Below are positions 1 to 64,000 of a stretch of 64,000 nt of DNA, piece by piece. This DNA is from Hymenobacter setariae. GTDB taxonomy: Bacteria; Bacteroidota; Bacteroidia; Cytophagales; Hymenobacteraceae. The stretch covers positions 558,001 through 622,000 of the forward strand of contig NZ_VMRJ01000003.1 in NCBI RefSeq assembly GCF_007713685.1, given 5' to 3'. The notes under the pieces are model-generated. The model was not told the origin of the DNA, did not search any database, and was given only the letters and a program-made list of their open reading frames with translations. The position numbers were made by a program, and so were the translations under genes. The number at the start of each line of letters is the position of its first letter. Positions within the stretch are counted from its first letter, which is position 1.

Positions 1-1
1 G

Positions 2-328
2 CGCTCGCTCACCGAGGCGGCGTACACGCTGGGCAAGTCGCGCGGTACCACGCTGTGGCGGGTGCTGCTGCCCAATATGAAGCCCGCCCTACTCAATGGC
101 GCGGTGCTTACGTTTGCCCACACCTTAGGCGAGTTTGGGGTGGTGCTGATGATAGGCGGCAACCTGCCCGGTCGCACACGAGTGGCATCTATCGCCATTT
201 ACGACGAAGTGCAGAGCTTGCAATACGACCAAGCTAATGCCTACGCGGGCACGCTGCTGGCTGTGGCCTTTGCCATCTTGGTGGGGCTATACTGGTTTTC
301 GAAGAAAGACGCCGCCCACCTGTCCTAG
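2..328 (+). CDS. modB: Molybdate ABC transporter permease ModB, C-terminal part
   Basis: The reading frame is open from the window edge to the TAG at 326-328, giving about 108 residues; the N-terminus lies outside. The visible part has the permease coupling loop (EAAYTLGKSRGTTLWRVLLP), which docks on the ATPase, then the stretch LGEFGVVLMIGGNLPG, characteristic of ModB-type molybdate permeases, and a last membrane segment near the end. The product would form the inner-membrane channel for molybdate. The next gene, an ATPase of the same system, begins 5 bases downstream, so the two are co-transcribed. The assignment to molybdate rather than sulfate rests on this stretch and on the neighbour. 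Confidence 0.9.
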   Translation, partial: RSLTEAAYTLGKSRGTTLWRVLLPNMKPALLNGAVLTFAHTLGEFGVVLMIGGNLPGRTRVASIAIYDEVQSLQYDQANAYAGTLLAVAFAILVGLYWFSKKDAAHLS

Positions 329-333
329 GCCCC

Positions 334-1146
334 GTGATTGAGTTTCACCTGACCAAAGCCCTCCACACCGCCGCTGGCCCGCGTACCCTCGACGTGGCCC
401 TCTCGCTGGCGCCCGGCGAGCTACTAGCCCTCAGTGGCCCTTCGGGCGCCGGCAAGACCACGCTGCTACGAATGCTAGCCGGTCTTACCCGACCCGATGC
501 GGGCTTTTTACGGGTTGAAGGCCAACTCTGGTACGACCACGCCAGCCGCCAGTGGCTGCCGCCGCAGCGCCGCCCCCTAGGATTCGTGTTTCAGGATTAC
601 GCGTTGTTTCCAAATATGACGGTGCGCGAAAATCTGAATTTTGCGGCTGAGGGCCAATCTGGTGCAAAACAAACGGTTGGCGAGTTATTAGAATTGTTGG
701 AGCTTACGGAGCTAGCCGCCCGCCGCCCGGCCGCCCTCTCGGGCGGGCAGCAGCAGCGCGTGGCGCTGGCCCGCGCCCTAGCCTGCCGCCCGCGCCTACT
801 ACTGCTCGACGAGCCGCTGTCGGCCCTCGACCTGCCTACGCGCCAGCGCTTGCAGCAGGCCCTAGGGGAGGTGCACCGGCAGTTTAAGCTCACGACCGTA
901 CTTATTAGCCACGACCCTGCCGAAATAGCCCGCTTGGCCGACCGCGTGGTCGAACTGGACTTAGGACAAGTACGCCGCGTAGGTCCGCCTGTGGCGCCGG
1001 CTGCACCGGCTACCGTGCGGGGTCGGGTACTGGCGGTGTTACCCAACGGCCGGCTGCGGATGCAGCTGCCTGGCGGTACAGAGGTCGAAGTAAACGGTGT
1101 GGCGCAGCTAGGGGAGGAAATTGAGTTATCAGTGGTTTACCAGTAG
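334..1146 (+). CDS. modC: Molybdate ABC transporter ATP-binding protein ModC
   Basis: This 270-residue protein is the ATPase that powers molybdate import with ModB. Visible motifs are Walker A GPSGAGKTT (about 35-43), the Q-loop in VFQDYALFPN (about 85-94), signature LSGGQQQR (135-142), Walker B LLLLDEP (155-161) and the switch His in ISHDP (193). The C-terminal 45 residues form one short TOBE/Mop-like domain, which in ModC binds oxyanion; the protein is shorter than E. coli ModC (about 350 residues) because this region is reduced. It starts at GTG 334, 5 bases after modB, which fits translational coupling. Confidence 0.9.
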   Translation: MIEFHLTKALHTAAGPRTLDVALSLAPGELLALSGPSGAGKTTLLRMLAGLTRPDAGFLRVEGQLWYDHASRQWLPPQRRPLGFVFQDYALFPNMTVRENLNFAAEGQSGAKQTVGELLELLELTELAARRPAALSGGQQQRVALARALACRPRLLLLDEPLSALDLPTRQRLQQALGEVHRQFKLTTVLISHDPAEIARLADRVVELDLGQVRRVGPPVAPAAPATVRGRVLAVLPNGRLRMQLPGGTEVEVNGVAQLGEEIELSVVYQ

Positions 1147-1251
1147 CGCGGTCAAGGCGTACCGTGGATCCTGTGGGTCCGTGCGTAAGTGGTAGTTTCA
1201 TAAGATACCTCTATGCGGCCCCGCAGGGTCTATGGTACACCTTGACCGCGC
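1146..1251. repeat. Long imperfect hairpin between modC and gcdH
   Basis: Arms 1146-1181 and 1216-1251 are reverse complements over about 36 bases with about six differences, most of which would be G-U pairs in RNA. The outer 18 bases (1146-1163 against 1234-1251) differ at one position. The loop is about 34 bases. The left arm begins at the last base of the modC stop codon, and the right arm ends just before a -7 promoter box. It may end modC transcription or be a decayed mobile palindrome; there is no clear T-tract. Confidence 0.7.
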
Positions 1252-1259
1252 TACATTTG
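1252..1259 (+). promoter_or_regulatory. -7 promoter box for gcdH
   Basis: TACATTTG matches the Bacteroidota -7 consensus TAnnTTTG and lies 23 bases before the ATG of the acyl-CoA dehydrogenase. No convincing -33 TTG is present at the usual distance, because that space is taken by the right arm of the hairpin. Confidence 0.5.
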
Positions 1260-1282
1260 CCTCAACCTAACCTGCCCCGCCC

Positions 1283-2518
1283 ATGTCCTCTATTGCCGAC
1301 GTGCTTTCGCCCGAAGCCAAAGCCCACACTGCCCAAAAAGGTAGTACCAACGCCAACGGCTTCACCGACTATTTTGACCTCGATGGCCTGCTGACGGAGG
1401 AGAACATCCTCGTGCGCCAGAGCATCCGCGACTTCGTCAAAAAGGAGATTTCGCCCAATATCGAGAAGTGGGCGCAGCAGGCGCATTTCCCCTCCGAAAT
1501 CGTGCGCAAGTTTGGCGAGGTAGGCGCCTTTGGGCCTACCATTCCGCAGGAATACGGCGGCGGCGGGCTCGACTATATCAGCTACGGCCTCATCATGCAG
1601 GAGATTGAGCGTGGCGACTCGGGCATGCGCTCCACAGCCTCGGTGCAGGGCTCGCTCGTGATGTTCCCCATCTACCAGTACGGCTCGGAAGAGCAGCGCC
1701 GCAAGTACCTGCCCAAGCTGGCCAGCGGCGAGTGGCTAGGCTGCTTCGGCCTCACCGAGCCCGACCACGGCTCGAACCCCGGCGGCATGACCACCAATAT
1801 CAAAGCCGATGGCGACGACTTTATCCTGAACGGCGCTAAGCTCTGGATATCGAACTCGCCTGAGTGCCAGGTGGCCGTTGTCTGGGCCAAAAACGAACAG
1901 GGCCGTATCAAAGGCGTCATCGTGGAGCGCGGCATGGAAGGCTTTACCACCCCCGAAATCCACAACAAGTGGAGCCTACGCGCCAGCATCACCGGCGAGC
2001 TGGTTTTCGACAATGTGCGGATACCTAAGGAGAATATTCTGCCCAATGTAGAAGGCCTGCGCGGTCCGCTGAGCTGCCTCGATTCGGCCCGATTCGGCAT
2101 TGCGTGGGGTGCCATTGGCGCGGCCATCGACTGCTACGAGTCGGCCTTGAAATACTCGTTGCAGCGCGAGCAGTTCGGCAAGCCTATCGCCAGCTTCCAG
2201 CTCCAGCAAAAGAAGCTCGCCGAGATGATTACCGAAATAACCAAAGCCCAGTTGCTGGCCTGGCGCCTAGGCGTGCTCAAAAACGAAGGCAAAGCCACAA
2301 GCGCCCAAATCTCCATGGCCAAGCGCAACTCGGTAGACATGGCCCTGCACGTGGCCCGCGAAGCCCGCCAGATTCACGGCGGCATGGGCATCACGGGCGA
2401 GTACCCCATCATGCGCCACATGATGAACCTCGAATCGGTGGTGACTTACGAGGGCACGCACGATATTCACCTGCTCATCACTGGGGCGGATATTACCGGT
2501 ATCCAGGCGTTTAAATAG
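1283..2518 (+). CDS. gcdH: Glutaryl-CoA dehydrogenase (acyl-CoA dehydrogenase family)
   Basis: This 411-residue FAD enzyme is full length for the family. It would oxidise and decarboxylate glutaryl-CoA to crotonyl-CoA in lysine and tryptophan breakdown, passing electrons to ETF. Features typical of glutaryl-CoA dehydrogenase are MRSTASVQGSLVM (about 115-127), the FAD-binding run CFGLTEPDHGSNPGGM (154-169), LNGAKLWISNS (182-192), QIHGGMGITGEY and the catalytic Glu in VTYEGTHDIH (about 390). The ATG at 1283 follows a -7 box and is the only good start. No other lysine catabolism gene is nearby, so it is probably transcribed alone. A general short-chain acyl-CoA dehydrogenase is the alternative, but the overall similarity pattern favours GcdH. 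Confidence 0.9.
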   Translation: MSSIADVLSPEAKAHTAQKGSTNANGFTDYFDLDGLLTEENILVRQSIRDFVKKEISPNIEKWAQQAHFPSEIVRKFGEVGAFGPTIPQEYGGGGLDYISYGLIMQEIERGDSGMRSTASVQGSLVMFPIYQYGSEEQRRKYLPKLASGEWLGCFGLTEPDHGSNPGGMTTNIKADGDDFILNGAKLWISNSPECQVAVVWAKNEQGRIKGVIVERGMEGFTTPEIHNKWSLRASITGELVFDNVRIPKENILPNVEGLRGPLSCLDSARFGIAWGAIGAAIDCYESALKYSLQREQFGKPIASFQLQQKKLAEMITEITKAQLLAWRLGVLKNEGKATSAQISMAKRNSVDMALHVAREARQIHGGMGITGEYPIMRHMMNLESVVTYEGTHDIHLLITGADITGIQAFK

Positions 2519-2528
2519 AAGTGATGAA

Positions 2529-3047
2529 ATGGGGATGACTTGCGAGCTGCGGCAACTAAGCCCTGCTTATGCCCAAAAACTGTTGCAGGAACCAGATGAG
2601 GTGCTGCTATACTATGATGAAGCTAGCGAAGATGAATTGCCCGAAGAGGCGCAGGGCGAGTCTTTAGACCTCGACAAGGCGTGGCACGGGCTTCATTACC
2701 TCCTAACTGGTACTGCTTGGGGTGGTGAGGCCCCTCTAAACTCCCTTCTGCTGGGTGGCGAGCAGGTAGGCAACGAGGAAGAACACGATGTTGGCTACGG
2801 TCCGGCGCGCATTTTACTGCCTCCTCAAGTGGCTGCCTTTGCTCAGGCTTTAGCTACAGTGAGCCAATCGGAAATAAGCAAGCGCTTCAATCCGTTAGAA
2901 ATGACGAATTTTGATATCTATCCTAGTGTCTGGAACCGGGAGGACGAAGAGCTTGAAGATTGGATGCAGGATAGCTTAGTAGAGTTAAAAGGCTTTCTGC
3001 AGCGGGCTGTTGCTAAGAAGCAGGCAGTGATAGTAGCTATTGTCTGA
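2529..3047 (+). CDS. DUF1877 family (YfbM-like) protein
   Basis: This acidic protein of 172 residues has the layout of the DUF1877/YfbM family: an N-terminal MTCELRQLSP segment, a central LDKAWHGLHYLLTG motif followed by a small GG-containing loop (LGGEQVGNEEEHDVGYGPARIL) and a C-terminal helix ending in hydrophobic residues. No function is established for the family; it is cytosolic, without signal peptide. It starts 10 bases after gcdH, and the ATG six bases further in (2535) is an equally possible start. Confidence 0.8.
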   Translation: MGMTCELRQLSPAYAQKLLQEPDEVLLYYDEASEDELPEEAQGESLDLDKAWHGLHYLLTGTAWGGEAPLNSLLLGGEQVGNEEEHDVGYGPARILLPPQVAAFAQALATVSQSEISKRFNPLEMTNFDIYPSVWNREDEELEDWMQDSLVELKGFLQRAVAKKQAVIVAIV

Positions 3048-3060
3048 TACATAAGCTAGT

Positions 3061-3639
3061 ATGGGCCTCGACACTGCAGAACTCGCCATGTCCTTTGAGC
3101 GGTATTTCAACCAGGAAATACCAGATGAGGCGGCAGAAAAGCTTTACACAGTCGGCGACGTGGCAACTTGGTTTAGTCAGCGGCTAGGTGTAGCCGGGCA
3201 GCAGCAATCGACAGTACGGACAGTGGTGGCCAAACAGATATTAAGTGAGTTGCCGACCGGCAGCGCTGAAGTCACGCCGCTAGGCCAGGTATTTCCCGGT
3301 GCCCCGGCTCTCAAAATCTATCGACACGCTTTGCGAGAACGCTATGGGTTAATTCTGCCGCCACTGTCTCCGCTGCAAGCGGCTCCTACCACACCTTCGC
3401 TGTGGGAGCGGCTGACTGGTCAACTCTTGCCCCGCGTGCCACATTGGTATACGCAAACGGTAGCAGAGCTGATAGATTGGACGGTAGCCTTCAATTATGA
3501 GAAATTGTTGAGGTCGCCTTTTGCCAGCCAATATGAAATTGAGCAGGCCGTTATAGGCCTTACTAGCGACCAGTCTGGAGTTCCTGTCGAAGAAATACGC
3601 CTGCAAAGCAGCTTCACCAACGACCTAGGTATGGATTAA
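3061..3639 (+). CDS. Permuted, truncated acyl-carrier-protein-like protein
   Basis: The 192 residues are pieces of acyl carrier protein (ACP) in unusual order. Residues 1-41 (MGLDTAELAMSFERYFNQEI onward to VGDVATWF) match the half of ACP after the phosphopantetheine serine. Residues 158-192 (YEIEQAVIGL ... EIRLQSSFTNDLGMD) match the half before it, and the stop falls exactly where the modified Ser should come. Residues 52-145 look like a divergent complete ACP domain in which Ser is replaced (FPGAPALKIY). No part carries the DSL attachment site, so it cannot be an ordinary carrier protein. In-frame TAA at 3052 fixes the start. It may be the middle of a former multi-ACP protein or a genuine fold permutant. 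It follows the DUF1877 gene by 13 bases. Confidence 0.65.
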   Translation: MGLDTAELAMSFERYFNQEIPDEAAEKLYTVGDVATWFSQRLGVAGQQQSTVRTVVAKQILSELPTGSAEVTPLGQVFPGAPALKIYRHALRERYGLILPPLSPLQAAPTTPSLWERLTGQLLPRVPHWYTQTVAELIDWTVAFNYEKLLRSPFASQYEIEQAVIGLTSDQSGVPVEEIRLQSSFTNDLGMD

Positions 3640-3684
3640 CTGCCTTGCTCAGCGCAAATGCTAGAATGACAGTAATACAAGTGT

Positions 3685-4110
3685 TTACTGTACCGCCGGC
3701 TTTTGAAAAATATACCGAACCCCCGATTTGTCGGGTACGGTTGCCGTAAGCGTCCAGCCTTGCGCAGTTAGTTCTTTTATCTTGAGCAATTCTCGTTGTA
3801 GTAGCAAGTTGCGAGAGTAACGGTTGCGGCGGTTAATATAAAGGTTGCTAGTGTTTTCGCTGCTAATCGTCGCGGCTACTTTCTCTTTCGTCGCATAAGA
3901 GTAGAAATTGTCGGGTAGCTCTTCGGTATGAAAAGAGCCATCGGGCTCGACGGTAGTTAGCCCTACATTATACTGTTGTTCGGGGGCCAGCGTGAGGTCA
4001 CTTATAAGGAAAAGGTACTGTGACCGTCCCTCATTGGTGGCGTGTGGGTAAAACGACCACAAACCAATGGCAGCTAGCGTCAGCGTGGCGCAGACAAGCG
4101 TTTTTTTCAT
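3685..4110 (-). CDS. Small secreted protein, paralogue of the upstream neighbour
   Basis: A 141-residue protein of no known family. It begins MKKTLVCATLTLAAIGLWSF, a signal peptide or membrane anchor. It shares its plan with the 121-residue protein encoded at 4226-4591: a short hydrophobic start ending in W(S/A)FYP, a central segment with PDG and LP, and a C-terminal helix RELLKIKELTAQGWTL followed by a hydrophobic strand. The two genes are tandem on the same strand, 115 bases apart, so they arose by duplication. Function is unknown; location is probably periplasmic or membrane attached. Confidence 0.75.
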   Translation of the reverse strand: MKKTLVCATLTLAAIGLWSFYPHATNEGRSQYLFLISDLTLAPEQQYNVGLTTVEPDGSFHTEELPDNFYSYATKEKVAATISSENTSNLYINRRNRYSRNLLLQRELLKIKELTAQGWTLTATVPDKSGVRYIFQKPAVQ

Positions 4111-4225
4111 GGAGCAGGTAGGGAAAAGAGGGCGAGAAGAGGTACGAAAAGTACATAGCGCTTTCTATATCCCAAAAGATGCTCGTTAGTGCATTGCTTT
4201 GGGGCCAACTGCTGTGCGATTCTGC

Positions 4226-4591
4226 CTAGGGCCGCTCCAGCAAGTACACCGTTTCGGTAGTGGCTCCTACGCCCACCGTGCTCTGCGTCACGTGCGCCAC
4301 GCGCCAACCCTGCGCCACTAGCGCGTTGATTTTTAGTAGCTCTACGCGATGCAACTCTACGGCAGCGGCGGTACTGTTGCGCTCGGTGCCGATTTTGATG
4401 TCGGGTAGCCGCTGCACTTGGCGCGTACCATCGGGCTGAATAGTCGTGATTTCAGGTACCGAAGAGGTGGTGCCCGGCCGGCCGCTGCCCACTACCATGA
4501 GGTAGCCTGTTGGCGCCACCGCTTTCGGATAAAAGGCCCACGAGCCAGCTGTAGCTAGCCCAAGCACAGCAAAAAGCAGAATCTTTTTCAT
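4226..4591 (-). CDS. Small secreted protein, tandem paralogue
   Basis: A 121-residue protein starting MKKILLFAVLGLATAGSWAF, a likely signal peptide or anchor. It matches the 141-residue neighbour in plan: QPDGTRQVQRLPDIK in the middle, then VELLKINALVAQGWRV and a final hydrophobic strand ending LLERP. The AQGW plus strand ending resembles small domains of the DUF4177 type, where a helix and strand carry a GW motif, but this is only a resemblance. It lies upstream of the paralogue and could share its transcript. Confidence 0.75.
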   Translation of the reverse strand: MKKILLFAVLGLATAGSWAFYPKAVAPTGYLMVVGSGRPGTTSSVPEITTIQPDGTRQVQRLPDIKIGTERNSTAAAVELHRVELLKINALVAQGWRVAHVTQSTVGVGATTETVYLLERP

Positions 4592-4739
4592 GAAGAAAAA
4601 ATGAAAGTGAGTGGGATGAATGTAACGTAAAAAACTTGCTAAGCGGCCAACCTAGGTTGCTGCCTTGCGGCTCAACCCAACGCCCCACCACTGCCTGCCG
4701 TATAGCCATCGACAGTCTCACCCTCTCTTGTCTTCATTT

Positions 4740-5081
4740 ATGGCTACCGAAAACGAAAACCAAGCCCACCACGAAAACGCTGAAACTCGCCGCCAAGAGC
4801 GTCGCGAAGAAGCTAACGCCGAATACCGCGAGCAAGGCGATGACATGCGCCAGGGCGGCCCCGACCCCGACCTGCCCCACCGCATGCGTACCCGCTCGGG
4901 CGATGGCAACTTTGACCCCAATGTGCAGGCCGATGACCAAACCAGCGACGGCGTAGCTGCGCACATTGGCAGCAGCGGCCAAGGTGCTAGCAAGCGTGGC
5001 CACGATACCGAGCAGAACAGCAACAAAGCCCCCGACCGCCTCGACCAGCGCAACGTAGAAGGTGGCGACCTGAAAGACTAA
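4740..5081 (+). CDS. Small highly charged hydrophilic protein
   Basis: From ATG 4740 the product has 113 residues rich in Glu, Asp, Gln, Asn and Arg with almost no hydrophobic residues (MATENENQAHHENAETRRQE at the start, DQRNVEGGDLKD at the end). It is predicted to be disordered. No family is recognised. The frame is open 75 bases further upstream, but that extension is unlike the rest and the ATG is preceded by a suitable non-coding stretch. A strong hairpin follows. A stress-related disordered protein is one guess, without direct evidence. Confidence 0.65.
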   Translation: MATENENQAHHENAETRRQERREEANAEYREQGDDMRQGGPDPDLPHRMRTRSGDGNFDPNVQADDQTSDGVAAHIGSSGQGASKRGHDTEQNSNKAPDRLDQRNVEGGDLKD

Positions 5082-5098
5082 TCGCTTGTGCGATTAGT

Positions 5099-5170
5099 AA
5101 TTAGCCCTTGGTTGCTAACTCTTAGTTTTTTCTCTTCGAGAAAGCTAGGGCTAGCAACCAAGGGCTAATT
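5099..5170. terminator. Perfect 19-base-pair hairpin after the charged protein gene
   Basis: Arms 5099-5117 and 5152-5170 are exact reverse complements, with a 34-base loop that contains a T-run (TTTTTT) and allows partial extension of the stem. It lies 18 bases after the stop codon at 5081. It probably acts as a terminator, although the stem is longer than needed and the T-run is in the loop rather than after the stem. Confidence 0.6.
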
Positions 5171-5255
5171 GCTTATATAGCCTTACTTTTAGCCCGTGCC
5201 TAGGTCCTCAGTCGCCCCGCGGGGCGCAGCAGGGCCACTTATTCTTTTTCACTCC

Positions 5256-5594
5256 ATGGCTGATTCTTCTCCCCTCGTTTTGCTGGAGTGCCTCGTTGCG
5301 GGCACTTCCCACCGCCCCGAACTGCCCGCGCAAGAAAAGAAGCTTAAGGTGGGCCAGGCCCTGCGCCTAGAACGTGAAGCCGATAGTAAATACGACGATT
5401 GGGCAGTGAAAGTGCATTCGGGTGCGGCCGGCGATAAGAATAGCTACTGGCTCGGCTACCTGCCCGAAACTCGCAATGAAACCGTAGCTCGCCTGCTTGA
5501 TGCCGGCTACCCGCTGGAGGCTCGCCTAGCGCACAAAGCCTGGGAAGACGAGTGGCTGCACCTCGAAATAGAAGTGCTGCTGCCGCGCGAATAA
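5256..5594 (+). CDS. HIRAN domain protein
   Basis: A 112-residue protein consisting of little more than a HIRAN domain. The pattern is LLECLVAGTSHRP (about 8-20), then LKVGQALRLEREADSKYDDWAVKV, typical of HIRAN (a GxxLxLxREPxNxyDxxAI-like run), and WLGYLPETRNETVARLLDAG. HIRAN domains in helicases such as HLTF bind single-stranded DNA 3' ends; free-standing bacterial versions are of unknown role. ATG 5256 is chosen because upstream codons do not match the family. It sits ahead of ruvB (107 bases), and a link to DNA repair is possible but unproven. Confidence 0.8.
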   Translation: MADSSPLVLLECLVAGTSHRPELPAQEKKLKVGQALRLEREADSKYDDWAVKVHSGAAGDKNSYWLGYLPETRNETVARLLDAGYPLEARLAHKAWEDEWLHLEIEVLLPRE

Positions 5595-5700
5595 GGTTGT
5601 TTTTGCGGCCACCTAGGGAGCTTTTTGCTAACTAATTTGGTTAGCCAATAGTCCGTTCCCAACGGCCAACTGACAACGAGTAATTAACCACTACCCCATT

Positions 5701-6753
5701 ATGCGCGAAGCCTATCTCACTGGCGGCAACGACCACTTCGACGCCACCGACAAGGATATCGACAAGGCCCTGCGCCCGCTAAGTTTCGATGACTTCACGG
5801 GCCAGGATAAAATTCTTGAAAACCTCAAGGTATTCGTGGCTGCCGCCAAGCAGCGCGGCGACGCCCTCGACCACGTGCTGCTGCACGGCCCTCCCGGCCT
5901 GGGCAAAACCACGCTCTCGCACATTATTGCTAACGAGCTAGGCGCCGGCATCAAAATGACTAGCGGCCCGGTGCTCGACAAGCCCAGTGACCTCGCTGGC
6001 CTACTCACCAACCTAGAGCCGCACGACGTGCTCTTCATCGACGAGATTCACCGCCTGAACCCCGTGGTGGAAGAGTACCTGTACTCGGCGATGGAAGACT
6101 ACCGCATCGACATCATGCTCGACTCGGGTCCCAACGCCCGCTCGGTGCAGATTTCGCTATCGCCCTTTACGCTCATTGGGGCTACCACACGCTCGGGCAT
6201 GCTTACGGCGCCGCTGCGGGCCCGCTTTGGTATCTCGGCCCGCCTTGAGTACTACGACTCGAAACTGCTGACGAGCATCGTGCAGCGCTCGGCCGACATC
6301 TTGCACACGCCTATTCACGAAGATGCGGCATTCGAGATTGCCCGCCGCTCGCGTGGTACGCCCCGTATTGCCAACAACTTGCTGCGCCGCACCCGCGACT
6401 TTGCTCAGATTAAAGGCACTGGCACCATCACGGTCGAGATTGCGCAGTTTGCGCTCAATGCCCTTGACGTAGATGCCCGCGGCCTCGACGACATGGACAA
6501 GCGTATTCTCACTACCATCATCGACAAGTTCAAAGGTGGCCCGGTGGGTATCAGCACTATCGCTACAGCAGTGGGCGAAGAAGGCGAAACCATTGAAGAA
6601 GTGTACGAGCCCTTCCTCATCCAGGAAGGCTACATCAAGCGCACGGCCCGCGGCCGCGAGGCTACCGAGGCGGCTTATCAGCACCTAGGGCGCCTGTTGC
6701 CTCAGCACTTGCGCGGCAACAATGGCGACTTATTTGGTGAGATTACCTCCTAG
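5701..6753 (+). CDS. ruvB: Holliday junction branch migration helicase RuvB
   Basis: This 350-residue AAA+ ATPase is full length. It drives branch migration of Holliday junctions with RuvA and works with the RuvC resolvase. Visible are the N-terminal [18 protein letters not shown], Walker [10 protein letters not shown] (63-71), Walker B LFIDEIH (111-117), sensor-1 run [19 protein letters not shown], the arginine-finger region, [13 protein letters not shown] and the C-terminal winged-helix DNA-binding domain ending in GRLLPQHL. The start has a family-typical short N-terminus. ruvA and ruvC are not in the window. Confidence 0.97.
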
Positions 6754-6783
6754 AGTCGCTGCTGCCGAAGACTGCATTCCACG

Positions 6784-6817
6784 GAACGCGCCGCCCCCAG
6801 CGGCGCGTTCTTCGTTT
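6784..6817 (+). terminator. Terminator after ruvB
   Basis: Arms 6784-6794 and 6800-6810 form an 11-base-pair GC-rich stem (GAACGCGCCGC) with a five-base loop, followed by a T-rich run. It lies 30 bases after the ruvB stop. Confidence 0.75.
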
Positions 6818-6844
6818 CTTTGAGGTTCAATTGCCCGCTTTCCA

Positions 6845-7801
6845 ATGCTTTTGCACGCCGAATGGACTCCTTATATCAAGCGCCGCGCTGTGGAGCTCGG
6901 GTTTATGGCTTGCGGTATTTCCAAGGCGGAGTTTTTGGAAGAGGAGGCGCCTAGGCTCGAAAACTGGCTCAAGCGAGGCATGAACGGCAAAATGGGCTAC
7001 ATGGAAAACCACTTCGACAAGCGCCTCGACCCGCGCTTGCTTGTAGATGGTGCCAAGTCAGTTATTTCGCTGCTGCTCAACTATTACCCGCCGGCCGAAG
7101 ACCAGCAGCCCGACGACACGCTAAAAATCAGTAAATACGCCTACGGGCGCGACTATCACTTTGTCATCAAAGACAAGTTGAAAACGCTGCTGGCCGATAT
7201 CCAAGCCAATATCGGTGAAGTAGGCGGGCGTTGCTTCGTCGACTCAGCCCCGGTGCTTGACAAGGCGTGGGCTAAGAAAAGCGGCCTAGGGTGGGTCGGC
7301 AAAAACTCTAACCTTATCACGCCCGGCGCGGGCTCGTTCTACTTCATTGCCGAGCTGATAGTAGACGTGGAGTTGGAATACGACGGGGCTATCCGCGATT
7401 ATTGCGGCACCTGCACCAAGTGCCTCGACGCATGCCCTACACAGGCCATTACTGAGCCCTACGTGGTCGATGGCAGCAAGTGCATCAGCTACTTCACGAT
7501 CGAGCTCAAGGACCAGCTAATACCGCAGGATGTGGCTGGGCAGTTTGGCAACTGGGTATTTGGCTGCGATATCTGCCAGGATGTGTGCCCCTGGAACCGC
7601 TTTGCCAAGCCCACGCAGGAAGCGCAGTTTCAGCCGCACCCGGACCTGAAAACACTGTCAACCAGCGACTGGCAAGATATCACCCACGAAGTATTTCAAG
7701 CATTATTTCGGCAATCGGCCCTCAAGCGTACTGGCTATGAGGGCCTCAAGCGGAACATCAAGTTTGTGACTGGCCAAAGCCAACTCGACCTAGGAAGCTA
7801 G
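6845..7801 (+). CDS. queG: Epoxyqueuosine reductase QueG
   Basis: This 318-residue iron-sulfur, cobalamin-dependent enzyme carries out the last step of queuosine synthesis in tRNA, reducing epoxyqueuosine. Signature features are KYAYGRDYH (97-105), the catalytic Asp in [20 protein letters not shown] (134), the 4Fe-4S motif [16 protein letters not shown] (187-202) and [11 protein letters not shown] (241-251). It is the short form without the C-terminal HEAT repeats of the Bacillus protein. The last 12 bases overlap the end of the convergent gene at 7790-8002. Confidence 0.95.
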
Positions 7802-8002
7802 GGGGGTGCCAGCCGCTGTGTGCTGAGCAAAAATCCGATTCATGACCGCCCAGTAGAGGCGGGAAAACTGCTCGTAGCACCACGTACGAAAATCGGGTAG
7901 CTCGGCAGGCAAAACGTGGCGGAGCGCTTTACGCAGCTCTTTTTCAAACAGTACCTTGCTGAAGCTGACCTTGAGCAGGATTGTTTTCACGTAGTCTAGC
8001 AT
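7790..8002 (-). CDS. Small conserved-looking hypothetical protein
   Basis: A 70-residue protein starting [20 protein letters not shown], rich in helix-forming and aromatic residues ([20 protein letters not shown]), with no signal peptide. I do not recognise a named family, but the composition is protein-like. It is convergent with queG and overlaps its last 12 bases. Function is unknown. Confidence 0.65.
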
Positions 8003-8377
8003 GGTGGGTGGGAGAGTGGGGTTATAAAGAACAGGAAGAGATAACTACTGCGGCCACCTTATACGCGAAAGCAGTGGCCTAGGCCACATTTTTCACCATT
8101 CTGGCGACTAAGCAATCGGAAATTGCTACTCAAATATATTCAACAATTTTTTTGTTTAGTGTAAGGTTGTTGTTAAGTAATTACTTCAAGCAGAACGGTA
8201 TTTGATGAAATCTAAGCTGCATCGCGCTAGTAAAGAGACACTGCAATCGATTGTAGTCAGAAGTCAATAATTTTTATAGTAAAACGAAGGCGCTGCAGGT
8301 GCTCTTGGAATAGACGGGCCTAAATAAAAAAAGGCTGGCTCCGTGAAGGAGCCAGCCTTTTTTAAGCGCAGAGCTAA
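8003..8377. other. Intergenic region with a terminator
   Basis: AT-rich spacer upstream of the small gene at 7790-8002 and downstream of the ferritin-like operon. Apart from the hairpin at 8326-8363 I see no gene, repeat or consensus promoter box in it. Confidence 0.6.
8326..8363 (-). terminator. Terminator of the ferritin-like operon
   Basis: An A-run, a GC-rich stem (GGCTGGCTCC with GGAGCCAGCC, four-base loop) and a T-run give a symmetric, bidirectional terminator, 15 bases past the stop of the last ferritin-like gene. Confidence 0.9.
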
Positions 8378-9229
8378 TTACTGTACCAAACTGCCTGCGC
8401 GGCTATTGTCCAGTACTTCGGCTTTAGTTAGAATCTCGTCGAAGGCAGCTTGTACATCAGCTGCACTGTAAGTAACACCTGGAGTAATAACACCAGCCGA
8501 AGTCAGGTTATAACCAGCTTGGGTTACGTTGTTCTCTGGGGTAGTGCCAGTGTAAGCTGGCTGCGAGTCTAGGTCGCCATTGCCATTAATCCAAGGCGTT
8601 TGGCCGCGCATAACACGGATATGAGCCGCGTGACGAGCCTCAACAGAGTGGATGCGCAAAGCCGATTCAAGGGCATTGATAGTACCAACGTTAGGAACGT
8701 TTACATCTGGTAGACCCTGCAAATCGGTAGCACGGCCTTTGTATGCACGAACACCAATGTCTTCTAGCTGCTGAGCTATTGCCAACTGCGCCTGAAACGA
8801 TGTTAGTGTAGCAAACGTGGAGGTTTTGAATGATACAGGCGCACCTACTGCGCTAGCACCCCCAACACCGCTAATAACTGTTCTCAATAAAGCAACGTGT
8901 GCCGTTTCATGCTTGCTAATCTGATTGATAGCAGCTTGGTCGGCTGACGAAGCCGTAGCAAAGAAGGGCGACGCCTTCATTTTGTTGTAGAAGTCAGCCT
9001 CTAGGTACTCCAACGTCAGAGCGTAGTTGAGCACCTCAATTGGGTCACCAGCATTGGTGCCAGCGTAGGCCTTCTGGAACATCGAAGTTATCAGCACGGG
9101 GGCAGCGGCCAGGGCTGAGCGCTTAGCTACTGTGCCAAGCGAGGAAAAAACGGCGCGGCGCGAATCGAAGCGGTCGAATACGTTAGAGTCAACTTCCGCC
9201 AGTTGGTTGAGGATATTAAGGAAATTCAT
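8378..9229 (-). CDS. Ferritin-like domain protein (second gene of cassette copy 2)
   Basis: A 283-residue protein of the Ferritin_2 / desiccation-related class. It begins MNFLNILNQLAEVDSNVFDRF, then SRRAVFSSLGTVAKRSAL and a hydrophobic run, which looks like a Tat-type or internal signal. The four-helix bundle shows conserved iron-ligand type residues: LEYLEADFYNKM, HETAHVALLRTVI, LEDIGVRAYKG and SVEARHAAHIR. These would place a di-iron centre. The role is unknown; such proteins are linked to stress or desiccation in plants and bacteria. It starts 32 bases after the 9262-9996 gene, in one operon. A homologue lies at 10488-11444. Confidence 0.85.
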   Translation of the reverse strand: MNFLNILNQLAEVDSNVFDRFDSRRAVFSSLGTVAKRSALAAAPVLITSMFQKAYAGTNAGDPIEVLNYALTLEYLEADFYNKMKASPFFATASSADQAAINQISKHETAHVALLRTVISGVGGASAVGAPVSFKTSTFATLTSFQAQLAIAQQLEDIGVRAYKGRATDLQGLPDVNVPNVGTINALESALRIHSVEARHAAHIRVMRGQTPWINGNGDLDSQPAYTGTTPENNVTQAGYNLTSAGVITPGVTYSAADVQAAFDEILTKAEVLDNSRAGSLVQ

Positions 9230-9261
9230 GGCTATGAACAGATTACGAGTGGGGAAGAAGA

Positions 9262-9996
9262 CTATTTGCCTACCGAAGAAGCATCCAGCGTTTGGTTGAT
9301 GTACTTCTGAGCTACGGCGATAACGGCCGTGGGAGTCATCGATTTGTCGAGGCCGTTAGAATCTACTTGGTTATCATCGGCAAATGAGCCGGGCGTAATC
9401 AGGTCCCGCACGTAGGCTGCGTGGCGAGCTTCTACCGATACGATTTTGCCAGCTACCGTGAGGTAAGTAGCGCCGTTGCTGTCGCTAGCCGAAATGAGCT
9501 TGCCTGCACCATTGTAAGCAGCTACGCCTAGGTCTTCAAAAGCCTGTGCTGTGGCTAGCACCGATGCACGCGAGGTGAATGTGATGCTGCTGAAGTTGGG
9601 CGTGAGGTCCTGAATGGGGCTCGCCTTAGCTACGTTGATGATAGCTGCTTTCAAGAAGTCGCGGTGAATAGCTTCGTGGGCTGCTACTTGCGTGAAATAA
9701 GCAAGCTCACCGGACTTGAAATCGGTAGCTGGAGTTTTCACTACTTGGGCGTAGAACGCCGCTTCGAGTTGCTCGAGCGCATAGGCATAGTTGAGCACGC
9801 TCAGGTTGCCGTTGCCGAGGCTTACGATGCCGGGCGAGTTCTCATCATCTTTTTTGCAGCCTGCCAGCACAAGGGCGGTTGCCCCGGCCGTAGCGCCAGC
9901 ATACATGAAGAACGAGCGGCGCTTGATGGGCGTGTACAAGGGCTGGTCCAGGTTAGCCTCAGGAGCTTGAGAACCGGAGAGGATTTTGTGAGACAT
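9262..9996 (-). CDS. Ferritin-like domain lipoprotein (first gene of cassette copy 2)
   Basis: A 244-residue protein from ATG 9996, chosen because its homologue at 11492-12292 starts at the same point (MSH...PLYTPIKRRSFFMYAGA). The twin-arginine-like RRSFFMYAGATAGATALVLAGC with a lipobox Cys suggests a Tat-exported lipoprotein. The mature part has LNYAYALEQLEAAFYAQV, HEAIHRDFLKAAI, FEDLGVAAYNGAG and SVEARHAAYVRDLI, the four ligand-bearing helices of a ferritin-like bundle. Function is unknown. It is first of two co-directional genes. Confidence 0.85.
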   Translation of the reverse strand: MSHKILSGSQAPEANLDQPLYTPIKRRSFFMYAGATAGATALVLAGCKKDDENSPGIVSLGNGNLSVLNYAYALEQLEAAFYAQVVKTPATDFKSGELAYFTQVAAHEAIHRDFLKAAIINVAKASPIQDLTPNFSSITFTSRASVLATAQAFEDLGVAAYNGAGKLISASDSNGATYLTVAGKIVSVEARHAAYVRDLITPGSFADDNQVDSNGLDKSMTPTAVIAVAQKYINQTLDASSVGK

Positions 9997-10487
9997 GGGA
10001 AAAGAAAGAAAAGGAAAAAGTTGAAAACCCAAATTAGCTAATCAAATACCGAAGCAAACTGCGTAAAACGAAGTAGTTAGCCCTCTACGCTAAGGATATA
10101 ATGTCAGATACACTTCAGCTAAAATTAATTTTTATATTCTAATTGTTGAGGTTTATAATCAATGGTTTAGCTTATAAAAATAGCTTGCTTACGGATAGTG
10201 TAGCCAGTCAGACGTCTGTGTTACAGTAGTGCTGGGCTTGCGAACAACCTACGTAGAACGAGACCGTACTGGATTTTAGAAGCACTAGTATTATTTTAAT
10301 AAAGTGCTTTCGTATGCTCTCTGGTTAGATGGTAAAGAGGCATTGGCAAGAGCTTGCCTGCTTGTCACCCACCTGCTTTTAGAACAGGTAATCGCATGCG
10401 TAACACGATAGGCAGTAAAGCAAAAAAGCCGCTCCCTGGCTAGGGAGCGGCTTTTTAAATGTGAGTAGCGCTAGGCGCTAAACCAAC
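9997..10487. other. Intergenic region between the two ferritin-like cassettes
   Basis: AT-rich, about 490 bases. It contains the terminator at 10422-10456 and presumably the promoter of the 9262-9996 gene, but no TAnnTTTG box stands out. No open frame here looks coding. Confidence 0.6.
10422..10456 (-). terminator. Terminator of ferritin-like cassette copy 1
   Basis: A-run, stem GCCGCTCCCT paired with AGGGAGCGGC around a short loop, and T-run: a symmetric terminator 31 bases past the stop of the 10488-11444 gene. Confidence 0.9.
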
Positions 10488-11444
10488 CTAAGCACCAAGT
10501 ACAGCTTTCAAGTCGGCTGGTGCACTAGGAGAAATAAAATAGCGCGCGATTGCTTTAACCGTAGCAGCATCGAGCGGCTCATCAAACGCTTCTGAGGCAG
10601 CGGCTGCCGATATGGTTAGGCCTGCGGGGGGGGTAGAGGCAGTCTGCACGTTAAGCATAGCACCCGTTTTACCTTGCATTACATTGCTTTCGGCTGGGTA
10701 AGAGGCAACTGGGTTACCAGCACCATACACCGCACCTGTAATAGCGGGAGCAGGGCCACCGTTTTCTTGGAGCGAAATCCAGCTCTTAGGCATCGAGTTG
10801 GAAGTACCACCGGCTTCGGCACCTACGCCAGCGATACCACCACGCCGCATAGTGCGCACGTGCGAAGAGTGACGAGCCTCTACCGAGTGGATATTGAGCG
10901 CTGCAGTTAGAATCTCCTTGTTATTAATCAGGTTAGCTGCACCACCCTTGTAAGCGCGCACACCGGTGTCAACAAAGGCCTGCGATTGACCTAGGTATAG
11001 GGCTGCACTAGCAAAAGGGGTGAGGCGACCACTAGCCGTATAGTCGAAGGCGCTAGCACTGGGCGGTGCAAAGGCCGCCTGCGTACCTAAGGCAGCCTTC
11101 AGTACATTAATATGGCCTTGCTCGTCATCACGAATTACCGTGATAGCCGCCAAGTCGCCACCTGTAAAGAGGCCGCTGCTCACGCCAGCCGCATAATAGT
11201 AGTACTCTAGGTATTCTAAAGTTAGCGCCAAGTTGAGCGTGTCAGCAATAATGCTGGGAAGGGCGCCAGTGGTTTGGCCATAGGCTTTGCGAAACATGGT
11301 GCCCACTACGGCGGGCATTGCGGCGGCGGTCATCGCTTTGCCCATGCCCGAGAGGTGCTTAAATACGCGCCGGCGTGTGTCGAAGCGGTCGTAAACCTCG
11401 GGGTCTACTTTTTCAATGTCAGAAAGAATTTTGAAGAGGTCCAT
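10488..11444 (-). CDS. Ferritin-like domain protein (second gene of cassette copy 1)
   Basis: A 318-residue homologue of the protein at 8378-9229, with the same beginning (MDLFKILSDIEKVDPEVYDRF, then TRRRVFKHLSGMGKAM and a hydrophobic run). Ligand-type helices are LEYLEYYYYAAGV, DDEQGHINVLKAAL, VDTGVRAYKGGA and SVEARHSSHVRTM. It carries a longer Gly/Ala/Pro-rich C-terminal part (from about residue 200) than the other copy. It starts 47 bases after the 11492-12292 gene. Confidence 0.85.
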   Translation of the reverse strand: MDLFKILSDIEKVDPEVYDRFDTRRRVFKHLSGMGKAMTAAAMPAVVGTMFRKAYGQTTGALPSIIADTLNLALTLEYLEYYYYAAGVSSGLFTGGDLAAITVIRDDEQGHINVLKAALGTQAAFAPPSASAFDYTASGRLTPFASAALYLGQSQAFVDTGVRAYKGGAANLINNKEILTAALNIHSVEARHSSHVRTMRRGGIAGVGAEAGGTSNSMPKSWISLQENGGPAPAITGAVYGAGNPVASYPAESNVMQGKTGAMLNVQTASTPPAGLTISAAAASEAFDEPLDAATVKAIARYFISPSAPADLKAVLGA

Positions 11445-11491
11445 GACTTAGTTTGATAATTTCAGGATAGAAAGGAAAATAAGCCTTGGAC

Positions 11492-12292
11492 CTAACCGAA
11501 GCTGTTAGCAGAAATTTTAGACCCGTCGGCCAAGAAGGTGTTGGCCGTGGCCAACACTACCGACGGCAGCTTAGAGCGTTCAGTCCGGAACGTAGTGACA
11601 GACGAAGTAGTAGAATTGGCCGTCGTGACAGCTGCCCCAGTATTAGGGTCGATAACATCGCTGCTGCTAACGGTAGTACCGCTGAGAGGACCTACGAAGC
11701 TATTATAGGTAATAAGGTCGCGGATGAGAGCCGCGTGGCGAGCCTCTACCGATACGATTTTGCCAGCCAACCCGAGGTATTCTACATCGGTGATGTAGCG
11801 GCCGGCTCCGTTGTAAGCTTGCACGCCTAGGTCTTCAAAAGCCTGTGCAGCAGCAAGTACACCTGCGCGGGTAGCGAAGTCGATTTTGGAAAAGTCGGGC
11901 GTCAGCGCTTTAATGGCAGCGCTGCCCAGCGCAGCTTTGAAAAAATCTGCGTGGATTTTTTCGTGCAGTGCTAAGTCTGTAAAAATTTGTTTTTCGGCGG
12001 CAGTAGTAGAGCTATTAGTGAAATAAGGGCTAGTCAATACCTGCGCATAGAAAGCAGCTTCGAGCTGCTCGAGGGCATAGGCATAGTTAAGCACACCAGT
12101 ATCGCCCGCGCCTACATCCGTTGCGTTGGGGCTGTTGTTATCATCATCTTTGCAGCCAGCTAGCAGGAGTGCCGTTGCCCCAGCCGTAGCACCAGCATAC
12201 ATGAAGAATGAGCGGCGCTTGATAGGAGTGTACAACGGCCGGTCGAGGCCAGTTTCGTGTGGCTGCGAGCCAGGGGAAACATTGTGGGACAT
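11492..12292 (-). CDS. Ferritin-like domain lipoprotein (first gene of cassette copy 1)
   Basis: A 266-residue protein starting MSHNVSPGSQPHETGLDRPL and YTPIKRRSFFMYAGATAG, a twin-arginine-like signal, ending in the lipobox LLLAGC. The ferritin-like bundle shows LNYAYALEQLEAAFYAQV, LHEKIHADFFKAAL, FEDLGVQAYNGAGRY and SVEARHAALIRDLI. It is nearly identical in the signal and first helix to the protein at 9262-9996. The cassette is divergent from batD, with 422 bases between them. Confidence 0.87.
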   Translation of the reverse strand: MSHNVSPGSQPHETGLDRPLYTPIKRRSFFMYAGATAGATALLLAGCKDDDNNSPNATDVGAGDTGVLNYAYALEQLEAAFYAQVLTSPYFTNSSTTAAEKQIFTDLALHEKIHADFFKAALGSAAIKALTPDFSKIDFATRAGVLAAAQAFEDLGVQAYNGAGRYITDVEYLGLAGKIVSVEARHAALIRDLITYNSFVGPLSGTTVSSSDVIDPNTGAAVTTANSTTSSVTTFRTERSKLPSVVLATANTFLADGSKISANSFG

Positions 12293-12714
12293 AAAAGAAA
12301 AGGAAAAATGAATGAAGGGCTAGTGCACAATTCTCTTGCAGAAGGCTAGCTCATGCGCAGAGAAGTGGGATTTCTACGGTAGCCCTTAGGGTAAGATGCT
12401 TAGGCAGCGAGTCGCAAAAGAGGTACTTACCTTGGTCAAGATTAGGTACTGCGACCTCAAAAAGCTTGTGGTATGCGCATTAGCCACGCTCATAGAAGAG
12501 GTAGGTCACAAGTGAAGACAGTGAAGGCGCACCCGGAATAGATAAAAAATAGGTATTTCTCCTGGGCGAAATACGTAGCCTTTCTGTTGCTCATATCGTT
12601 GATTCTAATTGCTAAGCTACACTCGCAACTGGCGGCAGTTGCCTGTGATTTGAGCCAAAAAATCTAGGGCTAGCACGGGTAGTAGCTAGTACTGGTCGCC
12701 CAGACAGGCGAACT
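12293..12714. other. Divergent intergenic region, ferritin-like operon and batD
   Basis: Must hold the promoters of both divergent units. A partial -7 box (GAACTTTG) is present at 12710-12717, at the very start of the batD frame. No repeat, hairpin or coding signal is evident in the rest. Confidence 0.5.
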
Positions 12715-14250
12715 TTGCAGTTCTCCTTATATCTCAGTGCTCAAAAATTCTTGACTAGGTGCGCTTTTTGGGGTCCGCGGGGCCTAGGCTGGTTGCTAAG
12801 CTTGCTGTTGTGGTGCAGCAGCGGAGCACCCACGCGTGCCCAGCAGCCAGTGCCAGCTCCCGAAGCCGAGCTGGTGCCGGGACCAGCCGTGATACCGCTC
12901 ACGGCTACCTACTCCTTGGGCGTGCGGGTACGCGGAGCGGTCATTACCAGCCACTCTGAGTTTCCGGAGCTCGAAGGTTTTCGCAAAGCAGGCCTTACTA
13001 AAACTACCGCCACCCGACTGGTGGCAGGCCGCGGCAGCGTAGCGGAGCTGACGCTGACGCAGCGCTACGCGCCCTATACCGAGGGCACGTACCAGATTCC
13101 GGCCTTCGACCTCACCGTGAATGGTCAAGTGCTACACAGCCCCGGCAGTCGAGTGCGCGTGGCCGCTGCGCCGGCTACAGCGCCCCTCACCGATGCCACG
13201 GTGGGCGCTGGGCAGGCCATTGGCTCGCTCGACCAGCTCCTAGGTAAGCCCAAGCCCAAGTATTTCTACGAGCCGCCCGACCACGCCTCGCTGGCGCTGG
13301 AAGCCAGCCAAAACAAAGTGTTTGTGGGGGAAGGCGTGCGAGTAGCACTCTATCTGTACTTGCAGCCCGCCGACCAAGCGGTGCTCAATTTCTACAACTT
13401 TACTGAGCAACTGCCCGAGCTGGTGCGCCAGCTGCGCCAGCCTACGGCCTGGGAGGTGCCCGCCCCCGAAGCGGCCATTGTACCCGACACCGTACGCCGT
13501 GAAGGAGCTGTTTATCTACGCTTTCGGCTGGCCGAAACTACCTACTACCCGCTCACGGCGCAGGAATTACGCTTTCCGCCGCTGGCCCTCACCATGACCA
13601 AGTTTAAGCTGCTGAAAAAGCCGCAGCCAGGCGAGGACGACAAGCTAGCCATCTATAAGACCTACACGGCCCCGGCCGTGCGCGTGGCTGTGCGCCCGCT
13701 GCCAGCGCGGCGCGGTGCGCCAGCTGGCTCCGTGCCGGTGGGCCACTACACGCTGCATGAAGGCGTGAGTGGTGTTCGCTTCCGCACGGGTGAGGCCTTC
13801 GTGTACACTTTTGGGGTAGAAGGCGCCGGCAATACCTCTGCGCTGGTGTTGCCTACGCCCCGTTCTACCGACCAGCTGGAAGTGTATGGCCCCGACATCA
13901 AGGAAGAAAAACTGCCTGACGGCACTCCGCGCAAGAGTTTTCGCTACCGGCTAGTGCCGCACCAGCCTGGCGTGCTGGCTCTAGATAGCTTGTTTCAGCT
14001 GGTGTTTTTTGACCCTACCACTGCCCGCTACGATACCTTGCGCCCCGAACTGCGGCCTGAGGTGCGTGGTGTGGCCCGCCCCATCGCCGCCGCCAATCCT
14101 GCCGAAGACCCTTTTTATGGACCGGCCCTAGGTCGTGCCGACAGCCAGTTGCAACCCCTCGACGTGTACCAAGACGTGCGTCGCTACGCAGGCTGGCTAC
14201 TAGGAGCGCTGCTGGTAGTGACAGCCGTGGGCTGGTGGCGCAGCAGCTAG
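12715..14250 (+). CDS. batD: BatD-like protein (aerotolerance family)
   Basis: A 511-residue protein with a signal peptide (hydrophobic run GWLLSLLLWC ending in TRAQQP), then repeated Ig-like beta domains with the BatD features ELEGFRKAGL, TLTQRYAPYTEGTYQIPAFDLTVNG, and VFVGEGVRVALYLYL, and one C-terminal membrane helix (YAGWLLGALLVVTAVGWW). BatD proteins are anchored in the inner membrane and usually act with BatA/BatB von Willebrand proteins and MoxR ATPases; none of these is adjacent. The frame has only TTG starts: TTG 12715 overlaps a -7-like box, so the TTG at 12757 may be the true start. Confidence 0.75.
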   Translation: MQFSLYLSAQKFLTRCAFWGPRGLGWLLSLLLWCSSGAPTRAQQPVPAPEAELVPGPAVIPLTATYSLGVRVRGAVITSHSEFPELEGFRKAGLTKTTATRLVAGRGSVAELTLTQRYAPYTEGTYQIPAFDLTVNGQVLHSPGSRVRVAAAPATAPLTDATVGAGQAIGSLDQLLGKPKPKYFYEPPDHASLALEASQNKVFVGEGVRVALYLYLQPADQAVLNFYNFTEQLPELVRQLRQPTAWEVPAPEAAIVPDTVRREGAVYLRFRLAETTYYPLTAQELRFPPLALTMTKFKLLKKPQPGEDDKLAIYKTYTAPAVRVAVRPLPARRGAPAGSVPVGHYTLHEGVSGVRFRTGEAFVYTFGVEGAGNTSALVLPTPRSTDQLEVYGPDIKEEKLPDGTPRKSFRYRLVPHQPGVLALDSLFQLVFFDPTTARYDTLRPELRPEVRGVARPIAAANPAEDPFYGPALGRADSQLQPLDVYQDVRRYAGWLLGALLVVTAVGWWRSS

Positions 14251-14339
14251 AGCCAGTGAGCACTTGACATGAGCAGCCCATTTGTTCAGTCTGCTTTATT
14301 CACTGTTAATTGCTCCTTGATACTTGTTTGTTACTTACT

Positions 14340-15416
14340 ATGAATTCTTTCGGAACACTTTTTCGCATTACCACTTTCGGCGAGTCGCACGGCGTTGGCA
14401 TTGGAGTAATTATTGACGGCTGCCCAGCGGGCGTGCCGCTGGAGGTGGCCGAGATTCAGGCGGCGCTGGATAGACGCCGACCAGGGCAGTCGGACCTGAC
14501 GACGCCGCGCAAGGAGGCCGATACCGTACTGGTGCAGTCGGGCACATTTGAGGGTTACACCACGGGCACGCCCATCAGCCTATTTATTGCCAATGCTGAC
14601 CAGCGCTCGGGCGACTACTCGCACATCGCGCATGCCTACCGCCCGAGCCACGCCGACTACACCTACGATGTGAAATACGGCCGCCGCGACTACCGCGGTG
14701 GGGGCCGCAGCTCGGCTCGCGAAACGGCCGCCCGCGTAGCCGCCGGCGCCGTGGCCGCCCGGGTGCTGGCGCACTTCGGCGTCGAGGTTAAGGCTTATGT
14801 GTCGGCCGTGGGCGAAGTCGAGCTAGTAGAGAGCTACGAAAACCTGGATTTGAGCTTGATTGAAAGCAACGCCGTTCGTTGCCCCGAACCAACTGCTGCC
14901 GCGCTTATGGAAGAGCGCATCCGGGCGGCGCAGGCTGCCCACGACACCGTAGGTGGCGTAATAACTGGTGTGGCTACTGGCGTGCCACCCGGCCTAGGCG
15001 AACCTGTGTTTGATAAGTTGCCGGCCGTCCTAGGTCATGCGTTGCTCAGTATTAATGCTGTGAAGGGCTTCGAGTTTGGCTCGGGCTTCGAAGGTACCAA
15101 GCTGCCCGGCTCGGAGCACAACGACGAGTTTTACACCGATGAGGCGGGCCGCGTGCGCACCCGCACCAACCACAGCGGCGGCAGCCAAGGCGGTATCTCC
15201 AACGGCCAGGACGTGTATTTCCGCGTTGCCTTCAAGCCAGTGGCTACGCTGTTGCAGCGCCAAAACACCATCAATGACCAAGGGGAAAGTATCGAGCTGG
15301 TAGGCCGCGGCCGCCACGATGCTTGCGTGCTGCCCCGCGCCGTGCCCATCGTAGAAGCCATGACCCAGCTAGTGCTGGCCGACCTGCTGCTACGCGCGCG
15401 TGCTAATAAGCTGTAA
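14340..15416 (+). CDS. aroC: Chorismate synthase AroC
   Basis: This 358-residue enzyme makes chorismate from EPSP using reduced FMN, the last step of the shikimate pathway. Signatures are [19 protein letters not shown] (about 12-30), [16 protein letters not shown], the central [19 protein letters not shown], and [17 protein letters not shown] 14340 gives the standard beginning [18 protein letters not shown]; the frame is open 30 bases further upstream, but that part is not conserved in the family. Confidence 0.97.
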
Positions 15417-15450
15417 AATAGCTCCTTAGGGAGAGCTATTCCTTAAAAAA

Positions 15451-15542
15451 CGTTTGTCATGCTTAGCTTGCGAAGCATCCTCTCACGCTAGGTTACTGTC
15501 CCAGCCGTGAGAGGATGCTTCGCAAGCTCAGCATGACAAGCG
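15451..15542. repeat. Hairpin repeat, copy 1 (between aroC and PepSY gene)
   Basis: Arms 15451-15487 and 15506-15542 are reverse complements at 35 of 37 positions, with an 18-base loop. An A-run before and T-run after extend the stem, so it can terminate transcription from both sides (aroC on plus, PepSY gene on minus). Its core TCATGCTGAGCTTGCGAAGC recurs at 16846-16928, so this is a dispersed repeat family and not just a terminator. Confidence 0.85.
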
Positions 15543-15572
15543 CTTTTTGGGGTTATTGACCTCCTAGGAATA

Positions 15573-16805
15573 CTAAGCCGCTACGGCTTGCTTCACAGTC
15601 GCCTTAGCCACCGGCTGCCGTTGCGGCTTCTTATTTTTCTTCAAGCGGTTCCACCAGATGAAGAAGCCAGTGACGGGCAGTGTGGCGCACACTAGGCTAG
15701 CCACAAACGCTAGAATCTTAGTGGGCCAGCCCAAGATGGCACCCACGTGGATGTCGTAGTTCATGCCAATGAACTTCTCGCCCCCGGGCTTGTCGCGGTA
15801 AAGCTCCGCTTTTTGGAAAGCGCCGGTGCGGGCGTCATACGTCAGCTGGTCGGAGCGGAAGCGAGTGCCTTCACCCTCGTTCACGCGCACCATCAGCGGG
15901 TCTTTGAAGCCCGTGAGGGGCTTGGCCGATAGCGATACGGCGGCCGGAATGCGCTGCCAGGCGTCGCGCACGGCGGTATTTAGGGTTTGGTCGGCTTGGG
16001 CTTGCTCAGCGGCACCTAGGGCGGCAGGCTTCTCTTTGTTCATACCCTTTTTGCCGCCTTTTCCGCCCTTACCACCGTGGGCCTCGGCGGTGTGGCCGGT
16101 GGCTAGGTAGCTCACGCCATTGCGCACCCAATCAAACGACCACGTGAGGCCGGTGAGAGCGATGACGAGGCTCACGAGCGTCACGTAGAAACCCACCGTG
16201 TTGTGCAGGTCATAGTTGAGGCGCTTGCCCGAGGCGTCCCACTTTACCTTGAAGCGCTGCTTGCGGGCGGCCATGTTTTTGGGCCACCACAGCACGAGAC
16301 CGCTTAGTAGCATTAACACGAAGGTGAGGGTGCTGTAGCTCACCACCCACCGGCCAGCATCGCCGAGGAGCAGGTCCCAGTGCACGCTTTTGACGAGCTG
16401 AAAAAACTCCGTTTTGTTGTCTAGAACGCCTGTAACCTGTCCGGTATACGGGTTCACATAGGCCGAGCGCAGCACCTCGACCTGCCCGCCAAAGTAGGGC
16501 TTGCCGGGCGTGCCTTTGTAGGTCATGAAGCTCCAGGCGCGGTCGGGGGCACGGTAGGCGTTGGCGTAATAAATCTGCTGGTCAGGACCTAGGGCTTGCT
16601 GCGCTTTCTGCCACACCACAGTGTAGGGGAGGGGCTGAGCCGCCGTGCTGGGCGGCGTCACAAACACCATGTCGCGGTGCACGACTTCAAAAATCTCGCG
16701 CTGAAACACGTAGAGACACCCCGTGATGCTTACGATGAACACGATGAGCCCGGATGCGAGCCCGAGCCACAGGTGCAGCTTGCCAACTAGCTTTTTGAAG
16801 GTCAT
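15573..16805 (-). CDS. PepSY-associated membrane protein, probable iron uptake reductase
   Basis: A 410-residue inner-membrane protein of the PepSY_TM family. It has an N-terminal helix (KLHLWLGLASGLIVFIVSIT, with a His that may bind haem), periplasmic PepSY-like regions, central helices near VVSYSTLTFVLMLLSGLVLWW and NTVGFYVTLVSLVIALTGLTW, a Gly/Lys-rich insert (GGKGGKGGKKG), and a last helix before a basic tail. Proteins of this type accompany TonB siderophore receptors and are thought to release or reduce iron. It lies downstream of the receptor gene on the same strand. Hairpin repeats flank it on both sides. Confidence 0.85.
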   Translation of the reverse strand: MTFKKLVGKLHLWLGLASGLIVFIVSITGCLYVFQREIFEVVHRDMVFVTPPSTAAQPLPYTVVWQKAQQALGPDQQIYYANAYRAPDRAWSFMTYKGTPGKPYFGGQVEVLRSAYVNPYTGQVTGVLDNKTEFFQLVKSVHWDLLLGDAGRWVVSYSTLTFVLMLLSGLVLWWPKNMAARKQRFKVKWDASGKRLNYDLHNTVGFYVTLVSLVIALTGLTWSFDWVRNGVSYLATGHTAEAHGGKGGKGGKKGMNKEKPAALGAAEQAQADQTLNTAVRDAWQRIPAAVSLSAKPLTGFKDPLMVRVNEGEGTRFRSDQLTYDARTGAFQKAELYRDKPGGEKFIGMNYDIHVGAILGWPTKILAFVASLVCATLPVTGFFIWWNRLKKNKKPQRQPVAKATVKQAVAA

Positions 16806-16845
16806 GACGATTAGATTTAGTGATTACTCTAGGTCTTAAAAAGGC

Positions 16846-16928
16846 CTATCATGCTGAGCTTGCGAGGCATCCTATCACGCTAGATTACTCCGGCCGTGAT
16901 AAGATGCTTCGCAAGCTCAGCATGACAG
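16846..16928. repeat. Hairpin repeat, copy 2 (between PepSY gene and TonB receptor gene)
   Basis: Arms 16846-16879 and 16895-16928 are reverse complements at 31 of 34 positions, loop 15 bases. The sequence is closely related to the repeat at 15451-15542, including the loop start CTAG-TTACT. It lies between two genes of one likely operon, so if it terminates it would reduce expression of the downstream PepSY gene. Confidence 0.85.
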
Positions 16929-16949
16929 ATAATTATAAATCAGCATACT

Positions 16950-19400
16950 CTAAAACGAATACCCGGCCGTGAGGCGGAAGCTGGTGGGTGCTTCAGGCTG
17001 CCAGGTGTAGTAGCTGCCGATGGCGGCCGCACCAGTGCCAGAAGCCGCCGTGAAGGCGCCCGCAGCGTAGTTGTAGCGGTTCGTGATGTTGTTTACCAGT
17101 AAGTTGACGCCTAGGTGCTCGCCCTGCCACGACACGCCCGCATCGAGGCGGTAGTAGTTGTCGGGCAGCTTGACACCCTGGTTGCCGAGGCCGGCGTAGC
17201 GCTCTACCTGCCACTGCATGCCGCCCGAGAGGCCGAAGCCCTTGAGCGCGCCGCGCTGAAAGCGGTAGTTCAGCCAGGCGTTGCTGTTGTGCTTGGCGGT
17301 GCCACCTAGGCGGCGGCCGATATTGGCCTCATTATTATCCTTCGTAATAGTGGCGTCGAGCAGCGAATAGTTAGCCACCAGATTCAGGCCCGATACTAGT
17401 TCGCCAGTAAAGTCGGCCTCGATACCCCGCGAGCGCACCTCGCCGATGGCTACCTGGGCATTCGGAAACTGCGGGTTGATGGGCTGCAGCGACTGAGCAA
17501 TGTTAGTCTTATTAATATTGAACGCCGCCACGGTAGTGCTGAAGCGACCGTCCATCCACTCGCGCTTAATGCCCGCCTCGATATTTTTGCCCCGCTGAGC
17601 CGGCAGCAGATTGTTGTCAATGTCAAATGCCGTTTGGGCGATGTACGACTGGTCGTACACAGCGTACACGGCCGTGTTAGGCAGCACGGTGGCGCTCAGG
17701 CCAAAGCGCGGCGTCACCACGTTTTGCTTCACGCGGGCAGTCACGTTATTGTTGGCAGAAAAGCGGGCGGCCACCGTCAGGCGCAGCACGTTATCGAAGA
17801 AGCCTAGCTCGTCTTGCACGTAGAGGCCAGTGTAGCGGGTCAGGCCTTTAGCACCGCGCTGGTCGAGGCTGCGGGCGCGCAGAGCGTCCTGGTCGCTGAG
17901 CGAGGTCGGCGCCGTGCTGTAATAAGTGGGTTGGGTAATGTCGAGCGGCAGGAAGCCCGCCGCGCCAAAGTCAGCCGCGTAGCTCTTGCTCGAGGCATCG
18001 AGGCCCACGATGATGCGGTGCTGCACGGGGCCGGTTTCCACGGTGCCATTCAAGAAGGCCTGGCCCACCAGCGTGGTATTGTCTACGTCGTAGAGGAATA
18101 GCGAACGGTTCAGCACGTTGGTGCCCGCGATGGCGCGGCCGCCATTCACGCCGCTCACGGTGAAGGTGGCGTTGGGATTGAACGAGCCCGCGGCTATCCA
18201 GTTGGAGAGGCCGCGCATGGCGTAGCGCAAGTAGCCCACTTGGCCGGTTACTTTCCAGTTGTCGTTGAGGTGGTGCTCGATGTTGGCAAACGAGCTGTGG
18301 TCGTTCACCCGCGATGAGCCCATGCTGGGGTCGTACACCGAAAAATCCTGGCTCAGGCTCTTGTAGCCATTGGGCGAAAATACGTAGTTGCCGGCCACCG
18401 AGAAGTTCGAGTACTGGTACACGTACTGCGCCGTGATGGTCGTCTTGTCGTCGAGCTGGTAGCGCAGGCTGGGCGCCAGAGCCACCTTGCGGTTGAAGTC
18501 GTAGCCCTGGTACGAGTCCAGGCTCTGGCCCATCACGTTGAGGCGGTATTGTAGCTTGTTGTCCTTACTCAGCTTGCCGTCGATGTCGGCAGTGGCGCGG
18601 TACTGCCCAAAGCTCCCTAGGGTCAAACCCACTGACTTGCGGCTCACGCCCGTGGGCGCCTTCAGCACCACGTTGTAAAAGCCACCCGCGTCCGAATTGC
18701 TCAGCAAAAAGCCGCCTGGCCCTTTCACGAATTCTACGCGGTCGATAAAGGAGGCATCCTCAGCCAGCGGGCCAAAGTAATTGCCCGTACTCATGCCGTT
18801 GCGCAGCGAGCCAAAGCCCGTATTAAAGCCCCGGATGTTGATACGGGCGTACACGTTGTTCCAGTGGCCCGGCGCCACCGCGCCGCTCACGTTGCGCGTG
18901 ATGCCCTCCACGGGCGTAAAAATTTGCTGGTCGGCCAGCAGCTGGTTGGTTACCACCTGCACGTTTTGGGGCGCTTCGAGCAGCGGCTCGCCTAGGCGCA
19001 GCGAGCTGGATGGGTTGGGGCGGCGGTAGCGGTTGTGCACGCCCGTCACCGACACTTCGTCTAGGTCATGCTGGGCTTCGGTAAGAACAAAGTTCTGCTC
19101 GTAAGGACCATCGGTCAGCTCTAGTTGGCGCTCTTGGGTTGCGTAGCCCACCATGCGGATACCTAGGGTGTAGTTGCCGGGCGCCACATTAGGCAGGCGG
19201 TAGTCGCCGTTGGCATCGGTGTCGGTACCCACCGTTGTGCCACGTAGCGCCACTGAGGCGCCCACTACTGGCTTGCCAGTAGCACTGTTGGTAATATGCC
19301 CTTGAATTACAATATTTTGAGCGAAGGCAATGCTGGTGGCAAACAACAGTGGCAGGCCTAGCGAGAGGCGACCTAGGGAAAGTGTACTACTTGCAGACAT
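16950..19400 (-). CDS. TonB-dependent siderophore receptor
   Basis: An 816-residue outer-membrane receptor. From ATG 19400 it has a signal peptide (LSLGLPLLFATSIAFAQN), an N-terminal carboxypeptidase-regulatory beta domain (VIQGHITNSATGKPVVGASV to the GYATQERQLEL region), the plug (EAPQNVQVVTNQLLADQQIF; VKGPGGFLLSN) and a beta-barrel ending in FRLTAGYSF with the terminal Phe typical of outer-membrane proteins. FhuA/FoxA-type siderophore receptors share this plan. The upstream TTG at 19427 is rejected as start because it falls inside a perfect -7 box. The PepSY gene follows. Iron control is likely but inferred. Confidence 0.92.
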   Translation of the reverse strand: MSASSTLSLGRLSLGLPLLFATSIAFAQNIVIQGHITNSATGKPVVGASVALRGTTVGTDTDANGDYRLPNVAPGNYTLGIRMVGYATQERQLELTDGPYEQNFVLTEAQHDLDEVSVTGVHNRYRRPNPSSSLRLGEPLLEAPQNVQVVTNQLLADQQIFTPVEGITRNVSGAVAPGHWNNVYARINIRGFNTGFGSLRNGMSTGNYFGPLAEDASFIDRVEFVKGPGGFLLSNSDAGGFYNVVLKAPTGVSRKSVGLTLGSFGQYRATADIDGKLSKDNKLQYRLNVMGQSLDSYQGYDFNRKVALAPSLRYQLDDKTTITAQYVYQYSNFSVAGNYVFSPNGYKSLSQDFSVYDPSMGSSRVNDHSSFANIEHHLNDNWKVTGQVGYLRYAMRGLSNWIAAGSFNPNATFTVSGVNGGRAIAGTNVLNRSLFLYDVDNTTLVGQAFLNGTVETGPVQHRIIVGLDASSKSYAADFGAAGFLPLDITQPTYYSTAPTSLSDQDALRARSLDQRGAKGLTRYTGLYVQDELGFFDNVLRLTVAARFSANNNVTARVKQNVVTPRFGLSATVLPNTAVYAVYDQSYIAQTAFDIDNNLLPAQRGKNIEAGIKREWMDGRFSTTVAAFNINKTNIAQSLQPINPQFPNAQVAIGEVRSRGIEADFTGELVSGLNLVANYSLLDATITKDNNEANIGRRLGGTAKHNSNAWLNYRFQRGALKGFGLSGGMQWQVERYAGLGNQGVKLPDNYYRLDAGVSWQGEHLGVNLLVNNITNRYNYAAGAFTAASGTGAAAIGSYYTWQPEAPTSFRLTAGYSF

Positions 19401-19424
19401 TAAGTTTTGATGAAGGCGACGCTG

Positions 19425-19432
19425 CAAAGGTA
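19425..19432 (-). promoter_or_regulatory. -7 promoter box of the siderophore receptor gene
   Basis: On the minus strand the sequence is TACCTTTG, an exact match to TAnnTTTG, 24 bases before the ATG at 19400. It also explains why the in-frame TTG at 19427 cannot be the start codon. Confidence 0.7.
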
Positions 19433-19441
19433 TAAGTTACT

Positions 19442-19482
19442 CTTTGCTTATTTGTAATTAGTCTAATTAAAAATAAGCAAAG
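19442..19482. promoter_or_regulatory. Near-perfect 41-base palindrome, candidate operator
   Basis: Arms 19442-19461 (CTTTGCTTATTTGTAATTAG) and 19463-19482 are reverse complements at 19 of 20 positions around one central base. It covers the place where the -33 region of the receptor promoter should be and also lies just upstream of a -7 box pointing the other way (19498-19505). There is no T-run on either side, so a protein-binding operator is more likely than a terminator. An iron regulator (Fur or DtxR type) is a natural candidate, but the sequence is not a classic Fur box. Confidence 0.6.
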
Positions 19483-19497
19483 CAGCCCTATTTGCAC

Positions 19498-19505
19498 TAC
19501 TTTTG
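19498..19505 (+). promoter_or_regulatory. -7 promoter box ahead of the NifU-like gene
   Basis: TACTTTTG matches TAnnTTTG. It lies 183 bases before the ATG of the NifU-like gene, so the leader would be long. It is divergent from the receptor promoter and shares the palindrome at 19442-19482 with it. Confidence 0.4.
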
Positions 19506-19687
19506 TACTGGCTACCAGCGCCCTAAAAATTGGGCGGCTACTTGTGAACGGCAGGTGGGCGCAACCTCCACCGCTTAGTTGTTGTTATGGTCTAAATTGC
19601 CAGCCTGGCAAACACTGGCCCTAGGTTCCGTTTGGGGCTAAGTTGCTCGCCAAGGCTTTTTTATTAGCTACTAATTCCTTAGAAATC

Positions 19688-20290
19688 ATGTCTGCTATTT
19701 CCATTTACGCCGAGGCGTCGCCCAACCCTGAGAGCATGAAATTTGTGCTCAACTCTACCTTACTGCCCGACGGCGTGAGCGTAGATTATCCCACTATAGA
19801 GGCGGCAGCTAACTCGCCCATCGCCCAGGAGCTATTTGGCTTCGACTACGTGGGCCGGGTGTTCATCGCCCAAAACTTTGTGACCGTCACTAAGAACCAG
19901 CCCGAGCTGGGCTGGACGAGCATCATCCCCGAGCTGCGCCAGTTCATTAAGAGCTATGTAGAGGCCGGCGGTACGCTCTTTACCGTGGACCCTGCTGCTG
20001 AGCAAAAGGCTGCCCAGGCTGCTAGCGCCGGCGACCCCACCCAGCAAGACGGCTTCACGAGCCAAAAAATCATTGACCTGCTCGACAACTACGTGCGTCC
20101 TGCCGTGGAGCAAGATGGTGGCAACATCACCTTCAAGAGCTACCACGATGGTATCGTGACCGTGAACTTGCAAGGCTCGTGCTCGGGCTGCCCCTCGGCT
20201 ACGGTGACCCTGAAGTCGGGCATCGAGAACCTGCTCAAGCGTATGGTACCCGAGGTGAAAGAAGTAGTAGCCGAAGGTATCCTGGTGTAA
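19688..20290 (+). CDS. NifU-like iron-sulfur cluster scaffold protein (Nfu type)
   Basis: A 200-residue protein with two domains. Residues 1-90 are an Nfu N-terminal domain (YAEASPNPESMKFVLN, PIAQELFGFDYVGRVFIAQNFVTVTK). Residues 120-200 are a NifU C-terminal domain with the cluster-binding pair in LQGSCSGCPSATVTLKSGIE (CxxC). It would carry 4Fe-4S clusters to target enzymes in the cytosol. The frame is open upstream, but ATG 19688 gives the family start. Promoter region shared with the siderophore receptor hints at iron-linked control. Confidence 0.92.
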   Translation: MSAISIYAEASPNPESMKFVLNSTLLPDGVSVDYPTIEAAANSPIAQELFGFDYVGRVFIAQNFVTVTKNQPELGWTSIIPELRQFIKSYVEAGGTLFTVDPAAEQKAAQAASAGDPTQQDGFTSQKIIDLLDNYVRPAVEQDGGNITFKSYHDGIVTVNLQGSCSGCPSATVTLKSGIENLLKRMVPEVKEVVAEGILV

Positions 20291-20315
20291 TGCCAGCGTG
20301 CATCACGCGATAGAG

Positions 20316-20343
20316 AAGGCTGGGCATTGCCCGGCCTTTTTTT
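20316..20343 (+). terminator. Terminator after the NifU-like gene
   Basis: Arms AAGGCTGGGCA (20316-20326) and TGCCCGGCCTT (20328-20338) pair with one mismatch and are followed by seven T, 26 bases after the stop codon. Confidence 0.85.
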
Positions 20344-20398
20344 ATGTCTTTATTTGCTCAGTAGTAAGCCATACCCTCACTTGGAAGAACCTATACTT

Positions 20399-21265
20399 TT
20401 GTCCGCAGAACCCTTAAAAGTTCTCCCTGCTTACCCGACCCTGAAAGAAAGCTGGGGTGCCTTTGGCTGGCTACTACTCATCTCGCTTCTACTTGGTGGA
20501 GTGGCATTGGCGCTAGCTGGCGGGCGAGTAGGCACGCACGGCCTAGGCCGGCTGGTGGGCATCTCGCTGGCGAGCGAGCTTAGTATTATCGTTACCATTT
20601 GGTGGGTGCGGCGGCGGGCTGGGTTGGAGCGTTGGCCCGGCCTTGCTTTACAAGGGCCTTGGGAAAAATGGCAGCTCTATGCCTTGCTGCCCGCGCTAGT
20701 GCTGGCGCAGGATGTGCTACTATCGGTGGTATCACTGCTCCACTTACCAAGTCCTAATGAGAAAATCTATCAGGAAATGGCGCGCTACCCGGCCCTATTA
20801 TTTGGGATAGGCTGCTTTGCCGCGCCCGTGCTGGAAGAGTTTTTCTTCCGGGGCATTCTCCTGAAAGGGCTGCTGCGCAACTACCGGCCGGCAGTAGCTA
20901 TTGGGCAGTCAGCGCTGCTCTTCGGCCTGATGCACATGAGCCCGGCGCAGAGTATCGCCACCGCCCTAATGGGTGCGTTACTGGGTTGGCTATACTACCG
21001 CACGGGCTCGGTGAGGTTGTGCATCGGGCTGCATATGCTCAATAATTTGCTAGCTTTCAATGGTATGCGGCACCCCAAGCTAACAAGTGCTCACGATATT
21101 TTCGACATTGTCAGCCCAGGCGCTTATGTAGCCGCACTGGTGGTAGCCGCCGCTACGCTCGGCCGCATTGCGTGGTGGATGCAGCGCACGCTACCTCCTG
21201 CACCCTCGTCTATCCCCGAAGAGAATGGGAGTATAGCTGTAGAGCAGGTTTTGCCTTCCTATTAG
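20399..21265 (+). CDS. CPBP family intramembrane metalloprotease
   Basis: A membrane protein of about 288 residues with at least six hydrophobic segments and the three CPBP/Abi motifs: EEFFFRGILLKG, FGLMHMSPAQ and a late HMLNNLLAF. The Glu-Glu, Arg and two His residues form the presumed zinc site of this CAAX-protease-like family; substrates are unknown. The start is uncertain: no ATG is available, the frame runs back to a TTG at 20327 inside the preceding terminator, and TTG 20381 and TTG 20399 are alternatives. A -7-like box (TACTTTTG, 20394-20401) argues for a late start. Confidence 0.82.
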   Translation: MSAEPLKVLPAYPTLKESWGAFGWLLLISLLLGGVALALAGGRVGTHGLGRLVGISLASELSIIVTIWWVRRRAGLERWPGLALQGPWEKWQLYALLPALVLAQDVLLSVVSLLHLPSPNEKIYQEMARYPALLFGIGCFAAPVLEEFFFRGILLKGLLRNYRPAVAIGQSALLFGLMHMSPAQSIATALMGALLGWLYYRTGSVRLCIGLHMLNNLLAFNGMRHPKLTSAHDIFDIVSPGAYVAALVVAAATLGRIAWWMQRTLPPAPSSIPEENGSIAVEQVLPSY

Positions 21266-21292
21266 TCGCAGGTGCGGATAGTTCATATAAGT

Positions 21293-21330
21293 CAAACGGC
21301 CGGCTACTTGCGAGAGTAGCCGGCCGTTTG
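21293..21330. terminator. Bidirectional terminator between convergent genes
   Basis: Arms 21293-21307 and 21316-21330 are perfect 15-base reverse complements (CAAACGGCCGGCTAC), eight-base loop, between the convergent CPBP and DUF5777 genes. Confidence 0.85.
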
Positions 21331-21350
21331 ATTTAGATAAGTGCGAAGGG

Positions 21351-22274
21351 TTACTTGCGGTGCCGCTGCTTCACCGTGAAGTTGCGGCTCACGATGAAGC
21401 CGTAATACAAGTTGCCGCTGAAGAAGGTCTTATCCGTTTCGGCGATAAACTGCTTTTCAATCATGCCCGGCGAATTGCTGACGTGGAGCTGGAAGATATG
21501 GCCGCCAGTTTCGATGTCCACGCCCACACCCGCCGAGTTAGCCTGGTGGTCGGCCGCGAACTTGCTTAACAGGTAGTGGTACTCGGCATTAATCGAAAAC
21601 CGCTTGGTGAGCTTGTAGCGGCCCCCGGCCCCTAGGGATACTACATCGTTAGTTTCACCCTCGCGCTGCACTAGGTTGCGATGAATGAAAGTAGGCATGA
21701 GCTGCAACGATAGCTCAGGGCTGAACTTGCGGGCAATGAGCGCCTGATATGTGTAAGCCGTGCGCAGGCCCAGCGTGCGGTCGAAGTTATCGTTAGTATA
21801 AGATTGCGTAACTACGGCTGCCGAAGTAAACAGCGTGACGGATACGGGCATGGCGTGCAGCCCAGTGCTCTGGCGCAGTGCCCGGTATTTCAGGAAGCCG
21901 TCTACCGTTTTATCGAGCGACGAGCGCCCTATGCCTACCTCCAGGCGGTCGCTAATGCCATACTCTAGCGCGATACGCACCTTCGCATTGTCAAATCCGA
22001 AGAGGGAGGAAAAGCCCTCATTGATGGTGCCGAAATTGTGCGAGAACAGAAAAACCAGTGTGCCCTCGCCAGGCGTCTCGACGGTGTGGCCGTTGATGAG
22101 GCGCGTGCTCTTGAACGTAGCATCGACTACTTGAGTAGCAGGCGCATCCTTCTTGGTTTCAGTTTCCAGCTGACCTAGGAGGTCGGTCTGCGCGTAGGCA
22201 GCCGGCACGGCTAGCCCCGCCAGCAACAAGCCCAGCGCAGCGGCCCGGCCGATAAAAGTAGCTAATTGACTCAT
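21351..22274 (-). CDS. DUF5777 family outer-membrane beta-barrel protein
   Basis: A 307-residue protein with a signal peptide (ALGLLLAGLAVPAAYAQTD), then features of DUF5777: STRLINGHTVETPGEGTLVF, LFSHNFGTINEG, FFGFDNAKVRIALEYG-like strands (here LFGFDNAKVRIALEYG), and alternating beta-strands ending VSRNFTVKQRHRK. A barrel in the outer membrane is expected; its function is unknown. It is the last of three same-strand genes with a YceI protein and a c-type cytochrome, a grouping I know from other Bacteroidota. Confidence 0.85.
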   Translation of the reverse strand: MSQLATFIGRAAALGLLLAGLAVPAAYAQTDLLGQLETETKKDAPATQVVDATFKSTRLINGHTVETPGEGTLVFLFSHNFGTINEGFSSLFGFDNAKVRIALEYGISDRLEVGIGRSSLDKTVDGFLKYRALRQSTGLHAMPVSVTLFTSAAVVTQSYTNDNFDRTLGLRTAYTYQALIARKFSPELSLQLMPTFIHRNLVQREGETNDVVSLGAGGRYKLTKRFSINAEYHYLLSKFAADHQANSAGVGVDIETGGHIFQLHVSNSPGMIEKQFIAETDKTFFSGNLYYGFIVSRNFTVKQRHRK

Positions 22275-22295
22275 ATAGGAATAGATAGTAAATGG

Positions 22296-22913
22296 CTAAG
22301 GTTGGGAAACTACGGTGGGCGTTACGGCGTCGCAGGTAAGGTTCACCCGCACGCTTACCGACTTGGCAATGTGCTCGCGTACAAGCAGCGGAATGTCAAT
22401 AGCGTAGTCGGCCGGTGCGATATTGAAATAGGCGAATACTACCAGCTGGCCATCGCGTTGTTGTAGTGTGCCCGATACGGCTACCTTGTGCGATACCCCG
22501 TGCAGCGTCATCTGGCCTTCTACCTCCACGTTTTGGGAGGCTGTAGGCAGCATTTTTAGCACATGAGCTGCGTTAATAACCTGGCCTGTGAAGGTGGCTT
22601 TGGGGTACTTCTCCGATTCCATATAGTTCTCGTTGAAGTGCTCCTGCATGAGGGTGCGCTTGAACTGAAACTCCCGGATGGGCACCGCAAAGGCTAGCTG
22701 CCCGGTGCTGAGGTCGAGCACGGCCGCTACTTTATTGTTGCGCGCCTCGATATCCTCCATAATGGAAGCCGAAAAAAACGAGATAAGTCCCGTTTTGGTC
22801 ATGTATTTGGTCTGGGCACTTGCTTTTAGCGGCCCAGCCAGACCCCCCAGCCACAGCAGGAGCCCTAGCAGCCAATACCGTTGCCGGCCGACGCTTCGTA
22901 GAAAACCAGTCAT
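22296..22913 (-). CDS. YceI family protein
   Basis: A 205-residue secreted protein. From ATG 22913 it starts MTGFLRSVGRQRYWLLGLLL with a signal peptide ending ASAQT, then the YceI lipocalin-like fold: GLISFFSASIMEDIEARNNK, FAVPIREFQFKRTLMQEHFNENYMESEKYPKATFTG, and TLHGVSHKVAVSG. YceI proteins bind isoprenoid lipids in the periplasm. The earlier start at 22958 is rejected, as it adds a non-conserved stretch abutting the upstream gene. It sits between the cytochrome and DUF5777 genes. Confidence 0.88.
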   Translation of the reverse strand: MTGFLRSVGRQRYWLLGLLLWLGGLAGPLKASAQTKYMTKTGLISFFSASIMEDIEARNNKVAAVLDLSTGQLAFAVPIREFQFKRTLMQEHFNENYMESEKYPKATFTGQVINAAHVLKMLPTASQNVEVEGQMTLHGVSHKVAVSGTLQQRDGQLVVFAYFNIAPADYAIDIPLLVREHIAKSVSVRVNLTCDAVTPTVVSQP

Positions 22914-22958
22914 GGGGTAAAAAGGGGAGAAAGAGCTAGCAGACACCTGCCTAGCCAC

Positions 22959-23417
22959 TTATTTATTGGGGGCGCCAGCGTCAACCCAGGCTTGGATGAG
23001 GGCAATCTCGCAAGCCGATAGTTTTTGGCCATCCTTAGGCATGGGCTGGAAGCCGGGCGCATGGCGAATATTCCCAACCAAGTAGCTGACGTTGTCGCGG
23101 CCGTTGGCTGGCGTAGCATAATACTTCAGACTAGCAAAGTCTTCCATATTCAGCGTATTAGATGTCTCGGTCTTGTATTTGTCGGCGCTGTGGCAGCTGT
23201 AGCATTGCTGCTTAAGGATGGGCAGCACATCGGTTTGATAACTTATCGTCAGGGGCAAGTCGCATGGTCTCGGGGGCTCATAGGTATAGGAGCAGGCCGA
23301 TAGAAAGCCAGCAATAGCCGCGACCGAAAGAATAATACCAAATCGATATGGCTTGAAAGTAGTAATTAATTTCACAAAACTAAGATTTAAGATAATGAAA
23401 ATAATTTTATTGAGCAA
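22959..23417 (-). CDS. Cytochrome c-like lipoprotein
   Basis: A 152-residue protein with a basic and hydrophobic N-terminus ending in a lipobox (AGFLSAC, about residues 36-42), then one haem c motif CYSCH in VLPILKQQCYSCHSADKYK and PMPKDG, whose Met may be the axial ligand. It resembles the planctomycete-type cytochrome c domain. The signal is long, and an internal Met is not available. It is first in a group of three genes with YceI and DUF5777 proteins. Confidence 0.85.
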   Translation of the reverse strand: MLNKIIFIILNLSFVKLITTFKPYRFGIILSVAAIAGFLSACSYTYEPPRPCDLPLTISYQTDVLPILKQQCYSCHSADKYKTETSNTLNMEDFASLKYYATPANGRDNVSYLVGNIRHAPGFQPMPKDGQKLSACEIALIQAWVDAGAPNK

Positions 23418-23810
23418 GTAATGTACTAATACAAGACTTAGTTGCTAGTGTATAAATGTCTTTAAAACACAAATATAGAGTAAGTAAGCAATTTTACTTC
23501 TCAAACATACTAGCCGGACACCATATTCAAGGCAGATGTATTCGTAATTATATAATAGTACTCTTCCGATAAAACTGTTAAGCTTATATTTTCGAGAGGC
23601 GCTAACCTACGTAGGGCAGTAAAACTAGGATTAGTGGCCGCCGAAAATTTTCGCTTTTCGTTGGTCAGAGGGTTTTCCTAGGTGAACACTGGCTGTGGGT
23701 AGCTAGCAAAACCGGGCATGTTGCCTAGGTCGGCAGGCAGCATTGGCTGAGTAGAAGGCATAAAAAAAGCCCGGCCAATGGCCGGGCTTTTCAAATAAGC
23801 TTGAAGCTAA
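23418..23810. other. Intergenic region, cytochrome gene and secDF
   Basis: AT-rich spacer of 393 bases, with the promoter region of the cytochrome operon (no clear consensus box seen) and the secDF terminator at 23762-23793. No coding signal is visible. Confidence 0.5.
23762..23793 (-). terminator. Terminator of secDF
   Basis: A-run, stem AAAGCCCGGCC / GGCCGGGCTTT with a four-base loop, and T-run, 18 bases past the secDF stop. Confidence 0.9.
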
Positions 23811-26798
23811 CTATACGGTAGTACGCAGCTTGGGAGCGTCACCGGATAGGGTGTTTACGTCTTCACCAGCGGCGAGGCGCTCACGCTCCTCTTTCTTGCC
23901 GTAGGTGTCCAGAATGATGGGCGTCGCAATAAACAGCGACGAGTAAGTACCGAAGATGATACCAATAATCATGGCAAACGAGAACGAGCGCAGCGTTTCA
24001 CCACCGAAGATGTACAGAATCACTACCACCAGGAACACGGTCGTGAACGTAATCATCGTCCGTGAGAAAGTCGAATTCAAAGCTGGGTTCACCACTTGGG
24101 CAAAGGTCAGCTTGGGGTTCTCACGCAAGTATTCGCGGACGCGGTCATAAATAACTACCGTGTCGTTCATCGAGAAGCCGATGATGGAAAGCACGGCCGC
24201 CACGAAAATCTGGTCCATCTCGTAGTTCAAGCCGAAGGCGCGCGCGATGGGGTAGAAGGCAATAACCAGCAGCGCATCGTGGAAGAGGGCGATAACGGCG
24301 GCCATCGAATACTGCCACTTCTCGAAGCGGAACAGTACGTAGACAAAGATGCCTAGCAGCGTGAGGCCCAGCGACAAGACCGAAGTGCGCTTGATGTCGT
24401 CGGCAATAGTAGCGCCTACTTTCGAGGTCGACTTAATAACCGGCGCATCGGCCGCAAACTTGGTCAGACCTTGGTTGAGGGCCGCTACTACTTTCTTGTC
24501 AGCTGCTTGCGTTTCGTCTTCGGCTAGGTAGCCAGTCGTGATGCGCATGCGGTTGGGCTGGCCATACTGCTTCACTTCGAGGCCAGCACCTTGGAATACG
24601 GGGCGCACGGCATCAGCTATATCCGAAGAAACAACGGCTTTGTTGAAGTCTACGACGTAGGAGCGGCCGCCTTGGAAGTCAACACCTAGGTTGGGTCCGC
24701 CTTGCAGGTACATCAGCACAAAGCCTACCACAATGATGACGGTCGAAGCAGCGTAGGCGATTTTGCGCTTGCCTACGATGTCGAAGTTGACATTCTTAAA
24801 CAGGTTGCGCGAGAGGAAGGTCGAGAACGTGATGCTGCTCGTCGTCTTGCCCTTAATAAGGGCCTCAATGATGAGGCGCGACACGTACACGGCCGACAAG
24901 AACGAGGTCAGTACCCCGATACCTAGCGTCACGGCAAAGCTCTGTACTGGGCCCGTACCGAAGAAGCCCAGGATGATGGCGATGAGCATCGTGGTCACGT
25001 TCGAGTCGAAGATGGCCGAGAAAGCGCGGTTGTAGCCCGCATTCACGGCATCGTGCAGCGAGTGGCCGTGGTCAAGCTCTTCGCGGATACGCTCGAAAAT
25101 CAGCACGTTGGCATCTACCGAAGACGCAATTACCAGAATCAAACCAGCGATGCCGGGCAGGGTAAGAGCCGTTTGGAACTGCGCTAGCACCCCTAGGATG
25201 AGGAACATGTTGAAGAGCAGCGCAGCGTCGGCTACGAGGCCAGCGCGGCCGTAGTACACGGTCATGAAGACCATAATAATCAGCAAGCCAGCCAGCGAAG
25301 AATACAGACCCTGGTTGATAGCTTCTTTACCGAGCGAAGGACCTACTACAGCTTCTTCTACAATGCGGGTGGGGGCAGGCAGCTTACCAGCCTTAAGTAC
25401 TTGGGCAAGGTCTTGAGCTTCTTCGATAGAGAAGCTACCCGAAATCTGGGTGTTGCCGCCCGAAATTTCGCTCTGCACTACGGGGTCCGAGTACACTACG
25501 TCGTCGAGCACTACTGCTACTTGCTTGCCGATGTTGGCGGCGGTCATGCGCTGCCATTTCTTCGAGCCGTTGGGGTTCATGCTCATGCTCACCTCGGGGC
25601 GGCCGGTCTGGTCGTAGTCCATGCGGGCATCGCTCACTACCTCACCGGTGAGGGGGGCAGCCGTGGAGCCAGTGCGGTCTTTCTTCACGGCAATCAGGCG
25701 GATGAACGATTGGCCGTTCAGGTCCTTAGGCTTGGCATCGTAAAGCAGCACCATGTTGGGCGGCAGGGTAGCGCGGGCTTCGTCCGAGCGCAGTAGGCGG
25801 TTCACGCGGGCCGTGTCGCGTAGGTTTACCCCTAGGGCACCTGGCATGGTGAAGTAGCGGGTGAGGGCGCCGCCCTGCTGAGCGGCAGCAGTCGAGTCAG
25901 TTTTGGCTTTGCTAGCCGGAGTCTTTTTGGCTAGCTGGGCAGCCAGCGACGATGAGTCACCTGCAGTGGCTGTGGTGGCTTTAACAGTGTCAGCAACCGG
26001 CGCAGCGGCTACAGTCTTCTCTTTGTCAGTGAGTAATTTGTCGAGCTGAATGAGGTAGGGGGCAAATTCCTGCTGACCCCATACTTCGTAAAATTCCAGC
26101 TTAGCTTGGCCTTGCAACAGCTTGCGTACGCGGTCGGGGTTATCCACGCCGGGCAGCTCTACCTGAATGCGGCCAGTGCCTTTCACACGCTGAATGTTGG
26201 GCTGATTTACGCCGAATTTATCGACGCGCTTGCGCAGAATGTCGAACGAGCGGTCGATGGCATCTTCTTCTTCCTTATTAATGGCGGCTAGCACCTTAGC
26301 GTCGGTCGAAGAGCGGTCAATCTTGCGGTCTTTGTTTACCGAGTTGGCAAACAGCGGCGCCAGTTGCTTGCCGGGCGCTACCTCTTGGTAAGCTTGATAG
26401 AACAGCGTGGTAAAAGGCGTGCTCGAATTGGTTTTCTGACGCTCTTGGGCCAGGGCCAGCGCTTTGTTGAAAGCGGGCTCCTTAGAATTGCCAGCCATGG
26501 CGCGTACAATTTCTACGGGCGAAACCTCTAGGGTCACGTGCATGCCACCTTTCAAGTCAAGGCCGAGGCCTAGCTCGTTTTGGCGTACATCGCGGTAGGT
26601 GTAAGGCCCAAATACTGGGGCGCGCCATACCGAGTCGAGATAATGCTGGCGCTGTGCTTCATTGAGCTGGCCATTGTGAGTGGCAAAAGCCACGGCTTTC
26701 TGCTGCACCCCGCGCGAGACGTAGGTGAAAAACAGGAAGTACGCGCAGAGCACCGAAACCACAACGGTGAGCGCGATAATTACTCCTTTATTACGCAT
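23811..26798 (-). CDS. secDF: Fused protein translocase subunits SecD-SecF
   Basis: A 995-residue inner-membrane protein joining SecD (about 1-660) and SecF (about 670-995), the usual form in Bacteroidota. It uses the proton gradient to pull proteins through SecYEG. SecD marks are LGLGLDLKGGMHVTLEVSPV, FGVNQPNIQRVKGTGRIQVE, and the helix-4 segment VIASSVDANVLIFERIREEL with the key Asp. SecF marks are GGPNLGVDFQGGRSYVV and MNDTVVIYDRVREYLRE. A long, Ala/Thr-rich insert (about 270-310) lies in the periplasmic domain. It stands alone with its own terminator. Confidence 0.97.
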   Translation of the reverse strand: MRNKGVIIALTVVVSVLCAYFLFFTYVSRGVQQKAVAFATHNGQLNEAQRQHYLDSVWRAPVFGPYTYRDVRQNELGLGLDLKGGMHVTLEVSPVEIVRAMAGNSKEPAFNKALALAQERQKTNSSTPFTTLFYQAYQEVAPGKQLAPLFANSVNKDRKIDRSSTDAKVLAAINKEEEDAIDRSFDILRKRVDKFGVNQPNIQRVKGTGRIQVELPGVDNPDRVRKLLQGQAKLEFYEVWGQQEFAPYLIQLDKLLTDKEKTVAAAPVADTVKATTATAGDSSSLAAQLAKKTPASKAKTDSTAAAQQGGALTRYFTMPGALGVNLRDTARVNRLLRSDEARATLPPNMVLLYDAKPKDLNGQSFIRLIAVKKDRTGSTAAPLTGEVVSDARMDYDQTGRPEVSMSMNPNGSKKWQRMTAANIGKQVAVVLDDVVYSDPVVQSEISGGNTQISGSFSIEEAQDLAQVLKAGKLPAPTRIVEEAVVGPSLGKEAINQGLYSSLAGLLIIMVFMTVYYGRAGLVADAALLFNMFLILGVLAQFQTALTLPGIAGLILVIASSVDANVLIFERIREELDHGHSLHDAVNAGYNRAFSAIFDSNVTTMLIAIILGFFGTGPVQSFAVTLGIGVLTSFLSAVYVSRLIIEALIKGKTTSSITFSTFLSRNLFKNVNFDIVGKRKIAYAASTVIIVVGFVLMYLQGGPNLGVDFQGGRSYVVDFNKAVVSSDIADAVRPVFQGAGLEVKQYGQPNRMRITTGYLAEDETQAADKKVVAALNQGLTKFAADAPVIKSTSKVGATIADDIKRTSVLSLGLTLLGIFVYVLFRFEKWQYSMAAVIALFHDALLVIAFYPIARAFGLNYEMDQIFVAAVLSIIGFSMNDTVVIYDRVREYLRENPKLTFAQVVNPALNSTFSRTMITFTTVFLVVVILYIFGGETLRSFSFAMIIGIIFGTYSSLFIATPIILDTYGKKEERERLAAGEDVNTLSGDAPKLRTTV

Positions 26799-26934
26799 TA
26801 GTAAGTAGAGATTGAAGTAGTTACAATAGAAAAGGAATCAGTTGAAAACGCAAAATGGGAATAAGGCTCCGAGAACCGGCCGAACAGTAGCAGCCAATTC
26901 TTCATTCCTCAATTCTCATTTTTATCCTAAAAAA

Positions 26935-27318
26935 TTAGGGCGCTTGCGGCGACAGAGCCGTGCTCAGCAGACGCTGGCGGCACAGCAAGGCCACGAAGGC
27001 CTCCGCCTCAACTATTGGTGCGGCTGCCACTGCGCGGCGCACTAGGCGCGGCAGCCAAGCCGCGGGCAGCGTAGCTGGCAGCCACCCTAGGGCAAAGGCT
27101 GGGGCCACGTAAGTATCTAGGGGCGAGGCTGCCTCAAGTACTACCTTTTGTTTGATAACCGTGGCGCGCGGCGCGGCACTCAGCCGCGACTGCGCGGGGG
27201 TGCTCACGGGGCGCAACAGGCTCACCGTCCGGCCATTCAGGCCCAGCAGCAGCAGCAGTGGTAGCGCCACTAGGGCTATCTGCAAAAAGCGCTTGAAGGG
27301 AGAAATTGAATTGTACAT
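26935..27318 (-). CDS. Small membrane-anchored hypothetical protein
   Basis: A 127-residue protein starting MYNSISPFKRFLQIALVALP with one membrane helix (about 11-28), followed by an Ala/Leu/Arg-rich part (LPAAWLPRLVRRAVAAAPIV). I recognise no family. A good promoter (-7 box TATATTTG and a TTG 21 bases upstream) sits 17 bases before the start, which supports it as a real gene. Confidence 0.6.
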   Translation of the reverse strand: MYNSISPFKRFLQIALVALPLLLLLGLNGRTVSLLRPVSTPAQSRLSAAPRATVIKQKVVLEAASPLDTYVAPAFALGWLPATLPAAWLPRLVRRAVAAAPIVEAEAFVALLCRQRLLSTALSPQAP

Positions 27319-27334
27319 AGCCCAGACAGGGCTA

Positions 27335-27366
27335 CAAATATACTTATTTCAAGTGTCACTTGCCAA
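27335..27366 (-). promoter_or_regulatory. Promoter of the 26935-27318 gene
   Basis: On the minus strand a -33-like TTG (27364-27366) is followed after 21 bases by TATATTTG (27335-27342), matching the Bacteroidota consensus. The start codon is 17 bases downstream of the -7 box. Confidence 0.6.
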
Positions 27367-27379
27367 GCAAGCAGGCTAC

Positions 27380-27847
27380 CTAGCTATCGCGCAGTCCTTC
27401 AAATGCGTACTGCGCTCCGCTCCAAAACTCATCGAGCGCCATGATACGTGGCTTGAAAAACGAAATAAGCGTCGGCCAATCGTCGCGGTTGAACAGGTTG
27501 ACGGGCTGCATTTCAGTGTATATGCGGCTCAGGGGCAAGCCGTTGGCGTCGGTGGCGTGCAGCTCCCAGCGCCAAGGCTCGCCTAGGGCCTCGTGCAGCA
27601 TGGTTTTTAATTCCTGAAACTGCTCGAAAAACAGCTCGCGTACACCTGCATCGGGCTGCGTAAGCTCGATGCCGATGCTAGCGCGGCGGTTGTCGGCCTG
27701 CATCCTGAAGTACACGTGCTTGAGGCCCGTTTTGTAGTTAATCCAGTTGGTAGGCATGCCCTCGGCCGAAGGCACCGGGGCCATGTACTGCCCAAAGGTG
27801 GTCCAAAAGGCTTGGCGGAGTTGCGCAGCTTCAGCTTTGCTATACAC
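27380..27847 (-). CDS. DUF4268 family protein
   Basis: A 155-residue cytosolic protein matching DUF4268: RQAFWTTFGQYMAPVPSAEG, WINYKTGLKHVYFRMQADNR, ASIGIELTQPD, FFEQFQELKTMLHEALGEPW and MIALDEFW-like end (here IMALDEFWSGAQYAFEGL). The family has a restriction-endonuclease-like look in some descriptions, but no catalytic role is established. It starts at GTG 27847. It lies between uridine kinase and the small membrane protein on the same strand. Confidence 0.87.
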   Translation of the reverse strand: MYSKAEAAQLRQAFWTTFGQYMAPVPSAEGMPTNWINYKTGLKHVYFRMQADNRRASIGIELTQPDAGVRELFFEQFQELKTMLHEALGEPWRWELHATDANGLPLSRIYTEMQPVNLFNRDDWPTLISFFKPRIMALDEFWSGAQYAFEGLRDS

Positions 27848-27933
27848 GGGGACTATTTGAAGTTTGAGCAGGGTGCCACAGGCACCAATTGAGCCGGAAG
27901 CCAGCCAGTAAAAAAACTTATTAAAGAAAGGCC

Positions 27934-28560
27934 CTAGGCCTGCTCAGCCACCTTGCTTTTCAAAAAGCCTGTGAGCACAGCTAGGCCATTCTCGAAATGT
28001 CGATTATTAGGAATGATGATATCAGCATCATCCTTAAAGGGTTGGATATACTTCTCGTAGGTTGGCGCCACGTGGTTGGTGTAGCGATACAGCACATCAT
28101 CGAGACCGTAGCCACGCTCGTCGCGGTCGCGCACAATGCGGCGGTGCAGCTTCACGTGCTCTTGGGCGTCGATGTACACCTTGAGGTCGAGCAGCTTCGC
28201 AATTTCTTCGAAATAGAATACAAATATTCCTTCGACGACCACGATGGGCGCGGGCCGGAACACCAGTTCCTGCGGCACCACGTTAGGGTTGTTGAATGTG
28301 TACTCCTTGCGCCGTACCTCATGGCCTTCGCGCAGTTGGCTTACATCGGCGGCGTAGGCTGCCGAGTCGATGCTGCTGGGCAGGTCAAAATTCTCAAAGC
28401 CTTGGGCATCACGCTCCTGCTGTTCGCGGGGGTGGTAGTAGTTGTCCTGCGAAATAAGGCAGATGTCGCGCTCGGGGAACGCGGCCAACAGGCGCCGCAG
28501 AAACGTAGTTTTGCCGGAGGCGCTGCCGCCCGTGATGCCGACGAGGTAAGGATGTTGCAT
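27934..28560 (-). CDS. udk: Uridine kinase
   Basis: A 208-residue kinase of the pyrimidine salvage pathway, phosphorylating uridine and cytidine with ATP or GTP. Visible are the P-loop GITGGSASGKTTFL (about 8-21), ISQDNYYHPREQQ, the substrate segment FENFDLPSSIDS, VVVEGIFVFYFEEI and RRIVRDRDERGYGLDDVLYRY. ATG 28560 is chosen; the TTG at 28572 lies in a -7 promoter box. Confidence 0.95.
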   Translation of the reverse strand: MQHPYLVGITGGSASGKTTFLRRLLAAFPERDICLISQDNYYHPREQQERDAQGFENFDLPSSIDSAAYAADVSQLREGHEVRRKEYTFNNPNVVPQELVFRPAPIVVVEGIFVFYFEEIAKLLDLKVYIDAQEHVKLHRRIVRDRDERGYGLDDVLYRYTNHVAPTYEKYIQPFKDDADIIIPNNRHFENGLAVLTGFLKSKVAEQA

Positions 28561-28569
28561 AACGGGGGA

Positions 28570-28577
28570 CAAAGGTA
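28570..28577 (-). promoter_or_regulatory. -7 promoter box of udk
   Basis: Minus-strand TACCTTTG, an exact TAnnTTTG match, only 9 bases before the ATG at 28560. The transcript therefore has almost no leader. Confidence 0.65.
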
Positions 28578-28679
28578 CGGGCGCCGGCTAATGCAGGGTT
28601 GCTAACGGGGTGCCGAGAACTGCAACCCGCGAGTTAGTGGCTAATCCCTATACTTGCATAGGATAGTAACCCCTTCTCT

Positions 28680-29813
28680 ATGAAAAACCTACTCCTCACG
28701 GTCTTAGGAGCGCTGCCACTACTGGCGCAAGCGCAGGCCCCAGCCGGAAAATTTGTGCTCCAGGGCAAAGTAGCCAGCCCCAAGGTGACGAAGGCTTATT
28801 TGCGCTACACCGTCGATGAGCGCCGTGTGGTAGACTCAGCCGTGGTGAAGCGCGGCGCGTTCCAGTTTCAGGGGGCGCTAGCCACACCGGTAGCAGCCTA
28901 CCTCACGCTGAGCCACAGTGGTACGTCACTAGCCAAGTCGCGCGATATGGCGCCTCTTTATTTAGAGCCGGGCACCCTCAAGCTCACTACGCCCGACTCG
29001 GCAAGCAAAGTCGCCATTAAAGGCTCGGCACTCAATACGTCGGCTGCTCAATTGCAAACGCAACTCAAGCCGCTGGATAAAGAATATAAAGCGCTGATGC
29101 GCGAGTATGTAGCGGGCCGCAACGCGAACCTGGAGGCTGCCGCGCTAGACAAGATAGAAGCCCGCGCCGATGCCAATGAGGAAGCGCAGCGCGAAATCAA
29201 GTACGCCTACCTCACGGCTCACCCCGACGACCCCTTCAATTTATTTTTGCTGCCGCAGGCTGTGGGTTATGCCCCCGAGGCCAAAAACTACGCTACGCGC
29301 TTTGCGGCGCTTTCGCCTAGGTTGCGGGCCACTCCGCAAGGCCAGCGCATCGCTGACAAAATCAAGCAGCTCGAACGCGTGGCCGTGGGAGCTACCGCCC
29401 CCGACTTTACCCAGAACACGCCCGACGGCAAACCATTGACGTTGTCGTCGCTGCGCGGGCAGTACGTGCTCATTGACTTTTGGGCGAGCTGGTGCGGCCC
29501 CTGCCGCCAAGAAAACCCCAATGTGGTGAAGGCCTACACCGCCTATAAGGACAAGGGGTTCACCGTACTAGGTGTGTCGCTAGACCGCGAAAACGGCCGT
29601 GAGGCCTGGCTCAAGGCCATCGAAAAAGACGGCCTAGCCTGGCACCAAGTATCAGACCTGAAGTTTTGGCAAAACGATGTAGCCAAAGAGTATGGCGTGC
29701 AGGCCATTCCGCAAAACTTCCTGCTTGACCCAAACGGTAAAATCGTGGCCGTGAATCTGCGCGGCGATAAGCTGCAAGCTACCTTGAGTCAGCTTTTCAG
29801 CCAGGCTAAGTAA
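28680..29813 (+). CDS. TlpA-like thioredoxin-domain protein with DUF4369 N-terminus
   Basis: A 377-residue exported protein. A signal peptide (LLTVLGALPLLAQAQA) precedes a DUF4369-type beta domain (FVLQGKVASPKVTKAYLRYT, about 25-130), a helical linker, and a thioredoxin-like domain (about 235-377) with the redox pair in FWASWCGPCRQE (Cys 272 and 275), a cis-Pro in VQAIPQNFLLD and GLAWHQVSDLK. It should act as a periplasmic thiol-disulfide oxidoreductase. A relative with the same architecture lies at 60645-61823. Divergent from udk. Confidence 0.92.
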   Translation: MKNLLLTVLGALPLLAQAQAPAGKFVLQGKVASPKVTKAYLRYTVDERRVVDSAVVKRGAFQFQGALATPVAAYLTLSHSGTSLAKSRDMAPLYLEPGTLKLTTPDSASKVAIKGSALNTSAAQLQTQLKPLDKEYKALMREYVAGRNANLEAAALDKIEARADANEEAQREIKYAYLTAHPDDPFNLFLLPQAVGYAPEAKNYATRFAALSPRLRATPQGQRIADKIKQLERVAVGATAPDFTQNTPDGKPLTLSSLRGQYVLIDFWASWCGPCRQENPNVVKAYTAYKDKGFTVLGVSLDRENGREAWLKAIEKDGLAWHQVSDLKFWQNDVAKEYGVQAIPQNFLLDPNGKIVAVNLRGDKLQATLSQLFSQAK

Positions 29814-29831
29814 GTACCTAGGTGCCAGTAG

Positions 29832-29867
29832 AAAAAAAAAGCCCGGCTTTCAGGCCGGGCTTTTTTT
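29832..29867. terminator. Bidirectional terminator between the TlpA-like gene and rdgB
   Basis: A-run, GC-rich stem GCCCGGC / GCCGGGC with a short loop and T-run, between convergent genes. Confidence 0.92.
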
Positions 29868-29884
29868 GTAATAACATGGCTAGG

Positions 29885-30475
29885 CTAATCGTCAATCTTT
29901 GCTTGTAGAAAGCGAACGAGCCCATCTACCGCCCGCGCCCGGTGGCTAAGCATGTTCTTCTCCGCCAGCGTCATCTCGGCGAAAGTGCGGCCATCACCTT
30001 CGGCCGGAATAAACACGGGGTCGTAGCCGAAGCCGCGCCCCCCAATGGGCGCTCGCGCAATAGCGCCGGCTATCTCGCCGCTGAACTCGTGCACGTGACC
30101 GCCTTCCAACACCAGCGCGATGACCGTGCGAAAGCGCGCTTCCCGCTGAGGCTGGGTGGCCAGCTCGTGCAGCAGTTTGGCCACGTTGTCGGCAGCTTCG
30201 CGCTGGGGGCCGGCGTAGCGAGCCGAGTACACACCAGGTTCGCCTCCTAGGGCGTCTACTTCGAGGCCCGTGTCGTCGGCAAAGCAGGCTACGCCATAGT
30301 TGTCAAACACGTACTGGGCCTTTTGGCGAGCGTTGCCCTCGAGTGTGGGCTGGGTCTCAGGCAGTTCCTCGTGGCAGCCGATATCAGCTAGGCTTAGCAG
30401 CTGTACGGTGGGCGGCAGTAACGGGCGAATCTCATCAAGCTTGTGAGCGTTGTTGGAAGCAAAGCAGAGGCGCAT
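29885..30475 (-). CDS. rdgB: Non-canonical purine NTP pyrophosphatase (RdgB/HAM1)
   Basis: A 196-residue house-cleaning enzyme that hydrolyses dITP, XTP and ITP. Motifs are the N-terminal LCFASNNAHKLDEI, ETQPTLEGNARQKA, the metal site FADDTGLEVDALGGEPGVYSARYAG, and IGGRGFGYDPVFIPAEGDGRTFAEM followed by SHRARA. ATG 30475 gives the canonical start; the frame is open 30 codons upstream, which I reject as non-conserved. Confidence 0.96.
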   Translation of the reverse strand: MRLCFASNNAHKLDEIRPLLPPTVQLLSLADIGCHEELPETQPTLEGNARQKAQYVFDNYGVACFADDTGLEVDALGGEPGVYSARYAGPQREAADNVAKLLHELATQPQREARFRTVIALVLEGGHVHEFSGEIAGAIARAPIGGRGFGYDPVFIPAEGDGRTFAEMTLAEKNMLSHRARAVDGLVRFLQAKIDD

Positions 30476-30497
30476 AAGCAAAAAATAAGAGAGGGCA

Positions 30498-30531
30498 CAG
30501 AAAATAAAAAACCGCGCTGGCCTGGCGCGGT
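30498..30531 (-). terminator. Terminator of the 30587-31003 gene
   Basis: On the minus strand a short stem (ACCGCGC / GCGCGGT) is followed by T-rich sequence. It lies between the stop of the gene at 30587 and rdgB, and supports that gene being transcribed. Confidence 0.6.
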
Positions 30532-30586
30532 CACAAGACAAAAGTGCTACAAAAGGCCCCAGCAAAATCCATCACACTGCCCTCAC

Positions 30587-31003
30587 CTAACGAAACCCGA
30601 GCTTAATAATGCACCAATAGCGGTATAAGCTAGTCGTAAGCCCACTTGGCGCGGTAGAATCGGCTGCGTGCCGCGGCGCCCCTAATTCGCCAGCCTTGCC
30701 GCCGGGCAGCCCCACTGCCGCACTATAACCAAAAAAATCAGGAACAGACTGTGTGCTACTAGCAGAAGCTGGTGTTTTAAAGTCAGCTTTAGCGGCATCG
30801 TAATGTCTGAAAGTGAGAGGGCTGCTAAGTGATACCCTAGGTGCGTTCCAAGTTAAGTGTAAGCTAGCACTGCCCGGTGTAGCTGCCTTCCAAAGTAGGG
30901 CAGCGGCCAGCAGCACTCCGGCTCCACTCAAGGCAAGTGGCCCGTCTCGTCGGGGACGAAACCGCCCGCCAGAAAGCCTACGAAGTACATAGTAATAGTG
31001 CAC
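30587..31003 (-). CDS. Hypothetical protein with one membrane segment
   Basis: A 138-residue frame starting at GTG 31003 (MHYYYVLRRLSGGRFRPRRD), with one hydrophobic segment (LALSGAGVLLAAALLW, about 23-38) and a low-complexity Ser/Ala-rich remainder. No family is recognised and the start is unsure. A terminator-like hairpin follows, which gives some support. It could be a real small membrane protein or a chance frame in GC-rich sequence. Confidence 0.45.
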   Translation of the reverse strand: MHYYYVLRRLSGGRFRPRRDGPLALSGAGVLLAAALLWKAATPGSASLHLTWNAPRVSLSSPLTFRHYDAAKADFKTPASASSTQSVPDFFGYSAAVGLPGGKAGELGAPRHAADSTAPSGLTTSLYRYWCIIKLGFR

Positions 31004-31138
31004 AGGGAGGGCCAGCCGCCAAAGCGGCCGGTACTCAAATATAAGCTAAGCAGCGTTGCGGCTGGCTTCTGGCGCGGCGCTAGGGGCTTGGTGCGGTTTT
31101 GTAGCTTAGGCTGCTAGGTATCAAATCGGTGCGAAGCG

Positions 31139-31169
31139 TTGACTTTTCGGCGGTTAATGCGTACTTTTG
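31139..31169 (+). promoter_or_regulatory. Promoter of rpmE2
   Basis: -33-like TTG (31139-31141) and -7 box TACTTTTG (31162-31169), spaced by 20 bases, match the Bacteroidota consensus. The start codon of L31 is 54 bases further on. Confidence 0.7.
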
Positions 31170-31223
31170 CAGTCCCTTCCGCAAAACCGGCAGGGTTTAA
31201 TTAGGTAAAACGGCCCTCTCGAT

Positions 31224-31493
31224 ATGAAAAAGGAAACCCATCCCGAGTACCGCCAGGTAGTTTTTCAAGACACCTCGTCGGACTTCAAATTTTTGACCCG
31301 CTCCACCATGACGTCGGCCGAGACGATTCAGTGGGAAGACGGTAACACCTATCCGGTGATTAAAATCGAAGTGAGCAGTGCTTCGCACCCCTTCTACACC
31401 GGCAAGAACATGTTCATTGACACGGCTGGCCGCGTGGAGAAATTCCGCAGCCGCTACGCCAACAAGAGCCAGAGCAGCGCCAACAAAGGCTAG
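31224..31493 (+). CDS. rpmE2: Ribosomal protein L31 type B
   Basis: An 89-residue protein with the type B L31 pattern: [46 protein letters not shown] and RVEKFRSRY. It lacks the CxxC zinc site of type A L31, so it works without zinc. It sits in the large ribosomal subunit. Promoter and terminator on each side make it a single-gene unit. Confidence 0.97.
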
Positions 31494-31542
31494 TCTTTTT
31501 CTGGGCTGTTGGCTGCTGGCTACAAGCTGTTAGCTTTTTAGT

Positions 31543-31577
31543 AAGGGCTCCTTTCGGTTTAGCTGAAAGGAGCCCTT
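31543..31577 (+). terminator. Terminator after rpmE2
   Basis: Arms AAGGGCTCCTTTC (31543-31555) and GAAAGGAGCCCTT (31565-31577) are perfect, nine-base loop. The T-run is weak, but position and strength of the stem fit. Confidence 0.75.
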
Positions 31578-31581
31578 GTCA

Positions 31582-31611
31582 TTTGGCCCAGCCAGTCAAG
31601 TTGTACTTTCG
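31582..31611 (+). promoter_or_regulatory. Promoter of the GlmU-like gene
   Basis: TTTG (31582-31585), 18 bases, then TACTTTCG (31604-31611), one base away from the -7 consensus. The ATG is 51 bases further on. Confidence 0.5.
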
Positions 31612-31662
31612 CGCCGCCGCCGTAGCAAGTAGCCGGCAGCTACTTGCTAATAGCTTAATACT

Positions 31663-32871
31663 ATGCACGTTCTGTTATTTGACGACCCGGCCATTCGGCC
31701 GCATCTATTACCCTTTACGTTTACCCGGCCCGTGGCAGCACTACGCTGCGGCATTCTCACGCTAGCGGAAAAGTGGCAGCGCCACCTAGAGGTGCCGACC
31801 GTAGGCTACCTCACGCAGCCGTATCTACAGGCCAAGTTTCCGGCGGGTGAAGTAGCTGGCGCAGCGCTAGTCATCAATGGCGCCGTGTGCCCCGACGACC
31901 TGCTGGTGCGGCAGGTGCGGGCCCTAGGTCCCGGCCAGGGCCTCTACTGCGATGAAGTGCTGGTGGCCGCGCACCTCGCCGATGCCAGCCAGATAGCCGA
32001 GCTCATCCAGGATGGCCTAAACGAGCAAAAGCAAGTGGCCGAGCCCGTGACCGTTATCAGCCGGCCTTGGCACCTGTTTCTGCGCAACGGCGCTGAAATC
32101 CGGCGCGATTTTGCGCTGCTCACGCAGGGCCGTACCTCGCAGCCCGTCGGCGACGCGCACACCATCGTGTACGCGCCCCAGAATATCTTTATTGAGGAGG
32201 GGGTAAAGATTCGCGCCGCCATCCTCAACGCCGAGAATGGCCCCATCTACCTAGGCAAAAACGTGCAGGTGCACGAAGGCGCCGTCCTGAAAGGGCCGCT
32301 GGCTGTGGGCGAAGGCAGCCACGTGAACGTAGGCGCCAAACTACGCGGCGACAATACAATAGGGCCTTACTGCAAAGTAGGCGGCGAGGTAGGTAATAGC
32401 ATCTTGATGGGCTACAGCAACAAGGGGCACGAAGGCTACCTCGGCAATTCAGTTATCGGCGAGTGGTGCAACCTAGGGGCCGACACCAACACCAGCAACC
32501 TCAAGAACAACTACGCCCCCGTGAAAGTGTGGAGCCACACCGCTCACCGCTTCGTGGATACCGGCCAAACCTTCTGCGGCCTGATGATGGGCGACCACAG
32601 CAAAGCTGGCATCAATACCATGTTCAACACCGGCACGGTGGTAGGGGTAGGGGCCAATATTTTTGGGGCAGGTTTCCCGCGCCAGTTCATTCCGTCCTTT
32701 AGCTGGGGCGGGCCCGCAGGGTTCGAAACATTCCGCCTCCCCAAGTTCGCGGAGGTAGCCGAGCGGGTGCTCTCGCGGCGCGGCCTAGGGTACGATGAGG
32801 CCGAAGAAGCGCTAATGGCTGAGGTGTTTCGGCAGACCGAGGGCGACCGGGTGTGGGATAAGGCCAAGTAA
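31663..32871 (+). CDS. GlmU-like sugar nucleotidyltransferase family protein
   Basis: A 402-residue protein typical of Bacteroidota. The N-terminal half (MHVLLFDDPAIRPHLLPFTF, TRPVAALRCGILTLAEKW) is a putative sugar nucleotidyltransferase domain without the usual GxGTRM motif. The C-terminal half is a left-handed beta-helix of hexapeptide repeats (IFIEEGVKIRAAILNAENG, GPIYLGKNVQVHEGAVLKG, GEVGNSILMGYSNKGHEGYL). It may make or acetylate a nucleotide sugar for the cell envelope; the substrate is unknown. Confidence 0.9.
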   Translation: MHVLLFDDPAIRPHLLPFTFTRPVAALRCGILTLAEKWQRHLEVPTVGYLTQPYLQAKFPAGEVAGAALVINGAVCPDDLLVRQVRALGPGQGLYCDEVLVAAHLADASQIAELIQDGLNEQKQVAEPVTVISRPWHLFLRNGAEIRRDFALLTQGRTSQPVGDAHTIVYAPQNIFIEEGVKIRAAILNAENGPIYLGKNVQVHEGAVLKGPLAVGEGSHVNVGAKLRGDNTIGPYCKVGGEVGNSILMGYSNKGHEGYLGNSVIGEWCNLGADTNTSNLKNNYAPVKVWSHTAHRFVDTGQTFCGLMMGDHSKAGINTMFNTGTVVGVGANIFGAGFPRQFIPSFSWGGPAGFETFRLPKFAEVAERVLSRRGLGYDEAEEALMAEVFRQTEGDRVWDKAK

Positions 32872-33053
32872 GCCGAAATTGAGACTCAAACGTTGCGTGT
32901 GCAGTCATACAGCTGATAAAAGGTAGTACCTCGTTCTGCTCATTGACTGGCTGCTAAGTATTACAGCACTCAAAATGCCTCCTGCGTCAGCATGACAGAA
33001 TAAGAAGGCTTTATCTTTTGTCTGTCATCTAATTCAGAGCTAATATAGTTTTC

Positions 33054-34187
33054 GTGCAGTTTCAAGACATTCCCAATCAAGTTGCCCTCAAGGAAGTCCT
33101 GCGCCAATCGGTGCAGCGCGGGCACGTGGCGCACGCTCAGCTCTTCCGCGGCAGCGAGGGCTCGGCCGCGCTAGCGTTGGCGCTGGCCTACGCGCAGTAT
33201 CTCAACTGCGAGGACCGCACCGATACCGCCGCCGACAGCTGTGGCCATTGCCCGGCGTGCCTGAAGATGGGCAAGCTTGCCCATCCAGACCTCAACTTCA
33301 TTTTACCCACCACTACTACCAAATCGGTACCTAAGGATGCTACCAGCGCCAAGTTTGCGGCTGAGTGGCGCACTTTCTTGGGCGAGAATCCTTACCAGGG
33401 GTTCAACGACTGGATGCAGCACATCGGGGCCGAAAACAAACAGGGCAGCATCTCGAAAGAAGAAGCCGGCTTATTGCTCAAGCTGGTATCGCTCAAGGCT
33501 TTCGAGGCCAAGTTTAAGATTGTAATTATTTGGCTGCCCGAACTGATGCACCCCGCGGCCGCCAACGCCGTGCTCAAGCTGCTAGAGGAGCCGCCACCCG
33601 CTACTATTTTTCTGCTGGTCAGCCACGAGCCCGAGCGGCTGCTGCCCACCATTTTGAGCCGAGTGCAGCCGGTGGCAGTACGTCCTTTTTCGGAAGACGA
33701 TATTGCCACCTATGTTGCTGAGCATTACCACGTGCCCGAAGTAAAAGCGCGCCAGGTAGCGCAGCTGGCCGAGGGCAACCTAGGGGCCGCTATTGCCAGC
33801 CGTGAGAAAAGCGCCGACCACGACTATGCCGACTTCTTTATCAAGTGGATGCGCAAGTGCTACGGGTCGAAAATGACCGAAGTAATGGCGCTGGCTGATG
33901 AATTTCAGAAGATGGGCCGCGAAAACCAGAAAGAGCAGCTCAGCTTCTCGCTTGGGCTGCTGCGTCGGGTGCTGCTCTTCGGCCTCGACCCGCAGCTGGT
34001 GCCCCACTTAGCCAGCGGCGAGCAGCAGTTTGTGCAGGGGTTCAGCAAGTTTGTGACGCCGCGCAACGCTGACCAGCTCACCGAAGAGCTCAACACCGCC
34101 CACTACCACATCGAGCGCAATGCTAACCCGCGCATGGTATTCGTGGATGCGTCGCTCCGCATGGGCCAGCAACTGCGCCGGGCATAA
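33054..34187 (+). CDS. holB: DNA polymerase III subunit delta'
   Basis: A 377-residue clamp-loader subunit. It has the AAA+ core (NQVALKEVLRQSVQRGHVAH, then AQLFRGSEGSAALALALAYA, whose P-loop is degenerate), the zinc module CGHCPACLKMGKLAHPDLNF, the SRC-like segment LPTILSRVQPV, and KIVIIWLPELMHPAAANAVL followed by LKLLEEPPPATIFLLVS. It starts at GTG 33054. In E. coli the loader is delta, delta' and gamma/tau; only this subunit is here. Confidence 0.93.
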   Translation: MQFQDIPNQVALKEVLRQSVQRGHVAHAQLFRGSEGSAALALALAYAQYLNCEDRTDTAADSCGHCPACLKMGKLAHPDLNFILPTTTTKSVPKDATSAKFAAEWRTFLGENPYQGFNDWMQHIGAENKQGSISKEEAGLLLKLVSLKAFEAKFKIVIIWLPELMHPAAANAVLKLLEEPPPATIFLLVSHEPERLLPTILSRVQPVAVRPFSEDDIATYVAEHYHVPEVKARQVAQLAEGNLGAAIASREKSADHDYADFFIKWMRKCYGSKMTEVMALADEFQKMGRENQKEQLSFSLGLLRRVLLFGLDPQLVPHLASGEQQFVQGFSKFVTPRNADQLTEELNTAHYHIERNANPRMVFVDASLRMGQQLRRA

Positions 34188-34301
34188 GCTGTACTATGAC
34201 CCTAGCGGGTCTGCCTGCAGACAGCTGAGTTGTGCCACCCAATTAACCTATGGGTGCCGCACCTAGCGGCCCACCGCCGCGCAGACTCGCAGTGTCCACG
34301 G

Positions 34302-34309
34302 TACTTTTG
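34302..34309 (+). promoter_or_regulatory. -7 promoter box directly before the DUF2279 start codon
   Basis: TACTTTTG matches TAnnTTTG. Its last base is only five bases before the ATG at 34315, so transcription should start at or next to the start codon and the mRNA would be leaderless or nearly so. Confidence 0.6.
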
Positions 34310-34314
34310 CAGCT

Positions 34315-35250
34315 ATGCGCCGCCCCACCTGCCTTCTGCTACTTGTCAGCCTACCCCTAGGCACCGTGCGAGCGCAGGTGGTTGGCCCCGACCCTAGGCC
34401 CCCCGCCGACACTGGTATTCACCAGGGCCGCTTTATTGGGGTGGTAGCGGGTACAGCGATAGTATACGCCTTGACTACCTACTTCTTAGGTAAAACCTGG
34501 TACACCAAGCGAGTGCCTTTCCACAGCTTCAACGACAATGGCGAGTGGCTGCAAATGGACAAAATAGGCCACGCTACTACAAGCTACGCCATCAGCCGCG
34601 GCGAGTATGAGCTGTTTCGCTGGAGCGGGGTCAACGAGCGAGCGGCAGTGCTTACGGGCGGGCTCATCGCACTGCTCTATCAAACTACGATTGAGGTATT
34701 TGATGGGCGTTCCGAAGGATGGGGCTTTTCGAAGGGCGACATGGTGGCCAATCTCACTGGCGTGGCGCTCTTCATGGGGCAGCAGTATGGCTTTGGCGAG
34801 CAAAAAGCCAGCCTGCGCTACGGCTGGCGCCAGAGCATTTATCCCGCTTACCGGCCCAGTCTGCTAGGGCACAGCGCTGGCAACCAAATGCTAAAAGACT
34901 ACAATGGCCAGCAGTACTGGCTGTCGTTCAATATGGCTTCGGTGCTGCCGGTGGGCCCGTCGTTTCCGCGCTGGCTCAACCTGGACCTAGGCTACAGCGC
35001 TAGCGGCATGACAGGCGGCCACGCCAACCCGCCCTATTTTGATGCAGCCGGCAACGAAGTAAAGTTCAAGCGTTACCGCCAGTTTTATCTCTCGCCCGAT
35101 ATCACCCTAGCACAGCTGCCGGGCATCCGTACCAGCGGGGCCCAGCCGCTACTAAGTGCTGGTCAATTCTTTAAAATCCCCGCGCCGTCGCTGGAATACA
35201 ATCCGGTACACGGACTGCGCGTTCATTCCTTATTGTTACCCAAAGACTAA
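34315..35250 (+). CDS. DUF2279 family protein
   Basis: A 311-residue exported protein. A signal peptide (CLLLLVSLPLGTVRAQ) is followed by the DUF2279/YfiM pattern: GVVAGTAIVYALTTYFLGKT, FHSFNDNGEWLQMDKIGHAT, YAISRGEYELFRWSGVN, and SEGWGFSKGDMVANLTGVAL. The conserved Asp-His in the DKIGHA segment may be functional. YfiM-type proteins are lipoproteins of unknown role; this one has additional beta-rich C-terminal sequence suggesting the outer membrane. Confidence 0.88.
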   Translation: MRRPTCLLLLVSLPLGTVRAQVVGPDPRPPADTGIHQGRFIGVVAGTAIVYALTTYFLGKTWYTKRVPFHSFNDNGEWLQMDKIGHATTSYAISRGEYELFRWSGVNERAAVLTGGLIALLYQTTIEVFDGRSEGWGFSKGDMVANLTGVALFMGQQYGFGEQKASLRYGWRQSIYPAYRPSLLGHSAGNQMLKDYNGQQYWLSFNMASVLPVGPSFPRWLNLDLGYSASGMTGGHANPPYFDAAGNEVKFKRYRQFYLSPDITLAQLPGIRTSGAQPLLSAGQFFKIPAPSLEYNPVHGLRVHSLLLPKD

Positions 35251-35337
35251 CCTTTGAGCGGGGCGCCGTGTTTGGCTTTGTTCAAGCGTGTCGTTTAGCT
35301 AACTTCTGCTGCCTGGCCCGCCCGAATAGTACCTCGT

Positions 35338-36279
35338 ATGTCCGACACTCCCATTCGCCTCGCTACCCGGGCTTCCCGCCTTGCCCTCTGGCAAACCGAG
35401 CACGTGGCCAGTCTACTCAATCAGGCCGGCCTGCCTACCGAAATCGTGCCCATGCAAACTACCGGCGACCAGGTGCTCGACCGCTCGCTGGCTAAAATCG
35501 GAGCCAAAGGCGTCTTTACCGAAGAGCTCGAAGAAAGCTTGCGCCGCGGCGACACGCACCTCGCCATTCACTCGGCTAAGGATGTGCAAAGCAGCATTCC
35601 GCCCGACCTAGAGCTACTCGCCTTTTTAGAGCGTGAGCAAGTCAACGATGTAGTTATCAGCTTCAAGGAAGATTTTGACATTGCCAAGCCGGGCATTGTG
35701 CTTGGTACCAGCAGCACGCGCCGCCGGGCACTGCTGCGCCGCTTTTACCCACAGGCTACCACGGCCGAGGCCCGCGGTAATCTCCAAACCCGCCTGCGCA
35801 AGCTCGAAGAGGGCCAGTATGATGCCCTAGTGTTGGCCTATGCTGGTGTGCATCGCATGGGCTACGATGGCCTTATTCGGCACGTGCTACCCACCGACCA
35901 GTTTGTACCGCCTGTGGGCCAGGGTAGCATCGCGGTCGAGAGCTCGCGCTTTCTTGATAGTAGCCTGAAAGAAAGAATAGTAAAGGCTCTAGACCACCCG
36001 GCCACGCACCGTTGCCTGCTCGCCGAGCGCGCCTTCTTGCGTACCATGGAAGGCGGCTGTAGCATCCCATCCTTCGCGCTCGCTACCCTCTCCGACGCGG
36101 GCGATATCACGCTGCACGGCGGCCTTATCAGCCTGAGCGGGGAGGAGTACATCGACTTCACCCAAACTGCTCCCATCGCGCAGGCCGAGGGCCTTGGTAT
36201 GGCTGTGGCTGAGTATGTGCTAGGGCATGGCGGAACGGCTATCTTGGCCAGCATCCGCGAGCAGCGGGGCGACCTATAG
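35338..36279 (+). CDS. hemC: Hydroxymethylbilane synthase (porphobilinogen deaminase)
   Basis: A 313-residue enzyme of haem synthesis that joins four porphobilinogen units. Signatures are IRLATRASRLALWQTEHVAS, GAKGVFTEELEESLRRGDTH, LAIHSAKDVQSSIP, LGTSSTRRRALLRR, RGNLQTRLRKLEEGQYDALV and the cofactor Cys in MEGGCSIP. ATG 35338 gives the family start. No other haem gene is adjacent. Confidence 0.97.
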   Translation: MSDTPIRLATRASRLALWQTEHVASLLNQAGLPTEIVPMQTTGDQVLDRSLAKIGAKGVFTEELEESLRRGDTHLAIHSAKDVQSSIPPDLELLAFLEREQVNDVVISFKEDFDIAKPGIVLGTSSTRRRALLRRFYPQATTAEARGNLQTRLRKLEEGQYDALVLAYAGVHRMGYDGLIRHVLPTDQFVPPVGQGSIAVESSRFLDSSLKERIVKALDHPATHRCLLAERAFLRTMEGGCSIPSFALATLSDAGDITLHGGLISLSGEEYIDFTQTAPIAQAEGLGMAVAEYVLGHGGTAILASIREQRGDL

Positions 36280-36335
36280 GCTCCGCTATTAGTGCTCCTT
36301 ATATATGTAGAAGGTTGAATTTGTTTGGTTTAGCT

Positions 36336-36971
36336 ATGAATAACTACTTGCTTCGTTCCCTGCTTATTTTCTGTTGGCTGCTCAGTTTGCCTAGCTGGGC
36401 GAGTAAGCCTGCACTCAAAAGCAAGAAAGATGAGGTAGTGACAATTACGACCAGCCTAGGTGATATTCGGCTTATCCTGTTCGGCGATACGCCCTTGCAC
36501 CGCGCCAACTTTCTGCGCAAAGCCAAGGCGGGCTTTTATAACGGCACGACTTTTCACCGCGTCATTCCGCAGTTTATGGTGCAAGGCGGCGACCCAAACT
36601 CGAAGGACAGCGACCCTAACAACGACGGCCAGGGCCCGGCTAACGAGCCAACAATACCGGCCGAACTGACGGCGGGCCACAAGCACGACTACGGTGCCGT
36701 GGCTGCCGCCCGGCAGGGCGACTTTGTAAATCCGCAGCGGGCCAGCAGCAGCAGCCAGTTTTACTTAGTAGAAAACCACCAAGGCACGCATTTTCTGGAT
36801 GGTCAGTACACGGTATTTGGGCAGGTTATTCAGGGGCAAGAGGTTATTGACAGAATAGCTGCCTTGCCCAAGGACGGCCGCGACCGGCCACTCAGCGACC
36901 TGAAAATGACGATGAAGGTAGAGCGGCTTCGCAAAAAGAAAATCACGCAGCTGTACGGCTACGCTTATTAG
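36336..36971 (+). CDS. Secreted peptidyl-prolyl cis-trans isomerase, cyclophilin type
   Basis: A 211-residue protein with a signal peptide (LLIFCWLLSLPSWASK) and a cyclophilin domain: TSLGDIRLILFGDTPLHRAN, FYNGTTFHRVIPQFMVQGGD with the catalytic Arg in FHRVIP, and FYLVENHQGTHFLDGQYTVFG. It should speed proline isomerisation during periplasmic folding. ATG 36336 rather than the upstream TTG at 36315 starts it. Confidence 0.93.
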   Translation: MNNYLLRSLLIFCWLLSLPSWASKPALKSKKDEVVTITTSLGDIRLILFGDTPLHRANFLRKAKAGFYNGTTFHRVIPQFMVQGGDPNSKDSDPNNDGQGPANEPTIPAELTAGHKHDYGAVAAARQGDFVNPQRASSSSQFYLVENHQGTHFLDGQYTVFGQVIQGQEVIDRIAALPKDGRDRPLSDLKMTMKVERLRKKKITQLYGYAY

Positions 36972-37000
36972 TCTTGGTCGGCCTAGATCCTTCTACACCC

Positions 37001-37903
37001 ATGAAAATTCTGATAACCGGTGCGAATGGCCTACTGGGCCAAAAGCTGGTAGCCCTACTGCGCCAGCAGTCTCAGGTGACTGTGGTGGCTACTGCCCGTG
37101 GTACCAATCGGCTGGCCGACTTATACCCCGACGTGCGCTTTGTGCCCCTCGATGTAACTGATGCTGTGCAAGTGCGCCAAGTGCTTGTGCAGGAGCAGCC
37201 CACGCACCTCATCCACACGGCTGCCATGACGCAGGTAGACGAGTGCGAGCTGAATCAAGACGCTTGCTGGACTCAAAATGTGACAGCTGTAGAGTACCTA
37301 GCCAGCACTTGCGCCGAACTAGATATTCACCTTATTCACCTCAGCACTGACTTTATTTTCAATGGATTAGTTGGGCCGCTGACCGAGGAGGCCACCCCCG
37401 ACCCCATCAGCCACTATGGCGCAAGCAAGCTAGCCGCCGAGCGCATAGTGCGAGCTACACCCGGCCTGCGCTGGGCCATTGCCCGCACCGTATTGGTATA
37501 TGGCACCGTGCACGGCGGAGGGCGTAGTAATATCGTACTTTGGGTGCGCGATTCGCTACGTAAAAACCAGAAAATAAAAGTGGTATCTGACCAGTGGCGT
37601 ACGCCTACGCTAGCCGAAGACCTAGCCCTTGGCTGCTGGCTACTGGCCCTGCACAGCGCCCAGGGCATTTACCACCTTAGTGGGCACGAGCTATTGACCC
37701 CCTACCAAATGGCGCAGCAGGTAGCAGCCTTTTTTGAGCTAGATGCCGCCCTGCTAGAACAGGTTGATGCATCTACTTTCACGCAGCCGGCCAAGCGCCC
37801 GCCGCGCACAGGATTTATTATTGAAAAAGCTGAGCGTGAGCTAGGTTACCAGCCCCGTAGTTTTATGGAAGGCATCGCCTTGCTGGCGCAACAAAGCAAG
37901 TAG
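37001..37903 (+). CDS. RmlD-like sugar nucleotide reductase (SDR)
   Basis: A 300-residue extended short-chain dehydrogenase. The NAD(P)-binding motif is MKILITGANGLLGQKLVALL; then FVPLDVTDAVQVRQVL, THLIHTAAMTQVDECELNQD, LSTDFIFNG, and the YxxxK pair in PISHYGASKLAAERIVRA. It most resembles dTDP-4-dehydrorhamnose reductase, which makes dTDP-rhamnose, but no other rml genes are nearby, so the true substrate is open. It begins 29 bases after the cyclophilin gene. Confidence 0.85.
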   Translation: MKILITGANGLLGQKLVALLRQQSQVTVVATARGTNRLADLYPDVRFVPLDVTDAVQVRQVLVQEQPTHLIHTAAMTQVDECELNQDACWTQNVTAVEYLASTCAELDIHLIHLSTDFIFNGLVGPLTEEATPDPISHYGASKLAAERIVRATPGLRWAIARTVLVYGTVHGGGRSNIVLWVRDSLRKNQKIKVVSDQWRTPTLAEDLALGCWLLALHSAQGIYHLSGHELLTPYQMAQQVAAFFELDAALLEQVDASTFTQPAKRPPRTGFIIEKAERELGYQPRSFMEGIALLAQQSK

Positions 37904-37921
37904 AGGCACCTAGGAAGCAAG

Positions 37922-37955
37922 AAAAAAACCCGTTGGCAGAGCCAACGGGTTTTTC
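37922..37955 (+). terminator. Terminator after the RmlD-like gene
   Basis: A-run, stem AACCCGTTGGC / GCCAACGGGTT with short loop, and T-run, 19 bases past the stop. Confidence 0.92.
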
Positions 37956-38073
37956 AGCTATAAACCTTCCGCTTTTTAATAAAAGGACACGCTATACTGG
38001 ACGTTGTATGCAACACTGTAATAAGGACAGCGCCAGTAAGGCTTGCTATCCTGTATATTTAATTAACTGAAAA

Positions 38074-38277
38074 TCAGATTTGTGTAGGCCAAAAGCCCAC
38101 TAGCAGCCCACCAACGAGCAGTGCTGTGCGCTGGCGCAGAGCTGCCTCACCAAGTTCGCGGGGTACTAAGCGGCCGTCGGGCGTCATGAAGTCGCGCTCG
38201 GCCGAGAGGTAGGAAAAATCCTCTACGAGCCCACTGGCTTGCGATAGCGCTTGGTTGAAGCAAAAAGTAGTACTCAT
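38074..38277 (-). CDS. Small hypothetical protein
   Basis: From ATG 38277 a 67-residue protein (MSTTFCFNQALSQASGLVED, then FSYLSAERDFMTPDGRLV), ending in a short hydrophobic segment (ALLVGGLLVGFW). No family is recognised; the mixed composition looks protein-like. The frame extends to 38331, but the first ATG-like start there lacks support. Confidence 0.5.
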   Translation of the reverse strand: MSTTFCFNQALSQASGLVEDFSYLSAERDFMTPDGRLVPRELGEAALRQRTALLVGGLLVGFWPTQI

Positions 38278-38628
38278 GGCAACGGCAGAAATAAGGCAGT
38301 AGAACCGGTAAGCCCATAGATGGGGACTCAAATTCTAATACAATTTTAGGGCGTTGCTTAAGCTAGTTAAAGGACAAACCTGTTTTTTCTACGACATCGA
38401 AGATGCTGAATGTAGCCAGGTAAAAATTATATAAAAGAACAAAATATTTTTGGCTAGCACAGCAGTTGTTACGTGTAATAGGCAAAAAAACAATATGTTG
38501 CTATTATAGTGAGTTGTGTTTGATGCAATTTGATAACAGCCCTATTTGACGAAAAAGAATAAAAACGCGACATCAAGCGAGCTCAAAGGCTTGCGTTTTC
38601 TCCCTCAAACAGCACATAAAATATGGGC
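38278..38628. other. AT-rich intergenic region
   Basis: About 350 bases, clearly more AT-rich than the flanking genes. It holds the promoter of the small gene at 38074 and the downstream end of the ABC operon. No clear terminator hairpin or promoter box is seen. The frame at 38546-38965 on the plus strand is antisense to the permease gene and not convincing. Confidence 0.4.
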
Positions 38629-39618
38629 TTACCTGCGTTTTCCTAGCTGCTGCGCTAACTGTTGTAAGGCCAGCAGTGTCAAAACCAAAGTGCCACCTGC
38701 ACTGGCCAGTATCCACCAAGCGCTCGGTTCCTGTTGCAGCGCACCGAGCAAATTTCCCCAGCTAGGTACATCGGGGGGCCGCCCGACTCCTAGAAAGGCC
38801 AGCGTACTCTCTAAGCCGATGAGGCCGGCTAGGCTGAGCGGCGCGGTAGCCAGCAGCGGTCGGCACGCGTGCGGTAGTGCGTGCCGGTACCACACGCGCG
38901 TAGGGGCTAGGCCCGCCGCCCGTGCCGCATCTACAAAGGATAGCTCACGCACGCGTAGCATTTGAGCACGCACTTGGCTGGCTGGCTCGGGCCAGGCCAC
39001 CAGCACCAGCAGCACTACTAGCTGCACAGTACCTAGGGCGGGGCCGGCCGCAAAGACCAACACCAGCACGAGGCGGGGTACGGCACCTAGCAGCGTGAGT
39101 GCACTTTGAAACAGACTGTCGAGGGGTAACGGCCAACCACTTGGCTTAGCAGCGTGCGAGCGCTGGTACCACCAGGCAAGCCCTGCTAAGCCTACCAGTG
39201 CTAGCGAACACGGTCCCCGGCCAGGCAGTGCCAAGGCCCACCAGCCCGCAGCTGCCCCAGCAAGCCAGCCGGCCCACGACACGCGCAGGCCTTTATTGCC
39301 CCAGAAGCCTGCTGCCCCCCCAGTCAGTGCCCCAACTATTGTTGCTAATAAAGTTGCAGGTAGGCTGACACTAACTACTTGCCAAGCTCCATAAAGCAAT
39401 TCGGTGAGCACATCGCGGCCTTGTAGGTCGGTGCCCAGCCAGTGCGTAGGGCTGCTGGCCCACAAGGGTGCTTCGGCTATGTGTTGCAAGTCGGGCACAG
39501 CGGGCGGAAACACTAATGGTAGCCATGGAGCCAGTAGGCCTCCACCTAACACCAGTAAGAGCCAGCTCACCCCAAACCAAAAACCAGTGGCGCGAGCACG
39601 AAAAACGGGCTGGCTCAT
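38629..39618 (-). CDS. Peptide-type ABC transporter permease (DppC/OppC-like)
   Basis: A 329-residue inner-membrane protein with the DppC plan: N-terminal helix (WFGVSWLLLVLGGGLLAPWL), HWLGTDLQGRDVLTELLYGA, several helices, and the coupling loop FVDAARAAGLAPTRVWYRHA, followed by LIGLESTLAFLGVGRPPDVP and SWGNLL. A segment with additional helices (around GAAAGWWALALPG and SLALVGLAGLAWW) is inserted in the middle, unlike the standard permease. It overlaps the upstream permease gene by 4 bases. It should form the pore with that partner for importing peptides. Confidence 0.88.
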   Translation of the reverse strand: MSQPVFRARATGFWFGVSWLLLVLGGGLLAPWLPLVFPPAVPDLQHIAEAPLWASSPTHWLGTDLQGRDVLTELLYGAWQVVSVSLPATLLATIVGALTGGAAGFWGNKGLRVSWAGWLAGAAAGWWALALPGRGPCSLALVGLAGLAWWYQRSHAAKPSGWPLPLDSLFQSALTLLGAVPRLVLVLVFAAGPALGTVQLVVLLVLVAWPEPASQVRAQMLRVRELSFVDAARAAGLAPTRVWYRHALPHACRPLLATAPLSLAGLIGLESTLAFLGVGRPPDVPSWGNLLGALQQEPSAWWILASAGGTLVLTLLALQQLAQQLGKRR

Positions 39619-40691
39619 GACAGCAGGCGAATGCGCGGGTCGGCCCAGGCGTACAGCGCATCAGCTAAGGCCAATGCGAGCAGCCGGGCCAACGCTGTGA
39701 GTAATACACCAGCTACTACCACTGGGTAGTCGTGCATCGCTACAGCTTCGGCCAACAGGCGACCAGTACCAGGTACAGAAAAAATCTTTTCTACAACTAC
39801 AGCCCCCGCTACTAGGGTTGGCAGCAGGCCCGCAAAAGCGGTCAGCAGCGGTAAGATGGCGTTGGGCAAGGCATGTTTCTGCAGCAGTTGGCGGTTGCTC
39901 AGTCCCTTGGCGCGAGCCGTGGTGGCATAATCACTGCCTAGCTCGTGGCGAAGAGTGTGTGCCAGTAGCAGCGCTAGCTCAGGCAATACGGCCAGCACTA
40001 GCGCTAGCACGGGTAGCACCAGCCGCAGGGCTTGTTGGTCCCACAACTCGTCGGTATCAGCCGAGCCCGCGTAGGCCGGCAAGATGTTGAGCATGTCAGG
40101 ATTGGCGAGGGTAAACAACAGGCCCAGGGCTAATGCAAAAAGTGGTAGCGCTTGCAGCCCCGTCAGCAGTGTATGTAGTCCTGCTCGCCAGCCAGAAAGC
40201 GCCGGCGCTGAAGGCCCGCCTGCTAGTGTTAACCCCAGCAGCAATGCTCCAGCGATGGCGCCTAGGGTGGCTAGCCCCGTGAGGGGTAGCGTGTAGGCTA
40301 AGGCAGCGCGCCAGCGCGGCCCGATGGGCTGACCGTCGCGAAAGGAAAGCCCTAGCTGACCATGTAATAGCCCCACAAGCCACTGGTGGTATTGGTTGTG
40401 CAAACCATGCCAGTGCCACTTTACTACCCCCACTTGCTGGGTGCGCGTGACGTAAAAAAGAGGTGCTTCTAAGCCGAGGCGCTGTTTGATGGCTTGGCGA
40501 GCTTGGCGCTGAGTAGCGTCTGTATCGGTTCGCAACGCCGTGCTATTGAGACTATCTACTTCGCTTAGTAATAAGTCAGTAGCTTTGGCAGAGTCAAGGC
40601 GGCTTAGTAGAAACACTAGCGAGGCAATAGCCCAGGCGGCCAGGGCAGCTCGCCCCACTTGCGCCACTAGCCAGCGCCCTAGGAGTGTCAT
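39615..40691 (-). CDS. Peptide-type ABC transporter permease (DppB/OppB-like)
   Basis: A 358-residue inner-membrane protein. It shows the DppB features: N-terminal helix, LSFRDGQPIGPRWRAALAYT, several helices, and the coupling loop YATTARAKGLSNRQLLQKHA followed by LPNAILPLLTAFAGLLPTLV. The segment before the second helix (SEVDSLNSTALRTDTDATQR) is longer than usual and probably periplasmic. Start and stop overlap neighbours by 4 bases on both sides, so the three genes form one tight operon. Confidence 0.9.
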   Translation of the reverse strand: MTLLGRWLVAQVGRAALAAWAIASLVFLLSRLDSAKATDLLLSEVDSLNSTALRTDTDATQRQARQAIKQRLGLEAPLFYVTRTQQVGVVKWHWHGLHNQYHQWLVGLLHGQLGLSFRDGQPIGPRWRAALAYTLPLTGLATLGAIAGALLLGLTLAGGPSAPALSGWRAGLHTLLTGLQALPLFALALGLLFTLANPDMLNILPAYAGSADTDELWDQQALRLVLPVLALVLAVLPELALLLAHTLRHELGSDYATTARAKGLSNRQLLQKHALPNAILPLLTAFAGLLPTLVAGAVVVEKIFSVPGTGRLLAEAVAMHDYPVVVAGVLLTALARLLALALADALYAWADPRIRLLS

Positions 40692-42430
40692 TGCTGCGCC
40701 AGTGCGGGTGCTGCGTTAGCAGCCCACGTTATGGTTGGCGCACTATAACCAGGCCTGAGTGCCGACGGATACAAGTTTTGTAAGCGCCGGTCGGCTACCA
40801 AGCGGTAAGACAAGAAAAAGAGAGGCACAAGTGGTGCCTGCTGCTGTAGCATTACTTGGAAGCGATACAGCAACTGGCGCTTTTGGACCGGCGTTTCGGC
40901 AGTGGCCACTGCTTCGATGAGCCGGTCGGTAGCTGGCGTCCCAAATTTGGTGAAGTTCCCTTCCTTAGCGTTACGCGAATGCAGCATGGCCGCATAGTCA
41001 AACGCAAAAGGATTCCCCTTTTGGATGCGTATATACATGTCAAAGTTACCCTCGCGGAGGGCAGTCGTCAGCAACGAACTTTCAGTAGGCCGCAACTCTA
41101 CAGGGATATTGAGCAGCGCAGCCGCCGCCTTAAACTGCAGGGCAATGGTTTGGAAGGTCGGCTCGTCGGTGCGGTAGCGTAGCATCAGGGCTAGGCGTTC
41201 GGCCTGGCTGCCCACAGCTGAGCGCGTCCAGCCAGTGGCTTGCTGCGTCCAGCCTGCGCGTTGCAACAGGGTTTGGGCTTGCGGCAAATTATAGGCGGGC
41301 AGCGGCAGATTACTAGCGTAATAGCGACGGTCGCCGGGGTGCACCAAGCCCACCGTGCGCTGGCCCTGGCCTAGCTGCGTAGCTTGTAGCAAGCGGGCGG
41401 GGGCAAACAGCTTGCTCAAGGCTTGGCGCGTAAGCGAGTCGCGCAGCAGGGGGCGGCGCGTATTGAAGCCAGCGGTTACAACCTCGTAAGAAACAGTAGA
41501 GTAGAATGCGAAGCTTTGCCGAGCAGCCGAGGACTCCTGCAAGCGCTTAAAATCGCGTGCTGATACCTGAGGCAGCACATCTAGCTCGTGGCGCCGTAGC
41601 GCTAGGGCGGCCGTCGCATCATCCGCAATGATACGGAAGTGCAGCTTGGCTGGCTTAGCCTGTAGCACAAATGGTGCTGGGCGCAAGTTATCGGCCCACC
41701 AGTGCGTCTTGCGCTCGAAGGTCAGGTATTGATTGGTTTTCCACTTGGCCAGCTTATAAGGCCCGCAGCCAGGCAGCCGCTTAGGGTTCCTGCCTAGGTC
41801 GGCTTGCTGGTAGCGAGTTACTAAGGCAGCTAATGTGGGCTCAGTAGCATTAGCTGTGGCCACGCTCGCCACCGAAAACTTGCGCAGGCTATGTGTAGGG
41901 TCCAGGGCGTCTTCTGGTACGATGGCAAAATCACCAGACTCAAAGCTAAATTCCGGCGCTTGCCCACGGCACACTAGTGTAAAACGACGTGGGTTGGTGG
42001 GGTCAAGCTTGATGTCGCGAATGAACCCAAGTGGAGCCCGAGCCTTTTCATTGGGCAAGCCAGGGCAAAAAATTAGCTTCAGCGTGAAGGCTACATCGGT
42101 AGCTAGCACTGGGCGGCCATTGTCCCAGCTTGCGGCGCGGCGCAGCTGGTACTGCAAGTGCGTAAGCGAGTCACCTAGCAGGCGAGTTCGGGGCAAAGAG
42201 TCAGCTAATGCTGGCGAATAAGTCCCCGTTGACAAGTCGACTTGTAGCAAGCTGCAGTGGAGCAATGTGGCGGCGTCAACTGCATTTTGGTTAGGCTGGG
42301 CTAGTGGTGACAAATTCTCTGGGTCGCGATTCCAGCGAATATTCACCGTGGTACCTGCTTGTTGCTTAGCTGGTAAGGAGCATGAACTACTACCAAGTAC
42401 TAGTACCCAACTAAACCAAAGATATTTCAT
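40688..42430 (-). CDS. Peptide-type ABC transporter substrate-binding protein
   Basis: A 580-residue family 5 solute-binding protein (DppA/OppA type). It has a lipoprotein-like start (WVLVLGSSSCSLPAKQQ), then WNRDPENLSPLAQPNQNAVD, LADSLPRTRLLGDSLTHLQY, ASWDNGRPVLATDVAFTLKL, LPGCGPYKLAKWKTNQYLTF and LVHPGDRRYYASNLPLPAYN. It should capture peptides and hand them to the permeases encoded next. No ATPase gene follows in the operon, so a shared ATPase must serve it. The repeat-peptide gene lies 58 bases upstream on the same strand. Confidence 0.9.
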   Translation of the reverse strand: MKYLWFSWVLVLGSSSCSLPAKQQAGTTVNIRWNRDPENLSPLAQPNQNAVDAATLLHCSLLQVDLSTGTYSPALADSLPRTRLLGDSLTHLQYQLRRAASWDNGRPVLATDVAFTLKLIFCPGLPNEKARAPLGFIRDIKLDPTNPRRFTLVCRGQAPEFSFESGDFAIVPEDALDPTHSLRKFSVASVATANATEPTLAALVTRYQQADLGRNPKRLPGCGPYKLAKWKTNQYLTFERKTHWWADNLRPAPFVLQAKPAKLHFRIIADDATAALALRRHELDVLPQVSARDFKRLQESSAARQSFAFYSTVSYEVVTAGFNTRRPLLRDSLTRQALSKLFAPARLLQATQLGQGQRTVGLVHPGDRRYYASNLPLPAYNLPQAQTLLQRAGWTQQATGWTRSAVGSQAERLALMLRYRTDEPTFQTIALQFKAAAALLNIPVELRPTESSLLTTALREGNFDMYIRIQKGNPFAFDYAAMLHSRNAKEGNFTKFGTPATDRLIEAVATAETPVQKRQLLYRFQVMLQQQAPLVPLFFLSYRLVADRRLQNLYPSALRPGYSAPTITWAANAAPALAQQ

Positions 42431-42488
42431 TTAACTGCGCGGTGAAATAGCAACACCAGCAAGTTAAGAAACTATCGGCTAACGACGC

Positions 42489-42713
42489 TTAGTCGTTCTC
42501 CCAGCCGCTGCCGCCGATTTTGCTCGAGGTAGCATCATTTTCCCAGCCGCTGCCGCCGATTTTGCTCGAAGTGGCATCATTTTCCCAGCCGCTACCGCCA
42601 ATTTGGGTCGAAGTAGCGTCGTTCTCCCAGCCGCTGCCGCCGATTTTAGTAGCAGGTGCATCGCCAGTGAGGGTAGCGAACTGAATCAGGGCGATGATAA
42701 AGAGGTCAAACAT
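42489..42713 (-). CDS. Four-repeat small peptide gene (IGGSGWEND repeats)
   Basis: A 74-residue protein. Residues 1-18 (MFDLFIIALIQFATLTGD) are hydrophobic without a basic start, more leader-like than a standard signal peptide. The rest is four units of 14 residues, each ending in the invariant core IGGSGWEND, separated by APATK, ATSTQ, ATSSK and ATSSK, and the protein stops right after the last END. The units differ at many silent positions while the core is unchanged, so the peptide sequence is under selection. No known family matches. It is 58 bases upstream of the peptide importer operon. It could be a secreted multi-copy signal peptide, a multi-core modified peptide, or a small structural protein; no modification enzyme is adjacent. 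Confidence 0.75.
   Translation of the reverse strand: MFDLFIIALIQFATLTGDAPATKIGGSGWENDATSTQIGGSGWENDATSSKIGGSGWENDATSSKIGGSGWEND
42492..42659 (-). repeat. Four tandem 42-base coding repeats
   Basis: Units 42492-42533, 42534-42575, 42576-42617 and 42618-42659, each exactly 42 bases, so the frame is kept. Differences between units are mostly silent inside the IGGSGWEND codons and amino-acid changing in the spacer codons. There are no unique spacers, so it is not a CRISPR array. Confidence 0.9.
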
Positions 42714-43092
42714 GGTAGAGATGTTAAGAGGGTTGTGAAATTGTTGCGGTGATTAACTGTGACAAAATTCCGCTACCCAGGAGCCTCCTTAAAGGACAGT
42801 CTTACAGAAAACAAGACAATGTTTTAAATAAGATTTTTTATAACTCATTATAGGCAGTGCCGCAAATGTAGATGATGCACTGCAATAAAAGCGCTACAGT
42901 TGAACCCATTTTTTGCAAAAAAAAGTGGAAATTGTGACATCGCTTCGAGGAAGAAATCACACTTTTCCATATTACAAAATTCCTGTTTGGGTCTAAAGTC
43001 AGCAAGGACATTTTACTTCTTTTTTTGCGTGCTACTTTTAGGGTAATTATGAACGCGATACTGCGCTATTAGCCTATTAACACGCTTTTCCT
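42714..43092. other. Divergent intergenic region with a candidate -7 box
   Basis: AT-rich 379-base region between the repeat-peptide gene (minus) and the helical protein gene (plus). A minus-strand box TACATTTG (42863-42870) matches TAnnTTTG and would give the peptide gene a leader of about 145 bases. On the plus strand TACTTTTA (43033-43040) is a near match ahead of the 43093 gene. No hairpin or palindrome stands out. Confidence 0.45.
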
Positions 43093-44601
43093 ATGAAGGA
43101 AATCGCAAATCTGGCCCGAATTGTGACATTGCGCCGCCTCAAAAATGAGCCCTTGCTCGATTTGAATGGGAAGCAGCCAGGCAAAGAAGTACAACTGGCT
43201 ACGTTGCTAGCGGCAGACGTAAATGTAACAGCCCTAGGCCTCGTTAAGCAACTGTATGGCAAGCACACAAGCGCTAACCAAACAGCCTTTCTGCGACTAC
43301 GCGTCAGGGTGCAGGACAAGCTGCTGAATCATCTTTTCTTTCTCGACCACTCTGACACGCGACTTTTCGTTGCTCGTCGCTACGAGTTAGAATGCCTTGA
43401 CTTGCTGCACAAAGTAACTATCCTGTACCTAGAAGGAGAGTACGTACTCAGCGAGCGCCTGCTGAGGCGCTGCTTGCGGGCGGCCGAAAAAGGCGAGTTT
43501 ATTAACTATGCTGAGCAGGCTTGCCACCGATTATGCACGCTATATGCTGGGCAGCGGCAGCAGCATAAATACACGGCTGCCACCAAAAAACTGCACAAGC
43601 TGCGTCAAATTCTGGCTTACGAACACGAGTCGGAGGAGCTAGCTACGCAAATCAGCCTCACCATGCGGCGGCCTGTAGCAGTGCGGCAGGCACTACTGCC
43701 TAAGATGGCGGCGCACCTAGAAAAAGCGCAGCTGCTGCATCAGAAAGCTAAAACTTTCACCACTTTTCTAACGCTCTACCGACTGCGCTTGGTGCAGGCT
43801 GGGCTCGCGGGTGACTATAACGAAATAATACGTTCGACTACGGCTGCCACACAGATGCTGCGTAAGGGTAAGCTTAATGAGCGTCGCTTTGACCAGCGGT
43901 TTAATCAGTTTATGAGCGTGTACGCGCACTTACGGGGGCGCCAGTACACGGCAGGGCTGAAGCTTGCTGAAGAGTACGCCGCCAATTTGCACCCTACCTC
44001 CAACAACTGGTTTTACTATTACGAGCACTACATTTTACTTGCGTTGCACGCTGGCGAATACGACAAAGCATTGCTGCTGCTACATACCGTGCATAAAAAC
44101 CCTTCGCTCTCAAAGCAGCGCCCAGCAGCGCAAGAGCGGTGGGGTTTGCTACAAGCCTATGTAGAGTTTGTGCAGCCGCCCGATAAAATACCCCTGCGTC
44201 GCCGCAACCAACTAGCCATATTTGCCGCGCTAACCGTGCCTGAATACGCCCGCGATAAGCGTGGCTATAATGTGGCCATTCTTGTTTTTCAGCTGCTTCA
44301 CTACTTGCGGCAGCGGTCGCTAGAGCCAGTACTGACGCGCCTCGAGCGCCTGCGCAAATACCAGCAGCGCCACCTGCGCGATGCAGCCACCTTACGTAGC
44401 CGGCTGCTGCTGCGCTTGTTGCTGCTGCTGCCTGAGGGCGAGTTTGACCCCACTGCACTGGCGAAGCGGGGGCAAAACCTACTAGCGCAGCTAAGCCAAG
44501 CCCCAATGGTGGGCGAGGCCGATGCCGAAATTGAAATCATTCCCTACGAGCAAGTGTGGACGCTCGTCTTGGATATTCTGCGTAGTGGAGCGCCGGAATG
44601 A
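43093..44601 (+). CDS. Large all-helical protein of unknown family
   Basis: A 502-residue protein without signal peptide or membrane segment. Its make-up (Leu, Ala, Arg, Gln, Tyr-rich amphipathic helices, for example YELECLDLLHKVTILYLEGE, FLTLYRLRLVQAGLAGDYNE, YYEHYILLALHAGEYDKALL) suggests TPR-like or other helical repeats. The N-terminus has KNEPLLDLNGKQPGKEVQLA and FLRLRVRVQDKLLNHLFFLD, which may be a separate domain. I see no helix-turn-helix or catalytic motif. It is divergent from the repeat-peptide gene, so a role as peptide sensor is tempting but only inferred. Its stop is two bases from the end of the convergent PKD gene. Confidence 0.85.
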   Translation: MKEIANLARIVTLRRLKNEPLLDLNGKQPGKEVQLATLLAADVNVTALGLVKQLYGKHTSANQTAFLRLRVRVQDKLLNHLFFLDHSDTRLFVARRYELECLDLLHKVTILYLEGEYVLSERLLRRCLRAAEKGEFINYAEQACHRLCTLYAGQRQQHKYTAATKKLHKLRQILAYEHESEELATQISLTMRRPVAVRQALLPKMAAHLEKAQLLHQKAKTFTTFLTLYRLRLVQAGLAGDYNEIIRSTTAATQMLRKGKLNERRFDQRFNQFMSVYAHLRGRQYTAGLKLAEEYAANLHPTSNNWFYYYEHYILLALHAGEYDKALLLLHTVHKNPSLSKQRPAAQERWGLLQAYVEFVQPPDKIPLRRRNQLAIFAALTVPEYARDKRGYNVAILVFQLLHYLRQRSLEPVLTRLERLRKYQQRHLRDAATLRSRLLLRLLLLLPEGEFDPTALAKRGQNLLAQLSQAPMVGEADAEIEIIPYEQVWTLVLDILRSGAPE

Positions 44602-44603
44602 CC

Positions 44604-45200
44604 CTAGGGTACCACTACTACTTCGCGAGTGGCACAGTGGCTATCGGCACAATCGCCGGGGCCATAGCCGCGCAGGCTCAGGCGCACCGCGTAGCGGCCC
44701 GCCCGGCGAAAAGTATGCTCTATGCGATGGCCCTGCTGGGTGGTGCCATCGCGAAAATCCCAGATATAAGCAATGTTCTGGCACGTGGGTAGGCCCGAGT
44801 CTAAGGCATCAAAGGCAATAGCCTGACCCACGTGCACGGTGGTAGCCGGGAAGCTAAAGTTGATAACGGGCTGCGTTACTAGGTCCACCTCAAAGGTCTT
44901 TTCGGCCCGGCGCACTTCGCCCGTCGCGGAGACCTCGACATCAAGCACTACTTGGTAGCGGGCCCGCCGCTTGTAGCAATGGTTGATAGTGAAACCGCTG
45001 AGCGTGGTGCTGTCGCCCATGTGCCAGCGGTATACTAGATTGCCCGCGGCGGCATCAACAGAGCGGCTCGCGTCAAAATCGACGCATAGCTGTGGCAGTA
45101 AGGGCGGGCCACAGTCGGCAGCGGCCGACTGGGCGTGGGCCGCATGCCAAGTGCTGGCCCCAAGAGCCGCGGCACACACCAAAACACGAAAAAAACGCAT
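44604..45200 (-). CDS. Secreted PKD-domain protein
   Basis: A 198-residue protein with a signal peptide (VLVCAAALGASTWHAAHAQS) and two PKD-type beta domains: VYRWHMGDSTTLSGFTINHC with YKRRARYQVVLDVEV (about 55-105), and YIWDFRDGTTQQGHRIEHTF with RRAGRYAVRLSLRG (about 144-180). PKD domains mediate protein or sugar contacts outside the cell. No sorting domain of the type IX system is present. Downstream of the response regulator gene. Confidence 0.85.
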   Translation of the reverse strand: MRFFRVLVCAAALGASTWHAAHAQSAAADCGPPLLPQLCVDFDASRSVDAAAGNLVYRWHMGDSTTLSGFTINHCYKRRARYQVVLDVEVSATGEVRRAEKTFEVDLVTQPVINFSFPATTVHVGQAIAFDALDSGLPTCQNIAYIWDFRDGTTQQGHRIEHTFRRAGRYAVRLSLRGYGPGDCADSHCATREVVVVP

Positions 45201-45281
45201 ATATAGGATAAAAATAGCCGCCCTACTGTGGCCCTAACCCGGCTAGCGAGCAGGCAAATAAAGCCGTTAGGATAAGTATGC

Positions 45282-46049
45282 TTAGAGGCGATTGAGCCGC
45301 TGCAAGACGTTGCGCAAGTAGGTCTGGCCCACAGGGATATATTTGTCTCTGACTAGCAGAGAGTTGTCTTCCAGCGCTTGGATGCAGTTAATATTCGCAA
45401 TAAAGGAGCGATGGACGCGCAGGAATTGCGAGGGAGGAAACTTCTCTTCAATGGCCCGCATCGTGCTGTACACTATCAACTTGCTTTGGGTCGTGACGAT
45501 GTGTACGTAGTCACCTAGGGCCTCTACGTATTGCACCTCTCGAAAATCAACCCGCACTAGTTTGGTATCCATTTTCACAAACGTGAAGTCGGGTTCCGTT
45601 GTCGAAGTAGGCGTGGGGCTCAGCGTATCAGGCTCAGCCGTCCGCTCGGCCGTGATATTTTCAAGAACTTTCTGAGCAGCTTGCAAAAAGCGCGGATAGG
45701 ACAATGGCTTGAGCAGATAGTCAGCAACCGCGAATTCGAACGCTTGTACCGCGTAGTGGTCGCTACTGGTGATGAGTACGACCTGTGGTAGCTCAGCTTG
45801 CAGGCGCAGTAGGTCGAGTCCTGACATCAAGGGCATCTCAATGTCTAAGAAAAGCACATCTATAGGTTCGGCTTGAGTGCGCAGTACCTCAGCGGCTTCC
45901 ATGCCACTGCTGCACGAGCCAACGGCTTGCAGAAAGGGGGTGTTGGCAATGCAGTTCAGCACTATTTGTACCGACAAAGGGTCATCGTCCACTACTAAAC
46001 AGCGCAGGGGAGGAAGGATGGGAGCAGGCTCTGGTAGCGTAGTAGGCAT
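45282..46049 (-). CDS. LytTR family response regulator
   Basis: A 255-residue transcription regulator. The receiver domain (about 12-130) has the acidic pair in CLVVDDDPLSV and the phosphorylation Asp in DVLFLDIEMPLMSG, with Lys in YLLKPLSYPRF. The LytTR DNA-binding domain (about 155-255) shows FVKMDTKLVRVDFREVQYVE, GDYVHIV and FLRVHRSFIANINCI. It is 173 bases downstream of the hybrid kinase gene on the same strand and is its likely output partner. Confidence 0.95.
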   Translation of the reverse strand: MPTTLPEPAPILPPLRCLVVDDDPLSVQIVLNCIANTPFLQAVGSCSSGMEAAEVLRTQAEPIDVLFLDIEMPLMSGLDLLRLQAELPQVVLITSSDHYAVQAFEFAVADYLLKPLSYPRFLQAAQKVLENITAERTAEPDTLSPTPTSTTEPDFTFVKMDTKLVRVDFREVQYVEALGDYVHIVTTQSKLIVYSTMRAIEEKFPPSQFLRVHRSFIANINCIQALEDNSLLVRDKYIPVGQTYLRNVLQRLNRL

Positions 46050-46222
46050 AGTAATACGGATGGTTTATAAAGGCTGTTAAGTAGAGGCGAAAAATTGTAT
46101 AAATTTAATGTGTGTTGCTATGTGTTAGCTACAAAAAGCGTAATCTTTTACGAAGTAAAAGTGAAGTTATGGTGTAGACGGTAAGTAGCTCCTGATTAAG
46201 AGCACCTAGTGGGCTGCATAGG

Positions 46223-49200
46223 CTAAGCGCGTTCTTCTAGGTGCGGATAAAGCTGCCCTAGCTGCTGCCGAATGGCGAGGAGCAATGGCTCGCAGTGCTG
46301 GCAATCGGCGCGGCGGGCACTGCGCTCTAGCTCATCTAGCTGAGTATGAAGCACCGGCACCCCGAAATAAGCTACTTGGCCCTTGAGCTTATGCGCTACC
46401 TGCGCGAGCTTATCGGCATCGTGGGGAAAAGCCGCGGTTAGGACCTCTTCTAAAGAGGGTGCTTCGCTCAAAAAAGTATTGACAATCTGCTTAATAAAAG
46501 CCTCGTTGCCACAGGCCAGTTCTTCGAGTAGCTGCCAATCGGGGCGCAGTATAGGAAGGGGGACAGCTGCAGGTTCGCCTAAGTTGGATTGCGTTGCTAC
46601 CGCATCGGTAGAGGCTGTGGGCTGCCGGCCAGTGAAGTAGGCCAACCGTGCATGTAGCAAGGCAGGGTCGAAGGGCTTGGCGAGCGTATCGTTCATACCA
46701 GCGGATAGGGCCAGGCCACGGTCTTCGGGCAGCACCGAGGCTGTGAGACCAATAATGGGCAGGCGCCGCTCGTCGGGGAAAAACTCGCGCAGGGCCCGGG
46801 TGGCTGCGTAGCCATCGAGTTCAGGCATCTGCACATCCATCAGCACGGCGTCGAAGGGTTCGGCGGCTTGGGTGGCTTGCTCTACAGCCAGGCGCCCATT
46901 GGCGGCAATGACGACGTGCACGTTCCAGTTTTCCAGAGTTTTGCGCGCTACCAATTGGTTTAGCTCGTTGTCTTCGGCCACCAACACGCGCAGCATGGGC
47001 TCGAAGGCCGGTAGCGGACCCGTGTGCACCTCGGGCTGCGCCAGCGTGGCATCGGCGATGGGGTAGGTGAGCTCAAAAAAGAATTCTGAGCCTACGCCTT
47101 CGGTGCTACGCACGCTTAGCTGGCCACCATGCAACTGCACTAGATTGCGGGCGATGCTCAAGCCCAGGCCTGTGCCCCCAAACTCGCGAGTAGTGCTAGC
47201 GTTAGCCTGCGAAAAGTCTTCGAAGATGGCGTTGAGCTTCGTGGCGGCGATACCAATGCCAGTGTCTTGCACCGCAAAGCGCAGCGCCACGTGTGAGGCA
47301 TCGGGGGCGGGGGGCACTGCAAGATTGACTTGCACTGACACGCTGCCCTGGCGTGTAAACTTTAGCGCGTTACTGACTAGGTTTATCAGTACTTGCTGCA
47401 GGCGGGTAGGGTCGCCGAGTACAGCGGCGGGTACTTCGGGCGCTACCTCTATCGTTAGCTGTAAGCCTTTGCTATCGGCCGCGTAGCGAAACATAGTGCT
47501 GAGGCGGCGTACCGCATCGGGTAGGCGGAAGGGAATCTGCTCCAGCGTCAGCTTGCCGGCCTCCATTTTAGAGGAGTCCAGAATATCATTAAGAATGACC
47601 AGCAAGTTCTGTGACGAGGAGCCGATGGCCGTGAGATACTCAGCTTGCTCGCGGGTAGGCTGCGTATTTTGAAGCAGGTTGGTGAGGCCAATAACGGCGT
47701 TCATTGGGGTGCGAATTTCGTGGCTCATATTGGCCAGAAATTGGGCTTTAGCCCGGCGCGAGGCCTCGGCCGCATCGCGGGCCACGAGTAGCTCCCCGTT
47801 CATTTGCTCGATGTGCGCGTTTTTTTGGCGAAGCTCGCTGGTGCGCTGGCGTACCGTGCGCTCGAGGTGGGCGCGCTGGTGGCGCAGCAGGCGCTCGCGG
47901 CCCCGCACCACTAGCACAGCCCCGCTCAGCACGGCCAGCGCCCCTAGGGCCAGTACCCAGGGCTGCTGCCACCACGGCGTGGCGATGCTAAAAGGAGTGC
48001 TAACCACCGGGCTCCAGGCAGTGGCGGCTGGGCTGGCGTAGCGAGCTCGCACCTCGAGTAAGTAGCTACCTGCGCCCAAGCCTACAAATTGGGCCTCGCC
48101 TGCTGGGCTAGGGCGGCTCCAATCGGTAGAAAGACCGTGTAACCGGTATTGGTAGAGCAATGGGGCATCACCTGCCGCTAAGCTCAGACCTTGAAAAGTG
48201 AAGCTGACGCGGTGCTGCTGCGCCGAAAGCTCGCCGATAGCGGTGGGCAAACGGCTTTCACCGTCTACTTCGGCGCCGGTGAGGGCCAAGCTAGGTGAGG
48301 CTGCCGTGCGCGCAAACCAGGCTAGCAGCGCCTGCACATCTAGGCGGAGTAGTCCGGCTTGGGTGGCTACCCAGGCAGTAGGCTGGCGCCCATTTAACAC
48401 TGCTGCAGCAGGCAGGAAATTGCGGGCTAAAAGGCGAATGGAGCGCCCCGTGCGCCGCCGGGTATCAAGCAAGGTGAGTGCTTGCGGGTGCACCAGCAGC
48501 AAGTACTCACCTAGGGGCGCCATAGCTAGGGTATAATCGTCGAATGAGCCAGCAGGCCCCGTTCCTGAATTAGAGAACCGACTAGCGCCTGCAGGTAGGT
48601 AGTAAAGCCCCTGACCCTCGGTGCCCACCCAAATGGTGCCTAGGTTGTCTTCGCTCAGGGTATTGACTGCCAAGCCACTGGCGTGCACTCGGTAATGCCG
48701 AAAGCGGCGGCTCCTCGGTTCCCAAGCCGAGAGGCCAGTGCCGTGCGTACCTATCCACACACGGCCGGTGCGGTCGGCTAGTAGCGCGTAAATCTGATTG
48801 TGCAGCAGGCCGTTGGCTGTCGTGAAATGCACGGCGGGTAGCGAAGCCACCCCACTGCTCGACAGCGGCAGGTAATAGATGCCATCGGCCACGGTGCCCA
48901 CCCATAGCCCCGACCCTGGCGCGTATGCCAGGGCCGCTACTGCTAGTCCCGGTGGCAAGCCCAGCACTCGGGCAGCTGGGGCGCCGGGTTTAGCGGCCGT
49001 CCACACGCCCCCTTGTTCCCGGCCTTCCCACACGCCCCCTCCTAGAGCGGCCGGCCGGGGCAAAAAGGTGCGTACTGGTGCTGCTAGCAGGCCACTACTG
49101 CCGGCGCTGGCCAGCGTATGCACAGGGTTATCAAGCAGGAAAAAGCGCGAGCCTGCCGCTCCCCAAATAGCCGTAGCCGCGCCGGCCAGGAGCGCTGGTG

Positions 49201-49852
49201 CTAGCGTAGTGCCCGCCGCAGCATAGTTAGTAGGCAGCGGTACTAGGGTCACGAACCGGTCGCTATGCCGCCACAGGCCCTGGCCGGAGGTGCCCAGCCA
49301 GGCATTGCCATCCCGGTCTTCGAGCAGGCAGCTCGGGGTGACATCGGCGGGCAGCGGCAGCGGGTAGCGGCGCAGATAGGCACGCAGGCGTGCCGTGTCG
49401 GGCGCCGGGGGGCCGGGGGCTGGTGGGCGCCAGCCCTGGGGCAGGGCTACCGTAGCCGCTACGGCTTGGAAATTGGCACCCGGAGTGGCACGTAGCGAGC
49501 GCCCTCCCTCGCGATGCGCCACCCACAAGCGGCCAGTACTAGGCTCTTCCCATAGGCCGGTTACGAAGTCTTCGGCAAGGCCATCGTGGGTGGTGAGCGT
49601 GACAAAGCGAGCGCCATCATACCGCACTAAGCCCTCGGCGGTACCTAGCCACAGGTAGCCTTGCCGGTCTTGTAAGAGGCAGTAAATAAACGTCTGGCTA
49701 AGGCCATCGGCGGGCCCAAACTGGCGCACGAATGCGTGGGGCGCCGGCAGCGGCGTGGCACGCGCGGGCCCGCCCAGCACAAGCAGGCAGAACACCGCCG
49801 CCAACCAGCGAAGACGGGTAGTAAGTACAACAACTACAGAACAAACGCGCAC
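46223..49852 (-). CDS. Hybrid sensor histidine kinase with beta-propeller sensor, receiver and HPt domains
   Basis: A 1209-residue membrane protein. After a signal (LRWLAAVFCLLVLGGPARAT) come two-component propeller repeats (FGPADGLSQTFIYCLLQDRQ, GYLWLGTAEGLVRYDG; HNQIYALLADRTGRVWIGTH), a Y_Y_Y domain (VSFTFQGLSLAAGDAPLLYQ), one membrane helix (about 620-640), a coiled segment, HisKA with AQFLANMSHEIRTPMNAVIG, the ATPase domain (LINLVSNALKFT, GTGLGLSIARN), a receiver (VLVAEDNELN, AVLMDVQMPELDG) and a C-terminal HPt with the His in AHKLKGQVAYFG. Unlike Bacteroides one-protein regulators it has no AraC-type output, so it must signal to a separate regulator. It starts at GTG 49852. Confidence 0.93.
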   Translation of the reverse strand: MRVCSVVVVLTTRLRWLAAVFCLLVLGGPARATPLPAPHAFVRQFGPADGLSQTFIYCLLQDRQGYLWLGTAEGLVRYDGARFVTLTTHDGLAEDFVTGLWEEPSTGRLWVAHREGGRSLRATPGANFQAVAATVALPQGWRPPAPGPPAPDTARLRAYLRRYPLPLPADVTPSCLLEDRDGNAWLGTSGQGLWRHSDRFVTLVPLPTNYAAAGTTLAPALLAGAATAIWGAAGSRFFLLDNPVHTLASAGSSGLLAAPVRTFLPRPAALGGGVWEGREQGGVWTAAKPGAPAARVLGLPPGLAVAALAYAPGSGLWVGTVADGIYYLPLSSSGVASLPAVHFTTANGLLHNQIYALLADRTGRVWIGTHGTGLSAWEPRSRRFRHYRVHASGLAVNTLSEDNLGTIWVGTEGQGLYYLPAGASRFSNSGTGPAGSFDDYTLAMAPLGEYLLLVHPQALTLLDTRRRTGRSIRLLARNFLPAAAVLNGRQPTAWVATQAGLLRLDVQALLAWFARTAASPSLALTGAEVDGESRLPTAIGELSAQQHRVSFTFQGLSLAAGDAPLLYQYRLHGLSTDWSRPSPAGEAQFVGLGAGSYLLEVRARYASPAATAWSPVVSTPFSIATPWWQQPWVLALGALAVLSGAVLVVRGRERLLRHQRAHLERTVRQRTSELRQKNAHIEQMNGELLVARDAAEASRRAKAQFLANMSHEIRTPMNAVIGLTNLLQNTQPTREQAEYLTAIGSSSQNLLVILNDILDSSKMEAGKLTLEQIPFRLPDAVRRLSTMFRYAADSKGLQLTIEVAPEVPAAVLGDPTRLQQVLINLVSNALKFTRQGSVSVQVNLAVPPAPDASHVALRFAVQDTGIGIAATKLNAIFEDFSQANASTTREFGGTGLGLSIARNLVQLHGGQLSVRSTEGVGSEFFFELTYPIADATLAQPEVHTGPLPAFEPMLRVLVAEDNELNQLVARKTLENWNVHVVIAANGRLAVEQATQAAEPFDAVLMDVQMPELDGYAATRALREFFPDERRLPIIGLTASVLPEDRGLALSAGMNDTLAKPFDPALLHARLAYFTGRQPTASTDAVATQSNLGEPAAVPLPILRPDWQLLEELACGNEAFIKQIVNTFLSEAPSLEEVLTAAFPHDADKLAQVAHKLKGQVAYFGVPVLHTQLDELERSARRADCQHCEPLLLAIRQQLGQLYPHLEERA

Positions 49853-49997
49853 GAGCCAGGCGCTGGCCTATTGCCAGCCATCTTATCTAGGTCTGCAAAT
49901 TAGCCAAGTGCTCTGAGGAAGAGCTAGTGAGCAAGCCCAGTGGGTGGGTTTGCTCGTTCAGTGCAGTCTATTTGTTGCTGAGCATTACTAGTTCCGC

Positions 49998-52091
49998 CTA
50001 ATTAGCGGCCGTAGCTACTACTCGAAAAGCAGTGGGCCCACTCGTCGGCTGCGGTGTGCTGGCCACCGATGCCACCGGCTGCCCGAGGGCCGCCGTGCTG
50101 AGGCGTGCGCGCGCAATGCCGTGGCTGGTTAAGTAAGCCAAGATGGCTTCGGCGCGCTGCTGGCGCAGGTCTGCGCTGGCGTCGGCATCACCTTGGCCAC
50201 TGAGCTCTAGGCGTAGAGTCGGCTGCTCGGTCAGCAATTGCTGCAAGCGGATAAGCTCGGCGGCACTTTCGGGGCGCAAATCGGCCTGGGCTGGAGCAAA
50301 GAAAATATTGCGCAGCTCCACGATAGAGCCAAGCGTGGGCCGGTTTAGGGCTACATCCTGCTGCCGCTCGGCGTAGGGAGCATTGGCCGCCAGGTTTACA
50401 TTCTCGGAGTAAAGCAAGTAGCCGGGCTGGCGCACCGCCACGCCGTAGTTCAGGCCCGATGGCAAGCTGATGAGGTAGCGACCCGTGGCCGCATTCGACT
50501 GGTAAGTGGCGATAACTTCCCCCTTCGAATTATCAATTACTTCGATAGTCGCGGCAAGCGGTTTTTTGCTCACAGCATCCGTTACCATGCCTTTCAGTAC
50601 CGTCACGTGCGCCAGGGTGGCGGCCGTTAGGGCAGGCACCGCTGCGGGTTTAGCGGGAGCAGTCGGAGCCTTAGCACCTAGGGCAGCAGGCGCGCCGGGT
50701 TTAGGCTTGGTTGGGGTCTTGGCGGCTATGGCTGCCGGTGCTGGCTCGGGACCCAGGAACGTGACGCGGTAAATATCCTTACCACCTAGGCCGCCCGGCT
50801 GGTCAGAAGAGTAATAGCCATGCTGGCCTGAGGCCGACATTACGAAATAAACGTCATCGTCGGGGGTATTGATGGGCCAGCCTAGGTTTTCGGGCTCGCT
50901 CCATTGGCCCTTCGCGTTGAGGGTCGACTTAAAAATATCGTAGCCGCCCATTGAGTCATGGCCTTTGGAGGAGAAGTAAAGCGTCTTGCCATCGGGGTGC
51001 ATAAAGACGCCTTCCTCGTCGTAGGGCGAGTTGATAACTGGGCCTAGGTTCTCGGCCGGCGTGCGGGCATCGAGTTCTAAGCGGTAGATGTCGCGGCCAC
51101 CGCGGTTGCCCTCGGGCCGGTCGCTCACAAAATACAGATACTTGCCATCGGGCGAGTAGCAAGCCGCAGATTCATGATACTTCGTATTGAGGCGGGCGCC
51201 TAGGTTCTTGGGCTTGCTCCAGGCGTTGCCTATCAGGTCCGATTCGTAGATATCGCCCTCATTATCTTCCATGTACACCAGTAGGTGCTGCCCGTCGGCC
51301 GAAAGGCCCACGGTTGCGTCGTGGTGGGCGGTGTTGACGGGGGCGCCTAGGTTGCGGGCGGGGCTCCAGCCCGAGCCAGTCCAGTCGCTTTGGTAAATGT
51401 CTTCCAGCATGCCGTCACCTTCTGCATCGAGCTGGCCACCCGTCGAGCCTGCCCGGCGCGAGGTCAATAGCAGCACCGATTCATCGGCTGAGATGAGCGG
51501 CGCGTAGTCCGACATGGCCGAGTTGATGTTTGGGCCAACATTTTCGAGCTTCACGCGCACAGGGTGAGCCTGCATCTGCTGGCCGCGGTGGCACTCGCGC
51601 ACGCAGCGGGCTAGGTCGTCGGTGGTTACGGCCACGTCATCGCTGGTGGCCTCGGCGGCCACTGGGCGCGCTTGCTCATACTCCTTAATGGCAGCTTCCC
51701 ACTGCCCCCCTAGGTGCAGGGCGCGGGCTAGTAGGTAGTGTAGCCGAGGCTCGGCTTTGGCATCGAGCTGCTGGGCGCGCTGTAGGTAGGGTAGGGCTTC
51801 CTGCTTCGTAGCAGAGTGCAAGTAGCATTCACCAATCTTCGCATTGAGCAGGGCGTTCTTAGGATTGAATTTTTGCGCGCGTAGGTAGTGCGGCAGCGCG
51901 GCTCCAAACCTGGCTGGGTCGGCCCCCATTTCGTGGTCGCCTAACTCTAGCTCGCGTTGGGCGAGCTTAAGACCATCCTTATCAATGGTGAATTGCTCTT
52001 TTGTGAAAGGAATGCTCTGCGCTTGCGCCAAACTAGTACCAAGCCCTAAAAGTCCACAGGATAAGATGATGGAACGCGTAAAAATAGCCAT
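49998..52091 (-). CDS. PorE-like OmpA protein with TPR, beta-propeller and CRD domains
   Basis: A 697-residue exported protein. Order: signal (IILSCGLLGLGTSLAQAQS), TPR repeats (about 30-150; PHYLRAQKFNPKNALLNAKI), PD40/WD40-like propeller (about 190-450; YSPDGKYLYFVSDRPEGNRG, MHPDGKTLYFSSKGHDSMGG), an Ala/Pro/Lys-rich linker, a carboxypeptidase-regulatory beta domain (about 495-580; VLKGMVTDAVSKKPLAATIE) and an OmpA peptidoglycan-binding domain (LRLELSGQGDADASADLRQQ). This is the domain order of PorE, which links the type IX secretion machine to peptidoglycan. The neighbour upstream encodes a type IX cargo. It could also be a paralogue with another job. Confidence 0.85.
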   Translation of the reverse strand: MAIFTRSIILSCGLLGLGTSLAQAQSIPFTKEQFTIDKDGLKLAQRELELGDHEMGADPARFGAALPHYLRAQKFNPKNALLNAKIGECYLHSATKQEALPYLQRAQQLDAKAEPRLHYLLARALHLGGQWEAAIKEYEQARPVAAEATSDDVAVTTDDLARCVRECHRGQQMQAHPVRVKLENVGPNINSAMSDYAPLISADESVLLLTSRRAGSTGGQLDAEGDGMLEDIYQSDWTGSGWSPARNLGAPVNTAHHDATVGLSADGQHLLVYMEDNEGDIYESDLIGNAWSKPKNLGARLNTKYHESAACYSPDGKYLYFVSDRPEGNRGGRDIYRLELDARTPAENLGPVINSPYDEEGVFMHPDGKTLYFSSKGHDSMGGYDIFKSTLNAKGQWSEPENLGWPINTPDDDVYFVMSASGQHGYYSSDQPGGLGGKDIYRVTFLGPEPAPAAIAAKTPTKPKPGAPAALGAKAPTAPAKPAAVPALTAATLAHVTVLKGMVTDAVSKKPLAATIEVIDNSKGEVIATYQSNAATGRYLISLPSGLNYGVAVRQPGYLLYSENVNLAANAPYAERQQDVALNRPTLGSIVELRNIFFAPAQADLRPESAAELIRLQQLLTEQPTLRLELSGQGDADASADLRQQRAEAILAYLTSHGIARARLSTAALGQPVASVASTPQPTSGPTAFRVVATAAN

Positions 52092-52264
52092 AAAGTACGT
52101 TGGTAAAGCAGTAGAAAATCAGCTGAAAGCGGTCGCCTCAGGCTAGTAGTTGTAGCAGGATTACGGCAGTTTACTGTTCGCTACGCTTTTCTATTTATTA
52201 GGATTATAAAAAGACTTAAATAACGTATTAGCTCATTATCAGCCTAAAGATAAAGCATAAAAAA

Positions 52265-52304
52265 TGCAAAATGACCAAGCGGAATAGCACTTGGTCATTT
52301 TGCA
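52265..52304 (-). terminator. Terminator of the subtilase gene
   Basis: Arms 52265-52279 and 52290-52304 are perfect 15-base reverse complements (TGCAAAATGACCAAG), followed on the minus strand by a T-run. It lies 25 bases past the stop of the protease gene. Confidence 0.9.
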
Positions 52305-52328
52305 GGGGCGGCTACCTATATAATAGCC

Positions 52329-55300
52329 TTACTCAAGCACTACGCGGCGGGCGGCGGGCGTGCCGCTAGCTGGGCTATAGAGCAGATTGTACAAGCCTGG
52401 TGCGAATGGTAGCGGCAACGTGCGCTCGAGGGCCGCGCCGGTCTGCGTAAGCTGTTGCTGCCACACCACGCGCCCTAGGTTATCAACCAAGCGCAGGTCG
52501 ACGCTGCCAGTGTAGGCTGGTAGGCGCAGGTTGAGGCTAGTGCCGCGCGGGGTAGGCACGGGCCACACTTCTAGCCCTACAGTGCTGGCTACTGAAGTCA
52601 GGCTGAGTAAGCTGTTGCCTATCTGAATATTATCGAGGTAGAGAGAGTTGCCGTAATCATTGTAGCCAATAAACCGGAGGATGACGACTCTGCCAGCAAA
52701 AGGGGTTAGGTCTACTAGCTCTTGCCGCCAGTCGCTGCCCGAAGTGGGAATAAAGACATTGGGAGTACTAGTGCTAGTGGCAAGGCCGTTGGTGGCGCCT
52801 TTGCTGTAGGGCTTGCCGAGTACTGTGCCAGTGCAGGCATCGACCACCTGGATACTAAGCGAGTCGATATCGGTAGGAACGGCCCCGGCCACGGTAGCAA
52901 AGGGCCCGTAGGCAAGGTCGAAGAGTAGTTTGGGACTGGCTACCCCCGTTAGGTTGATGGCTGGGGTGTACACAGCTGGCCGCTCGCCGCGGGTTTCATC
53001 ATCAACAAAGGGGGCCTGAAGGGCCCGGCTGGCCACGCCCGACCGCCCGATAATGCCATCGACCAATGACCAGGTGTAGACGCTAGGACGTACTAGCGTC
53101 CAGCCGCGCGGCAGGGTAGTGGAGTTGTCAAAGGACTCTGCAAACGGTAGTGCCCGCCCATCCACGTCGATAATGACGCTGCTGGTGACGGTGCCGTAGG
53201 CATTTGCTACCGTGAGCGTAGCCGTGTAAGTGCCCGCTGTAGCGTATGTGACGGCCCCGGGGTTGGCAGCGGTAGAGGTAGCCGGCGAGCCTCCCGGAAA
53301 GCTCCAGGCATAGGTGCTCGGGCAGTAAAGCGCTGTGCTGCTGAATGTGACGCTGCCACCGCGGCAGATGCTAGTGCTGCTGGCCGTAATAGTAGCCTGC
53401 GGGGCGCGGCCCGAAATGAAAACGTAGCCCGTGTCGGTGCGGGTAGCAGTGCTGCCGGCACTGCTCACGCTCAGCGTGACAGGATAGTGGCCCGGCGTAT
53501 TGTAAGTCACTAGCGGATTGCGCAAGGTAGAAGTAGCGGGGATGCCGCCTACAAACGTCCAGGCATAAGTGGTAGCGGCCGACTTGAAAAGCGACGTGTC
53601 GGCGTATTGCACCTGCAAGCCAGAGCACCCGGTGGCCGTGCTAGAGTTGAAAAGAGCCACTAAGCCTGGGGTGCTAGCAGTCACGGCAATATCATCGAAC
53701 GAGCGACCGCGCCGGGTTGCGTCTGTGGTGCCCGAGCCGGTACCGAATTGCTGAAATTTAATGCGAATAGTAGTACCTAGGGTCAGGCCATTAGCCGCCG
53801 CAAACTGCGTGAGGTTGACGACGCTGGTCTGGTAACTAGTCGTAGAGTTAGTAGCGAGGTCGTAGATGCGGTACCACGTCGTGCCCCCATCCACGCTGAG
53901 GGCCACGCCATCGGTGCGGCTGGTGCCGTTGCCCGTGTACGAAGTGGGCATGACCTCATTGGTTTCGGCTACGTTCTTACGGTGCCTGAATGACAGCTGT
54001 AAGTTGCTGCCTGCAACCGGCGTCACGTAGCAGGTCGCTTCGGTAATACTTTGCAACTGGCTAACTTCCGAATCGAGCAACAGCTCGTACTTGCCTGAGG
54101 CGGCCCCTAGGCCGCTTACTACCCGCACGCGCCCAGCCCGGTAGGTGCTCACGGCCCAGTTAAGGGGCAGCGCTGTTTTCTCTAGGTCCTCTATGTAGGG
54201 CGTGGCAGTAGCCACTACTGGCCCGTACACGGCCGTGTAGGCATCGAGCAGACCGGGGCCAGTGAGCGGGTCGGTGGCCATGGTGCCAATGAGGCGAGCC
54301 GAACTGGTGAGGCGATTGTAGACCTGCGTGGCCGTTAGGCCTGGCTCCGAAGAGCGTAGCAGCGCCGCTACGGCCGCCGCGTGCGGCGCCGCGGCCGACG
54401 TGCCGGAGAAATTAGGAAAGCCGTTGCCTTCGATATCAAAGCCAAAAAAGGAAGTGTCTGTGCCATCTACCGACGTGATATTAGGCTTTTGGCGCGTTTC
54501 TACCGCCGCCAGCGCTGTACCCGTTGGGCTAAACAAGAAAGGCAGTGCGCCGCCTTTCGATGTATAGCTAGCCGGCGTTTGCTGGGCATAGTAGGGCACC
54601 GCCGCTACCGCATAGGCCGAAGCCGCCGCGGCATGCCCCGAGATGGTGCTGCTGCTTGTGCGCCATTCGCTGAGCGTCGCGCCCGAGCCGTAGTCAATGT
54701 ATTTGACGCGCGTAGGGGCCACCCCGCCCCGCACCACGATGACAAGGTCGAAGGTCGTAGTGCCCGTTGCAGCAGTATTAGTGAAGTCAAGAACTTCAAG
54801 CGGATACTGCAGCGCAATATTATTGTTGGTGCCGCGTGCTACCGTGTCACCTGCCGTGCCGTTGGTCACGGCAATGAGGTACATGTCTAGGTTGGTTTTT
54901 ACCCCGGCAGTGGTGTAGAAAGGGTCTGACCATTGCAGAAAGGGCCGGAAAGAGTTTGTGGCGGCTATCGTAATGCGCTGCGTAACGTCGGTAGTGGTGT
55001 TGGCCGTATTAAAATTGAGCAGCCGCTTGGTGCTGCCCGTCGGTGTTATAAACTGCGGGGTAGCATTCTCATAGCTGGCATCGGCATTGTTGCCAGCCGA
55101 GGAAAAGTAGCTGACGCCGCGCTGCGCCACTACCTGGTTAACGGCCTGCGCTACTACGCCATCCTGAAAAAAAGGCTCGGTGAAGTAGCGCACGTCGTCT
55201 ACTATCACTTGGCAGTTGCCCTTGCTAGGGTCGGCCAGGTCCAGAATATGCTGGGCAAAGATGCCCTCGCCGCCATTAGCCGTGTTAAAAGCTAGTGCTG

Positions 55301-56099
55301 CCCCCGGCGCTAGGTCATAAATGAGCTGGCACATGGCCCGGCCCTCGTCGGTAGGGCCGCCCTCCGTCAGCACCTGCACCCCTGCGGGCGGTAGGTCGCC
55401 CGCGGCTACATCGGCGGCCGCGCCACCTAGGGCGTCAAAAGAATCGCTCAGTACCCCAATTTTAATGCCGCTGCCAGTCACGTTTTTGGGGCGGGTGGCG
55501 CGGGTGCGGGCTGCTTGCAGCACATAGTCGGCCTGGCTGGTCACCACGCCTGCATTGTGCTGCGGTTCGTAAGCACTTAGTACCCCCAGCAGGCCTTGCT
55601 TGGTAAGTGCCTCCACGCCCTGGCCGTCGCCACTGAGCTGGCTCACCGGCAGCAGGCCCTCCACAAAGTGCAGCTTGGGATAAGAAGCGGCTACTACAAA
55701 ACCGCGTTTTTGCAAGCTAGGCAGCAGCGTATTTACATCTTCTGCTGTAATGCGCACTAGCACTGCGGGCGCCGTGTCCTTGCCAAACGTAAGCTCGGGG
55801 TGGCGAGCCCGTAGGCTTTCAGTGCCTGGTGCAGCTGCGCTCTCCTGGTAAAGGCGCTGCAATCTTTCGTCGAGATGCGGGTTGGTACTGGCGCTGGCGA
55901 CAATGCGCTGCCTGCCAGCGGTGCTCGGCGGCATAGGTCTGGAGCGAGCACGCAATAGCTCGGCTGTGGGGCGGGGTTGGCCCAGTGGCCCGCTGCCCGT
56001 GCCCGTTTGGGCGCTGGCTTCGTGGCCTAGGCCTAGGCTAGCCCAGGCGGCTAAGCCCAGCACTAGGCGCCCAGTAAGCGTAGATAATTTAAGAGCCAA
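52329..56099 (-). CDS. Type IX-secreted subtilisin-like (S8) protease with PKD domains
   Basis: A 1256-residue protein. A signal peptide (LVLGLAAWASLGLGHEASAQ) is followed by a propeptide-like region, the catalytic domain with the Asp in IKIGVLSDSFDALGG, a DEGRAMCQLIYDLAPGA segment where classic subtilases have the HGTHVAG His, and the Ser in SGTSAAAPHAAAVAALL. After these come jelly-roll-like beta domains, two PKD domains (YAWTFVGGIPATSTLRNPLV and YAWSFPGGSPATSTAANPGA), another beta domain and a C-terminal sorting domain (LEVWPVPTPRGTSLNLRLPA ... PLPFAPGLYNLLY), which directs it through the type IX system to the cell surface or outside. TTG 56099 is the only start that keeps the signal peptide. 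Confidence 0.9.
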   Translation of the reverse strand: MALKLSTLTGRLVLGLAAWASLGLGHEASAQTGTGSGPLGQPRPTAELLRARSRPMPPSTAGRQRIVASASTNPHLDERLQRLYQESAAAPGTESLRARHPELTFGKDTAPAVLVRITAEDVNTLLPSLQKRGFVVAASYPKLHFVEGLLPVSQLSGDGQGVEALTKQGLLGVLSAYEPQHNAGVVTSQADYVLQAARTRATRPKNVTGSGIKIGVLSDSFDALGGAAADVAAGDLPPAGVQVLTEGGPTDEGRAMCQLIYDLAPGAALAFNTANGGEGIFAQHILDLADPSKGNCQVIVDDVRYFTEPFFQDGVVAQAVNQVVAQRGVSYFSSAGNNADASYENATPQFITPTGSTKRLLNFNTANTTTDVTQRITIAATNSFRPFLQWSDPFYTTAGVKTNLDMYLIAVTNGTAGDTVARGTNNNIALQYPLEVLDFTNTAATGTTTFDLVIVVRGGVAPTRVKYIDYGSGATLSEWRTSSSTISGHAAAASAYAVAAVPYYAQQTPASYTSKGGALPFLFSPTGTALAAVETRQKPNITSVDGTDTSFFGFDIEGNGFPNFSGTSAAAPHAAAVAALLRSSEPGLTATQVYNRLTSSARLIGTMATDPLTGPGLLDAYTAVYGPVVATATPYIEDLEKTALPLNWAVSTYRAGRVRVVSGLGAASGKYELLLDSEVSQLQSITEATCYVTPVAGSNLQLSFRHRKNVAETNEVMPTSYTGNGTSRTDGVALSVDGGTTWYRIYDLATNSTTSYQTSVVNLTQFAAANGLTLGTTIRIKFQQFGTGSGTTDATRRGRSFDDIAVTASTPGLVALFNSSTATGCSGLQVQYADTSLFKSAATTYAWTFVGGIPATSTLRNPLVTYNTPGHYPVTLSVSSAGSTATRTDTGYVFISGRAPQATITASSTSICRGGSVTFSSTALYCPSTYAWSFPGGSPATSTAANPGAVTYATAGTYTATLTVANAYGTVTSSVIIDVDGRALPFAESFDNSTTLPRGWTLVRPSVYTWSLVDGIIGRSGVASRALQAPFVDDETRGERPAVYTPAINLTGVASPKLLFDLAYGPFATVAGAVPTDIDSLSIQVVDACTGTVLGKPYSKGATNGLATSTSTPNVFIPTSGSDWRQELVDLTPFAGRVVILRFIGYNDYGNSLYLDNIQIGNSLLSLTSVASTVGLEVWPVPTPRGTSLNLRLPAYTGSVDLRLVDNLGRVVWQQQLTQTGAALERTLPLPFAPGLYNLLYSPASGTPAARRVVLE

Positions 56100-56256
56100 A
56101 ACGGTAAAGGAATGAGTGGGTTACTAAGCAAGTATGACTACCTAGGAGCGGCAGGCAGTCAGTAAGGTATACGGCAATAGTGGCCAGAAAATGAACGTAG
56201 CACTACGAACCTTTTGCGGGGTTGCCTGCTTATGGAATGCGGCGCGACGCGTGCCG

Positions 56257-56264
56257 TATTTTTG
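56257..56264 (+). promoter_or_regulatory. -7 promoter box of the bacilliredoxin gene
   Basis: TATTTTTG fits TAnnTTTG and lies 53 bases before the ATG. No -33 TTG is evident at the usual spacing. Confidence 0.45.
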
Positions 56265-56317
56265 CGAAGAAATAAACGGATTGTCCGCCGTTTCAGTCCA
56301 AATTAATTTACCCTATT

Positions 56318-56740
56318 ATGGCTGTTTATCCCGAATACATGGTCGCTCCCATTCGCCAGGACCTGGTAGAAGCGGGCTTCGAACAACTGATGTCGCCGCA
56401 GGAAGTAGATGCGGCCCTGGCCCCAACCGAAGGCACGGTGCTAGTAGCCGTGAACTCGGTGTGCGGCTGCGCTGCTGGCAAAGCTCGCCCGGCCCTCAAG
56501 CTGGCCTTGGCCAGCGCTGAGAAGAAGCCCACCAAACTGGTGACCGTTTTTGCTGGTATGGAAACCGATGCGGTAGCTAAAATGCGCGAGCACATGCTGC
56601 CCTATCCGCCCTCCTCGCCCTGCATCGGCTTGTTTAAGGATGGCGAACTGGTGCACATGATTGAGCGCTACCACATCGAAGGCTCTGACATGATGCGCAT
56701 CGTCAACAACCTACAAGGTGCATTTGAAGAATACTGCTAG
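56318..56740 (+). CDS. BrxA/BrxB family bacilliredoxin
   Basis: A 140-residue cytosolic protein of the YphP/YqiW family. It begins YPEYMVAPIRQDLVEAGFEQ and has the family CGC motif in VAVNSVCGCAAGKARPAL (Cys 49 and 51), then VFAGMETDAVAKMREHM and PSSPCIGLFKDGELVHMIER. Bacilliredoxins remove bacillithiol from proteins after oxidative stress, so the cell may use bacillithiol; no synthesis gene is in the window. It is a single-gene unit with its own terminator. Confidence 0.95.
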   Translation: MAVYPEYMVAPIRQDLVEAGFEQLMSPQEVDAALAPTEGTVLVAVNSVCGCAAGKARPALKLALASAEKKPTKLVTVFAGMETDAVAKMREHMLPYPPSSPCIGLFKDGELVHMIERYHIEGSDMMRIVNNLQGAFEEYC

Positions 56741-56786
56741 CCAACCGTGCCGCCACTTCCACTAAAGGGGTGCTCGGCGCTGGCTA

Positions 56787-56825
56787 CACGAAAAAGGGCC
56801 GCCAAATTGGCGGCCCTTTTTCGTG
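56787..56825. terminator. Strong bidirectional terminator
   Basis: Arms 56787-56804 and 56808-56825 are perfect 18-base reverse complements with three bases in the loop, with A-run and T-run within the arms. It serves the convergent bacilliredoxin and OmpA genes. Confidence 0.95.
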
Positions 56826-56879
56826 CTTTATAGGTACTAAGTGGTAGCTGCAAGCACCTAGGACTTGCCGACGCTACGC

Positions 56880-57704
56880 TTAGTTAGCTAGTACTCTAAA
56901 CTCGGTGCGCTGATTACGCAGGCGGTCGCCGTCAAGGGCGCTGGCCCGCAGCGGAATGCTGGCTCCGTAGCCCATCACCGTCAGCCGCTCGGTTTTGATT
57001 TTGTGCTCAGTGAGGTAAGCGGCAATTACTTGGGCGCGGCGCTTGGTCAGGGCCACACCTTCTTCATAGTCACCGGTGCCATCACTGTGGCTGCTGATTT
57101 TCACTTTCAGCTTGGGTTTGTCGCCTAACAGCTTCAAGAGGCGCTCTAGCTCGGCTGTGCTTTCGGGGCGCAGCTTAGCGGTGCCGGGCTCAAAGAATAC
57201 ATTATTCAGCAAGATGTTGGTGCCAGGCTCTAGCTTCTGCAACCGGAAGTTGCGCACCGTTTCTGGGAAGCCCATCCGCGATGCCAAGTTCACGTTTTCG
57301 GAGTGAAAAGGGTACGCGCTATTTCGCAGCACTAGGCCGTAGTTGGTACCCGCCGGCAGGTTTACTGAGTAGCTACCCTCTGGCGTGCAATGCAGGGTGG
57401 TGACAAGCGAACCGTTCTCATTATCGAGCACGTCGATGCTGGCTGCCACTGGCTTGCCACTAGCTACATCCAGTACGGTGCCGTGCAGCGTTATTTCCGT
57501 TACGGCCACGGGCATGGGGGCCACGGGCAAGGTGCTCGCCGTAGCCGGCTCTTCCTCATCTTCGGTCAGTCGCTGGGCTAGGCGCAGCGTATCAGTGCCA
57601 GCAGTAGTTTGGGCTAGCGTGTCGGGCGCTAATTGTGCCAAAGCGGGTCGCAGGCTCCCTAGGAGCAATGCCGCCGCCAATAGCCCGCGTAGGGGTAGGT
57701 TCAT
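56880..57704 (-). CDS. OmpA family protein with carboxypeptidase-regulatory domain
   Basis: A 274-residue exported protein: signal (LRGLLAAALLLGSLRPALAQ), a low-complexity stretch, a carboxypeptidase-regulatory beta domain (ITLHGTVLDVASGKPVAASI, about 70-150) and an OmpA domain (LRPESTAELERLLKLLGDKP, KVKISSHSDGTGDYEEGVAL, RLTVMGYGASIPL) that binds peptidoglycan. The last 200 residues closely parallel the C-terminal part of the 697-residue PorE-like protein (LNVNLA/ENVNLAS, FFxPxxAxLRPES), so one arose from the other. Role is unknown. Confidence 0.9.
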   Translation of the reverse strand: MNLPLRGLLAAALLLGSLRPALAQLAPDTLAQTTAGTDTLRLAQRLTEDEEEPATASTLPVAPMPVAVTEITLHGTVLDVASGKPVAASIDVLDNENGSLVTTLHCTPEGSYSVNLPAGTNYGLVLRNSAYPFHSENVNLASRMGFPETVRNFRLQKLEPGTNILLNNVFFEPGTAKLRPESTAELERLLKLLGDKPKLKVKISSHSDGTGDYEEGVALTKRRAQVIAAYLTEHKIKTERLTVMGYGASIPLRASALDGDRLRNQRTEFRVLAN

Positions 57705-58272
57705 AGCCGAGAGTGAAGAATAGACGCGCAGAGGTGATGCTTTGGCAAAAGCGAAAACCAGACAAGCTTTGGCGCAAGTAATTAATGAATTGCTACTTAC
57801 GGAATAAAGCCATCAAGTGTTCAGCTTTAACTGAGTGCGACTGCTGTAGAATGGTTGGATAATCAGACGAATATAGTACACTATGGATAGCTGAGAAAAG
57901 GATAGTTATTTATTTTTTTAGTGTCATTTTATCAGCTAATCAGGCCGATAGAATTATTTAAAGAGCGGGCCTGCCCAAGACTGGATGCCGCCCCGCGCAA
58001 GTATGAAAGGGCTCACGAGAGTAGTCACAGCATTCCTCAACAAGTAGCCTCAAAGAAGTGTAAGTAGCTATAATTCGAGGGTTTGTGATAAAGAGTTGGG
58101 CCTAGGTGCCCTACTGTTTTCTTATTGGCTAGTGCCCACGCAGTATATCGGGCTGCTTAGTAAAAAGACTCCTGCACCTGCTACCTAGAAAGTCTCATTA
58201 TTAACAGCGGCTTAACGGGGGTTGCTATGCCTGTTTTTGTGTGACTCCTCCTGCCTCGACACGCGAGCGTAA
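57705..58272. other. Intergenic region, 568 bases
   Basis: Divergent spacer, AT-rich in its middle part, between the CRD-OmpA gene and the esterase gene. I see no convincing coding frame, hairpin, repeat or consensus promoter box, although promoters for both genes must lie here. Confidence 0.4.
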
Positions 58273-59196
58273 ATGGCGACTCACATTTCTAAAAATACCT
58301 TCGTCCCATTGGTTCGTGCACACTACCTTCTATTTGCTCCTCTTTCAGCGGTGAATTACTTATCCTTTCTTACGCTTAGTGGCCTTTTGGTCAGTACCAT
58401 TAGCCCTCCTATGGCGCATGCGCAATCTGCGCCTACTAGCCTCCCGATAGGGCAAACATTTACCCTGCCTTCTGTGGCACTCCGAGAAACTCGCCGCATA
58501 AATGTGTATGTGCCACCGGGCTACGCAGATTCGGTAGCTAGCCAACTGCCTGTTTTATATATGCCCGATGGGGGCATAAAGGAAGACTTTTTGCATGTGG
58601 CCGGGCTAGTACAGGTCTTGACGACCAATGGAACCATGCGCCCCTTTCTACTGGTCGGTATCGAAAATACGGCCCGTCGGCGCGACCTTACCGGCCCTAC
58701 CACCAGCGCAGACGATAAAAAGATTGCGCCTCAAGTAGGTGGCTCAGCGGCCTTTCGCCAGTTCATCCGCACAGAGCTCATGCCCGTGATTCGGCAGCGT
58801 TACCACACCAGTGCTGAAACGGCCATCATCGGCGAATCCTTAGCGGGCTTATTCGTTATGGAAACCCTACTGCAGGAGCCCGACTTATTTGATACGTATG
58901 TAGCCTTTGACCCCAGCTTGTGGTGGAACAACGGGTGGCTAGTAAACCAGGCTCAGACGCGGCTGCAGGCTTATAAGGGCCCGGCCAAAACCCTGTATGT
59001 AGCTTCTAGCAGTGATGATGCCCGCATTCCCGAATCGCGCCGCCTAGCCCCTGCCTTGCGCGCCGCTGCGCCGCAGCAGTTGCGTTGGTATTATGAGTCC
59101 ATGCCTGCAGAAACCCACGCTACTATTTACCATCCGGCGGCGCTGCGCGCCTTGCGCCTGGTATTCGCTCCCTCAAAAGTACCCACCGCTAAATAG
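58273..59196 (+). CDS. Secreted alpha/beta hydrolase, esterase D/enterochelin esterase-like
   Basis: A 307-residue protein. A long N-terminal part with a hydrophobic segment and AHAQS gives a signal peptide; ATG 58273 is used, and MAHAQS (58411) is too late. The hydrolase domain has RINVYVPPGYADSVASQLPV, VLYMPDGGIKEDF, the nucleophile in IIGESLAGLFVMETL (GxSxG), FDPSLWWNNGWLVNQ, and His in ETHATIYHPA. This pattern matches the Fes/IroE type of esterases. Substrate is unknown; no siderophore gene is adjacent. Confidence 0.88.
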   Translation: MATHISKNTFVPLVRAHYLLFAPLSAVNYLSFLTLSGLLVSTISPPMAHAQSAPTSLPIGQTFTLPSVALRETRRINVYVPPGYADSVASQLPVLYMPDGGIKEDFLHVAGLVQVLTTNGTMRPFLLVGIENTARRRDLTGPTTSADDKKIAPQVGGSAAFRQFIRTELMPVIRQRYHTSAETAIIGESLAGLFVMETLLQEPDLFDTYVAFDPSLWWNNGWLVNQAQTRLQAYKGPAKTLYVASSSDDARIPESRRLAPALRAAAPQQLRWYYESMPAETHATIYHPAALRALRLVFAPSKVPTAK

Positions 59197-59497
59197 GTGA
59201 TATTCACTATTGTTACTCTCCAAAAACCCGTATCGAAATAACGTTCTAAAAACTGCCTTTGGGGTCACTAGGGTACGCTTGCTAGTACGCCAAAAACGGT
59301 TTTTAGAGATGCATTACCATCCCTAGGATGTAGTTTATTCATTATGAACGAGCAACTACGCGCCAATAGTCAGCCTTAATCTATTGCAGCAGTAGCGCAG
59401 TAGCTATCTATAAGGCTATCAAGAGGGTCTGATAAGTGTGTGCTTGCTATCAGGTTACTAGGTGAAGGTGGATGTATGTTTCCCAGAAACGGTGCCG
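59197..59497. other. Intergenic region with an imperfect hairpin
   Basis: Between convergent genes. An imperfect 17-base stem pairs about 59246-59262 with about 59290-59306 (CTAAAAACTG against CGGTTTTTAG at the outer end), possibly the terminator of the esterase gene. Nothing else is evident. Confidence 0.4.
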
Positions 59498-60487
59498 CTA
59501 GGCTAGCAAATGTTTCAACTGCCGCATGCGGCGCCGCACCAAGCCAGACTGCATAGGCTCGTACGCCCATAGTTCCTGCGCGTGCTGGCGGAGCACAATG
59601 CGAAACGGTTGGTGCAGTCTGTGGGTGAAGTAATAGACTGTCAGGTATTCTGCTAGGTCCTCGGTCCAACTAGAGCTGCCATAAAGAGAAACAAAGGGCG
59701 TCTGTTGTAGCGAGGCATATACCTGGGCCGCCTTGGTGATGGGCAAGGCTTTTCCGCCACGCCGAAATGGAATCTGCAGCAGCAATGCGTGCCGCCAGGC
59801 AGGGGTAGGTAGGGTGCGGCGCTGCCAGACCCCGGCCGTGAAGGGCTTGGCCGCTGCGCTATCAAGTAGCTGCCCCGTGGCCGAAGACGTTGGGGTTAGC
59901 TTCAGCGTAGCATCTATCACATGTGTGGCTTCGTGCATCAACACGTAGTCAAGCGCAGCGCGCGCCCCGCCCTCGATGGCGACCTGGACCGTCGAGTCGT
60001 TCGGTGTAAAGCAGGTACGCTCTTTTTCGGTGAGCCATTCGCTGGCCGTTTGCTGCAAAATCCCAGCACGAATCGTAATGTCGAAGAGCGGGCTAGGAGA
60101 CGTGGACTCGACCGTGGACGTCAGGGCCGTGTTGGGCATGTTGTCCAGGAAGCTGAGGCTACGTAACCGGGTTTGCAACACGCGTTGGTACAAAGGGGGC
60201 AGGGCAGCAAGAGACTGAGCCACGAGGCGACGCTCGTTGACCGTGAGCACGTGAGCACGTGGGGACATGCCAGCGTCTTTAAACAGGCGGACTACCGTAG
60301 CGGGCGTGTCCTGTACTCGGTCGGCTAAGCGAGGGGCCATATCGAGGCGTGGCGTCGGTGACGTTTCCTTTGGCCTAGGTGGCAGCGGGTCCTTCGTCTG
60401 GGCAAGGCATGGGCGGTGACCAAAGGCGAGCGTGAAGAAGAGGAGCATGGCCCCAGTCAGCGAGGGGCGGTTGGGGAGTGACCACAT
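59498..60487 (-). CDS. Secreted HExxH putative zinc metalloprotease
   Basis: A 329-residue protein of unknown family. A signal (LTGAMLLFFTLAFGHRPCLAQ) is followed by a Pro-rich segment, then LTVNERRLVAQSLAALPPLY, and the motif VLMHEATHVIDATL (His 185, Glu 186, His 189), a zinc-binding HExxH. A later Glu in WTEDLAEYLTVYYFTH (about 278-293) could be the third ligand, as in gluzincin-like enzymes. No T9SS sorting domain is present. It is divergent from the 60645 lipoprotein gene. Confidence 0.75.
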   Translation of the reverse strand: MWSLPNRPSLTGAMLLFFTLAFGHRPCLAQTKDPLPPRPKETSPTPRLDMAPRLADRVQDTPATVVRLFKDAGMSPRAHVLTVNERRLVAQSLAALPPLYQRVLQTRLRSLSFLDNMPNTALTSTVESTSPSPLFDITIRAGILQQTASEWLTEKERTCFTPNDSTVQVAIEGGARAALDYVLMHEATHVIDATLKLTPTSSATGQLLDSAAAKPFTAGVWQRRTLPTPAWRHALLLQIPFRRGGKALPITKAAQVYASLQQTPFVSLYGSSSWTEDLAEYLTVYYFTHRLHQPFRIVLRQHAQELWAYEPMQSGLVRRRMRQLKHLLA

Positions 60488-60644
60488 AGCGGGAAAATGG
60501 AAGAGAGTAAACTATTCAGCCAGCAAAGCGCAACCGGCTATTTGGTTGTGTAGTCAAGCTTTATGGCTATGCAAATGAAGTATGTTCATATTTAATTTTT
60601 ACATTGCATCGATTCTCACCATCTGTTCACTATGTCAGCAAGCT

Positions 60645-61823
60645 ATGAAGAATTCGTTGGTCAAACTGGGGCTGCTCGCTTGTTTGGGGGCTTGTACTAA
60701 AGCCAAGCCCGCGGAGCAAATTGTGATTGAGGGAAACGTACAAAACATACAGAATGGGAAGGTCTACTTGGCCGATGCTCATAGTTGGAAGCGGCTTGAT
60801 TCGACGCAGTGCCAGGATGGTAGGTTTCGCTTCACACTTACGCCTGATTCCTCGTTCACGCCCCAGATGGTCTCGATTCATTACACCGCTAACAAGCCTG
60901 TATTTGACACTACTACTTCTACCGAGCAACTTTTTAAGCGAATAGGGCACCGAATGCTCCTACTGCGCAACCATACCATTCGCAACCCTGATAGCCTGAG
61001 AGCAGCTCACGTGCGCTTTTCCTCCGGCAGTACCGCATTCTTTTTAACTCAAGGGCATACCCAACTAGAAGGGGATGCGCAGAGCGAAGACGGAATAAGA
61101 GTAATAGGTAATCGAGAAACAGATGTGATGTTCAGCCTTTTGACAGCCGACTTTGGGTGGCTAGGCAATCTGGAAGGAGCAAAACGAGCGGCCAAAATCA
61201 GTTTTTTCAAAAACAAGATTACTCAGAATCCCTACTCGTACTACCTGCTCCAAGAAATCTACAACTATAAAGAACAGTACACAGAGCAGGAGCTGCGCGA
61301 ACTAGTGGGTTCGTTCAACCCCGAGGTGCAACAATCCACTTTTGGTCGCAAGGTCAACCAGTACCTAGTTACGCGTATCGATTCCGAGCAACCTTATCCC
61401 AACCTGTCGCTTGTTGGCCCTGATAAGCAGAAAGGCTGGCTAATGGATAATGGCGCGAAGGTGAATATGCTCGTGTTTTGGGCGAGCTGGTGCGGCCCGT
61501 GCCGCCAAGAGATACCCCAGCTTAAAGCACTCTATGCCCACTACAAGGACCGGGGTGTGCACCTAGTCAGCGTTTCTATTGATGAAAAGCCAGAAAACTG
61601 GCAACAGGCGTTGGGCCAGGAGCAGATGGGGTGGCCGCAGTTGTTGGTCGGCAAAGAACAAATTGAGCAAGTGAAGCAGAAGTTTAATTTCAACGCCATT
61701 CCCTTCATTCTGGTGACGGACAGCCGCGGCAAGGAGCTCAAGCGATTCAGCGGGTATGAAGACAACAATGAGGCGTTGTATCGAAAGGTGCTGGAAGAAA
61801 AGCTAAGCGAAAAGCCAGAGTAG
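60645..61823 (+). CDS. TlpA-like thioredoxin-domain lipoprotein with DUF4369 N-terminus
   Basis: A 392-residue protein from ATG 60645 (MKNSLVKLGLLACLGACTKA), with the lipobox LGAC (Cys 17). It has a DUF4369-like beta domain (IVIEGNVQNIQNGKVYLADA, about 25-125), a helical middle part and a C-terminal thioredoxin-like domain with WASWCGPCRQEIPQLKALY, cis-Pro in NAIPFILVTD and VSIDEKPENWQQAL. It should act as a membrane-anchored periplasmic thiol oxidoreductase. The frame extends to 60582, but that part would put hydrophobic residues ahead of the lipobox. Same family as the 28680 gene. Confidence 0.9.
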   Translation: MKNSLVKLGLLACLGACTKAKPAEQIVIEGNVQNIQNGKVYLADAHSWKRLDSTQCQDGRFRFTLTPDSSFTPQMVSIHYTANKPVFDTTTSTEQLFKRIGHRMLLLRNHTIRNPDSLRAAHVRFSSGSTAFFLTQGHTQLEGDAQSEDGIRVIGNRETDVMFSLLTADFGWLGNLEGAKRAAKISFFKNKITQNPYSYYLLQEIYNYKEQYTEQELRELVGSFNPEVQQSTFGRKVNQYLVTRIDSEQPYPNLSLVGPDKQKGWLMDNGAKVNMLVFWASWCGPCRQEIPQLKALYAHYKDRGVHLVSVSIDEKPENWQQALGQEQMGWPQLLVGKEQIEQVKQKFNFNAIPFILVTDSRGKELKRFSGYEDNNEALYRKVLEEKLSEKPE

Positions 61824-62021
61824 TGTCGACAAGTCCTAGAAGCAAGGTTAGTAGCCTTACTGCTCTTCGCCACGCCAGCCCTCTGTATAGTTTGGCCCCG
61901 AAAGGTGCGCTTTTCAGGGTGGGCTTGCTCCCATAGTGGGTCACTAGGCCATCCTAGAGAGCTTCTGCCTGAGGCATTACTACCTTGGCATTAGAAAGAA
62001 GGTGGTTGCGTATTGCGCTGC
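61824..62021. other. Intergenic region after the TlpA-like lipoprotein gene
   Basis: No coding signal or strong hairpin seen. It joins the decayed monooxygenase remnant downstream, making the whole 61824-62581 stretch without an intact gene. Confidence 0.4.
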
Positions 62022-62291
62022 TCAATCCTGCCTTAGTCCAGGCACCAAATAGTATGCTAGCATGACCAGCGCTTGGGCTTGGGCCTATTCCACGCGCGGC
62101 CGCAACTGCTGGTTATAGGCCGCGAAAGTCTCCGCCAGGGCCGCCCCGTCAATCATGGCCAGTGAGCCTCCAGTGCCTGCCCCGAGCGAGGCGCAGTAGG
62201 CCGCATCCCCACCAGCGTTACTCGTCCTTTCGTCTAAGTCGGCCGCAGCTAGCCGGTCGAGGATGATGGCGGTTTTGGGCTCGGCGGCCAT
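62022..62291 (-). pseudogene. Remnant of a FAD-dependent monooxygenase, C-terminal fragment
   Basis: The minus-strand frame ending at 62085 holds GGDAAYCASLGAGTGGSLAM and AALAETFAAYNQQLRPRVE, which match the GDAAH-type FAD-binding motif and the following helices of aromatic/TetX-like FAD monooxygenases. The frame then meets TAG (62085-62087), yet the same frame downstream (AQAQALVMLAYYLVPG to TGA at 62022) still fits the family C-terminus. The N-terminal 300 residues are missing. So this is the end of a decayed gene with an in-frame stop. Confidence 0.65.
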
Positions 62292-62581
62292 CGAATTTAA
62301 CGAGATGGGGATTGCTTTTTTTAGGCACGTGGGGTACGAACTATAAGAAAAGTGGGTAACCCCGGCTAGCTAGCCTGTAATGCCAGGATGTACTGACCGT
62401 AGTAACAAGGTGCATCTTTCGGGGCTAGAGTACCCACTTTAGTTACTCAACCTATCTTAGGCTGTTTTACTAGGTCGGGCTCCAGCTCGGCTACTAGGTA
62501 AGGTATGCTTTCTTTCAACTAGCACTCCGCAGAGGTGCCGCTCGCTGTCCATTACCTACCAACCACGCTCCCTGCCTCGTG
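62292..62581. other. Intergenic region before the glycosidase-like gene
   Basis: About 290 bases with no recognised feature. The rest of the missing monooxygenase gene is not found here. Confidence 0.4.
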
Positions 62582-64000
62582 ATGACCTGTCTTTCCTCTT
62601 CTTTGCTCCCCAAGGTCTACTTAGCTCTCTTATTTAGTGTAGCGGCCGGTTTTTTCCTCTCCTTGCATGCGCAGGACTTTTCGCACCAAAACGAGCGCTT
62701 CTGGCAGCCAAATCGTGACCAGAGTATCACCTGGAACTTGAGCAAGGAAGGCCGGCTGCCTCATGCCGATAACATTGAACTCTCTGGTACGCAAGTTTCC
62801 GCCATCATCCGCTACGAGGTAGATAAGAATAAGCACTTGCACCTGACCCGCGACATCATCTTTCCCCAACTGCGTCGCTACACCACCCCCAGCGAGTCGC
62901 CCTACCGCGCGTATCTACGCGGGGAGTACCGCGATAACCTGCTGCCCGTGCTCACCCTAGGAGACCAGAAGTACGAAGTTGGCGAATTGGATTCCATCCG
63001 AATAAACGGTAAAATCAGCTTCTACTTCCACGCACAAAATGGCTTAACGGTAATCCGCTTATTCTTCCCCTCCATGCAAGAGCGGTGTTTAGTGGAAAAA
63101 TGGACCTTGCTTAACACAAGTCAAACACCGTGTACAGTAGGTATTGGGGCTACCGAACTTCAACAGGAAGAGGCGGGCTGGAAGGGAATTTACCACCGGC
63201 GCATGTTCACTGATGCAAAGCGTACTGTCACGTTGCAACCTAGGGAGCGCTATGAGTTTGGCCTCTACTTCCTGGCCACGCTCAATGACGAAGCGGCGCC
63301 CACCGTTTCCGTAGCCGCAGTAGAACGCAGCCGCGATACGTTCCTGGACAGCATCGCCACCAATCTGCAGCTACACTCGCCGGACCTAGTTCTGAACACG
63401 CTGTTCTATTTTTCTAAAATTCGGGCTGCGGAAAGCATTTTTCGCTCCCGCTACGGGCTAGTGCACTCCCCGGGCGGGGGCAACTACTATGTCGGAATAT
63501 GGGCCAATGACCAGGCAGAATACAGTGGTCCCTTCTTTCCGTACCTAGGCTATCAAACCGGCAACCTAGCGGCGATGAATGCTTACCGCATCTTTCAGCG
63601 TAACCTGCCCAAAGACGGGGGCAAGAGCTGGGCCTCGTTTGAGATGGACGTCACCTTTCCTTTTGGGGAGCGCGACCGCGGCGATGCGGCCATGCTGGCG
63701 TTCGGGGCCACGCACTTCCTGCTTGCCGCTGGCGACGAGCAGAAAAGTAAAGAGCTCTGGCCCTTAATTGAGTGGTGCCTGGACTACTGCCGGAAACGAA
63801 CCACGGCAGCCGGGGTCGTGGCATCGGAAAGCGATGAGTTAGAAGGGCGTTTTCCAGCAGGTTCGGCCAATCTCTCTACCTCGTGCTTATACTATGGGGC
63901 GCTGGTGCAAGCGGCTCGGTTGGCGAAGGCGATGCACAAGCCGGTTGCCGTAAGCACGACCTATAATCAGCAAGCTCAGCGCTTAGCAACGGCGATTGAG
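62582..64000 (+). CDS. Six-hairpin glycosidase-like secreted protein, N-terminal part
   Basis: An open frame from ATG 62582 runs off the window end with no stop (473 codons). It starts MTCLSSSLLPKVYLALLFSV and has a signal peptide ending about SLHAQ. A beta-sandwich region (ITWNLSKEGRLPHADNIELS, DNLLPVLTLGDQKYEVGELD) is followed by an alpha/alpha-barrel with SPGGGNYYVGIWANDQAEYS, GPFFPYLGYQTGNLAAMNAY and RDRGDAAMLAFGATHFLLA. This layout is seen in Bacteroidota proteins of the six-hairpin glycosidase superfamily. Catalytic residues cannot be assigned with the end missing. GTG 62579 is an alternative start. Confidence 0.8.
   Translation, partial: MTCLSSSLLPKVYLALLFSVAAGFFLSLHAQDFSHQNERFWQPNRDQSITWNLSKEGRLPHADNIELSGTQVSAIIRYEVDKNKHLHLTRDIIFPQLRRYTTPSESPYRAYLRGEYRDNLLPVLTLGDQKYEVGELDSIRINGKISFYFHAQNGLTVIRLFFPSMQERCLVEKWTLLNTSQTPCTVGIGATELQQEEAGWKGIYHRRMFTDAKRTVTLQPRERYEFGLYFLATLNDEAAPTVSVAAVERSRDTFLDSIATNLQLHSPDLVLNTLFYFSKIRAAESIFRSRYGLVHSPGGGNYYVGIWANDQAEYSGPFFPYLGYQTGNLAAMNAYRIFQRNLPKDGGKSWASFEMDVTFPFGERDRGDAAMLAFGATHFLLAAGDEQKSKELWPLIEWCLDYCRKRTTAAGVVASESDELEGRFPAGSANLSTSCLYYGALVQAARLAKAMHKPVAVSTTYNQQAQRLATAIE

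Follow-up and report, generated by a model that had tools for sequence, protein, structure and literature searches.

Peptide-pheromone receptors that act in the cytoplasm and are fed by Opp importers have been described, in the literature found, for Gram-positive bacteria and for their phages and plasmids. In the Rap-Phr systems of Bacillus, of phages such as Phi3T and of plasmids such as pLS20, a TPR-type receptor (CSF-bound Rap: 4gyo) is encoded beside a small precursor, which is exported and carries the signal. The receptors NprR, PlcR and AimR have a DNA-binding domain. In ComS/XIP-ComR and SHP-Rgg, a short hydrophobic precursor carries the signal at its C-terminus and uptake occurs through the Opp importer; compared with the locus studied here, leader and receptor are different and the importer is encoded outside the signalling cassette. 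According to passages in the RRNPPA literature, the pheromone may lie at the C-terminus, a propeptide may hold multiple copies (up to six) and propeptide genes may be doubled (PMC9765709, PMC11343458), and repeated signals are likewise mentioned for some precursors of the Rap-Phr type (PMC11343458). The original prediction for the present locus held that nothing comparable was known in Bacteroidota, which agrees with our search of mostly open-access, non-preprint literature, as no peptide-pheromone system of this type from this phylum was among the listed matches.

The analyzed window comprises 64,000 nucleotides of DNA from a Hymenobacter relative (Bacteroidota). Within it, a gene for a 74-aa peptide precursor (42489..42713, minus strand) encodes a hydrophobic leader, a short linker and four copies of IGGSGWEND separated by ATSxx. 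Its stop lies 58 bp from the start of the next gene on the same strand, which encodes an extracellular solute-binding lipoprotein of family 5 (Opp/Dpp/Nik type; 40688..42430, minus strand; Pfam SBP_bac_5, E 6.7e-44). Two ABC permease genes complete this side of the cassette, namely permease 1 of the OppB/NikB type (39615..40691, minus strand; BPD_transp_1, E 3.5e-25; Opp2B, E 1e-44, below the curated cut-off) and permease 2 of the OppC/NikC type (38629..39618, minus strand; BPD_transp_1, E 3.8e-19; Opp4C, E 7.4e-42, below the curated cut-off). Divergently, on the plus strand (43093..44601), lies the gene for a 502-aa protein which is all-helical and TPR-like in an AF2 model, belongs to no Pfam or NCBIfam family and is proposed to be a cytoplasmic peptide receptor. 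All parts and their orientations had been described in the original prediction and lie where it had placed them. PADLOC gave no match for any of the five cassette proteins. We consider it rather likely that the cassette is an autocrine peptide-signalling circuit working like the RRNPP systems of Firmicutes, in a Gram-negative phylum. The observations behind this reading are the genes and their kept order, their joint presence and absence, the architecture of the precursor, the conservation of a promoter box, and the predicted fold with its structural neighbours.

The helical protein was detected in 196/204 genomes of the family and the binding protein likewise in 196/204; the same eight genomes lack both, a set that came out again in a separate analysis. 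In each of the 162 positive genomes inspected, the one carrying the window among them, a peptide gene of the cassette type neighbours the helical gene; this corresponds to the RRNPP(A) trait of a propeptide gene adjoining its receptor gene, the receptor role being a proposal here. For genomes with two helical genes, the locus having the importer or the peptide was counted, so that 162/162 refers to each genome having such a locus and not to each helical gene. Paralogue loci (L048, L054, L055, L057, L059) and repeat loci (L058, L060, L069) were left out of the 162, and for several paralogues (L048, L054, L055, L059, single copies in L051 and in L052, and second copies in genus g5) a separate rule detected no peptide. 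When a fixed peptide rule was applied to equivalent intervals, it matched in 158/162 genomes compared to 3/174 other window intervals and 27/954 shuffled intervals, with precursors running off the end allowed in loci below 3.6 kb and disallowed in the controls. Based on these numbers, the arrangement is not due to chance. The remaining four genomes have a peptide gene that fails the fixed rule, which replaced a looser version matching in 143/162 genomes but also in 38/176 control intervals.

The binding-protein gene follows next after the peptide gene on the same strand in 154/162 genomes; among the eight exceptions, five fetched stretches stop at a contig end (L023, L025, L103, L134, L135) and three loci are rearranged (L051, L052, L140). 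The gene-neighbourhood comparison suggested in the original prediction, which had named unlinked parts in relatives as counter-evidence, thus found them linked in almost all genomes inspected. Distances are narrow as well: start to start, the peptide and helical genes are a median of 368 bp apart (5-95% range 340-378; measurable in 139/162), and the peptide stop precedes the nearest ATG of the binding protein by a median of 79 bp (less than 150 bp in 142/145 measured). In main loci extended by about 5 kb of flank, the helical protein, the binding protein and both permeases occur together in 30/32. Outside the family, 19/20 loci from other families of the order showed no recognised binding protein beside the helical protein. 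The unit is present at L072, in a different family of this order (f5), where the precursor ends in CAIGWDDND. A search of plasmids gave two weak matches.

The precursor appears, from its translation, to consist of a hydrophobic leader and one or more cores near the C-terminus. The position profile places the leader at residues 1-18 (MFDLFIIALIQFATLTGD; 42660..42713, minus strand), with Q11 kept in 140/162 genomes. Signals of the usual Sec kind have a basic n-region; this leader does not, and in 90/162 genomes it carries E at position 3. The four cores (all minus strand) were read from the translation at 42618..42644, 42576..42602, 42534..42560 and 42492..42518, the last one forming the very C-terminus. 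Codon differences to the closest relative (L002), 16 synonymous and 2 nonsynonymous, are of the kind expected for a coding sequence. A glycine at position -4 relative to the last tryptophan is found in 162/162 genomes, a spacing that the search rule did not require. All 42 precursors of genera g2-g5 contain one core near the C-terminus, and the chain ends 2 to 11 residues past the tryptophan. Single-core precursors make up 24/112 in g1 and 4/8 in g6, the remainder having 2 to about 20 cores; the maximum of about 20 is reached in Hymenobacter, compared to the up to six copies mentioned for propeptides of the NprR/PlcR/AimR branch (PMC9765709). In L035, three precursor genes lie in tandem. The second match of the peptide in its own genome reached an E of only 0.46. 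The peptide also matched ComC (E 0.0018, below the cut-off), which was taken as chance.

The original prediction had compared this arrangement with RRNPP signalling. The AF2 model of the helical protein has a pLDDT of 90.6 and is all helix; N305, W306, E311, W350, K389 and K422 of this protein are invariant. When it was aligned with the best PDB chains from Foldseek, Rap proteins (Phi3T, CSF-bound, pLS20) took the top seven rows (Z 17.2-15.9, 266-301 residues, rmsd 3.8-5.2), followed at ranks 8-10 by NprR, NprR and AimR (Z 15.2-14.8). The first unrelated row was LGN with Z 14.8, so only the Rap rows stand at least one unit above it and NprR/AimR tie with it; as helical models alone can reach Z of about 14, the lead of Rap is small. 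In Foldseek's own ranking, nothing fell below E 1e-3, the first Rap appeared at rank 38 and RRNPP proteins were not favoured. Pfam, NCBIfam and PDB-sequence profile searches detected no sequence homology to Rap, NprR, PlcR, Rgg or AimR; the PDB profile search gave only a designed protein (E 0.015), and a few of 45 relatives of the helical protein showed weak generic TPR matches. The comparison with RRNPP signalling is supported in part, by the linkage kept in relatives and by the Rap receptors leading this structural second look, but not by sequence homology to RRNPP receptors.

Among known systems Rap-Phr stands close: the model has its highest structural scores with Rap, and here too a small precursor gene adjoins the gene of the proposed receptor. 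Unlike in Rap-Phr, the precursor gene is divergent from the receptor gene, the importer is part of the same cassette and the phylum is a different one; export of the precursor, an established feature of Rap-Phr, is a proposal here, drawn from the translated leader. The structural match covers roughly residues 137-500, so that, unlike in Rap, the first part of the protein lies outside it. Modelled alone, the first 106 residues fold poorly (pLDDT 70) and match nothing in Pfam, PDB sequence profiles or a fold search of this poor model; no DNA-binding domain is therefore demonstrable, in contrast to the NprR/PlcR/AimR branch. A Trans_reg_C match (E 0.001) in one of the 45 relatives, together with inspection by eye, had suggested an N-terminal winged-helix domain (OmpR/SARP-like). 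Pfam searches with ten N-terminal pieces, PDB profiles (weak Pyrin matches only) and the fold search gave no support to this candidate.

The 380-bp divergent promoter region contains a TTGTGACAT box (42932..42940, plus strand), which precedes the start of the helical-protein gene by about 155 bp. A second box lies within the start of the helical-protein gene (43121..43129, plus strand; codons ATT-GTG-ACA) and a third, partial one (TGTGACA) at 42758..42764 on the plus strand (position 328 of L001). The 8-mer of the box occurs in 80/139 intergenic regions, compared to 0.8 expected. At the threonine of the intragenic box, ACA is used in 49/62 genes, whereas elsewhere in these genes it accounts for 12% of Thr codons. 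A looser form was found in 8/27 intergenic regions from outside g1, all eight from g6; no box was found in those of g2-g5. A genome-wide regulon was considered and rejected: WTGTGACAT has 13 sites in the 6.1 Mb genome, compared to 29 for the reversed control, and two of the 13 are in the cassette. The other 11 lie inside mechanically called ORFs (seven), at the very start of an ORF (one, L301) or between ORFs (three). Given this distribution, we treat the box as mainly local.

It could be argued that the genes are coincidental neighbours retained by vertical descent. The cassette genes look vertically inherited within the family, and as they are linked, their joint presence is not independent evidence, and joint retention and loss are partly explained. 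The pattern of loss favours the signalling reading: none of the eight negative genomes keeps a trace of the cassette at its usual place, the whole cassette disappeared in two lineages, and the tree of a neighbouring gene rejects grouping the losers in a single clade (two changes; p-AU 1e-7). Against coincidence, the order is kept over six genera although identity of the binding proteins falls to about 34%, and the helical and binding proteins recur together even where no permeases were recognised (L048, L051, L052, L057). PKD, LytTR and hybrid kinase, the remaining neighbours, were not recognised beside the cassette in g2-g5 (L033 and L034 gave weak matches to the hybrid kinase), and they persist where the cassette is gone. 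Mere coincidence thus appears very improbable. The response regulator (LytTR) and the hybrid kinase at 45282-49852 had been considered as partners of the receptor. Given this pattern, in which both stay beside RmlD in the eight cassette-less genomes, they were not counted in the cassette.

The importer itself leaves more room for other functions. The SBP_bac_5 protein and both BPD_transp_1 proteins score above the Pfam gathering thresholds and are clear members of the Opp/Dpp/Nik importers; by sequence, the cargo may be peptides, nickel or metallophores, which qualifies the "peptide-type" importer of the original prediction. One alternative is that the helical protein controls the expression of an importer for nutrients or metals (nickel or metallophore type), the small protein being a membrane-anchored accessory or metal-binding subunit rather than a signal; this would suit NikA being the best PDB relative of the binding protein (E about 5e-13; others AppA, MppA and YejA) and its best NCBIfam model (1.8e-24, far below the cut-off), as well as the H and D in many Hymenobacter cores (e.g. 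HGTSGWGDGH). However, AppA/MppA-type peptide binders score close behind, 1 to about 20 cores fit poorly with a subunit of fixed stoichiometry, the precursor has a low-complexity T/A/S/P linker, and L071 (by eye also L078 and L087) combines the helical protein and a peptide-like gene without an importer; we regard this explanation as unlikely. Multi-core precursors with conserved spacing also resemble those of RiPPs, and the locus could encode a ribosomally made bacteriocin, RiPP or surface repeat peptide that has its own importer for recycling or immunity, with the helical protein as regulator or secretion adaptor. Against this quite unlikely option stand the recurrence of helical protein, binding protein and both permeases in 30/32 main loci, the fact that most single-core precursors stop at the core or a few residues later, and the lack of a recognised modifying enzyme or exporter among the window genes adjoining the cassette; at other loci, the comparison of flanks was limited to proteins of the window and may have overlooked such an enzyme. 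The leader is strongly conserved, which looks atypical of an export signal that is cleaved off and would fit a specific membrane contact, as expected if a non-secreted small membrane protein bound the helical protein at the membrane and reported importer activity without peptide release. This would give no obvious role to tandem tail cores and tandem precursor genes, and we think it hardly probable.

In the signalling circuit that we favour, the hydrophobic start of the precursor would lead to its insertion in, or export across, the inner membrane, and cutting would yield short peptides around G-x-x-x-W, here IGGSGWEND. The lipoprotein would capture the peptide in the periplasm, and the two permeases, with an OppDF-like ATPase encoded elsewhere, would re-import it. 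The divergent helical protein may then bind it in the cytoplasm and change the activity of a partner or promoter; the box-containing divergent promoters of the cassette itself are probably among the targets. Two features set the cassette apart from known Opp/Dpp/Nik importers: it contains no ATPase gene, and its importer genes are consistently linked to genes for a peptide and for a helical, receptor-like protein. A candidate ATPase locus with two oligo_HPY regions was present outside the cassette in 13/13 genomes tested (as two frames in G089). Two genomes (G138, G167) keep it with the cassette binding protein as their only SBP_bac_5; its retention is no proof, because G104 (82% complete) keeps it with no SBP_bac_5 found.

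At close to, though short of, even chances, Bacteroidota may own old peptide-pheromone systems, with cytoplasmic helical receptors of one family scattered over the phylum and divergent precursors (short hydrophobic leader, C-terminal signal), a dedicated importer in the Hymenobacter family and a signal amplified in tandem to about 20 copies in Hymenobacter, either convergent with or very distantly related to Firmicute RRNPP. If true, this kind of circuit would have originated, or been retained, in Gram-positive and Gram-negative bacteria alike. Hymenobacter and its relatives would then have a candidate quorum-sensing system whose ligand is readable from the genome and therefore testable at once with synthetic peptides.

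The peptide and importer genes of the cassette lie on the reverse strand of the window (G000:C8:558001-622000, in a genome of 6.1 Mb). There a gene for a 74-residue peptide (42489-42713) is followed in transcription order by one for a family-5 binding lipoprotein (40688-42430) and then by those for two ABC permeases (39615-40691, then 38629-39618). The gene for the 502-residue helical protein (43093-44601) is divergent from them. No ATPase gene is present in the cassette in the window. Own-genome searches found the helical protein, the binding protein and the peptide in single copy each, and another, different SBP_bac_5 protein outside the cassette; a second peptide match (E 0.46) was put down to chance.

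The check originally proposed, whether peptide, importer and helical protein co-occur and keep their order, came out in favour of linkage in nearly all genomes inspected. The helical protein was found in 196/204 family genomes and all six genera, the binding protein likewise in 196/204, and the same eight genomes (G011, G013, G045, G069, G089, G097, G104, G124) were without both. Based on one main locus per genome (162 of the 196 positives, own genome counted; the 34 left out comprise 5 genomes of genus g4 and 29 of g5), choosing the locus with importer or peptide where a genome had two helical genes, a peptide gene was present in 162/162. Of these, 158 passed a fixed rule that asked for a hydrophobic start, a G-x-W core close to the C-terminus and a length of 38 to 320 residues, compared with 3/174 other window intervals and 27/954 shuffled intervals; in the other four the leader or tail of the peptide lies beyond the limits of the rule. 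The binding protein comes next on the peptide's strand in 154/162 genomes. In five further genomes the contig end is reached first in the fetched stretch (L023, L025, L103, L134, L135), and in three it is displaced, lying about 6.5 kb away on the same contig in G107 (L140) and adjoining a second helical gene in G056 (L052) and G109 (L051). Both permeases were found in 30/32 main loci having about 5 kb of flank and were missing in L051 and L052. Median distances are 368 bp from helical start to peptide start (139/162 measurable) and 79 bp from peptide stop to the closest binding-protein ATG (145 measurable). Helical and binding protein pairs with no recognised permeases occur in L048, L051, L052 and L057, the last retaining a peptide-like gene. 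Four g5 loci (L040, L042, L043, L044) carry a diverged second helical copy directly behind the first, for which the rule finds no peptide.

The window peptide reads MFDLFIIALIQFATLTGDAPATK and continues into four IGGSGWEND cores with ATSTQ, ATSSK and ATSSK as the spacers between them; the fourth core forms the C-terminus. Its gene differs from that of the nearest relative (L002) at 18 codons, 16 of them synonymously. All precursors inspected from g2 (8), g3 (2), g4 (11) and g5 (21) have one core and end 2 to 11 residues past the tryptophan, for example in YGGTGTWDTRD or IGTSGWDDRN. Single-core precursors make up 24/112 in g1 and 4/8 in g6, the remainder having 2 to about 20 cores by pattern counts that are approximate in the longest precursors and underestimates where a contig end cuts the gene; one locus (L035) has three consecutive precursor genes. 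Glycine stands four residues before the last tryptophan in 162/162 precursors, the leader shows an unusual kind of conservation, with L9 in 138/162 and Q11 in 140/162, and the linker is rich in four residues (25% T, 13% A, 13% S, 7% P). In one Hymenobacter group (L018-L030), many loci have the inverted repeat TGTGTCA ... TGACACA roughly 26-45 bp ahead of the peptide start.

In the eight negative genomes, the genes that in Hymenobacter border the cassette, RmlD on one side and PKD, LytTR and the hybrid kinase on the other, lie together, and no cassette protein was detected at this site in any of them (8/8). RmlD and PKD matches are 51-139 bp apart in five of the genomes and 694-802 bp apart, with other sequence in between, in three (L201, L204, L205). 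Another SBP_bac_5 protein is retained in 7/8. A tree of the LytTR neighbour (62 rows) requires two changes, forced by well-supported branches, and rejects a single clade of all eight (p-AU 1e-7); seven form one clade and G104 stands apart, a placement from the tree of a single gene, in which G104, whose genome is 82% complete, has a long branch. Since the cassette is one block, its joint loss carries less weight as evidence than if unlinked genes had been lost. On the reverse strand, the PKD-domain protein (44604-45200), LytTR response regulator (45282-46049) and hybrid sensor kinase (46223-49852) form a group in many g1 and g6 loci, which persists where the cassette is gone.

The binding protein and permeases are of the Opp/Dpp/Nik type, and their sequences do not tell a peptide importer from one for nickel or metallophores. 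Outside the cassette, 13/13 genomes tested have a locus with two oligo_HPY regions, the hallmark of the ATPases in this importer class; in G089 the regions are split over two open frames. G138 and G167 retain this ATPase with the cassette SBP_bac_5 as their sole SBP_bac_5, an indication that it powers the cassette importer. This argument is weakened by G104, which retains the ATPase with no SBP_bac_5 found. On contig G000:C7 are L304, with a gene for an OppDF-like ATPase, and L305, with one for another family-5 binding protein; an importer partner was recognised in neither fetched stretch, and by eye no permease or binding-protein gene in the 4.5 kb of the ATPase locus (L304).

In Hymenobacter, TGTGACAT boxes lie on the helical-gene strand of the divergent region. 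The box 8-mer occurs in 80/139 intergenic regions (0.8 expected), and TGTGACA 145-160 bp upstream in 70/112 g1 loci. The helical coding sequence itself has an extra copy at its beginning, where threonine is written ACA in 49/62 genes, compared with 12% of threonine codons in the remainder of those genes (9 genes lacking the motif excluded). WTGTGACAT has 13 sites in the own genome, two of them in the cassette. The boxes point to local control and, plausibly, autoregulation; they were not seen in g2-g5. Own-genome WTGTGACAT boxes outside the cassette, between ORFs (L294, L298, L302) or at an ORF start (L301), are possible further targets.

Relatives of the helical protein occur in 119/390 genomes of the order and in 21/395 of an even draw of the phylum. 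Among 20 loci fetched from the order's other families, 19 show no binding protein beside the helical gene, and at the edge of one (L079) there is part of a permease-like ORF. The complete set is seen in L072, from family f5, and the pair in L071. In 6/36 rescanned loci outside the family (L078, L085, L087, L317, L321, L323), all with distant relatives of the helical protein, a small protein whose hydrophobic start is similar is encoded divergently, judged by eye and with no control count; most others had none by a filter that also misses L071 and L072. These small proteins are a lead only.

The helical protein was assigned to no Pfam or NCBIfam family, and weak TPR matches turn up in a few of 45 relatives. 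Searches with its first 106 residues gave no convincing match, though R72 and K76 in this part are invariant across 45 sequences. Its AlphaFold2 model is confident (pLDDT 90.6). Foldseek alone gave nothing below 1e-3 and placed its highest Rap only 38th. Upon realignment of 957 of Foldseek's best chains with VIA-align, the top seven rows were Rap proteins (Phi3T, CSF-bound, pLS20; Z 17.2-15.9), followed by NprR, NprR and AimR (15.2-14.8), tied with LGN, the first unrelated TPR protein (14.8); more AimR and RapI rows lie further down. Because helical models may score about 14 without kinship, these scores support a resemblance of the modelled protein to Rap-type receptors, short of proof of membership.

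The RRNPP logic originally proposed would hold as a likeness in plan; sequence homology to RRNPP receptors was tested and not found. We therefore do not file the cassette, whose binding, export and output are putative, as an RRNPP member. Linkage, precursor architecture and receptor-like fold, taken jointly, are best explained by an RRNPP-like peptide circuit with putative binding, export and output.
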